Positions 1 through 32,442 of a stretch of DNA of 32,442 nucleotides are shown here, in pieces (within the stretch, counting starts at the first letter, position 1; every line of letters starts with the position of its first letter). This DNA is from an uncultured Lachnospiraceae bacterium (lineage in GTDB: Bacteria; Bacillota; Clostridia; Lachnospirales; Lachnospiraceae): assembly GCA_902790935.1 (NCBI GenBank), contig CADATP010000023.1:1-32442 (forward strand). The letters run 5' to 3'. The position numbers and the translations under genes were made by a program. A model generated the notes under the pieces. The model worked only from the letters and a program-made list of their open reading frames with translations, did not search any database and had not been told where the DNA came from.

Positions 1-1066
1 GTAAAAATCTTTTTATGCTATGATCATACATAAAAAGGGGGGACCCGCTTATGGACGCCATTAAAACCACTAAACTAAGCATATATACTAATGCAGCTGG
101 AAGCATTCCAGTCTTTCCAAAAACAAGCGCTACTGTTGAGATTCCAAGATAATGGAACACGTATAATCCAAAGCTTTTCTTGCTCATCCACTTTGTAAGT
201 CCATTACTGAAGTCAAAGAACTTAGCAAAACCTGCTACCATAGCAAGTGAACCGAAATATGCAGAAGCTGCATAGAGAAGCGTCCTGTTAACTGGCTTAT
301 CTGCATAGTTTGCCATATCCTTCACAGCAAAGTAATAGATGCTAAATGCAATCGATATCACCACACCTATAATAACTGCTGGAATAGCAACCTTCTTTAC
401 TCTCTCTATTACTTCGTCATTTGAAAATACGTAGTAACCCAGCATAAAGAACACAAAGTAAAACGCGCATCTGTATACCGAAACGATAGGTGTGTTAAGT
501 ATCTGCCCCGCTCCCCATACCGGGAAAAAGAAAAGAGGGATCAGCCATAAGGGGGTACGCGCTCCAAGTTTTAAAAGCCTTCCCTTTTCTATCTTTATAA
601 ACAGAACAAGCAGTAAGCTGTATACCCAAAGCAAATGTACAAACCATAAAACTCCGCTTCCGGAGGCCACCATGATAAGATAGATTATCGGCTTGGGGAC
701 ACCCGCTTCAGATAACCCCGAAAGACCTCCTCCAAGGCTCATACTGATATACCCCTGAAGGAACTGAAATACGAAGAGCCCTATAGTTGAAGGGACCAGA
801 AGCTTTGTGGTTCTGCTTTTTATAAATTCTTTATTCGTATGCTTCTCCAGATACAGTCTTGCGCTGCATCCCGAAACCAGAAAAAGTACCGGCATAAACC
901 AGGGATATACGAGATACTGATATATATCATACGGCTGCACAGACAGATCCGTAATTTTTCCGAGTCCCCCGAGCACTCCTTCGGCGTTATACATAAAAAA
1001 AACATGATATATAACTACCAAAACTACGGTTATCCATCTTATGTTGTCCAAATAATGTTTTCTCAT
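1..1066 (-). CDS. Acyltransferase family 3 membrane protein (3' end outside window)
   Basis: Integral membrane acyltransferase of the OatA/WecH-like family 3 (PF01757), which typically O-acylates cell-surface polysaccharide or peptidoglycan sugars. Translation from the ATG at 1066 begins MRKHYLDNIRWITVVLVVIY, with the family's N-terminal R/H-x-x-x-L-D-x-x-R signature, then WFMPVLFLVSG. Eight or more hydrophobic segments follow, and the C-terminal part has the KKSFGLYVFHYLGI segment typical of the last helices. An AAAGGTGGG ribosome site lies six bases before the ATG. The frame is open to the window edge (355 codons), close to the usual family length of 340-380 residues, so only a short tail is probably missing. 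The acceptor substrate cannot be told. It is transcribed away from the decayed pnuC. Confidence 0.85.
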   Translation of the reverse strand, partial: MRKHYLDNIRWITVVLVVIYHVFFMYNAEGVLGGLGKITDLSVQPYDIYQYLVYPWFMPVLFLVSGCSARLYLEKHTNKEFIKSRTTKLLVPSTIGLFVFQFLQGYISMSLGGGLSGLSEAGVPKPIIYLIMVASGSGVLWFVHLLWVYSLLLVLFIKIEKGRLLKLGARTPLWLIPLFFFPVWGAGQILNTPIVSVYRCAFYFVFFMLGYYVFSNDEVIERVKKVAIPAVIIGVVISIAFSIYYFAVKDMANYADKPVNRTLLYAASAYFGSLAMVAGFAKFFDFSNGLTKWMSKKSFGLYVFHYLGISTVALVFGKTGMLPAALVYMLSLVVLMASISGSPLFMYDHSIKRFL

Positions 1067-1109
1067 ATTTTTCCCACCTTTGCAAATATTTTTAACATTT
1101 CTTGCGTTT

Positions 1110-1138
1110 ATAATAAATCTGAAAAAAAGGAAAGTCTA
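1110..1138 (-). promoter_or_regulatory. Candidate promoter of the acyltransferase gene
   Basis: On the minus strand TAGACT (1138-1133) and TATTAT (1115-1110) are separated by 17 bp. The -10 box ends about 44 bases upstream of the ATG at 1066. The -35 box matches only four of six consensus positions, so this is a moderate call. Confidence 0.4.
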
Positions 1139-1185
1139 CCAACTAATCCTTACATTTCCCGGCCCAATATGTTATTTATAATTGA

Positions 1186-1501
1186 CCGCAAAACGGATAT
1201 TTGATACGATTCCTTTTGCTTACGGCTCTTATTTTTGTGGCAAAAGGGGATGTTCTTGGACAAATATTAACCGTTGTTTTTTCTGTGTTTTATGGCTTCA
1301 GCCCTTACTTTTTTACGAAGCCCATACTACGCCCTTTTCTACGCAGCAAATGATATTGTCCTTATTGTTCTGTGGAGCCTTGCATCCGCAGAGAACATTT
1401 CATACATACCAATGGTTATATGCTTTAGCTGTTTTTTTATAAACGATCTGTATGGTTTTATAAATTGGCAAAGGATGAAAAAGAGGCAAACAAAGGAGTA
1501 A
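1186..1501 (+). pseudogene. pnuC: Decayed pnuC (nicotinamide riboside transporter)
   Basis: Two PnuC-like pieces sit in different frames. Frame 1 from 1186 to about 1303 reads LLLTALIFVAKGDVLGQIL then TVVFSVFYG, matching the second and third helices of PnuC. Frame 2 from about 1293 to the TAA at 1499-1501 reads LTFLRSPYYALFYAANDIVL then IVLW, and ends NDLYGFINWQRMKKRQ, the classic PnuC C terminus. The first helix and start codon are missing. The middle of the protein, normally some 80-100 residues (the YYGEMITYLGM and SWLRNPY region), is absent at the junction near 1295-1310, where the frame also changes. PnuC imports nicotinamide riboside for NAD synthesis; this copy cannot make a working transporter. 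No N-terminal remnant was found upstream. The family assignment is from remembered motif similarity. Confidence 0.75.
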
Positions 1502-1510
1502 ATCCATGTA

Positions 1511-1565
1511 TGACACAGGGGGACGGGGTTGGGGGGTCATTTTTGGCCCCAACTCCGTCCCTCGG
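1511..1565. repeat. REP-like repeat R1, inverted pair with 15-bp stem
   Basis: One monomer runs 1511-1541 (TGACACAGGGGG ... GGGGTCATT) and an inverted partial partner 1545-1565 (GGCCCCAACTCCGTCCC). GGGACGGGGTTGGGG at 1520-1534 pairs with CCCCAACTCCGTCCC at 1547-1561, with one G-T wobble and a 12-nt loop. It fills the gap between the convergent pnuC remnant and yqeY-like gene, so it could act as a bidirectional terminator. Confidence 0.85.
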
Positions 1566-1569
1566 CGCT

Positions 1570-2007
1570 CTATCCCTGTAATTTTGCCACAACTTCGTTT
1601 ATTACCTTGCCGTCTGCCTTCCCCTTAAGCTCTCCCATAACAGCCTTCATTATCTGGCCTTTGTTTCCGGTGGCAATGACATCAGCAAACTTTTCTTTAA
1701 GTATTGCCTCAACTTCTTCTGCCGAAAGCATCTTAGGCGCATACTCCTCAAAAACCTTAAGTCTGGCTTCGTATTCAGCTTTAAGTTCTGCTCTTGAATC
1801 AGGGCAGGTCTCTATCTGTTCCTTAACGCTCTTAATCTCTTTAAGGATTGCCTGATCCGTCATTTCATCGGGAATATTTTCACGGCATCCCGCATCTATC
1901 GCAAGTTTTTTCGCCGCGGATACAAGAGTAGAAATAGCATCCTTTCTCGCTTTATCATGATCCTTCATTGCCTGCATCATATCTTTTTGTAAAGTTGTAA
2001 ACTGCAT
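1570..2007 (-). CDS. GatB/YqeY domain protein
   Basis: Small soluble protein of about 145 residues in the YqeY family, which resembles the C-terminal tRNA-binding tail of GatB. The exact role of stand-alone YqeY is not settled; a link to tRNA or amidotransferase function is inferred from the domain. Charged helices predominate, and typical family features are visible: KARKDAISTLVSAAKK near the N terminus, then ILKEIKSVKEQIE, and the C-terminal NKGQIMKAVMGELKGKADGK segment. The ATG at 2007 is chosen because GGAGG lies eight bases upstream; the TTG at 2022 would place that ribosome site inside the coding region. The gene ends a few bases from repeat R1 and stands alone between R1 and R2. Confidence 0.85.
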   Translation of the reverse strand: MQFTTLQKDMMQAMKDHDKARKDAISTLVSAAKKLAIDAGCRENIPDEMTDQAILKEIKSVKEQIETCPDSRAELKAEYEARLKVFEEYAPKMLSAEEVEAILKEKFADVIATGNKGQIMKAVMGELKGKADGKVINEVVAKLQG

Positions 2008-2060
2008 CTTTTTATCCTCCAAAATAATTTGCTCCCTTGATTATACCACAATATTCCGAC

Positions 2061-2092
2061 AATGAACCCCCAACTCCGTCCCCCTGTGTCAT
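2061..2092. repeat. REP-like repeat R2
   Basis: Single monomer AATGAACCCCC ... CTGTGTCAT. The bases TCA at 2089-2091 are, on the minus strand, the TGA stop of the MATE gene. The left flank ATTCCGACAATGAA resembles the spacer of the paired elements R6 and R7, suggesting R2 is the remaining half of such a pair. Confidence 0.85.
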
Positions 2093-3447
2093 CGAGACAG
2101 TTCTTTTAAGACAGTGACAGACATGATAACAACGGCTATCATAGAGACAATATCAGCTATAGGCGCTGAGAATAAAGCCCCCTTAACCCCAAAGAAAATC
2201 GGAAGGATTATTGCTAAGGGCACGCTGAGAGCAAAATCCCTTAAAAGAGATAATCCCATAGACATAACGGGTTTTCCGAGAGCCTGCAAGAAAACGCTGA
2301 CAGCTTTTTGAATGCAGGTAAGGACAATCATCGACAGGAAAAGTCGAAAGGCCAAAACCGCAAACTCATTATACAGACCATCCTCACTTCCAAAAATTGC
2401 TGTAATCTGAAGCGGAAAGATTTCAAAAAGTAAAAGTGAAACAATACCAACGATGGCTTCCGCTTTTACGATCGTAAAAAATATTTCTTTTACTCTCGCT
2501 TTTTCTCCGGCACCGTAGTTATAACCAATTACCGGCTGCGAACCGGCTGCTATTCCGATGCATACGGAAACAACAATCTGGAAAACTTTCATTACGATTC
2601 CCACAACGGTAAGCGGTATATCAGCTCCATACTTGCTCTTGGCACCGTAGTACACAAGCACATTGTTCATAACTCCCATTATGACAACAATTGAAATCTG
2701 AGTAAGAAAACTGCTTATTCCTAAGGGCAGGAACCTGCCGATCATCTTCCCGGAAGGAATAAAACTCTTTGCAATTAGTTTCACGGACTTCGCGTGACTA
2801 ATATATATGATACCGCAAATTGCCGTAACAATCTGACCTATAATAGTGGCAAGAGCAGCGCCTCTCATTCCCCAGCCAAGTACAAAAATAGCAATGGGGT
2901 CAAGAATAACGTTTATTACGCATCCTGCGAGAGTTGACAGCATAGCAAATTTAGGGCTCCCGTCTGCTCTTATGATTGAATTCAACCCATTTCCGACTAC
3001 AAAAAAAGGTATTCCGATAATAATGTAGTTAAAGTACTCGTTTGCATATGGGAAATTGCTTTCTGTTGCTCCAAATGCGGTTAATATCTGCGTCTTTAAT
3101 ACAGCGAATAAAACCATCATGATTATTCCCATAGCTATAAGCAAAGTCACAGCGTTTCCGACGCTTTTTGTTGCGCTTTCAAGGTCTTTCTTCCCTTGGC
3201 AAAGACTTAGAAAAGCAGCGCATCCGTCACCGATAAGGAGTGCAATTGCCAATGAAATGATTGTTATCGGAAAGACAACATTTGTCGCGCCGTTACCCAA
3301 ATAACCGATTCCACGGCCTATAAAAATCTGGTCAACGATATTGTAAAGCGCTGAGACAAGAAGGGACAGGATGCAGGGAATAGAAAATTTCAGGATAAGC
3401 TTTCCGATTCTTTCTTCAGCTAAATAATTGTTTGCATTTTGATTCAT
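2089..3447 (-). CDS. MATE family multidrug/cation exporter
   Basis: Integral membrane antiporter of the MATE family, MepA-like branch, 452 residues, close to the usual 450. These proteins export cationic drugs or metabolites using a sodium or proton gradient. Visible family features are KLILKFSIPCILSLLVSALY near the N terminus followed by NIVDQIFIGRGIG, and the repeat of that pattern in the second half (IGRFLPLGISSFLTQISIVV). GSQPVIGYNYGAGEKARVK occurs where MepA-type proteins carry their conserved P-x-x-G-x-N-Y-G-A. About twelve hydrophobic helices alternate with short loops. The ATG at 3447 follows GGAGGT with good spacing. The leader holds a terminator-like hairpin directly before the ribosome site. 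The stop codon lies inside repeat R2. Substrate unknown. Confidence 0.92.
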   Translation of the reverse strand: MNQNANNYLAEERIGKLILKFSIPCILSLLVSALYNIVDQIFIGRGIGYLGNGATNVVFPITIISLAIALLIGDGCAAFLSLCQGKKDLESATKSVGNAVTLLIAMGIIMMVLFAVLKTQILTAFGATESNFPYANEYFNYIIIGIPFFVVGNGLNSIIRADGSPKFAMLSTLAGCVINVILDPIAIFVLGWGMRGAALATIIGQIVTAICGIIYISHAKSVKLIAKSFIPSGKMIGRFLPLGISSFLTQISIVVIMGVMNNVLVYYGAKSKYGADIPLTVVGIVMKVFQIVVSVCIGIAAGSQPVIGYNYGAGEKARVKEIFFTIVKAEAIVGIVSLLLFEIFPLQITAIFGSEDGLYNEFAVLAFRLFLSMIVLTCIQKAVSVFLQALGKPVMSMGLSLLRDFALSVPLAIILPIFFGVKGALFSAPIADIVSMIAVVIMSVTVLKELSR

Positions 3448-3458
3448 TTTTTACCTCC

Positions 3459-3498
3459 AAAAAAATACGCATGCAAAGGTCCTCACTTCACATGCGTA
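3459..3498 (-). terminator. Terminator-like hairpin in the MATE leader (attenuator candidate)
   Basis: On the minus strand TACGCATG (3498-3491) pairs perfectly with CATGCGTA (3473-3466) across a 17-nt loop, followed by seven T (3465-3459) and then immediately the GGAGGT ribosome site of the MATE gene. Intrinsic terminator geometry inside a 5' leader suggests conditional read-through. Confidence 0.6.
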
Positions 3499-3510
3499 CA
3501 GTTACAACCG

Positions 3511-3541
3511 GGCCACCAGGAAAAGGCGACCAAATATTATA
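3511..3541 (-). promoter_or_regulatory. MATE -10 box and first leader hairpin
   Basis: TATAAT on the minus strand at 3541-3536 would start the transcript near 3530. The -35 region is poor. The RNA would begin with GGTCGCC (3531-3525), which can pair with GGTGGCC (3517-3511) over a 7-nt loop, with two G-U pairs. I did not match this 83-nt leader to any riboswitch class I know. Confidence 0.4.
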
Positions 3542-3641
3542 TTTTAATCTGTTTCACTTATATTTTATGGATTTCTCCGCTTTTACGTAATCGTGATTTT
3601 TCACAAATATTTCTCGTTTTAGCAAAATATCATGCGCGGAT

Positions 3642-3673
3642 TTTGAACCCCCAACCCCGTCCCCCTGTGTCAT
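3642..3673. repeat. REP-like repeat R3, upstream flank of the RAYT gene
   Basis: Monomer TTTGAACCCCC ... CTGTGTCATT, with the AACCCCGTCCCCC core. It lies about 15 bp before the RAYT -35 box and, with R4, brackets the transposase gene. Confidence 0.85.
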
Positions 3674-3687
3674 TTTTCATTTACCTC

Positions 3688-3716
3688 TTGATTTTTTTAT
3701 AAGGCATGTGTATAAT
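3688..3716 (+). promoter_or_regulatory. RAYT promoter
   Basis: TTGATT (3688-3693) and TATAAT (3711-3716) are separated by 17 bp. The predicted start near 3723 leaves a leader of about 45 nt that begins at a short hairpin, TGCAAC-TTG-GTTGCA (3722-3736). Confidence 0.7.
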
Positions 3717-3767
3717 GCACTCTGCAACTTGGTTGCAAAACAAACAAATATTTATGGGGGAGAATAT

Positions 3768-4547
3768 ATGCCTAGAAAATCTAGAACTCTAAGTTCAACG
3801 GGCATATATCATATCGTTCTTCGATCTGTTAATAAGCAGATCATCTTTGAGGAAGAGTCTGATTATAAAAAATTCCTTTACATTTTGTCAGATTACAAAA
3901 GGAAATACGATATTGAGATATATGCTTACTGTCTAATGGACAACCACATTCACATTTTACTTAATTCTGCACCGGATAAGCTTTCGCTTTTTTTCCTAAG
4001 TTTAGAAACGAAATTCGTGAAATGGTACAATAATAAATACAGACGGTCGGGACATCTTTTTCAGGACCGATTTCACAGCTTTGTTATCGAGGATAACGAC
4101 GCTTTTCTTTCGGTGCTCTTTTACATCCACAACAATCCTGTAAAGGCAAACATTTGCAAATTTCAAACTGATTATCGTTGGAGCAGCGCAAATGCATATT
4201 ATGGTCAGGAAAACCCAATCGTCAACACATCTTTTGCTTACGAAATCGTAGGAATAAAGGAGTCGCTCTTTAGATATTTTGCTACTCAAAACGGTTCAGC
4301 AGGCGACAGATTCTTTGAAAATGATCACAAAGAAAGATTGTTTTATTTAACAGATGAAAAAGCACTTGAAGTATATCATGCCGTAACAGGACTGCCTTCA
4401 ACATCTGCTGCCGATAATCTTCCGAGAACTTTGCGCAATAACTTTATCCGCAAGCTGAGAAGAAAAGGTGTATCGTCAAAACAAGTTTCAAGACTTATGG
4501 GTGTTTCAGAATCCACTGTAAAAAGGATCAGCAGGTCGCCAAAATGA
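3768..4547 (+). CDS. REP-associated tyrosine transposase (RAYT, IS200-like Y1 family)
   Basis: Single-strand HUH endonuclease of the Y1 transposase family, 259 residues. The N terminus PRKSRTLSSTGIYHIVLRS is typical of RAYTs. The metal-binding HUH pair is H60-I-H62 in YCLMDNHIHILL. The probable nucleophile is Y119 in LFYIHNNPVKAN, followed by DYRWSSANAY. SGHLFQDRFHS is also a family hallmark. After residue about 220 comes a C-terminal helix-turn-helix (KLRRKGVSSKQVSRLMGVSE). The ATG at 3768 is preferred over 3708 because it follows a GGGGGAG ribosome site and the promoter -10 box overlaps the upstream codons. The gene is flanked by repeats R3 and R4, and its TGA stop (4545-4547) is inside R4. 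RAYTs are known to bind and cut REP sequences and are usually single-copy domesticated genes; that this one acts on the repeats here is inferred. Confidence 0.9.
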   Translation: MPRKSRTLSSTGIYHIVLRSVNKQIIFEEESDYKKFLYILSDYKRKYDIEIYAYCLMDNHIHILLNSAPDKLSLFFLSLETKFVKWYNNKYRRSGHLFQDRFHSFVIEDNDAFLSVLFYIHNNPVKANICKFQTDYRWSSANAYYGQENPIVNTSFAYEIVGIKESLFRYFATQNGSAGDRFFENDHKERLFYLTDEKALEVYHAVTGLPSTSAADNLPRTLRNNFIRKLRRKGVSSKQVSRLMGVSESTVKRISRSPK

Positions 4548-4571
4548 CCCCCCAACCCCTGTCCCTGCCAT
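4543..4571. repeat. REP-like repeat R4 (degenerate), downstream flank of the RAYT gene
   Basis: Monomer AATGACCCCCCAACCCC followed by TGTCCCTGCCAT, a decayed right end compared with CTGTGTCATT. Bases 4545-4547 are the TGA stop of the transposase. Confidence 0.7.
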
Positions 4572-4595
4572 GATCTTAATATCAACAAAGATCAT
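4570..4595 (+). terminator. Weak hairpin downstream of RAYT
   Basis: ATGATCTT (4570-4577) is an exact inverted repeat of AAGATCAT (4588-4595) with a 10-nt loop. There is no U tract, so termination activity is uncertain. Confidence 0.35.
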
Positions 4596-4628
4596 AAAGG
4601 AATGCATTGTAAAAAGGGTGAAATGAAC

Positions 4629-4658
4629 TTGACTTAATAAATATTATATATATATAAT
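4629..4658 (+). promoter_or_regulatory. Promoter of the GtrII-like gene
   Basis: TTGACT (4629-4634) and TATAAT (4653-4658) with an 18-bp AT-rich spacer. AAGGAG ends about ten bases before the ATG at 4701. Confidence 0.65.
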
Positions 4659-4700
4659 TCTTATGTCTTTCTTATCTAGTTTTCAGAAGGAGAATAACTC

Positions 4701-6353
4701 ATGGCAAATAACCTGCAAGTATTCAAAGAGCTTAAAAAAAATATACTTTCTTTTCCGATATGGTCACTACTTTCCATATTTATTGTTGCTTTCATTGCCC
4801 ATGGCAGTATGATCTTTTCAAATGTAATCGGAATCGATACCGAAGCAGCAATTTTAGGAATTGAAGCCTATGACGGACAAGGAAGGCAAGGTATCCTGTG
4901 GATCAGAAATCTTTTGGGAATGACCAAATTTAACCTCTGGCTTACTAATTCTCTGACCTTCTTTTTGTTAATTTTTGTGCCCCTTTTCTTTTTTGCAGCC
5001 ATAATGATTCAGAAAAAAGAACTTAAAAATCTCCTGTTCCCATTTTGTATTATATTCATAGTATCACCTTACTGGGCATGCCAGTTGTACTTCTTAAGTC
5101 AAAGTGTCCCAGTACTTATTTCTTTATTATTAATCCCTTTGATCGATATCTTGATAAGGTTATCAATAAACAGCAAAGTACCCGAAAAAATATGCCTGTT
5201 GCTTTTAAGTTCAGCACTGTTTCAGTTGGTAGTAAGCACTTATCAGCTTAACATGATCATTTATGTGACATATGTATGCTGCACATTTGCGATTGCTTCT
5301 CTTCATGAAAAAGAATCCTTTAAGAAACAGATCATATTTCTTGCTACCCAGGCTGTATTTGTTATAGCAGGTTTTGTGATATACGAGGCCATTACAGCAT
5401 TATTCTATTCTCAATACTCCTCTTACCTCACAGAACAGATCATTTGGGCACAAGTAGGGATCAAGATGGGAATCCTGAATATTTTGCGCGTGATCAAAGC
5501 TGTTTTAAAAGGATCAGAGTTATATAGTTTTCTGTATGTACCGCTATGTCTGATTACCTTTGCCCTTACTGTCATCAACTGCTTTAAAACGCGAGAAAAA
5601 ATATCTCAATATTTACTACCTGTTTTATGCGAATTATTTGTATTTGCTTCACCGTTTTTCTTTGTCCTTTTATTCGGAAGCGAAGTAAGCCCACGAATGA
5701 GATATATTTTTCCAATTACTGAAGCACTTGTACTTCTATTTTGTTATTCGGAATTTATCTTCTTTTTTGATAAATGTCGTAGTATAAAACGAGTAACGAT
5801 CTTTAAGTCGGTTCTCATAATAGCTTCCTGCATCCTGTTGTTTATTGACTCCATGAAAGGACTCAATTACACGACACGTTTGTACTACACCAATGAATAT
5901 AGATTTGATCAAGAAAAACTAATTGCCAAAGATCTGAAAAAAGATCTCGATCAGTTCTTTATAGATAACAATCTTCCCGAGGACGAAAGAAACCAAGTTG
6001 TATTTCTTGGGGATGTAAATATAACTTACAACGATATGTGCCTACCCGGCTATGCCACCATAGGAAGCTCCTCTATAAACTGGGACTCAAACAGAATCCT
6101 AAGAGGACGTATATATAAGTTTTTAAAGACCTGCGGATATCCTATCGGAGATGCACCATACTTCTCCGATGGCGCTACCATTGCCTTCAGATACTACTTT
6201 GACGAATACTTCGGTGCAAAAGTTGATGCAATGCCTGCATACCCTTATGATGGATATATCTCAGAAGTACGCGATGATGAACTGGGGCTATATTATTACA
6301 TAGTTAAACTTGGTAATAACTGGAGGAAACCTGAACTACTCCCTCCTGAATAA
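4701..6353 (+). CDS. Polytopic membrane protein, GtrII-like glucosyltransferase family
   Basis: Protein of 550 residues with about ten to eleven hydrophobic helices in residues 20-400 and a soluble C-terminal domain of roughly 150 residues, probably extracellular. The first loop after helix one reads SNVIGIDTEAAILGIEAYDG then QGRQGILWIR. An acidic pair soon after the first helix, followed by a G-R-W-like segment, is the pattern of GtrII-type glucosyltransferases (PF14264), which transfer glucose from a polyprenyl carrier to surface glycan. That family assignment is from memory of the pattern, not a search. The C-terminal region contains VVFLGDVNITYND and ends NNWRKPELLPPE. It has its own promoter and a good AAGGAG ribosome site. 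It may be a horizontally acquired surface-glycan gene, as it stands alone next to the RAYT locus and is AT-richer than its neighbours. Confidence 0.6.
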   Translation: MANNLQVFKELKKNILSFPIWSLLSIFIVAFIAHGSMIFSNVIGIDTEAAILGIEAYDGQGRQGILWIRNLLGMTKFNLWLTNSLTFFLLIFVPLFFFAAIMIQKKELKNLLFPFCIIFIVSPYWACQLYFLSQSVPVLISLLLIPLIDILIRLSINSKVPEKICLLLLSSALFQLVVSTYQLNMIIYVTYVCCTFAIASLHEKESFKKQIIFLATQAVFVIAGFVIYEAITALFYSQYSSYLTEQIIWAQVGIKMGILNILRVIKAVLKGSELYSFLYVPLCLITFALTVINCFKTREKISQYLLPVLCELFVFASPFFFVLLFGSEVSPRMRYIFPITEALVLLFCYSEFIFFFDKCRSIKRVTIFKSVLIIASCILLFIDSMKGLNYTTRLYYTNEYRFDQEKLIAKDLKKDLDQFFIDNNLPEDERNQVVFLGDVNITYNDMCLPGYATIGSSSINWDSNRILRGRIYKFLKTCGYPIGDAPYFSDGATIAFRYYFDEYFGAKVDAMPAYPYDGYISEVRDDELGLYYYIVKLGNNWRKPELLPPE

Positions 6354-6402
6354 GGATAAATGACGCCTGGTGTCAAAATTACTTTCTTTTATAGGTTCTA
6401 CT

Positions 6403-6433
6403 GGACCCCCGGAGACGGGGGTGCTGTGTCATT
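6403..6433. repeat. REP-like repeat R5 (B type)
   Basis: Monomer GGACCCCCGGAGACGGGGG followed by TGCTGTGTCATT. A short related palindrome, TGACGCCTGGTGTCA, lies at 6361-6375 and may be the remnant of a partner. TCA at 6429-6431 is the minus-strand stop of the GNAT gene. Confidence 0.75.
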
Positions 6434-7481
6434 TATCTAGAATATACACTTCGGATTCGAAGGTTTCGCTGCCATCGCTTTTGCTGTAGAAAGAATCGTG
6501 GTCATACTTCATTCCCAGTTTTTTCATTACAGCGGCGCTCCCAGTATTGGCCTTTGCGCATTCCCCTTCAAATGAATGCGCTCCGTAAGTCCTTACCGCG
6601 TGATCCATCATCGCTTTTATACCCTCCGTCGTATAACCCTTTCCCCAATCCTCGTATCTGTTAACATAGGAAAGTGTCCACACGTCCCTTGATTTATCGT
6701 GGTTTAAAGCGTATATTCCAACTGCATGCCCGTCATTTTTCGCCGTAACAAGCATCAGTATATTAACCTTTGAATTTGGATCCTTTTTCGGCAGCCAGAA
6801 AAGCGTTTCTTCCGGGTTTTTACACGCTGATCCCATAAGATACTTATAAACTCTCTCATCCATATCCCAGGCAGCCATCGCCTTGTAATCGTTCGGCATC
6901 AGCCGCCTTAAGATCAGCCTTTCTGTCTCTACCGTTTCTTCGTTTAACGTTATCCAGTACCGCTTTTCCTTCGCACCGGTTTCCGAGGCGACCTCCGACT
7001 CAAAAACGCCGCCATTATTAATGATCGACTTTTCACTTCCGTAATTGTCCGAATCGCAGACCATCAAAACCTTATTAATTCCAAGATTTCTGCACTCTTC
7101 CAGCGCAAGCCCAATCATAGCCGTTGCGTATCCTTTTCGTCTTTCAGACGGCCTTATTCCGTCGCCGATATGACCGCCTGTCAGATAATTATTCCCGTTC
7201 AGATAATGCCGTATATTAACAGCCCCGACCAGCCTGTCACAGTCTAAATCCAGACAAAAAAAGGTAGAGTCCGGCACCAATCCATCTTTTTCTTCCTTTA
7301 CTTCAAGCTCCTCAAGGTATTTATCAAAGTCATGAGGATCATTCTTAAAAATTGCCCAGGGTGAATGGTTCGTATTATTTACTTCGATATCTGTCTTCCA
7401 TTCATCAAGCATCTCGATGAGCTTATCTTTATATTCATAACTCATCTTGACGAGCTTTACATTAAGCTTTTTCCTATTCAA
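6429..7481 (-). CDS. Tandem GNAT N-acetyltransferase (two domains)
   Basis: Two acetyl-CoA dependent GNAT domains fused in 350 residues. The N-terminal domain (about 1-178) carries the acetyl-CoA motif R114-R-K-G-Y-A-T in IRPSERRKGYATAMIGLALE. The C-terminal domain (about 183-350) begins ETERLILRRLMPNDYKAMA like RimJ/RimL-type enzymes and has a second motif, WGKGYTTEGIKAMM, at 279-292. RimJ/L-type domains acetylate protein N termini or small amines; the acceptor here is unknown. The start is TTG at 7481, with AAGGAG seven bases upstream; the next in-frame ATG (residue 13) has no ribosome site. The stop TGA lies inside repeat R5. Confidence 0.85.
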   Translation of the reverse strand: MNRKKLNVKLVKMSYEYKDKLIEMLDEWKTDIEVNNTNHSPWAIFKNDPHDFDKYLEELEVKEEKDGLVPDSTFFCLDLDCDRLVGAVNIRHYLNGNNYLTGGHIGDGIRPSERRKGYATAMIGLALEECRNLGINKVLMVCDSDNYGSEKSIINNGGVFESEVASETGAKEKRYWITLNEETVETERLILRRLMPNDYKAMAAWDMDERVYKYLMGSACKNPEETLFWLPKKDPNSKVNILMLVTAKNDGHAVGIYALNHDKSRDVWTLSYVNRYEDWGKGYTTEGIKAMMDHAVRTYGAHSFEGECAKANTGSAAVMKKLGMKYDHDSFYSKSDGSETFESEVYILDK

Positions 7482-7498
7482 AACCGGTCTCCTTTTTA

Positions 7499-7589
7499 AA
7501 TGAACCCCCGGGACGGGGTTGGGGTGTCATTATCAGACGATGCAAAAAGTATTCTGACAATGAACCCCCACCCCCGTCCCCCTGTGTCA
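7499..7589. repeat. REP-like repeat R6, composite pair
   Basis: R6a (7499-7531) reads AATGAACCCCCGGGACGG then GGTTGGGGTGTCATT and can fold on itself through AATGA/TCATT and CCCC/GGGG. A 27-nt spacer with TCAGA ... TCTGA inverted arms leads to R6b (7559-7589), AATGAACCCCCACCCCC then GTCCCCCTGTGTCA. The element lies between the 5' end of the GNAT gene and the 3' end of the GH2 gene, ending four bases from the latter's stop codon. Confidence 0.85.
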
Positions 7590-7592
7590 AAA

Positions 7593-10166
7593 TCATAAGC
7601 AGCTGATTTCGATAGATTCACTTGAGCCAAGCTTCGGCGCTTCCACCAAAAGAGTAACATCCCCGCTTTCGTAGCCGGACCTTACTATAGCCATAGCGCG
7701 TCCTTTGTAGGTCTTTGTTTTACCCTCTTTATAGTTTTCGTCTGTGATGGGATTTCCAGATCCAAATCCCGAAAGAAGAGCCACATCACAACGTTTTCCT
7801 TCACTCGTTACCTTTTCGATTTCAAGGCATCCCTCTATTTCCACCTCGGCATCGGGCACAAGACGTCCCTCGGAATCTACAACCTCGATTCCCACATAAG
7901 AAGCGTCATGTCCATTAGCCTTTAGAATAGTCTTTTCAGGCACAAGTCTTATTCCTACGGCATCACCGACGGTTACAAGTTCATCTCTTGATACTTCCCG
8001 TCCACTGCAGTAGCTTATTGCCTCAACCTTTCCCGCTTCGTATACAGTCTCAAACCTTGCGCAATACGGCATTGGCATCCTTTTTCCCTTATAATCAAAC
8101 TGGTTTTCTCTTTCAAAGTTAACCGGCTTTCTTCCGATGCTCTTTCCGTTTACAAGTACTTCAACCTCTTCGGCGCCTGACACTACGACAATCTCAATAT
8201 TCTTTCCCTCAGATCCCTTATAGCTCCAGCTTCTCCTAAAATCAGGAAATCCCCACATGGAAGTCAATTCATTTTTATCAAACACATCAGGATGCATCGT
8301 AAAAAGCTTCGTTTCTCCGTTTCCAAAAACTACGCTCCTGTACTCTCCCTGAGGCCTTACTTCCCCGTTTATATCAAAGTCCGCATCATTAGCCAGTCTC
8401 CATGGGAAGTGGGTAGCCTTCCATGGCATAAGCTCCCAATGATCCTTAGGTGCTTTCGGATCGCTCGGATCAAAATAAGCCGATTTTCCGATTCCCGCTT
8501 CGCCCAAATAATCCCAGGCCGTCCAGGTAAACTCGCCGATACAGTAATCTCTCTTTAAAACCTCCGGCCAGCGAAATCCTACTTCTCTCGGGAAGTTCTC
8601 GCTTCCGAGAATTACCCTCTCCGGGTACAGCTCATGATCTCTCTCGTAGAGATCTTCCATATAATTGTATCCGACAACATCAAGAGAATTTGCAAAGCTT
8701 TCTGTATTCTTCTCCCAGAAATCTGCCCCAGAATTGTCCGACGCGTTCTGATTCTGGTTTTGTCCCTTTGCCAATAAATCGTCAAGTCCGGCCCAAAGAG
8801 AGCAGATACCGTTGCTTACAGGCCTTGAAGGGTCAAGTTCTTTTATCTTGCGGGCAAGAGCGTCCGCCAGCATATATCCGTCTCCAACGCCGCCTCTTTC
8901 CGGGATTTCATTTCCCGTAGACCACATAATAACCGATGGATGTATCCGGTCTCTTTTTACAAATGCAGTAAGATCCTTTTCCCAATCCGTATCAAAGAAT
9001 TGATGATAATCTCCGCCACGCTTTCCGATACCCCAAGCATCAAAAGCCTCATCGAAGATATACATTCCTTCCCTGTCGCAGGCTTCTACCAAAGCCGCTG
9101 ACGGCGGGTTGTGAGCCGTACGGATGGCATTAAATCCTACCTCTTTAAGTTTTCTGACCTTACGGGCCTCCGCTTCGTATAATGAAACCGCTCCGAGAAG
9201 TCCGTTATCATGGTGCACGCAGCCCCCTTTAAGTTTTACGGTCTTACTATTAATCTGAAGGCCTCGTATAGAATCCGCCGAAATCGTGCGTATTCCGAAA
9301 AGTACAATCTCTTCATCAATCTGCGTTGTCTCGTCTATTGCCTCACTGCGAACGAGATGTGTTCTGAATACGCCAAGATCCTTTACAGACACCTTAACCT
9401 GATATAAATTTGGCTCATCGGTATCCCACAGCTTCGGATTCTTTACATTTAGAACAACCTTTGCAAAAGCTGTTTTGCAGCCGCCTACCTGCAGTACCTG
9501 CTTAGCAGATGCTACCGGCTCGCCTTGGAGAGCGGCACTTCCAAAGCTTTCTCTTCCCATATCCTCATACAGGGATACCGTAACTTCTGCTATATGATTA
9601 AGTGTTGTATCGTTTTTAACCTCTACTTCTCCCTCTGTAAAAGCATATCCGTTGGTTACTTCCTTGGTCCTTAAATAGATTCCGTCCGGCACAATATGAA
9701 CCTTCGATCCATGAAGTAAGCTGACGCTTCTGTAAAGTCCTGAGCCCGTATACCATCTTGAGGCAGGTTGCATTGAAGTATTAAGGTTTACCGTGATCCT
9801 GTTTTCCTCACCAAAGGTTACATAATTAGTTATATCAACCGTAAAGGGAGCGTATCCGTAATGGCATCCGCCGACCCTGCTTCCGTTAATATCTACGACA
9901 GCATTCATCATTGCGCCGTCGAATGAAAGGATTACGCTGTCATTTTCCCATTCTTTTGGAATAAGTACATACTTTGTGTAATTTGTCTCCCCGCCTGTAA
10001 AATATCCGGAATCAGATCCCGCCGGTGCGCTTTCAGATACCGCTGTATCCAGCATCCCGTCATGAGGCAGGTTTACGACCTCCCCCGGATTGCTGTCAAG
10101 AATCCCTACAGAATCTAGAAGTCCCCTTCTGAATGTCCAATTATCATCAATTAATGTTTTTCTCAT
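7593..10166 (-). CDS. Glycoside hydrolase family 2 beta-galactosidase-like enzyme
   Basis: Probable exo-acting beta-galactosidase of family GH2, 857 residues, without a signal peptide and therefore cytoplasmic. The sugar-binding jelly-roll domain covers about residues 1-155 (NLPHDGMLD, GYAPFTVDITNYV, WYTGSGLYRSV). An Ig-like domain follows to about 295, then a TIM barrel from about 305 (KLKGGCVHHDNGLLGA). The acid/base is E420 in MWSTGNEIPE, and the nucleophile is likely E523 in VILGSENFP. GEFTWTAWDYLGEAGIGK at 544-561 completes the active site. C-terminal Ig-like domains carry DASYVGIEVVDSEG. A QNQNQN stretch lies at 469-474. Galactosidase is the likeliest activity, but related GH2 members are glucuronidases or mannosidases. 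The ATG at 10166 follows GGGAAGGG; repeat R7 begins only 17 bases upstream. Confidence 0.85.
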   Translation of the reverse strand: MRKTLIDDNWTFRRGLLDSVGILDSNPGEVVNLPHDGMLDTAVSESAPAGSDSGYFTGGETNYTKYVLIPKEWENDSVILSFDGAMMNAVVDINGSRVGGCHYGYAPFTVDITNYVTFGEENRITVNLNTSMQPASRWYTGSGLYRSVSLLHGSKVHIVPDGIYLRTKEVTNGYAFTEGEVEVKNDTTLNHIAEVTVSLYEDMGRESFGSAALQGEPVASAKQVLQVGGCKTAFAKVVLNVKNPKLWDTDEPNLYQVKVSVKDLGVFRTHLVRSEAIDETTQIDEEIVLFGIRTISADSIRGLQINSKTVKLKGGCVHHDNGLLGAVSLYEAEARKVRKLKEVGFNAIRTAHNPPSAALVEACDREGMYIFDEAFDAWGIGKRGGDYHQFFDTDWEKDLTAFVKRDRIHPSVIMWSTGNEIPERGGVGDGYMLADALARKIKELDPSRPVSNGICSLWAGLDDLLAKGQNQNQNASDNSGADFWEKNTESFANSLDVVGYNYMEDLYERDHELYPERVILGSENFPREVGFRWPEVLKRDYCIGEFTWTAWDYLGEAGIGKSAYFDPSDPKAPKDHWELMPWKATHFPWRLANDADFDINGEVRPQGEYRSVVFGNGETKLFTMHPDVFDKNELTSMWGFPDFRRSWSYKGSEGKNIEIVVVSGAEEVEVLVNGKSIGRKPVNFERENQFDYKGKRMPMPYCARFETVYEAGKVEAISYCSGREVSRDELVTVGDAVGIRLVPEKTILKANGHDASYVGIEVVDSEGRLVPDAEVEIEGCLEIEKVTSEGKRCDVALLSGFGSGNPITDENYKEGKTKTYKGRAMAIVRSGYESGDVTLLVEAPKLGSSESIEISCL

Positions 10167-10182
10167 ATCTGCCCTTCCCTAA

Positions 10183-10273
10183 AATGACCCCCCGGGACGG
10201 AGTTGGGGTGTCATTATCAGACTATATCCAAACTATTCTGAAAATGAACCCCCAACTCCGTCCCCCTGTGTCA
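10183..10273. repeat. REP-like repeat R7, composite pair
   Basis: R7a (10183-10215) AATGACCCCCCGGGACGG then AGTTGGGGTGTCATT, spacer with TCAGA ... TCTGA arms, R7b (10243-10273) AATGAACCCCCAACTCC then GTCCCCCTGTGTCA. Same architecture and spacing as R6 although the spacer bases have diverged. It sits in the leader region of the GH2 gene, downstream of metE. Confidence 0.85.
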
Positions 10274-10289
10274 AAATTTATAGGTATAT

Positions 10290-10342
10290 TATAAGCCCCA
10301 CGCAACTGATTGTAAAAACATATCTGATGCGTAGGGCTTATA
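10290..10342 (-). terminator. Hairpin downstream of metE
   Basis: TATAAGCCCCACGCA (10290-10304) pairs with TGCGTAGGGCTTATA (10328-10342), 14 pairs with a single C/A mismatch. It starts 26 bases after the metE stop codon. The following bases on the minus strand are AT-rich without a long U run, while a run of seven T follows on the plus strand after ten bases. It could stop transcripts from metE. Confidence 0.55.
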
Positions 10343-10368
10343 AATAGGGTCAGTTTTTTTATTCTGTT

Positions 10369-12639
10369 TTAAGCCTCTTTACGAAGTAATCTTGCCGCCT
10401 CTACCATATTGACAAGACTGTGCCTGGTCTCCTCCTCGCCTCTCGTCTTCAAACCGCAGTCCGGATTTACCCAGAGCTTTTCTGCCGGTACTTTCTCAAG
10501 CATCTTTTTAAGCGCTCCCAGGATTTCCTGCGTTGAAGGAATTCTTGGAGAGTGGATATCGTACACTCCGGGACCTGTCTCAGTCTCAAAATTATACTTT
10601 TTCAGCGCATCTAAAATAAGCAGATCTGACCTCGATGCCTCAAATGTAATAACATCAGCATCCATATTGTCAATGGCAGGAATAATATCCGTGAATTCGC
10701 TGTAGCACATATGTGTATGGATCTGAGTCTCTTTCTTTACACCGCTGTGGACCAGGCGGAATGCAGGGATAACGAAATCAAGATACTCGCTGTTCCAATC
10801 GGACTTCCTCAAAGGAAGCTTCTCTCTAAGTGCAGCCTCATCGATTTGGATGATCTTAATTCCGTTTGCTTCAAGATCAAGCACCTCATCTCTGATAGCC
10901 AAAGCGATCTGTGTCATTGATTCCTTTATACTGATATCCTCTCTCGGGAAAGACCAGTTAAGTATGGTCACAGGGCCGGTCAGCATCCCCTTTACAGGAA
11001 GCTTCGTCAACGACTGCGCATACACAGACCATTCCACCGTGATAGGTTTTTTACGGCTCACATCACCCCAGATAATGGGCGGCTTAACACACCTTGTTCC
11101 GTAGGACTGAACCCAGGCTTTTTCCGTAAAAAGATATCCTGACAGGGACTCACCGAAGTACTCAACCATATCGTTTCGCTCATACTCTCCGTGAACAAGC
11201 ACGTCCAGTCCTACACCTTCCTGCCACTCGATGGCACGCTTTATCTTTTCGCGGTTAAACTCCTTATAGCTGTCTAAAGAAATCTCGCCTTTTCTGTAGG
11301 ATGAACGGTTCTTTTTAACATCAGCCGTCTGCGGAAACGAACCGATGGTTGTCGTAGGATACTTTGGCAGTTTAAGGTAATCCTTCTGAATCTGCTGCCT
11401 TACCTTCCTCTCGGGAAGCCTTACATAATCACTCTCTTTTATCTTAGAAATACGTTCTTTAACCTCCGCATCCTCGCAATCTCTTCCTTCCCTGAAAAGC
11501 TGCAGATTCTTCCTATAAGCATCAGCATTCTCCCTGTTCTCATCCTCAACAAGGTCGGCGAGTTCCTTAAGTTCGACCAGCTTTTCCAAAGCAAACGCAA
11601 AATGCTTTTTATACTCAGGCAAAAGCTTATCCTCCCCATCAAGGGTAAAGGGAACATGAAGCAGCGAACATGATGTGGAAAGAACAGTATTTATCCCCTG
11701 CGTCTTTAAGTGATCAAGCACATTAAGTGTCTTGGTATAATCATTTTTCCAGATGTTCTTGCCGTTTACAAGTCCCGCAAAAAGCGTTTTTTCCTTCGGA
11801 AATCCATTCTTTTTGATTAGTTCAAGCGTCTTTTTTCCCTCTATAAAATCAAGCCCGATTCCGTCAAAAGGCATGCTTATCAGCTCGTCATAAATATCTC
11901 TCACATCTCCGAAATATGTCTGGAGCAGAATTTTCACGTCCTTCTTGTCTGCCAGGATTTTCTCGTATAAAGAGGTAAAAAATCTCTTATCCGTTTCATC
12001 AAGGTTCCTGACAAGAGCCGGCTCTTCAAACTGGATCCACTCAGCTCCCCTTTCCCTTAATCCGGCGATAATCCTTCGGTATACCCCACTCAAGTTCTCA
12101 AGGTAATCTTCGCGCTTCTTTGTTCCGGTGTATCTGCAAAGTGATAAAAGAGTATATGCTCCGATAACCGTTGGTTTTGTTCCTACTCCTAAGTCCTTAG
12201 CCTCCTGATACTCATCAAATACCTTTTCAGACGAAAGGCTGATCTTTGTATCATCCTCCAGCTCCGGCACTATATAATGATAATTCGTATTAAACCACTT
12301 CTTCATTGCGAGGGCTTTTACGTCTCTTCCCTCTTTTTGATACCCTCTTGCCATAGCAAAATACGTAGCCTTATCACTGAGAGAAAGCTCCCTGTATCTG
12401 GCGGGTACAATACCGCACATCACAGCTGTATCCAAAAGGCAGTCATAATATGAAAAATCGTTTGAAGATATAAAATCTATCCCCGCTTCTTTCTGGTATG
12501 AAAAATGCTGCGAGCGGAGATCCTTTGCGATAGCTTCAAGCTCCTTTTCCTCCATCTCCCCCTTGAAATATTTTTCCAATGCAAATTTTAATTCTCTGAA
12601 AGCTCCGATCCTGGGAAATCCGATTACTGATGTCAGCAT
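10369..12639 (-). CDS. metE: Cobalamin-independent methionine synthase MetE
   Basis: 5-methyltetrahydropteroyltriglutamate-homocysteine S-methyltransferase: transfers a methyl group from methyl-tetrahydrofolate to homocysteine in the last step of methionine synthesis, in the cytoplasm. The protein of 756 residues compares well with the E. coli enzyme (753). The N-terminal barrel starts [19 protein letters not shown]. The catalytic barrel has [17 protein letters not shown] and the zinc ligands H643 and C645 in [10 protein letters not shown]667 in ITFEASRSD and C728 in [10 protein letters not shown], each offset by exactly two from the E. coli residues. The ATG at 12639 is preferred because GGAGGAG is just upstream; the longer frame to 12711 would include that site. 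A divergent LysR gene and its likely operator lie upstream. No SAM riboswitch or T-box is visible. Confidence 0.97.
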
Positions 12640-12726
12640 AAATGTCTCCTCCTTTTTAGTTTTCCCTGTTGAATCGAGTATAAATCTGAATAAATCGGGG
12701 GTAAAATACAAAAAAATGTATATACT

Positions 12727-12776
12727 CCATAGATTTTACCTATGGTATATGCTATTATTTTCTTGATTTCTATGGT
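12727..12776. promoter_or_regulatory. LysR-type operator between metE and its regulator
   Basis: CCATAG (12727-12732) and CTATGG (12740-12745) form a palindrome with a 7-bp centre, fitting ATAG-N7-CTAT, the shape of the Firmicute MetR/MtaR box. A second CTATGGT (12770) is exactly 30 bp from the first (12740), three helical turns. The palindrome lies about where the -35 region of metE would be, upstream of TATACA on the minus strand. Confidence 0.6.
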
Positions 12777-12847
12777 GCATCAGATATCATCCTACGCGAT
12801 TTGTTGACAACATAAGCGCTTTACAAGTAAGAATACGGAGAACAAAT

Positions 12848-13747
12848 ATGACTTTAAAACAACTGCAGTACATCTCTGTAATTGCGGAAACCGGGAACAT
12901 CACCGAAGCGGCAAAAAAGCTTTTTATCGCACAGCCAAGCCTGACCTCTGCGCTTCATGAACTGGAAAAAGAATACGGGATCACCATTTTTACCCGCGGC
13001 AGCAAGGGCGTGGAACTAACTCCGGAAGGGGATGAATTCTTAGGATATGCAAGACAGATCTTAGAGCAGGCAGGCCTGATGGATGAACGATATACCGGAA
13101 AGCAAAGAGGGAAGATGCGTTTTTGTGTTTCGGCGCAACATTACTCCTTTGCGGTAGAAGCCTTTGTAGAGCTTCTAAAAGAATACGGCGGAGATAAATA
13201 CGAGTTTCATATGCGAGAAACGCAGACATACGAGATCATAAGTGATGTCGCACATCTGCGCAGTGAAATAGGAATTCTTTATTTAAACCCTTTTAATGAA
13301 ACGATAATAAAAAAAGCTCTTAAAGACAACGAGCTCACATTTCACAAGCTCTTTACTGCAAAGCCCCATGTCTTTATCGGAAAAGACTCACCTCTGGCCA
13401 AAAAGCGCTCCCTTACGCTTGAAGACTTAAAGCCATATCCCAGGCTTTCGTATGAGCAAGGCAGCCACAATTCCTTTTACTTTTCCGAGGAGATACTAAG
13501 TACCGTGGATTGTGATAAAGAGATCGTGGTCTGCGACCGCGCCTCACTTTTTAATATGCTCATCGGTTTAAATGGCTACACCATCTGCAGCGGTGTGATA
13601 AACGAGGAATTAAACGGCCCAAATATCATCGCAAAGCCCCTCAAAGTTGAGGATCATATGGAGATTGGCTATATTCTGCCCGCTGCCTTCCCCTCAAGCC
13701 ACCTTACCGAAAAATACATTAGCATCTTAAAGCGCCTCTTAAAATGA
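12848..13747 (+). CDS. LysR family regulator, probable activator of metE
   Basis: Transcription regulator of 299 residues. The winged helix-turn-helix covers residues 1-60 (LKQLQYISVIAETGNITEAA then KKLFIAQPSLTSALHELEKE). The co-inducer domain covers about 88-295. Divergent placement next to metE and an ATAG-N7-CTAT palindrome between them point to a MetR/MtaR/CmbR-like controller of methionine or cysteine genes; homocysteine or O-acetylserine would be the expected effector, an inference. CGGAG precedes the ATG by seven bases. A TTGACA (12804) with TAAGAA (12828) is a possible promoter but would leave almost no leader. The TGA stop at 13745-13747 belongs to the repeat R8. Confidence 0.88.
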   Translation: MTLKQLQYISVIAETGNITEAAKKLFIAQPSLTSALHELEKEYGITIFTRGSKGVELTPEGDEFLGYARQILEQAGLMDERYTGKQRGKMRFCVSAQHYSFAVEAFVELLKEYGGDKYEFHMRETQTYEIISDVAHLRSEIGILYLNPFNETIIKKALKDNELTFHKLFTAKPHVFIGKDSPLAKKRSLTLEDLKPYPRLSYEQGSHNSFYFSEEILSTVDCDKEIVVCDRASLFNMLIGLNGYTICSGVINEELNGPNIIAKPLKVEDHMEIGYILPAAFPSSHLTEKYISILKRLLK

Positions 13748-13810
13748 ACCCCCAACCCCGTCCCCCTGTGTCATTTTTTTGACCCCCGGGGACGGAGGTG
13801 CTGTGTCATT
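13743..13810. repeat. REP-like repeat R8, pair of A and B types
   Basis: R8a (13743-13775) AATGAACCCCCAACCCCG then TCCCCCTGTGTCATT, four T, then R8b (13780-13810) TGACCCCCGGGGACGG then AGGTGCTGTGTCATT. CCGTCCCC of the first can pair with GGGGACGG of the second. It separates two convergent genes and supplies the lysR stop codon; its last two bases overlap the TAA stop of the rhodanese/TtcA-like gene. Confidence 0.85.
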
Positions 13811-14948
13811 AATAATTGTCAAGGAAGTGGTGTCTTACACCGTTTTGCTTGTATTCGATGACAGTGTCGAGGTTAACATTTTCTACACTTCTAAATATAT
13901 TGGACTCTACAAAAGGATTGGTCTTTTTAAGCTCAGCAATAAGTTTCTTCGTCTCAAGCCTTTTCGAAGAAGTCGTTCCGTCCTCATGGCAGGTTGAGCA
14001 GGTCTCCGTAAAGTGGCACGCGCACTGCAAAAAGTGCAGATTGTTGTAATCTCTCCACGCGCAGATATCGCTCTCCCTCACAAGATAAAGGGGGCGTATA
14101 AGCTCCATCCCCTCGAAATTGGTACTGTGAAGCTTCGGCATCATAGTCTGGATCTGGGCTCCCTGGAGCATCCCCATAAGGATCGTCTCGATAACATCAT
14201 CATAATGATGCCCAAGAGCGATCTTGTTGCAGCCAAGTTCCTTTGCCTTACTGTAAAGGTAACCTCGCCTCATCCTCGCGCAAAGATAGCAGGGATTCTT
14301 ATCTATCGTATCAACCGCATCAAAAATATCGCTCTCAAAAATCGTAATCGGGATTCCCAGAGCCTTGGCATTACTCTCTATCAGCTTACGATTGTCGTCA
14401 TTATATCCGGGATCCATGACGAGAAATTTCAGTTCAAAATTGCACTGTCTGTGTCTTTGGATCTCCTGAAAAAGCTTGGCCATAAGCATTGAGTCTTTTC
14501 CACCGGAAATACAAACGGCAATTCTATCCCCTTCTTCAATAAGCTTATATGTCTTGCAGGCTTTCGCAAATGGCGTAAAGATAGGCTTATGGAACTTCTT
14601 TCGGATACTCTCCTCTGCCTTGTGCTGTTTGTCATCGCCCTCATCCGCAAGAGAGGACCTGACATATCCGATATAACCGCCTGCCAGGCTGTAGCAATCT
14701 CTTCCGTCAAAGCAGGGGCGTCCCTCTAACCAATGGGTCTTACGGCCTACCTCGCAGTATAAAACAAGTTTCTTCTCCTTCGGGATCTTATCAATAACGC
14801 TGTAAGCTCCCTCTGCGTCATTTTCAAAATCCGCGGAGACAGCTCCGCCAATCATTCCATAGGCTCTAAGCCCCTCATCCCTGATATCGATCAGTTCAAA
14901 GGAGCCGGGCTCGAGGTTCTTTAGTTCTTCGTATGTAATTTCTTTCAT
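13809..14948 (-). CDS. Rhodanese domain fused to TtcA-like PP-loop tRNA thiolase
   Basis: Protein of 379 residues. Residues 1-100 are a rhodanese-like domain (GSFELIDIRDE, active-site C65 in LVLYCEVGRKTHW, LAGGYIGY), able in this family to carry a persulfide. Residues about 120-379 are a TtcA-type ATP pyrophosphatase: PP-loop S148-G-G-K-D-S, C220-x-x-C223 in NPCYLCARMRRG, and ALGHHYDDVIETILMGMLQG. TtcA thiolates cytidine 32 of tRNA with an iron-sulfur cluster. A cysteine-rich stretch, C309-x-C311 ... C317-x-x-C320 in FLQCACHFTETCSTC, lies where TtcA has its third ligand. A plausible reading is that the rhodanese domain feeds sulfur to the thiolase domain. The ATG at 14948 is used because homology starts there; its ribosome site is weak (AGAAAG). 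The upstream extension to 15107 runs through repeat R9. Confidence 0.85.
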   Translation of the reverse strand: MKEITYEELKNLEPGSFELIDIRDEGLRAYGMIGGAVSADFENDAEGAYSVIDKIPKEKKLVLYCEVGRKTHWLEGRPCFDGRDCYSLAGGYIGYVRSSLADEGDDKQHKAEESIRKKFHKPIFTPFAKACKTYKLIEEGDRIAVCISGGKDSMLMAKLFQEIQRHRQCNFELKFLVMDPGYNDDNRKLIESNAKALGIPITIFESDIFDAVDTIDKNPCYLCARMRRGYLYSKAKELGCNKIALGHHYDDVIETILMGMLQGAQIQTMMPKLHSTNFEGMELIRPLYLVRESDICAWRDYNNLHFLQCACHFTETCSTCHEDGTTSSKRLETKKLIAELKKTNPFVESNIFRSVENVNLDTVIEYKQNGVRHHFLDNY

Positions 14949-14987
14949 TATGTAATGTCTTTCTATGCTTTCAATCTTGATCCGGAA

Positions 14988-15020
14988 AATGAACCCCCAA
15001 CCCCGTCCCCCGGTGTCATT
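14988..15020. repeat. REP-like repeat R9
   Basis: Monomer AATGAACCCCCAACCCCG then TCCCCCGGTGTCATT. It lies between the Xre gene and the rhodanese/TtcA-like gene. TCA at 15016-15018 is the minus-strand TGA stop of the Xre gene. This is the right-most copy in the window. Confidence 0.85.
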
Positions 15021-15231
15021 CCTGAGTGGGGTCGTACTCGAGGATGTCACCGGGCTGGCAGGAGAGTTCCTCGCAAATGGCTTCAAGAGTCGAGAAGCGG
15101 ATTGCACTGATCTTGCCGGTCTTCATTTTGGAGAGGTTGACGTTACTGACCCCAACCTTCTCCGAAAGTTCCTTAAGGGATATTTTCCTGTCCGCCATCA
15201 CACGGTCAAGTCTTAAAATAATCTTACCCAT
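15016..15231 (-). CDS. Small Xre/Cro-C1 regulator, YozG-like
   Basis: DNA-binding protein of 71 residues that is almost entirely a Cro/C1 helix-turn-helix: IILRLDRVMADRKISLKELS then EKVGVSNVNLSKMKTGK. The ISAIRFSTLEAICEELSCQP segment and GDILEY ending are typical of the YozG-type subfamily. The ATG at 15231 follows GGGGGTGG. Its start lies 12 bases after the stop of the DUF2975 gene, so the two are surely co-transcribed; YozG-like proteins commonly pair with DUF2975 membrane proteins. It probably represses its own operon. The stop codon is provided by repeat R9, and the natural end after EYDP suggests little or no coding loss. Confidence 0.88.
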   Translation of the reverse strand: MGKIILRLDRVMADRKISLKELSEKVGVSNVNLSKMKTGKISAIRFSTLEAICEELSCQPGDILEYDPTQE

Positions 15232-15243
15232 ACAGCCACCCCC

Positions 15244-15858
15244 TTACAGAGTCTCGTCGGACTGGGTCTGAAGGAGTCTACCGTAATCCATAATGGTGTA
15301 AAGAGCCCAGGTAACAAGGCCTGCGACGGCTGCCGTTCCGAGGCCGGCCGTAAACGCGATAACAATATCAATCACTATAAGTGCGAAGAGAAGCTTCTTA
15401 AGTACTCTCTGCGTAAAGGGGCTGTCTTCCTTTCCGATTATATCAAATACAGAATAAAGCTGAAACATCGCTATCGCAAGCAAAACTACATTTAATCCCG
15501 CTGTAAGAAGAGTAAACCCAAGAGTTAAGCTGTAAGGCGTATCGCTTAAAGCCTTTTCAAGCGCCGGTATTGATGATTCTATTCTTTGATACTTCGTAAT
15601 ATCAAACGAATCCTTTGAGAATCTCAATAGATGAACATTTACGGGACCGACCTTTTTAGTGACATCGACGTCATTGGCACCTTCAATGCCCGCCTTAATT
15701 TGCTCGTTCATATTCGTCCTGTCAGCGATCATAACTATTGATGTGACGATAAGGATCATAGATGCCACTACACAAAGAATAAATACTATACGGGTTACTA
15801 TTCCTGCCACATGACTGCTCTTTTTTATTCTATTCAATTTAATGTTTTCCTGGTTCAT
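15244..15858 (-). CDS. DUF2975 membrane protein, YoaS-like
   Basis: Membrane protein of 204 residues with four hydrophobic helices at about 19-45, 110-135, 150-170 and 172-190. Helices one and two are separated by an extracytoplasmic loop of about 65 residues. FQLYSVFDIIGKEDSPFTQR then VLKKL is the family hallmark. The molecular role of DUF2975 proteins is not established; association with a small Xre regulator suggests a membrane partner that controls it, an inference. The ATG at 15858 follows AAGGAG. A promoter with an overlapping dyad lies about 65 bases upstream. Confidence 0.85.
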   Translation of the reverse strand: MNQENIKLNRIKKSSHVAGIVTRIVFILCVVASMILIVTSIVMIADRTNMNEQIKAGIEGANDVDVTKKVGPVNVHLLRFSKDSFDITKYQRIESSIPALEKALSDTPYSLTLGFTLLTAGLNVVLLAIAMFQLYSVFDIIGKEDSPFTQRVLKKLLFALIVIDIVIAFTAGLGTAAVAGLVTWALYTIMDYGRLLQTQSDETL

Positions 15859-15875
15859 ATTAACTCCTTATTCAA

Positions 15876-15950
15876 TATCGTTTGTTATCGTTTACATAAT
15901 GCCCGGTCTTTAGGATTATGTATACCAATTTGCACTATATGTCGCAAATT
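15876..15950 (-). promoter_or_regulatory. Promoter and candidate operators of the DUF2975-Xre operon
   Basis: TTGCGA (15947-15942) and TATACA (15924-15919) are separated by 17 bp on the minus strand. The dyad AATTTGC (15927-15933) / GCAAATT (15944-15950) covers the spacer and -35 box. Two TATCGTTT direct repeats at 15876 and 15886 lie one helical turn apart downstream of the start site. Either could be the site of autoregulation by the Xre protein. Confidence 0.5.
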
Positions 15951-15981
15951 AAGCACTGATATCATTGTCAGATACCCTCTT

Positions 15982-16647
15982 CTATCCAAGGAATACCCCC
16001 GCCCAGACTGCGATCATTGCATCATATACTCCGTGTGCGATTATAAGAGAAAGGGTTGAACAATTCCTGATCTTAAGCTTAAAGAAGCAAAAGAGCGCTC
16101 CGATAAGTCCGGTCAAAACCATCTGTATCAGGCTCCCTCCGAAGATATGGAAAAGTCCGAATAAAGCTGAACTACAGATTACCGCAAGGAAATCCTTTCC
16201 GAAAAGGTTCTTAAATCTCTTAAAGATAAATCCGCGGAAAGCAAATTCCTCAACAAGTCCGACGCCGAGTATACAGTAAAGGAACTCCCAGACGTACTGC
16301 CATACATAAATATATTCCTTTCCGCTGTTTACATACTCGCCCAGCCCCAAAAGATGCGGAACAAGGGTAAGTACCAGGCTCATAAGTAATCCCAGGCCGG
16401 TTCCTATAAGGATCTGCAGTCCGATCTTACTCTTTTCAAAGCCAAGATCAGACAGCTTTTCTCTACTGGCGATCACCAAAACCACAGGCGCTATGGCGAT
16501 GATCCAGTAGGCTGCGATAAAAGTAAACATCCTAACTGCTAAGGGCAGTCCCATCATCGCCATATTTAAGAATCTTGTGCATAAGACTCCGACCATAATC
16601 CCCGCGAAGCCTATGACCAAACTTACAATTTCTCTTTTTTTGCTCAT
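15982..16647 (-). CDS. CPBP family intramembrane metalloprotease
   Basis: Polytopic membrane protein of 221 residues in the CPBP/CAAX-protease (Abi) family. The three family motifs are present: E133-E134-x-x-x-R138 in LVEEFAFRGFIFKRF, H167 in FGLFHIFGG, and H205-x-x-x-D209 in AHGVYDA. In bacteria such proteins process small peptides or regulate other membrane proteins; no bacteriocin or peptide gene is adjacent, so the substrate is unknown. The ATG at 16647 follows CGGAG, and upstream codons lack a ribosome site. It has its own strong promoter. Confidence 0.9.
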   Translation of the reverse strand: MSKKREIVSLVIGFAGIMVGVLCTRFLNMAMMGLPLAVRMFTFIAAYWIIAIAPVVLVIASREKLSDLGFEKSKIGLQILIGTGLGLLMSLVLTLVPHLLGLGEYVNSGKEYIYVWQYVWEFLYCILGVGLVEEFAFRGFIFKRFKNLFGKDFLAVICSSALFGLFHIFGGSLIQMVLTGLIGALFCFFKLKIRNCSTLSLIIAHGVYDAMIAVWAGVFLG

Positions 16648-16741
16648 CTTTACTCTCCGGTACGTTCCCCACCATAAAAAAATCCTGCGGCAGCTTGGAA
16701 CATAAAACAAAACCAAAAGTTACATCTCAGCTGATGAGCAA

Positions 16742-16770
16742 AGTATATCTCTCAGAAAAACATTTGTCAA
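16742..16770 (-). promoter_or_regulatory. Promoter of the CPBP protease gene
   Basis: TTGACA (16770-16765), 17-bp spacer, TATACT (16747-16742) on the minus strand: a near-consensus vegetative promoter. The leader would be about 88 nt. Confidence 0.8.
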
Positions 16771-16826
16771 TAATTATTTTACGTTTATCGTTAATATTTT
16801 TATATTTATATTATATTTTTTAATGT

Positions 16827-17915
16827 TTAAATCTTTAGATCTCCCTCTTTAACCCATCCGATCTTTTTAAATATCATATGAAAAACAAGTGATAAAACGG
16901 CAGGAAGTACAAAGGATACAAGCACAAGCCCCAGCCAGTCAAAAGCAGTGATAGAGGCCTTTGCCCCTGATGCCACGTCATTAACCCATCCCGTGTAGAC
17001 GCCGATCTGGCCTACAAGTCCACAGGTTCCCATTCCCGAAGAGATAGCCGCACCGTTCATCTTCAGCTTAAAGATGCAGGTTGCGACAGGTCCTGTAATT
17101 GCCGAAGCGAGAGTGGGTGCAATCCACACTCTTGGGTTCTTTACGATATTTCCCATCTGAAGCATAGAGGTTCCAAGTCCTTGTGAGATGAGGCCTCCGA
17201 ATCTGTTTTCCTTAAAGGAGATCACGGCAAATCCGATCATCTGTGCCGAGCAGCCCGCTACAGCAGCGCCTCCGGCAAGTCCGGTAAGTCCCAAAGCTGC
17301 GCAGATAGCGGCGGAAGATATAGGGAGAGTAAGGGCCATACCAACGATAACGGAAACAAGGATTCCCATCAAAAATGGCTGAAGATCCGTTGCCCACATT
17401 ATAACCTTTCCAAGCCACATAGCTGCTTTTCCGAGTGGCGGAGCAATCAGCCAGGACAGCCCGATTCCGACTCCGATCGTTACAAGGGGCGTTACAAGAA
17501 TATCAACCTTCGTTTCCTTTGAAACCAGCTTTCCTATCTCAGCTGAAATGATGGCGATTATAAGTACTGCTAAGGGTCCGCCGGCATCTCCCAGTGCGTT
17601 AGCCGCGAATCCAACGGTTATCATAGAAAAAAGAACAAGGGGCGGACATTTAAGCGCCGATCCGATCGCTACCGCCATAGCGGGTCCGCTCATAGCCATA
17701 GCAAGGCCGCCTACAGTGTATTCCTTCCCGCTTACCGTGGCCACAGTCTGCATCAAAAACGGGATCTTAAACTGTGTACCGATGGTGTTTATGATCGTTC
17801 CGATAAGCAGCGAGCAAAACAGTCCCTGCGCCATAGCCCCAAGGGCATCGATCCCGTATCTTTTAAGGGAAATCTCAATGTCTTTTTTCTTTAAAAATGC
17901 CTTAACCTTGTTCAT
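16827..17915 (-). CDS. PTS IIC-like membrane transporter (PTS_EIIC_2 family)
   Basis: Membrane protein of 362 residues with eight to ten glycine- and alanine-rich helices, matching the PTS_EIIC_2 group (PF13303). Visible blocks are KRYGIDALGAMAQGLFCSLL then IGTIINTIG near the N terminus, GLAMAMSGPAMAVAIGSALK, and the C-terminal GPVATCIFKLKMNGAAISSG then MGTCGLVGQIGVYTGW. The family is annotated as sugar PTS permease but usually occurs without adjacent IIA or IIB genes, as here, so PTS-type transport is not proven. The ATG at 17915 has AAAGG close upstream and a better AAGGAG 14-15 bases away. The leader is structured and may contain a short reading frame. Confidence 0.85.
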   Translation of the reverse strand: MNKVKAFLKKKDIEISLKRYGIDALGAMAQGLFCSLLIGTIINTIGTQFKIPFLMQTVATVSGKEYTVGGLAMAMSGPAMAVAIGSALKCPPLVLFSMITVGFAANALGDAGGPLAVLIIAIISAEIGKLVSKETKVDILVTPLVTIGVGIGLSWLIAPPLGKAAMWLGKVIMWATDLQPFLMGILVSVIVGMALTLPISSAAICAALGLTGLAGGAAVAGCSAQMIGFAVISFKENRFGGLISQGLGTSMLQMGNIVKNPRVWIAPTLASAITGPVATCIFKLKMNGAAISSGMGTCGLVGQIGVYTGWVNDVASGAKASITAFDWLGLVLVSFVLPAVLSLVFHMIFKKIGWVKEGDLKI

Positions 17916-17938
17916 GCCTTTCTTTCAAATCTCCTTTT

Positions 17939-18013
17939 TTAATCCTGTAACTTCCTGCGTATGCCCGGACCCGTCCTTTTCTTAACAGACCTTTTTCCGG
18001 CGCAGGAAAACAA
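17939..18013 (-). CDS. Possible 24-codon leader peptide upstream of the PTS IIC-like gene
   Basis: A TTG at 18013, four bases after AGGAGG, opens a frame reading MFSCAGKRSVKKRTGPGIRR plus KLQD and ending in TAA. The next gene's AAGGAG begins a few bases later. The predicted peptide is very basic. Spacing is tight and TTG is a weak start, so this may be only RNA structure. Confidence 0.22.
   Translation of the reverse strand: MFSCAGKRSVKKRTGPGIRRKLQD
17952..18008 (-). promoter_or_regulatory. Structured leader of the PTS IIC-like gene
   Basis: TTCCTGCG (18008-18001) and CGCAGGAA (17959-17952) on the minus strand form an 8-bp closing stem around about 40 nt. Just inside, CCGG (17999-17996) can pair with CCGG near 17966, and GGACGGGTCC gives a small inner hairpin. 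I cannot match it to a known riboswitch class. Confidence 0.4.
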
Positions 18014-18030
18014 TGCACCTCCTATATAGT

Positions 18031-18060
18031 AACAAAAGGGACCTTCTTTCGAAAGTCCCT
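18031..18060 (-). terminator. Terminator of the sugar ABC operon
   Basis: On the minus strand AGGGAC (18060-18055) pairs with GTCCCT (18042-18037), extended by TTC/GAA in the loop region, followed by TTTTGTT. It lies about 47 bases after the last permease stop codon. Confidence 0.75.
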
Positions 18061-18106
18061 CTGATCAAAAACAATCAGTTCAAAACTATATTTTTTCTGC
18101 TGTATC

Positions 18107-19135
18107 TTACGCTTTCTTCTTTCCCCTTCTGCTTAAGACGATACTCTGAAGCAGGATGAAGAAGCAAAGCATACCGCCTGTCGTAATGCTCTGCCACCAG
18201 GGATCGTTAAATCCGCTGGATACTACGATCTTCTTTATTGTGGTAAGGGTAAGGGTTCCGAAAAGAGTTCCGATAACATTACCCACACCGCCCGTAAGAG
18301 GCGTTCCGCCGATGATGGACGAGGCGATAGCGTTCATCTCCATTCCCGCAGCGTTTGTAGCGTTTCCTGCTCCCGTGTGCATTAAAAATACGTATCCCGA
18401 GATACCGCTTAAAAGGCCGCTTAAGATATAGCTCATAAACCTTGTACGCTTTACATTTATACCCAGCATCAGCGCGCTTGTCTGGTTTCCGCCCATAGCG
18501 TAGAAATGGCGTCCCAAAGGCATAAACTTTAAGATCACAAAGATCACTGCTACGCAGACAAAGGCTACGATCACGCCAAGCTCTATCCTCGCCGGAACGA
18601 GGTTTCCGTTTTTGGCTACATATCCAAGCCAGGGTATCTCGATCTTGGTATCCTTAAGAGCGTTGAAAACTGCATGGTCAGCCTTTTGAGGATTTACGGA
18701 AAGGATCGTCGTCATACCTCTCGCAAAGAACATTCCCGCCAAAGTTACGATAAAGGGCTGGATGTCCAAGAAGCTAATAAGAAATCCCTGAACAAGTCCG
18801 AAAGCAAGTCCGATTCCCAGTGCAAGAAGTATCGATACAAAAAGGTTTCCACCCCTGTTTAGATACAGTACGCAGCTCATTACCACCAATGAGGTCACAG
18901 CGCCTACGCTTATATCGATCCCGCCGCCTATCATTACGATGGTCAGACCGCAGGATACGATGAGAAGGCTGGCGTTGTCGTTAAGCATATCGAATATCTG
19001 CTGCGCATGTAAGAAGCCGCCCTGCAAAAAAATCATTGCAAAAAGATACATAACAAGGAAAATGCAGATTGTTATGGACATGAGCAGCTGTGTATCCGTA
19101 AGAGGCTCTTTACGTTTAAAAATGTTTTTACCCAT
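18107..19135 (-). CDS. Sugar ABC transporter permease, YjfF-like
   Basis: Inner-membrane permease of the ribose/galactofuranose class (BPD_transp_2), 342 residues with about nine helices. Hallmarks are GLTIVMIGGGIDISVGAVTS, IQPFIVTLAGMFFARGMTTI, the cytoplasmic loop GGNQTSALMLGINVKRTRFM, and IIGGTPLTGGVGNVIGTLFG. It follows the other permease with a one-base gap, and its ribosome site (GGGGGCGG) lies in the end of that gene. Gene order and resemblance suggest the second permease of an importer like E. coli YtfQRT-YjfF, which takes up galactofuranose; the actual sugar here is not known. Ends before a clear terminator. Confidence 0.88.
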   Translation of the reverse strand: MGKNIFKRKEPLTDTQLLMSITICIFLVMYLFAMIFLQGGFLHAQQIFDMLNDNASLLIVSCGLTIVMIGGGIDISVGAVTSLVVMSCVLYLNRGGNLFVSILLALGIGLAFGLVQGFLISFLDIQPFIVTLAGMFFARGMTTILSVNPQKADHAVFNALKDTKIEIPWLGYVAKNGNLVPARIELGVIVAFVCVAVIFVILKFMPLGRHFYAMGGNQTSALMLGINVKRTRFMSYILSGLLSGISGYVFLMHTGAGNATNAAGMEMNAIASSIIGGTPLTGGVGNVIGTLFGTLTLTTIKKIVVSSGFNDPWWQSITTGGMLCFFILLQSIVLSRRGKKKA

Positions 19136-19136
19136 A

Positions 19137-20219
19137 TTATTCCGCCCCCTTTACAACTGCTTTTTTCTCTTTGTTAAATACTTTAGAAGCAAATTTACTA
19201 AACTTCGCCTTAACCACCGGTGATCCGATGACAACGAGAAGTATTATAACGATTGCCTTGTATGCCTTTACGTCCGTTGAAGAAACCTTCATGGCGTAGA
19301 GGGTGATGGTGAGCATCTGGATTACGTAGGCTCCGATGATACTTCCGCCGATCTTGAACTTACCGCCGCCTAAGCTGTTTCCGCCGATGGCTACCGCAAG
19401 GATCGTATCCATTTCAACATCCAGAAGAAGGGTTTCATGGTTTATAAGTCCTAATCTGCTTACTCCGATGCTTCCCGCTACTGCTACGCAAACTCCGAGG
19501 ATCACAAAGGACAGGAGCTTTATAAATGTCGAATTGATTCCGTTAAGTCTTGCGGCGCTTCCGTTTATTCCAACCGACTGTGTAAAGAGCTCCAGGGATG
19601 TGAAGTGGAAAAGGAGCCTGAAAAGGATCGCCATAAGTACAACGATGAGTACCGGTGTAGGGATCGGGATTCCCGGGATAAAGCTTCCGATGGCGTTTAT
19701 AATGGGGCTTGAAACCGTAGGGGTTGCACCGCCGTTTATCCAGTACGCGATGGAACGTCCGCAGGTATAAAGTATCAAGGTCGCGATCATGGGCTGGATC
19801 TTAAACACCGCTACAAGTGTTCCGTTGAAGGATGCGAAGAGAACAGCCACAATGCAGGCTGCCACAAAAGCCGCCACAACAAGTCCACCGTGGATATTTC
19901 CTCCCGAGGACTTAAGTACTTTTACAAACACGCTTCCGGCGATGGCTGCTGCCGCGCCGACTGAAATATCCTGTCCTCCGCAGGCCGCGGTTACAAGGGT
20001 CATACCCATCGCAAGTATCGCAAGCTCGCTGGCTCCGTTGATGATACTGATAAGGTTACCGGCAAGTACCATATTGCCGTCACTGTTATGAGCGATTCCG
20101 ATGCTGAAAAAGCTCGGGTCTCTTATAAGGTTAAATATTACCAGCAGCAGGATCGCTATGATAGGGATTGTCAGCTGTCCGAGACCGCCGGAAAAAAATC
20201 TTTTTACATTTTTCTTCAT
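19137..20219 (-). CDS. Sugar ABC transporter permease, YtfT-like
   Basis: Permease of 360 residues, same class as its downstream partner. It shows LAILAMGMTLVTAACGGQDI then SVGAAAAIAG, IQPMIATLILYTCGRSIAYW, the loop GINGSAARLNGINSTFIKLL, and DTILAVAIGGNSLGGGKFKI. Note GGQDISVG where the family usually has GGIDLSVG. The ATG is one base after the ATPase stop, with GGGAGGAGAGG as ribosome site inside the ATPase gene. The two permeases should form a heterodimer. Confidence 0.88.
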   Translation of the reverse strand: MKKNVKRFFSGGLGQLTIPIIAILLLVIFNLIRDPSFFSIGIAHNSDGNMVLAGNLISIINGASELAILAMGMTLVTAACGGQDISVGAAAAIAGSVFVKVLKSSGGNIHGGLVVAAFVAACIVAVLFASFNGTLVAVFKIQPMIATLILYTCGRSIAYWINGGATPTVSSPIINAIGSFIPGIPIPTPVLIVVLMAILFRLLFHFTSLELFTQSVGINGSAARLNGINSTFIKLLSFVILGVCVAVAGSIGVSRLGLINHETLLLDVEMDTILAVAIGGNSLGGGKFKIGGSIIGAYVIQMLTITLYAMKVSSTDVKAYKAIVIILLVVIGSPVVKAKFSKFASKVFNKEKKAVVKGAE

Positions 20220-20220
20220 C

Positions 20221-21720
20221 TTAAGCCTCTCCTCCCGCTATGGTCTTCATTACCTGGGCCTGGTTAAGATCCTTGCCCTTAAGCTCTCCCACAACGTGTC
20301 TGTCGCGCATTACGATAAGTCTTGAGCAGGTTCTTAGCATCTCCTCTACCTCCGAAGAGATAAAGGTTACGCTTACGCCTTCCTCCGCCAGCTTCAGTAC
20401 AAGCTTTTGGATCTCAAGCTTCGTTCCTACGTCGATTCCTCTCGTGGGCTCATCCAGGATAAGATAATCAGGATGAGTAAGGAGCCATCTTGCAAGGATA
20501 ACCTTTTGCTGGTTTCCTCCGCTTAAGGATCCTACTGGAGTTTCCCGGCTTGCTGTTTTTATATTGAGCGCCTTGATGTATTCATCGGCAAAAGCCTCCT
20601 GCTCGCTCCTGCTGATGGGCTTAAAGATTCCGTTCATAACCTGCAAAGCGAGGATTATATTCTCCCTTACGGAAAGCTCGGCGATTATACCGTCCCGCTT
20701 TCTGTCCTCCGCAAGATAGCCTATGCCGTGTTTCATAGCGTCTATGGGGTGGGTTATCTTAACGTTTTGTCCCTTTACCTTTACCGATCCGCCGGTTACT
20801 TTATCTGCTCCGAAGATAGCTCTTACGCTCTCGCTTCGTCCCGATCCCAAAAGTCCCGTAAAGCCGTTTACCTCGCCTCTGTTTATGGAGAAGTTAAAGG
20901 GCTTTGCATCGCTGCTTGAGAGATTCTCGGCTTCGTATAGAACTTCGTTAAAGTTCTCCTCATGAACATCGCTTTCGGAAAGATCGCTTAATTCATCAAG
21001 TTCCTTACCTATCATCTTCGCAACAAGCTCTACCTGGGGAAGGTCCTTTGTCAGATACTCGCCCACAAGCTCGCCGTTTCGAAGGACCGTTATCCTGTCG
21101 CTGACCTCGTAAACCTGCTCAAGGAAGTGGGTTACAAAGATTATTCCTACTCCTCTGCTCTTTAAATCCCGCATTAGCGTAAAGAGCATATTTACTTCCT
21201 TGTCATCGAGGGATGAGGTGGGCTCGTCGAGGATAAGGACCTTACAGTTCATATCAACGGCTCTTGCTATAGCAACCATCTGCTGAACCGCGAGGGAACA
21301 GCTTCCAAGCTGCTGTGAGCTTCTTGCCGGTATGCCGAGCCTCGTAAGGATCTCGTCCGCCCTTTTTTCCAGGGCTTTATGTTTAACCCATGCTCCCTTA
21401 CCGCGGCCGATGAACATATTCTCGGAAACCGTAAGATTGGGGCATAGCGTTATTTCCTGATATACTGTGCTTATTCCCCCCTTTTGAGCGTCCTGAGGGG
21501 AGCGGATGCTTACCTTTTCCCCTTCTACGCTTATCTCCCCGCCATCCATCTGATATACACCCGTTAAGATCTTGATAAGGGTGGATTTACCGGCTCCGTT
21601 TTCCCCCATAAGGGCATGGATCTCGCCTTTTCTAAGAGTAAAATCAACATTGTTTAAAGCTCTGACCCCGGGAAACCTTTTATCTATGTGTCGCATCTGC
21701 AGCAAAGTATCTTCCTGCAT
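20221..21720 (-). CDS. Sugar ABC transporter ATP-binding protein, two NBDs (YtfR/MglA-like)
   Basis: ATPase of 499 residues that powers sugar import, with two fused nucleotide-binding domains. The first has Walker A GENGAGKST (39-47), signature SCSLAVQQMVAIARAV and Walker B KVLILDEPTSSLDDKE. The second has the degenerate GLLGSGRSES loop typical of this class, then YLAEDRKRDGII, signature SLSGGNQQKVILARW and Walker B YLILDEPTRGIDVGTK. The ATG at 21720 is preferred since AGGAGG lies nine bases upstream; ATG 21726 would be only three bases from it. A terminator-like hairpin separates it from the upstream binding-protein gene. Confidence 0.93.
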   Translation of the reverse strand: MQEDTLLQMRHIDKRFPGVRALNNVDFTLRKGEIHALMGENGAGKSTLIKILTGVYQMDGGEISVEGEKVSIRSPQDAQKGGISTVYQEITLCPNLTVSENMFIGRGKGAWVKHKALEKRADEILTRLGIPARSSQQLGSCSLAVQQMVAIARAVDMNCKVLILDEPTSSLDDKEVNMLFTLMRDLKSRGVGIIFVTHFLEQVYEVSDRITVLRNGELVGEYLTKDLPQVELVAKMIGKELDELSDLSESDVHEENFNEVLYEAENLSSSDAKPFNFSINRGEVNGFTGLLGSGRSESVRAIFGADKVTGGSVKVKGQNVKITHPIDAMKHGIGYLAEDRKRDGIIAELSVRENIILALQVMNGIFKPISRSEQEAFADEYIKALNIKTASRETPVGSLSGGNQQKVILARWLLTHPDYLILDEPTRGIDVGTKLEIQKLVLKLAEEGVSVTFISSEVEEMLRTCSRLIVMRDRHVVGELKGKDLNQAQVMKTIAGGEA

Positions 21721-21735
21721 CTTCATGTACCTCCT

Positions 21736-21779
21736 AAAAAGGCGCAGCCCGAGCTGCTTACATACAGCCAAGCTGCGCC
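21736..21779 (-). terminator. Intra-operon terminator between binding protein and ATPase
   Basis: On the minus strand GGCGCAGC (21779-21772) pairs perfectly with GCTGCGCC (21748-21741), followed by five T (21740-21736) and then the AGGAGGT ribosome site. It starts about 20 bases after the binding-protein stop. It likely terminates part of the transcripts so the binding protein is made in excess. Confidence 0.75.
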
Positions 21780-21798
21780 ATTTGGTCAGTTATTTTTA

Positions 21799-22767
21799 TT
21801 ATTCACCCAAACCGTAGGTGTCGATATCAGCCTGAGTAATGGTCTTTGCATCAAATCCCTTCTCTTCGTTGATGATCTTCTTTGCTGAATTGCTGGTCTT
21901 GCCCTGGATGAGATCTGAGATGATCTGTGCCTGGAAAGGTGAGCACTGTCCGTCGTAGTTCCACTTGCCTGCAAGGAGCTCTCTTAATGCCCACTTGTTG
22001 CAGTCAAATCCCATAACGATAACCTTGCCGTCTACACCGTGGGTGATACCTGCTTCGTCAAGCGCTGCAACTGCGCCCTTAGCCATACCATCGTTCTCAG
22101 CGTAGATTACGTTGAAGTCCTCGCCTGAGTTGATAACTGACTCTACGATCTTCTTAGCTTCTGCCTCGTCCCAGGTAGCGGTCTGCTGAACAACCTTGTT
22201 CATGGTTCCTGCTGCGAACTGAGCGTCAAGAGCACCGGTACGTCCGATCTGTGCGTCGGATCCCATAGCACCCTGGATGTGGATTACGTTGTAAGTGTCA
22301 AGCTTCTGGTCAAGGAGCCAGTTAACTGCGGTCTCACCTTCCTTAGCCATGTCAGATACAACTGCTGCCTCGTAGAGACTCTCGTCAACATCGATCATAC
22401 GGTCAAAGAGATAAACCTTGATTCCGGCTTCCTGTGCCTTCTTTAAAACTTCATCCCAACCGGTGGTCTCTGCTGCAGAGATAAGTAAGTAGTCAACTCC
22501 TTCTGTGATGAATCCCTGTGCTGCCTGGAGCTGCTCGTCGTTCTTAAGGCTGTAAGCTGTCTTAAGCTCGTATCCGTTCTCAGCTGAGAAAACAGCTTCC
22601 ATGTCTTTAACGTTTGCTTCACGGTATCCGGACTCTGAAGGGGGGTTGTTTACAACTCCGACCTTGATGGTTCCGGAACTCTTTCCTCCTGTTTTAGCTC
22701 CACATCCGCCGAGCAGACATGAGAAAGCCAAAACACCCACAAGTAACAATGCACCAAACTTTTTCAT
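21799..22767 (-). CDS. Sugar-binding lipoprotein of the ABC importer (YtfQ-like)
   Basis: Extracytoplasmic solute-binding protein of the periplasmic-binding-protein-like I fold (Peripla_BP_4), 322 residues. The signal peptide MKKFGALLLVGVLAFSCLLG ends in a lipobox with C22, so it is a membrane-anchored lipoprotein. The mature part has GVVNNPPSESGYREANVKDM, LLISAAETTGWDEVLKKAQE and KVYLFDRMIDVDESLY, close in pattern to E. coli YtfQ. VIYAENDGMAKGAVAALDEA and VIVMGFDCNKWAL complete the ligand cleft. The ATG at 22767 has AAGGAGG about 12 bases upstream. It is first in the ytfQRT-yjfF-like series. It is only moderately similar to the second binding protein of this block, so they probably bind different or differently sized ligands. 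Confidence 0.9.
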   Translation of the reverse strand: MKKFGALLLVGVLAFSCLLGGCGAKTGGKSSGTIKVGVVNNPPSESGYREANVKDMEAVFSAENGYELKTAYSLKNDEQLQAAQGFITEGVDYLLISAAETTGWDEVLKKAQEAGIKVYLFDRMIDVDESLYEAAVVSDMAKEGETAVNWLLDQKLDTYNVIHIQGAMGSDAQIGRTGALDAQFAAGTMNKVVQQTATWDEAEAKKIVESVINSGEDFNVIYAENDGMAKGAVAALDEAGITHGVDGKVIVMGFDCNKWALRELLAGKWNYDGQCSPFQAQIISDLIQGKTSNSAKKIINEEKGFDAKTITQADIDTYGLGE

Positions 22768-22813
22768 TACCTTGCTATCCTCCTTTTTGCAGCCGTTATC
22801 GGCTTATAGATAA

Positions 22814-22842
22814 AGGATAGACCATTTGGTTTTTCAGGTAAA
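22814..22842 (-). promoter_or_regulatory. Weak promoter before the ABC operon (activator-dependent candidate)
   Basis: TTTACC (22842-22837) and TATCCT (22819-22814) with a 17-bp spacer, both only four of six to consensus. This suits control by the AraC-type response regulator encoded just upstream. The palindrome AACCGGTT lies at 22899-22906. No clear AraC-type direct repeat was identified. Confidence 0.35.
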
Positions 22843-22916
22843 TAAAGGCATATTTTAAGTTGGTTGAATATTTTACTCTTTTTATTTTACATAATTTAAA
22901 CCGGTTAAAAATTATT

Positions 22917-24188
22917 CTAAACAGGTTGATTTTGATTTTGCGCCCTGTACTCCGAGGGAGTCATCCCTACGTTTTTCTTAAAGATATAACTGAAATAATG
23001 GGCGTCGTTGTATCCCACCTCCCCCGCTATCTGCGAGCTTCTAAGGCCGGTATTTCGAAGCATCTCCTTTGCCTTTCCAAGCCTTAGGTAAATAAGATAC
23101 TCCGTAAAAGTCTTTCCCGTTTGCTGCGAGAAGACGGTGGAGAATCTGCTGTTACTCATCCCGACGGCCCTTGCCACATCCTGAAGCATCAGATTGGGAT
23201 CCGAAAACTTCGAGGACATAAACATTTTGGCCTCGTTTACTACACCGGGAGTCTGTTCATCCGCCTTTTCACCCATCTCACGAACCCCCAGTATAAGGGA
23301 TTTTTCATCTTTCCTATCCGTAAGAAGATGCCTGATATGTCTCGCGCTCTTAAAGCTCTTGTAAATATCTTCGGGGCATCTTACGATATCTCCGATTCCC
23401 ACCTTTGTTTCCGGTGCGTTCTCCCCTTCACCGCCATCTAATCTTTCTATCTCTCTTGTCATAGAGGTGGCAAAAGCGTAGGCTCTCTCCTCCACATCCT
23501 CCGGGCTGTCCCCCAGGACGAGGAATCTTGTTCCCGTTCTTCCGGGGCAGGCAAGGACCATCCCACCGCTTCTCTCCGAGAGCTGCTCCGCCGCCTGCTG
23601 CCCTTTCTCCGTAGGGTTAAAGAGGGCGTCAATAACGGCGTAGTGCTTTGCCGGAACGGGGCACCCCATAGACCGGAGCTGGTTTATTACCTCTCCCGCT
23701 TCCTCCTCCTTGGCCTCATCCGAAAAGAGGGACGCGATGAGTTTTTCCTTTACAAGCTTTCCTCCCATCTCCATACGTGCCCTTAAGCTTGCGGCATGGA
23801 GAGATGCTTTTTTCTCCTCAGCAATCTGGGCGCTTACCTTATCGAGAACCTTTTTAAGTTCTTCCGCATTTATAGGCTTTAAGAGATATTCCCTTACTCC
23901 CAGGGCGATACACTGCCTCGCATACTCAAACTCGTCATATCCGCTTAAGACAACGATCCCTATCCAGGGCATCTGCGCCCTTAAGGTCTTGCAAAGCTCG
24001 ATCCCGTCCATAAAGGGCATCTTGATATCCGTTATGACTATATCCGGGTTTGTATCTCTGATCATAGGAAGGGCCATCTCCCCGTCGGGAGCTTCACCCA
24101 CAAGAACGTAGGGAGTTTCTTCCCATGGGAAGGATTCTCTTATACCCTCTCTGATAACGATTTCATCATCAGCCAGAAACACTTTCAT
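22917..24188 (-). CDS. AraC-type response regulator (YesN-like)
   Basis: Transcription factor of 423 residues. The receiver domain (1-115) has acidic pair D7-D8, phospho-acceptor D54 in DIVITDIKMPFMDG, S82 and K104 in YLLKPIN. A middle region of about 200 residues resembles the linker domains of YesN-type regulators. The AraC DNA-binding domain occupies about 318-418, with QDVARAVGMSNSRFSTVFSQ, QTGKTFTEYLIYLRLGKAKE and GYNDAHYFSYIFKKNVGMTP then SEYR. Its ATG lies 20 bases inside the end of the kinase gene, a sign of translational coupling. The expected target is the ABC operon that starts 150 bases downstream. Confidence 0.93.
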   Translation of the reverse strand: MKVFLADDEIVIREGIRESFPWEETPYVLVGEAPDGEMALPMIRDTNPDIVITDIKMPFMDGIELCKTLRAQMPWIGIVVLSGYDEFEYARQCIALGVREYLLKPINAEELKKVLDKVSAQIAEEKKASLHAASLRARMEMGGKLVKEKLIASLFSDEAKEEEAGEVINQLRSMGCPVPAKHYAVIDALFNPTEKGQQAAEQLSERSGGMVLACPGRTGTRFLVLGDSPEDVEERAYAFATSMTREIERLDGGEGENAPETKVGIGDIVRCPEDIYKSFKSARHIRHLLTDRKDEKSLILGVREMGEKADEQTPGVVNEAKMFMSSKFSDPNLMLQDVARAVGMSNSRFSTVFSQQTGKTFTEYLIYLRLGKAKEMLRNTGLRSSQIAGEVGYNDAHYFSYIFKKNVGMTPSEYRAQNQNQPV

Positions 24189-25635
24189 TTTCGTAAATCT
24201 CCTCTCTCGTCCTTAAAGGCACTCTGAATGAAACAAGCGTACCTTCGCTGCTGCTTTCGATCTCAAGGCCGTCGGCCTGGTTGTAATAAAGCCTGATACG
24301 TAAATTTACGTTTACAAGTCCGAAGCCACCACCGCCCTCGCTTACCGTGGGCCGGCCGTTTTTCATCCTCTCGTTTAGATCAAGCAGCTGCTCCTTAGTC
24401 ATTCCGCAGCCCGTATCCTTAACGCAAAACAAGAGGCTGTCTCCCTCTCTCTTTCCGCTGACGCTGATCTTTCCGCCCCCTCTTTTTATCTTTATTCCGT
24501 GGTAGAGCGCATTCTCGACAAGGGGCTGTAAAAGGAGCTTCAGTATATATATCTCTCCTAAATCGTCGGGAATATCTATCTCGTAGCTCATAATATCCCG
24601 GTATCTTGTCTGCTGTATCTTTAAGTATCCTTCGATATGCTTTTTCTCCTGGCTTATGGGGATCCAGTCGGCTCCCGAAGATAAGCTTATTCTGAAAAAG
24701 TTTGAAAGAGCGCTGGTAAGCTGAATAACCTCATCCTTCTCCCCCGCTTCCGCCTTCCAGACTATGGCATCAAGAGTATTGTAGAGAAAATGGGGATTTA
24801 TCTGAGCCTGAAGGGTTCGCAGCTCTGCTTTTCTAAGGCTTTTCGCATCCCGGTTACTTTTTTCCATCATGCTCTTAAGCCTGTCCGCCATAATATTAAC
24901 CTGAGTCGTAAGGTTCCGAAGCTCCGCTATATCCGTATCCGCAATTCTTCCCTCAAGGCTTCCGCCGGCTATGGACTTGGCAGCTTCCTCGAGCCTTTCG
25001 ATGGGCTGTCTTACTGAAAGAGCCGTCGTCCTAACGGCCCGGTTTCTGATGATGAGGGCAACTATAACGGTAAGGACCTCAAACGCCGCGGTACAGATGA
25101 CGATTATCCTCATACTTACGCTCATCCTTGCGGTAGATGTAATTTCCCCGGAAATGTATTCCTCCAGCATACTCGCAACAAGATTTGCTACATCCCGCAC
25201 CTCCTCAAGCTGCTCCTCGCTTTGGACAACGGGAAGCTGTGCCTCGAAATTGTCCCTAATCCGGTCGACATAGTTTTCAAGAGTCCCCATAGTCCTCTCT
25301 GCAACGATGAGCGAAAGCCTGTTTTCCTCCCCGGTCTGGGATGAGATGGTCTCTATAGTCTCCTCGACGCTGCTGATAGTGACGTAGATATCGCTGCCGG
25401 CGAAGGTCTCCCTTCCGCTTACGATATTCCAGACCGTTCCGGGAATCTGCACCGAAACGACATTTTTAAGGCTTGTGATAGTCTCCATACGAAGGATGGA
25501 GCTGTGATATTTCCAGGCATAAACAAGCATCAAAACAAGGCTGATGATGATCGGTACCACAAGTACCAGCACCAGCCTGTGAGACAGAACGCTTATCTGC
25601 CCCAGAATACTTTTTTCTTTTTTAAGCTTCCCCAT
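24169..25635 (-). CDS. Sensor histidine kinase (LytS/YesM family)
   Basis: Membrane kinase of 488 residues. The first membrane segment is about 19-42 and the second about 175-197; the roughly 130-residue extracytoplasmic region between them is helical. A HAMP-like linker follows (about 207-258, PIERLEEAAKSIAGGSLEGR). The His_kinase domain (PF06580) has phospho-acceptor H282 in LQAQINPHFLYNTLDA. The ATPase domain shows the N box LLLQPLVENALYHGIKIKRG, G1 box VKDTGCGMTKEQ and G2 box GGGGFGLVNVNLRIRLYY. It lies 30 bases after a YtfQ-like lipoprotein gene, an arrangement suggesting that the lipoprotein presents a sugar to the sensor. The ribosome site is a modest GGGGA. Confidence 0.93.
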   Translation of the reverse strand: MGKLKKEKSILGQISVLSHRLVLVLVVPIIISLVLMLVYAWKYHSSILRMETITSLKNVVSVQIPGTVWNIVSGRETFAGSDIYVTISSVEETIETISSQTGEENRLSLIVAERTMGTLENYVDRIRDNFEAQLPVVQSEEQLEEVRDVANLVASMLEEYISGEITSTARMSVSMRIIVICTAAFEVLTVIVALIIRNRAVRTTALSVRQPIERLEEAAKSIAGGSLEGRIADTDIAELRNLTTQVNIMADRLKSMMEKSNRDAKSLRKAELRTLQAQINPHFLYNTLDAIVWKAEAGEKDEVIQLTSALSNFFRISLSSGADWIPISQEKKHIEGYLKIQQTRYRDIMSYEIDIPDDLGEIYILKLLLQPLVENALYHGIKIKRGGGKISVSGKREGDSLLFCVKDTGCGMTKEQLLDLNERMKNGRPTVSEGGGGFGLVNVNLRIRLYYNQADGLEIESSSEGTLVSFRVPLRTREEIYENESVSG

Positions 25636-25665
25636 AGGCTCTGTCCCCGTAAGAGTCGTACAAAA

Positions 25666-26643
25666 CTAATATCCCCTTGGCATTATCTGCGAAGTATCCT
25701 GTTCATCCGAAAAATAAACCTCCTCCGGATGGATCAGCTTTTCAACTTCTTCTCCGCTCTTTAGCTTAAGGGCTGTTTCCATTAAAGCTTTTCCTAATTT
25801 GGGAGTACATTCAACGACGCAGTTTATCTTGCCCTGTTTAAGAATATCGATGGCCTCCTGACCTCCGTCGATGGAAATGATAATAATATCCTTTCCCGGC
25901 TCAAAGCCCGCCTTTTCAATCTCCGGCAGGGCTCCTATGGTCATCTCGTCGTTGTGAGAAAATACCACGTCGATGGAATCTCCGTAGGTATCTATAAGAT
26001 ACCGCATGCACTCGGCACCGCGGCTTTTTAGGAAGTCCCCGTCTATACTCTCAAGCACGTTCATCCTCTCATCGGCTCCTATGGTGTCAAAAAAGCCCGC
26101 CTGTCTTTGCATCATAGGCGTAGAGTTTTCCGTGCCCGTAATCTCAACTATGTTTATCTGCTCAAGCCCCAGCTTGTCAGCCTTGCGAAGAAGATACTCC
26201 CCCGCCATCACGCCTTCGTTGTAAAAGTCAGCCCCTATAAGGCACGTGGTAAGATCCGACTTATCAGTGCTGATATCCCTGTCCACAAGTATCACGGGAA
26301 TCCCGGCGTCCTTTGCCTCCTTAAGCACATTGTCCCAGCCATCCTCAACTATAGGCGAAAAGGCGATAACATCAACCTTATAGGCAATAAACCGCCTGAT
26401 GGCCGCTATCTGGTTTTCCTGCTTTTGGTTAGCGTTTTCAAGCATCAGTCCAACCCCATAGTTTTCGGCCTGCTGCTCAATATCAAGCGTATTTCCTATA
26501 CGCCAGGCGCTCTCCGTGCCTATCTGGCTAAATCCAAGCAAAAGCTTCGGATCCTTTGAGTCCTTTTCCGTGTTCCCGCAGCCTGTTATCCCCATAACAA
26601 GAAGCGCGGTAAAAAGAAGGACAGACATTTTTTTAATAAACAT
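25666..26643 (-). CDS. YtfQ-like sugar-binding lipoprotein linked to the sensor kinase
   Basis: Solute-binding lipoprotein of 325 residues, signal peptide ending in TALLVMGITGC with lipid-anchored C22. It matches the E. coli YtfQ pattern strongly: LLLGFSQIGTESAWRIGNTL, ENANQKQENQIAAIRRFIAY, EDGWDNVLKEAKDAGIPVIL then VDRDIS, VVFSHNDEMTIGALPEIEKA and INCVVECTPKLG. It lacks its own transporter genes and instead precedes the kinase and regulator. Its likely role is ligand sensing, though it could also supply the same ABC importer. The ATG follows a GGGG motif; a poor hairpin lies in the 46-bp gap to the symporter gene. Confidence 0.88.
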   Translation of the reverse strand: MFIKKMSVLLFTALLVMGITGCGNTEKDSKDPKLLLGFSQIGTESAWRIGNTLDIEQQAENYGVGLMLENANQKQENQIAAIRRFIAYKVDVIAFSPIVEDGWDNVLKEAKDAGIPVILVDRDISTDKSDLTTCLIGADFYNEGVMAGEYLLRKADKLGLEQINIVEITGTENSTPMMQRQAGFFDTIGADERMNVLESIDGDFLKSRGAECMRYLIDTYGDSIDVVFSHNDEMTIGALPEIEKAGFEPGKDIIIISIDGGQEAIDILKQGKINCVVECTPKLGKALMETALKLKSGEEVEKLIHPEEVYFSDEQDTSQIMPRGY

Positions 26644-26689
26644 AGTTTTACCCCAAGAAAAGCCTTCTTTTACTACTATAAGTCCGTTT

Positions 26690-28096
26690 TTACTTTTTTT
26701 CTTTTTTCTTAAATATCTTTGACCTGAAAAGGATCAGGTTAAATACCAAAAATATACCAAATACCGCTGCCATACAGATAAACACCGCCTTATCGGAGGT
26801 AGGTGCGTATGAAGCAAGGAGCATTATCGGAAATCCGCAGATGATGGCGGGAAAATTTTGGTAAACAATGTTTTCCGACACCGGAGTCTCGAATTCCGGG
26901 TCCACCTCTCGAAGGAGGATGATACCGGTACTTGCAGTACCCGTAAGCATTCCAAACATCGCAAGGAACTGCTCATTGGCATACTCAGGGAACAGTCTGT
27001 CGCTGATAAACTTGATATAAAGAAATGTGACAAAAGCTCCCACAACACAAAGTATGCAAAGAACCCCGATATAGTTTGCGATAAGGTCTATCTGGATCGC
27101 TCCGATTCCCGCAACGATCATAATATCAAAGGCAAATCCTGAAATACGGTTTAAGAGGAAGTTGTTTATATAATCCCTCTTCATGATCCCCTTCTTGCGA
27201 AGAAATCCGATGATTGCCTTAAGCACAACGCCCATCAGCGCGCCGAAAAGGAAGTTGAAGCCGTAAACCGTGGACTTAAGTCCTCCTACAAGATTGCCCA
27301 AAACAAACATTATTCCGTAGGCGCCTGCGTAGCAGATGGCGATAAGTGCGATTTCCATTGTGATCTTGTCGATGGACTCGATCATAGGGATCTCGCCCTC
27401 TTCCTCTACGACTTCTCTGTTCAGCTCGTTAAGCTCCGTTCTGACAACGAGGTCACCCTTTCTTCTCTTGTAGTTAAGATAGATGACTCCCACGATACTT
27501 GCGCTTAAGAATCCAAAGGCCGCAATGGTAAGTCCAAAGCTCTTTCCGCCGGTTAAGCCATAGGTTTCATAGATGCTTCCGTAGTTGAGGGCCTGACCTG
27601 TTCCCTGGCCGTATCCAAAGCAAAGGAGCAGTCCCGATGCTTTTAAAAGCTTCGGTAAAAAGATGGCGGAGACGGTTGTGATCAAAAGACCTGCCAAAGC
27701 CTGTATCAAATATGTGTTTACCGTGGTAAAGCCTGTGTTTATAACATCTCTGGTACGGGTTTTGCTTTTACCCTTTGTCTTTCTGAGGGTCATTGCGATA
27801 AATCCAACCGCAAGGCAGTGGTAAGTAAGGATCTCAAGTATCTCTATGCCGCTCTTGTCGCTGCCTGCGCTGAATAACTGATGGTTAAAGAGATACTCTC
27901 CCGTGACGGCTTTTACTATCACAGAGATTATAAGCAGGATAATTCCTCCCAGCACCGATACCGGTACAAGAGATTTACTAAGAAATTTAACCTTTCTCTT
28001 GATAACACTGGCAACAATCATACTGCCGAGTATTGCCGCCGCAAGGAGTATAAACGACCATACTCCGCCATCACTGAAACTGCTTCCGCTTGACAT
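26690..28096 (-). CDS. Sodium/glutamate symporter family protein (GltS-like)
   Basis: Membrane transporter of 468 residues with ten to twelve helices and a charged cytoplasmic loop at about 215-240 (ELNREVVEEEGEIPMIES). The segment LLCFGYGQGTGQALNYGSIY followed by TYGLTGGKSFGLTIAAFGFL is the glycine-rich re-entrant motif of the ESS/GltS family. A second such motif appears in AMFGMLTGTASTGIILLREV. Members carry glutamate with sodium, but this clade may transport another carboxylate. TAGGAG precedes the ATG by nine bases and overlaps the stop codon of the acyltransferase upstream, so the two are co-translated. Confidence 0.78.
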   Translation of the reverse strand: MSSGSSFSDGGVWSFILLAAAILGSMIVASVIKRKVKFLSKSLVPVSVLGGIILLIISVIVKAVTGEYLFNHQLFSAGSDKSGIEILEILTYHCLAVGFIAMTLRKTKGKSKTRTRDVINTGFTTVNTYLIQALAGLLITTVSAIFLPKLLKASGLLLCFGYGQGTGQALNYGSIYETYGLTGGKSFGLTIAAFGFLSASIVGVIYLNYKRRKGDLVVRTELNELNREVVEEEGEIPMIESIDKITMEIALIAICYAGAYGIMFVLGNLVGGLKSTVYGFNFLFGALMGVVLKAIIGFLRKKGIMKRDYINNFLLNRISGFAFDIMIVAGIGAIQIDLIANYIGVLCILCVVGAFVTFLYIKFISDRLFPEYANEQFLAMFGMLTGTASTGIILLREVDPEFETPVSENIVYQNFPAIICGFPIMLLASYAPTSDKAVFICMAAVFGIFLVFNLILFRSKIFKKKEKK

Positions 28097-28108
28097 TTTT
28101 GCATTCTC

Positions 28109-29260
28109 CTAAGCCTTGTATCTTTTTATAAGTAAATAATACAAAAATCCTGCAAATTTGCGATCACTGTTATGGATCTCGTAATGCGTTCCGTCCTTTG
28201 TCGAAAAAAGGAGATAACCCTGAAGTATTATATCATAAAGGGATATGTCGGATAAGTAAACCTCAGTATTTCCGACCTTTATGCGCGTAGGCGTAATAGA
28301 CAGCCTTCCCCTGTCAACCTGCTCAGTGTTGTGGGCGGCATCAAAACGGTTAAGGATCTGGTCTTCGTCAAAGGCGAGCTCTTTATCAGGATCGGCATCG
28401 GGTAGATTTTCAATAAACTCTCTCTCCCACTTATCCCAGTCTCTTACGTTGTCAAAGGGAAGATCCTCTCCTATAAGCATTCCGTACTCGTCGTATTTGC
28501 CAGACAGCCCGCAGCTGCACCAAAACTTATCCCCCTTAGTCTTTAAGCTGTTAAGAGCCCTGCACTTAGGGCAGGCAACAAGCTCAAACTCCAGTCCCTC
28601 TGCAAGCCTTTTTCCTTTGTAGGCGATATGCCTTTTGCTGTTCCATTCGTAGGCGTCTTCGAAAAGGTCTCTGTTTATGGCGTCGTTAAACTCCTCCACG
28701 CTCATCTTCTTTAGGTCTTCGGGCTTGTAGATGTTTACGATCTCGCCCTCCATATAGCCTTTTCGCATAGTATATCCCCAGCGGGGGTGTGAAAAATATC
28801 CTCCGTGGAGTCTGTATGTGATAACGGGGACGTTAAATATCTTAAAAACCTTTGCAGTCGCGGGTTTTATGGAATCCGTAAGGCCGTTTCCGCACCTTAA
28901 GCCTTCGGCAAAGATACCGATGCTGTGGCCCGCTTTCAGGCGGCGTCCCATTTCCATTACCGTGCTTGCCGCAACGGATGCTTTTGTTCTTCCGATAGGA
29001 TCGAAAACGGCCCGAAGAAGCCATGAAGAAAAGCCCGCTCTAAAGGTATGTTCACTCGCTACGTAGTAAATATACTCTTTAAAGCTGCAGCTTAGAAAAA
29101 GAAAATCAAGATTTGTGACATGATTGCACACGATTATAAAGGGGCCTTTTATGTCGTGCATTTTGCCCCTTTTAAAGTTGAATTTTAGTTTAATAAAAAG
29201 ATGTGCTAACGGCTTAATGATCTCGTATAGAAATTTATGCCTTCTGTATCCCGAATTCAT
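28109..29260 (-). CDS. PlsC-like acyltransferase with C-terminal zinc ribbon
   Basis: Protein of 383 residues. The N-terminal 210 residues are a glycerolipid acyltransferase domain (PF01553): catalytic H47-x4-D52 in CNHVTNLDFL, substrate motif FAEGLR (117-122, normally FPEGTR), and PVITYRLHGGY. It would esterify lysophosphatidate or another membrane lipid at the cytoplasmic face. A zinc ribbon follows, C230-P-K-C233 ... C248-S-C250. The last 90 residues end in a compact domain (RLSITPTRIKVGNTEVYLSD) that resembles a PH-like fold; that reading is tentative. The extra domains make it longer than ordinary PlsC (about 240 residues). It starts 17 bases after the GH43 stop, with AAGGGGA upstream. 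Confidence 0.82.
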   Translation of the reverse strand: MNSGYRRHKFLYEIIKPLAHLFIKLKFNFKRGKMHDIKGPFIIVCNHVTNLDFLFLSCSFKEYIYYVASEHTFRAGFSSWLLRAVFDPIGRTKASVAASTVMEMGRRLKAGHSIGIFAEGLRCGNGLTDSIKPATAKVFKIFNVPVITYRLHGGYFSHPRWGYTMRKGYMEGEIVNIYKPEDLKKMSVEEFNDAINRDLFEDAYEWNSKRHIAYKGKRLAEGLEFELVACPKCRALNSLKTKGDKFWCSCGLSGKYDEYGMLIGEDLPFDNVRDWDKWEREFIENLPDADPDKELAFDEDQILNRFDAAHNTEQVDRGRLSITPTRIKVGNTEVYLSDISLYDIILQGYLLFSTKDGTHYEIHNSDRKFAGFLYYLLIKRYKA

Positions 29261-29277
29261 GCTGTCCCCGAGTCCCC

Positions 29278-30195
29278 TTAAATTTCACTTACGCCGCTAC
29301 ATTTTTCCACCACATCAATGGATCCGTCCGGATTGTAATTAAACTCCGCAACGCAAACACTTCTGTGGAAAAGGCTTCCTCCGGGAAGCTCTCCCGTATG
29401 GTAGAAAAGATAGTTATGTCCCTTGAATTCACAGATTCCCGGGTGATTTGTAAAGATATCTCCCTCTCCGGTTGCCATAAGTACTCCGCCGTATTTCCAG
29501 GGGCCGGTGGGACCTTTTGAAGTGGAGTAGGCAAGATGCTCGTTTTGCTCCCCAACAGCAAAAGCCGCATAAACCATATAGTAGAGGTCTCCCCTTTTGT
29601 AAAACCAGGGTCCTTCTCCGTATGATGTGCCGGTATCGTGGCTTCCTTTGTTGAAAGCCTCCTCAGTCATAGGTACCTTGCAAACTCCAATTTTCTCATC
29701 GTAGGAGATCATGTCCTCATTAAGAAGTACATACCTAAGCTCGGGGTTTCCAAAGTAAAGATATGCCTGTCCGTCATCGTCGATAAATACGGTGGGATCG
29801 ATATCATTCCAGTCCGGTTCGTCAACAAGGGGGTGTCCCAGATCCTTAAAAGGACCTGTGGGTCTGTCAGATATACCTACTGCTATAGACATTCCACCGT
29901 CTTTTTTATGTACGGGGCAGTAAAGATAGAACTTTCCGTTTCTTTCAATGCACTGAGGCGCCCAGGCTCTTGCGTCAGCCCACTCAATGTCATCAAGCGA
30001 AAAGATCTTGCCGTGGTCTGTCCAGTTTACCATATCCTTTGTGGAGAAACATCTCCAGTCGTTCATAGTATAGAAATCGTTAACGAGCTCATCCTCATCA
30101 TGAGTCGTATAAAGATATAATGTATCCCCATATACCATAGGTGCGGGGTCCGCCGTGTAGATAGAATCTGTGATAGGATTTTTAGAATACTTCAT
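29278..30195 (-). CDS. Glycoside hydrolase family 43 (arabinofuranosidase/xylosidase-like)
   Basis: Five-bladed beta-propeller hydrolase of 305 residues without a signal peptide, so it probably acts on imported oligosaccharides. The inverting catalytic triad is visible: base D16 in YTADPAPMVY, pKa modulator D133 in NDIDPTVFIDDDGQAYLYFG, and acid E194 in SYGEGPWFYKRGDLYYMVYA. Further GH43 blocks are WADARAWAPQCIERNGKFYL and FTNHPGICEFKGHNYLFYH. GH43 enzymes cut alpha-L-arabinofuranosides, beta-xylosides or galactans; the exact one cannot be told. GAGAGG lies ten bases before the ATG. As the first gene of the packed minus-strand block it may supply the sugar handled by the YtfQ-like proteins. 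Confidence 0.87.
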   Translation of the reverse strand: MKYSKNPITDSIYTADPAPMVYGDTLYLYTTHDEDELVNDFYTMNDWRCFSTKDMVNWTDHGKIFSLDDIEWADARAWAPQCIERNGKFYLYCPVHKKDGGMSIAVGISDRPTGPFKDLGHPLVDEPDWNDIDPTVFIDDDGQAYLYFGNPELRYVLLNEDMISYDEKIGVCKVPMTEEAFNKGSHDTGTSYGEGPWFYKRGDLYYMVYAAFAVGEQNEHLAYSTSKGPTGPWKYGGVLMATGEGDIFTNHPGICEFKGHNYLFYHTGELPGGSLFHRSVCVAEFNYNPDGSIDVVEKCSGVSEI

Positions 30196-30252
30196 TTTGG
30201 AAATGCCCTCTCAAAAAAAACTAAAATTTTGAAAAAAGTTTTTAAAAAACTA

Positions 30253-30283
30253 TTGACTTGGGGGTTACCCCCGGGTTTATAAC
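30253..30283 (+). promoter_or_regulatory. MerR-type promoter with dyad in a 19-bp spacer
   Basis: TTGACT (30253-30258), 19-bp spacer, TATAAC (30278-30283). The spacer contains GGGGG-TTA-CCCCC (30260-30272). Long spacers with a central dyad are the signature of promoters activated by MerR-family regulators, such as BmrR. A- and T-tracts from 30213 to 30250 resemble an UP element. It points right, toward the merR gene's 3' end; no good promoter is seen in the opposite direction. Confidence 0.6.
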
Positions 30284-30289
30284 ATAATT

Positions 30290-30390
30290 GTAGAGATAAG
30301 AACCCTACTACTCTTATTCAATACAGTTCCCAGAAAACTGGTACCCCTATATTCTCTTAAACGCGAAGAAATATTGGTGGTACCTTTTTT
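30290..30390 (+). ncRNA. Candidate small RNA antisense to the merR 3' end
   Basis: A transcript from the MerR-type promoter would begin near 30290 and end at the terminator U tract near 30390, about 100 nt. It contains a short hairpin (CCAG-AAAA-CTGG, 30330-30341), no sizeable reading frame, and overlaps the last 14 codons of merR on the opposite strand. Existence is inferred only from the promoter and terminator. Confidence 0.38.
30340..30390 (+). terminator. Intrinsic terminator on the plus strand
   Basis: GGTACC-CC-T-ATATT (30340-30353) pairs with AATAT-T-GG-T-GGTACC (30370-30384): 13 pairs with one U-U mismatch and one bulge, followed by six T (30385-30390). There is no matching U run on the minus strand, so it is oriented rightwards. 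Confidence 0.6.
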
Positions 30391-31144
30391 CATTGTCGTA
30401 AAACCTGCTAAGCAGTACCACGGTCGTATCTTTTTCGGCGCCCGGATATTTCTCCCTAGCCTCTTTTTCAAAGCTCTTAAAAGCCGCCGCGCTTACCCTG
30501 GTCTTTCCCTGAAGATCGATTACCGCCCCCACTACCTTTGAAGCCGGGAAAACAACTCCGCCTTTAAGTCCGAGTAAGTCAAAATAAACCTTTTCGGTAA
30601 AAAGCGCCGCCCCTTCCGGAGGAATCTCAGGATTGTCCGTAAACATCCAGGAGCTTGTAAAATACTGGGTCATGGTCAGCGATTCTCGAAGGAGTTCATA
30701 GTATTTGCTCTTTCTATCGGTTACAAACGGAACCATCACCGTCTCGCCCACGTATGTCTCTGTAATCTCCCCCAGATGCTTCTGGGCATACCTTAAATGT
30801 ATATACTCCGATCTTGTCATTGAAAGAAGCATCTGATATGCCTTTATCTTTTGCTCGTAGTACGCAAGCTGGATCTCCATTCCGTCCACAAGCTGGGGGA
30901 AATCCAGATCAAAGATTGCCTTCCTGGAATCTGACAAAGACAACCCTAAAGACTTATACTTCAAAATATCGATAATAAGCCCCACATCCCAATATCCGTA
31001 CTCCCTGTATCCGTTATGCGGATTGATTCTCGGGGTTATAAGTCCGATATTCTCGTAATGCCTTAAAGTATCTCTTCCGATATTGAACATATCACATATG
31101 TCTTTTGTATTGAAATAATCTAAGATTTCTTTCACAAGAATCAC
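30347..31144 (-). CDS. MerR family transcription regulator
   Basis: Regulator of 265 residues. The winged helix-turn-helix covers about residues 12-80: FNTKDICDMFNIGRDTLRHY then ENIGLITPRINPHNGYREYG and YKSLGLSLSDSRKAI. A coiled linker (FPQLVDGMEIQLAYYEQKIK) joins a C-terminal domain of about 145 residues that resembles GyrI/BmrR-like effector-binding folds, so a small-molecule ligand is likely but unknown. The start is GTG: 31144 is seven bases after the SufB/D stop, and GTG 31135 is an alternative with GGGTGA nearby. A MerR-type promoter lies just beyond its 3' end. Either the suf genes or the downstream block could be under its control. Confidence 0.85.
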   Translation of the reverse strand: MILVKEILDYFNTKDICDMFNIGRDTLRHYENIGLITPRINPHNGYREYGYWDVGLIIDILKYKSLGLSLSDSRKAIFDLDFPQLVDGMEIQLAYYEQKIKAYQMLLSMTRSEYIHLRYAQKHLGEITETYVGETVMVPFVTDRKSKYYELLRESLTMTQYFTSSWMFTDNPEIPPEGAALFTEKVYFDLLGLKGGVVFPASKVVGAVIDLQGKTRVSAAAFKSFEKEAREKYPGAEKDTTVVLLSRFYDNEKRYHQYFFAFKRI

Positions 31145-31151
31145 CCATCAT

Positions 31152-32078
31152 TTACTTGAGGAATCCGTTGATTATCTGTTCTTCCGCTTCCTCTTCCGTA
31201 AGCCCTAAGGTCATCAGCTTTATAAGCTGGTCGCCGGCAATCTTTCCGATGGCAGCCTCGTGCACAAGGGCAGCATCAACGCTGTTCGCCTCGAGTCCGG
31301 GCACAGCAAGGATCGTTCCCTTGTCCATTATTATGGCATCACACTCGGTATGTCCGGAGCACTCCGCATTTCCGGTAAGTACCGCGTCAAATTTCTGGTA
31401 AGAAGTATCTCTGGCAACAGATCTCGATACGACATCCGCGCTGGATCCATCTCCGTTTAAAGCCACTTTGTAAATGCTGACAGCTTTCTGGTCGCCATGG
31501 GTCATAAGCCTCTCTCTTACTACAAGGCTTGCCCTTGCAGCAAGTTCGGCTTTTGTAGTACGGGTAGTGTCATCCACGCCCTTTATCTGAACCATCTCCA
31601 TCTCCATGGAGCTGTCTTCTTCCATATAAACCTCGGTTCCGGGGTTTAGGATTCTCTTTCCCGAACCGTTGCCGGAGCCGTAATGCTTTTCAACATATTT
31701 TACCTTTGCGCCCTTGCCCACGAAGAATCTGTGCAGTCCGTCATGCTCGGAGTCTCCCGGTCCGCAGTTGTCGATACCGCATCCTGCGACGATCACAACA
31801 TCTGCGCCCTCACCGATATGGAAATCATTGTAGACTGTTTCCTTAAGGCCGCTCTGTGTCATGACAACCGGGATGTGCACGCTCTCGTTTTTCGTACCGG
31901 GTTTAATATTTATATCTATTCCGCTGACATCTGTCTTGGGAACGATCTCAATATTTGCGGTTGAGACTCTTCCCAAAGCTTCTCCGTTTGAACGGATATT
32001 GTAAGCTCCCTCGGGAACGGAATGAAGATCCGCAACTTCCTTAAGAAGCCTCTTTTGTATCTCATCAAGCTGAATCAT
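31152..32078 (-). CDS. SufB/SufD-family Fe-S cluster assembly protein (short form)
   Basis: Core SufBD beta-helix protein of 308 residues, much shorter than SufB (about 470) or SufD (about 430) because the N-terminal domain is nearly absent. Visible family parts are VVMTQSGLKETVYNDFHIGE, RFFVGKGAKVKYVEKHYGSG, TYQK-type strands (RDTSYQKFDAVLTGN), and ECSGHTECDAIIMDKGTILA then VPGLEANSVDAALVHEAAIG, the usual C-terminal signature. SufB-SufC complexes build iron-sulfur clusters. Cysteines occur in VIVAGCGIDNCG and NAECSGHTEC; which are ligands is unknown. Its ATG overlaps the SufC-like stop (ATGA), indicating coupling. Confidence 0.88.
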   Translation of the reverse strand: MIQLDEIQKRLLKEVADLHSVPEGAYNIRSNGEALGRVSTANIEIVPKTDVSGIDINIKPGTKNESVHIPVVMTQSGLKETVYNDFHIGEGADVVIVAGCGIDNCGPGDSEHDGLHRFFVGKGAKVKYVEKHYGSGNGSGKRILNPGTEVYMEEDSSMEMEMVQIKGVDDTTRTTKAELAARASLVVRERLMTHGDQKAVSIYKVALNGDGSSADVVSRSVARDTSYQKFDAVLTGNAECSGHTECDAIIMDKGTILAVPGLEANSVDAALVHEAAIGKIAGDQLIKLMTLGLTEEEAEEQIINGFLK

Positions 32079-32442
32079 TTTACTTCACCTCCCGCAGTCG
32101 CTCCTTTGTAGCAGGAAGGTATGGCGGATTCCGTACCGCTTAAAGAAGGGATTATCTCATCCCTGGGTCCCTGTGCAAAAAGCTTTCCGTTTTTGATAAC
32201 AATGAGCTCGTCGGCAATGTTAAGTATGCGCTCCTGATGAGAGATGATGAGAATAGAGCTGTCCGCGATATTTTCCCGCATACCCTCGAAAACCTTTATA
32301 AGGTTCTGGAAGCTCCAAAGGTCGATTCCCGCTTCAGGCTCATCGAAGATTGAAAGCTTTGAGCCCCTTGCAAGGACTGTAGCTATCTCGATGCGCTTAA
32401 GCTCTCCACCGGAGAGGCTCGCATTTACCTCTCTGCCTATAT
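32075..32442 (-). CDS. sufC: SufC-like ABC ATPase (5' end outside window)
   Basis: The C-terminal 122 residues of a soluble ABC ATPase of the SufC type. The signature LSGGELKRIEIATVLARG, Walker B KLSIFDEPEAGIDLW and H-loop SILIISHQERILNIADEL are all present; E-A-G-I-D after DEP is characteristic of SufC. It powers cluster assembly by the SufB/D-like partner encoded four bases overlapping downstream. The frame is open to the window edge, and Walker A lies outside. Confidence 0.88.
   Translation of the reverse strand, partial: IGREVNASLSGGELKRIEIATVLARGSKLSIFDEPEAGIDLWSFQNLIKVFEGMRENIADSSILIISHQERILNIADELIVIKNGKLFAQGPRDEIIPSLSGTESAIPSCYKGATAGGEVK

Follow-up and report, generated by a model that had tools for sequence, protein, structure and literature searches.

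Is the RAYT-type gene of a Lachnospiraceae genome the partner of the short GC-rich repeats that surround it, and what kind of system would the two form? The window analysed here is a stretch of 32,442 nucleotides from an uncultured member of the family. With a probability of about 80%, gene and repeats represent a TIRYT-type RAYT, that is a single-strand endonuclease of the HUH/Y1 class whose C terminus carries a helix-turn-helix, and its dispersed cognate terminal elements.

Architecture and placement of the repeat unit

A sequence-only reading had named nine loci in the window that share one element of 31-33 bp, and indeed all nine carry a unit or a decayed form. The unit is shorter than claimed, with 29 bp in 93 of 97 parsed copies, and consists of two variable 9-bp ends (TGA…/…TCA) flanking an 11-bp core. 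The core of the window's type, GGGACGGRGYY, marks the RAYT clade described below. Of the proposed ends AATGA/TCATT, TGA and TCA hold; AA (58/97 copies) and TT (56/97) are frequent neighbours but lie outside the unit. The end words begin with TGR and finish with YCA, differ between genomes and occur in many combinations inside one genome.

The search pattern TGA N8 CYCCGTCCC N6 TCA (29 bp) finds 10 exact matches in the window, taken as intact copies, to which three decayed copies are added. With up to three mismatches, 11 matches are found versus 1.22 expected in shuffles, and none of 100 shuffles reached 11. The repeats are not confined to this region: the window's own genome (G000), a MAG that is 82.7% complete in 94 contigs, has 130 copies and its relative G009 has 136, with no match of the reversed pattern in either; in another genome scan this control gave 0-2 matches per genome. 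A chance origin is rejected by the shuffle and reversed-pattern controls, and a purely local cluster by the spread of the copies across the MAG. Since the units were found by pattern, the conservation of core and TGA/TCA is partly built in, but it was also seen in two less-fixed checks: a search with a 16-base piece, one mismatch permitted, gave 75 exact matches out of 85, and among 84 cores searched without ends, TGA stood at the expected place in 74 and TCA in 78.

Along the window, an exact unit at 1511..1539 (minus strand) is faced by a half unit at about 1545..1564 (plus; core CCGTCCC at 1555). Further single units lie at 2063..2091 (plus, exact), 3644..3672 (R3; plus, exact, ending 95 bp before the RAYT ATG) and 6403..6431 (minus, two mismatches to the pattern). 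A decayed unit read from the sequence, R4 at 4545..4570 (plus), overlaps the RAYT stop codon, whose TGA is its start; in G009 the core of the copy at this place is intact. An exact unit at 13745..13773 (plus) directly follows a gene end and is accompanied by another at 13780..13808 (minus); G009 has one unit at this site, G000 two. The last exact unit, at 14990..15018 (plus), has a second arm in G009.

Many copies are paired as two units inverted around a quasi-palindromic 31-bp spacer (29-31-29, 89 bp). Two such pairs of exact matches lie in the window, at 7501..7589 (units 7501-7529, minus, and 7561-7589, plus) and at 10185..10273 (10185-10213, minus, and 10245-10273, plus). Among neighbouring units, inverted order with a gap of exactly 31 bp accounts for 12 of 31 pairs in G000 and 15 of 32 in G009. 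The pair makes a REPIN-like element that, as a single strand, is predicted to form one long hairpin; a single 89-mer folded as DNA gives -51.4 kcal/mol (z -17). Compensatory covariation in the pairs was rejected, the score being equally high in 298 of 500 shuffles. The ends of the 29-bp units are mostly non-complementary, and their pairing at position 5 is below chance. The commonest unit has a predicted fold of 0 kcal/mol on either strand; of five other 29-mers, four fold at -4.8 to -6.1 and one at -2.9 kcal/mol. In the "others" set a positive end-pairing signal versus shuffles was seen at position 3, which may reflect genome-specific words because these shuffles mix genomes.

The repeats prefer certain sites. 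Between convergent genes lie 14 of 39 classed clusters versus 31 of 300 gene pairs (P 2e-5; ORFs from greedy calls, not gene-finder output), and the median distance of clusters to gene 3' ends is 20.5 bp. This placement, together with the strong predicted fold of the 89-bp pair, would fit units that serve the host as regulatory or terminator hairpins and are kept by selection at the 3' ends of genes, with the RAYT as just another neighbour gene. This reading is improbable, however: no fold is predicted for the commonest unit on its own, abundance is limited to scattered genomes with one RAYT clade, and, as described below, core type tracks the RAYT tree and the cores around clade RAYT genes are inverted in 26 of 26 cases.

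The RAYT-type gene and its flanks

The Y1/HUH gene that had been read at 3768..4547 (plus strand, 259 amino acids) is real, with a Pfam Y1_Tnp match at E 3.9e-14, the sole such match at E <= 0.001 in the assembly. The protein has HIH, Y...NP and the Y1 fold. Its AlphaFold model (pLDDT 88) has E. coli TnpAREP (4er8) as top PDB match in Foldseek (E 1.7e-7). H60 and Y119 are invariant in an alignment of 61 proteins, with H62 at 90% or more, and the class 2 Y---NP signature (Y119, N123, P124) is invariant in alignment A1. At the C terminus there is a weak HTH_23 match (E 4.9e-4, 20.3 bits, below the Pfam cut-off of 24.6), and the model has helices between residues 196 and 255. Model NF047646 gives 74.6 bits, below its cut-off of 80. 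Set against the published subclasses by their descriptions, the protein is best placed in TIRYT / TnpAY1 subclass 2.1.

A dN/dS of 0.107 versus G009 suggests that the gene itself is retained by selection. A recent arrival of the RAYT alone, suspected from the 97% identity of 3644-4565 to G009, was dropped, because the dS of the next gene is similar (0.052 against 0.077) and the identity is thus nothing special. Among the genes examined, Pfam matches are to MATE, GtrII, GNAT and GH2; others are presumably LysR, metE and TtcA-like genes, judging from their translations.

The gene had been described as bracketed by R3 and R4. Both do flank it, but the copy near 4543 is a decayed one that points the same way as that at 3644. 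In this direct orientation of its two nearest copies the window's gene departs from its clade, where a core lies on both sides of the gene in 26 of 30 loci and the nearest cores are inverted in 26 of 26. The distance from the upstream core to the RAYT start is 94-125 bp at 27 of 28 loci of the clade, and that from the aligned coding end to the downstream core is 12-22 bp at 20 of 28. The flanking motif, GGGGACGG, is one letter off GGGGWSAS.

Inverted flanking copies at nearly fixed distances are what an ordinary IS200/IS605-type insertion sequence would show, and the dispersed units could then be solo ends (MITEs). This alternative has very little probability and was rejected: 130 units stand against one Y1 gene in the assembly, the NCBI IS200 model scores just 21.9 bits against a cut-off of 55, the protein shows Y---NP, the motif of class 2, and weakly matches an HTH at its C terminus, and 29-31-29 pairs are frequent among the units.

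Core type follows the protein. The RAYT tree has 74 rows, 60 of them labelled with one of six core types (among them A, GGGACGGRGYY; B, GGGACGGTNC; and C, GGGACAGGT), and five changes, the least possible, account for the labels, a count that is partly circular because the types were defined after looking at the flanks. All 29 type-A rows fall inside one 31-row branch with 100% SH-aLRT. With "no label" (14 of 74 rows) counted as a state, 14 changes are needed versus 39.5 in shuffles. The tree omits seven rows with in-frame stops, partial matches L115 and L116, L037 and L084 (the G009 gene), L148, L150, L151 and L158, the more distant Y1 loci L032, L033, L041, L042 and L045, and loci L231-L260.

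Gene and repeats across the family

In a genus sample of 31 genomes, four have a close RAYT homologue: G000 and G009 with the copy numbers given above, G025 with 54 copies and G006 with 3. The 27 others have no copies in 25 cases, one copy in one and three in another. With a looser clade pattern, copies were found in 28 of 30 genomes with a clade RAYT (>=52% identity) and in none of five with RAYTs at 39-42% identity. Among 397 genomes of the family, all 11 carriers (>=54% identity) have at least one copy and nine have at least 10, the two poor ones being G253 and G341 with only 1 and 2. Relatives without the gene are not equally rich: at least one copy occurs in 18 of the 386 non-carriers (at most 8), and at least 10 in none (Fisher 9e-17 for >=10 and 4e-14 for >=1 copy, uncorrected for phylogeny). 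This is a strong association of gene and repeat within one Bacillota family, partly in named Butyrivibrio isolates. Abundance only together with a transposase-like gene in the sampled relatives suggests that the protein spreads or maintains the repeats; joint inheritance without action could also explain the co-occurrence.

A sister family of repeats (TGAAACA...TGTTTCA, core GGAACCGTCCC) occurs in seven genomes of the genus without a Y1_Tnp match. Because it persists there, such repeats may be able to last without a RAYT, and this runs against a simple rule that the repeat needs a resident RAYT.

Orthologous sites were compared with 20 stretches from the MAG together with the window (385,243 bases), and with another 20 from G009; these are no random samples because all were chosen around copies. 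From G000 to G009, both flanks were found for 22 of 50 clusters: 11 had equal and 8 different copy numbers, and 3 counted as empty. On inspection, none of these three was a clean empty site, two being flank-mapping artefacts. In the other direction, both flanks were found for 19 of 54 clusters (14 equal, 5 different, none empty). G010, the closest RAYT-less genome at the window locus, yielded no clean empty site because its neighbourhoods are rearranged at the elements. End words switch at orthologous sites between G000 and G009; module exchange is not proven by this, because the words are 1-2 steps apart and the flanks differ by several percent.

Some rearrangement points and contig ends fall at the repeats. 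Between G000 and G009, 57 internal synteny breaks were counted, 15 of which have a core no more than 40 bp away (expected: 2.6%), and G010 has a decayed unit where two blocks meet that are separate in G000. Misassembly of MAGs at 89-bp repeats could inflate the number of breaks. Both observations would fit gene and repeats as co-inherited, co-transferred passengers, with units spread by homologous recombination or segmental exchange and not by the RAYT. We consider this unlikely, since it leaves unexplained both the recurring 29-31-29 spacing and the restriction of genomes with at least 10 copies to carriers.

Relation to known systems and proposed function

Di Nocera et al. (2013) described TIRYTs (TIRtrons), RAYT-like genes flanked by inverted repeats, many of them GGGGWSAS-based (PMC3733652). 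The system studied here shares the flanking inverted repeats with a GGGG-based motif and the dispersed copies, partly in dimers and clusters. In the accessible part of that paper, TIR families are "moderately abundant", TIRYTs may be "less productive players", and gene and repeat are reported to show no obvious correlation; its main text has no match for Firmicutes, Clostridi or Butyrivibrio. Here, in contrast, we find 130 copies of a fixed 29-bp unit with mostly non-complementary ends and a strong gene association. TnpAY1 subclass 2.1 of Quentin et al. (2018), which is reported to hold 291 of 292 RAYT group 1 sequences of Bertels et al. (PMC6006769), likewise has HUH, Y---NP and a C-terminal HTH_23/HTH_28/DnaA-like extension. 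Automatic and manual searches near its genes gave no REP-like sequences, as far as the accessible text of that paper goes, and the TIRs of Di Nocera are mentioned; here, the gene has GGGAC-core elements both before and after it at 19 of 28 loci of the clade and at 21 of 46 loci that are more distant.

The REPs and REPINs of proteobacterial group 2-3 RAYTs have the RAYT, high-copy units and inverted pairs in common with our system, according to the accessible parts of PMC8266576, PMC8049555 and PMC3116915. Proteobacterial REPs differ in other respects: our units usually lack a GTAG/GTGG foot (found on either strand, in or up to 8 bp from the unit, in just 12 of 93), the commonest type has no fold of its own, and the conserved core is central with variable ends. 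Thus, of the proposed RAYT-REP system, the tie of a repeat family to one resident RAYT-type gene is supported and the proteobacterial REP type is not. The CGTC-tagged REPs, families reported to be without a dedicated transposase, have their CGTC tag at the end, unpaired and next to a stem of 8-9 bp (PMC3733652, as accessible); here it lies inside the central core, the resemblance is judged superficial and membership was rejected. Altogether, the comparison supports a system of the TIRYT/TIR type, not a proteobacterial-type REP, on a branch already described (PMC3733652, PMC6006769). Searches of the openly licensed PMC literature brought up no article about repeats of this kind in Lachnospiraceae, though one may exist; the accessible text of PMC2817692 has no match for Firmicutes, Clostridi or Bacillus.

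For the TIRYT-type RAYT and its cognate elements we infer binding, cleavage, strand choice and movement. The protein would recognise the core in single-stranded DNA, cut near the TGA/TCA ends and move, swap or join units, which may insert, or be retained, chiefly at sites immediately after genes. It is tempting, if rather speculative, to regard Bacillota RAYTs of the TIRYT branch as an addressed system. Each protein clade would read a core of its own, in which GGGAC is joined by four to six letters specific to that clade, and the 9-bp ends would be exchangeable free words. A domesticated transposase would then drive a population of REPIN-like elements in which core code and terminal words evolve separately. 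The end mismatch at position 5 in the window's genome could then be a strand-recognition signal like the stem bulge of E. coli REPs, whose conserved stem mismatches are needed for activity (accessible part of PMC8266576).

Our findings contrast with earlier reports of subclass 2.1 without REP-like sequences (PMC6006769) and of TIRs without gene correlation (PMC3733652), as far as these texts were accessible. Repeats at rearrangement points and contig ends matter for the assembly of rumen genomes. The pairs of protein and core are a natural set for finding the recognition code, and the family makes it possible to test, in another phylum, whether RAYTs spread their repeats.

A 29-bp unit and its inverted pairs

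A search with the exact pattern TGA N8 CYCCGTCCC N6 TCA gave ten matches in the window, all inside 1511-15018, together with one extra copy at 6403 that has two mismatches and a half copy at around 1545. With up to three mismatches allowed, shuffled window sequence averages 1.22 matches, and none of 100 shuffles attained 11. The repeat, intact or decayed, was indeed found at all nine loci named in the sequence-only reading, but the length of 31-33 bp given there has to be corrected: 93 of 97 units parsed from 385,243 bases of the own genome (the window plus 20 stretches picked around copies) are exactly 29 bp long. The sequence-only reading had proposed a genome-wide count; the MAG (G000; 2.28 Mb, 94 contigs, 82.7% complete), in which the window is contig C23, has 130 matches and none to a reversed-pattern control, and the repeats are thus not confined to the window region. 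The ten intact window copies all lie in its first half, and the MAG mean is about one per 17.5 kb. Since copies occupy several contig starts or ends (for example G000:C6:65, C8:8, C30:19, C74:32 and C21:34329), the repeats probably break the assembly.

The unit consists of two 9-bp ends around an 11-bp core, AACCCCGTCCC (GGGACGGGGTT on the opposite strand), which has few variants, the search pattern itself partly fixing it. When cores were sought without ends (n = 84), TGA was at the expected place in 74 and TCA in 78. The ends are drawn from few words (TGAACCCC, TGACCCCC, TGACACAG and TGACACCC), 13 of 20 tabulated combinations are occupied and a single combination makes up 39 of the 97 units. 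At position 5, the two ends pair less often than expected by chance, with 0.21 against 0.47 in shuffles in the own genome (48 distinct units; 0 of 2000 as low) and 0.34 against 0.49 in its relative G009 (41 distinct units; P 0.04); positions 4, 7 and 8 gave no clear deficit among distinct units. E. coli REPs, according to the available text of PMC8266576, require conserved stem mismatches, and the mismatch at position 5 may be seen as a parallel to these, short of proof. No fold is predicted for either strand of the commonest unit as single-stranded DNA; units of other types are predicted to fold. At L180:4325-4360, a stretch of the own genome, a unit of the type of the genus genome G025 (...CACTGACTCCGTCCCCATGGGTCA) stands beside an own-type unit and is missing at the corresponding G009 site.

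Neighbouring units (gap up to 60 bp) follow the order G-strand then C-strand in 20 of 31 pairs in G000 and 21 of 32 in G009, and in 12 and 15 of these pairs, respectively, the gap in this order is exactly 31 bp. One such 89-bp element is predicted to fold as DNA into a single hairpin (-51.4 kcal/mol, z -17). In an alignment of 27 elements, paired cells make up 81.8%, versus 38-51% with the partner slid; compensatory changes were not above shuffles. Near its ends the quasi-palindromic spacer carries TCAGA and TCTGA.

Co-occurrence of repeat and RAYT gene

Six of 31 genus genomes contain the exact pattern: G000 (130), G009 (136), G025 (54), G006 (3), G022 (3) and G002 (1). A Y1 gene close to the window RAYT is present in the former four, not in G022 and G002. 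A count of a looser clade pattern, TGR N6 GGGACGGRGYY N6 YCA, over 39 genomes found it in all four genus carriers and in 28 of 30 genomes with a clade RAYT (identity at least 52%), the two without it, G053 and G054, having flanking units with a slightly different core. Five genomes with RAYTs of 39-42% identity had none.

Among 397 family genomes, 29 match the looser pattern and 11 carry a clade RAYT (identity at least 54%; the next best full-length match has 47%). All 11 carriers hold at least one unit (108, 78, 59, 51, 37, 22, 19, 12, 12, 2 and 1), versus 18 of 386 others, which have at most 8 (Fisher 4e-14, kinship ignored); ten or more are reached by 9 of 11 carriers versus 0 of 386 others (Fisher 9e-17, kinship ignored). 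Equal abundance in relatives that lack the gene, which the sequence-only reading had named as a refutation, was not seen in this sample. Two of the 11 RAYT matches, in G341 and G427, contain a stop codon, and G427 keeps 37 units despite this.

A sister family of the TGAAACAGCGGAACCGTCCCCCTGTTTCA type (TGAAACA...GGAACCGTCCC...TGTTTCA; 29 bp in the examples read) occurs in seven genus genomes (G007, G011, G014, G015, G017, G027 and G030; stretches L047, L050, L052, L053, L055, L062 and L066 in the first five), with 8-31 matches per genome to a 16-base piece. No Y1_Tnp match was found in these seven MAGs, which are 68-91% complete. Its units are apparently orphan repeats: either the RAYT was lost, or repeats break the assemblies there, or repeats outlive the RAYT. 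The sister family thus speaks against a simple rule by which such repeats depend on a resident RAYT.

Placement and turnover

With ORFs from greedy calls, 11 of 57 clusters overlap an ORF by more than 15 bp. Clusters with two clear neighbours (n = 39) lie between convergent genes in 14, tandem in 20 and divergent in 5 cases, versus 31, 241 and 28 among 300 background gene pairs (convergent enrichment P 2e-5). Gene 3' ends are typically near, at a median of 20.5 bp and no more than 100 bp away in 41 of 48 cases.

Both flanks were located in G009 stretches for 22 of 50 G000 clusters (11 equal, 8 different, 3 scored empty) and, in reverse, for 19 of 54 G009 clusters (14 equal, 5 different, none empty). 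On inspection two "empty" sites (L174:5924 and L181:1915) were flank-mapping artefacts, and the flanks of the third, L178:7031, are altered too; the G000/G009 comparison gave no clean empty site. At window position 13745, G000 has one unit more than G009, starting precisely at a TGA end, and the neighbouring unit carries another end word. Of 57 internal synteny breaks, 15 fall no more than 40 bp from a core (2.6% expected), an excess to which assembly error at repeats may contribute.

A glycoside hydrolase gene (window 7601-10166; L263 and L281 in G010) is located between two pairs in the window; in G010, which has no Y1_Tnp match, it adjoins the PP-loop gene, and a decayed unit sits where the two meet. 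Its identity is 96% to G010 and 85% to G009, that of the PP-loop gene 88% and 91%. Perhaps the hydrolase gene is a block exchanged with its ends at elements; identity also shifts abruptly between genes where there is no element. The PP-loop ATPase-type protein (window 13809-14957) has a rhodanese domain within the same chain.

The RAYT, its flanks and known systems

The RAYT gene (3768-4547, plus strand) encodes 259 amino acids and is the sole Y1_Tnp match in the MAG (E 3.9e-14). It scores 74.6 bits against the NCBI REP-associated tyrosine transposase model, below the cut-off of 80, and its C-terminal HTH_23 match is weak, below the Pfam cut-off. The best structure match of its AlphaFold model (pLDDT 88.3, pTM 0.68) is E. 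coli TnpAREP (4er8, E 1.7e-7; weak by sequence only, E 0.054), followed by the IS608 and ISDra2 transposases. H60, Y119, N123 and P124 are invariant in 61 proteins compared and H62 nearly so. The G009 RAYT is 98% identical, with a dN/dS of 0.107 (13 other window genes span 0.015-0.150).

At 30 clade loci, searched 300 bp before and 200 bp after the gene, a core was present on both sides in 26. The nearest cores were inverted in all 26 two-sided loci, in one arrangement at 23 and in the reverse arrangement at 3. Of 28 upstream cores, 27 are found 94-125 bp ahead of the start; of 28 downstream cores, 23 are found 7-27 bp past the point where the aligned gene ends. GGGGAC/GTCCCC was seen both before and after the gene at 19 of 28 loci of the clade and at 21 of 46 distant ones (control positions 0.2% and 0.4%). 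The window gene itself is different, its nearest copies sharing orientation: the bracketing described in the sequence-only reading holds in that a copy is present on each side, but the downstream one, at 4545, is decayed. Synteny between G000 and G009 stops at the upstream copy; in G009 an outer, inverted upstream copy is still present.

When 74 RAYTs were typed by flank core (60 labelled, six types), the labels required five changes on a quick tree, the minimum possible, and all 29 type-A rows fell in one 31-row branch (SH-aLRT 100%), the remaining two rows being unlabelled. This agreement supports the pairing of gene and core, but not independently, because the types were picked after viewing the flanks. 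More distant Y1 genes have other flank motifs, GGGACAAAGTG... at loci L119 and L121 and GGTGCCTGTCACC at L041.

Of 93 units, 12 have GTAG or GTGG inside them or close by, and identity with GTAG REPs was rejected. What stands of the REP-like family with a resident RAYT, as proposed from the sequence, is an abundant repeat tied to a RAYT clade. RAYT-like genes with flanking TIRs have been described, several sharing GGGGWSAS and some forming moderately abundant families, with no obvious gene-repeat correlation for TIRs in the available text (PMC3733652); 20 of 26 of these examples were assigned to subclass 2.1, which has HTH domains at the C-terminus, and REP-like sequences were not found beside subclass 2.1 genes, as far as the available text of that study goes (PMC6006769). 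By its protein features and flanks the window system fits the TIRYT/subclass 2.1 branch; its copy number, its unit of fixed length, its end words and the close association of gene and repeat set it apart from these accounts.
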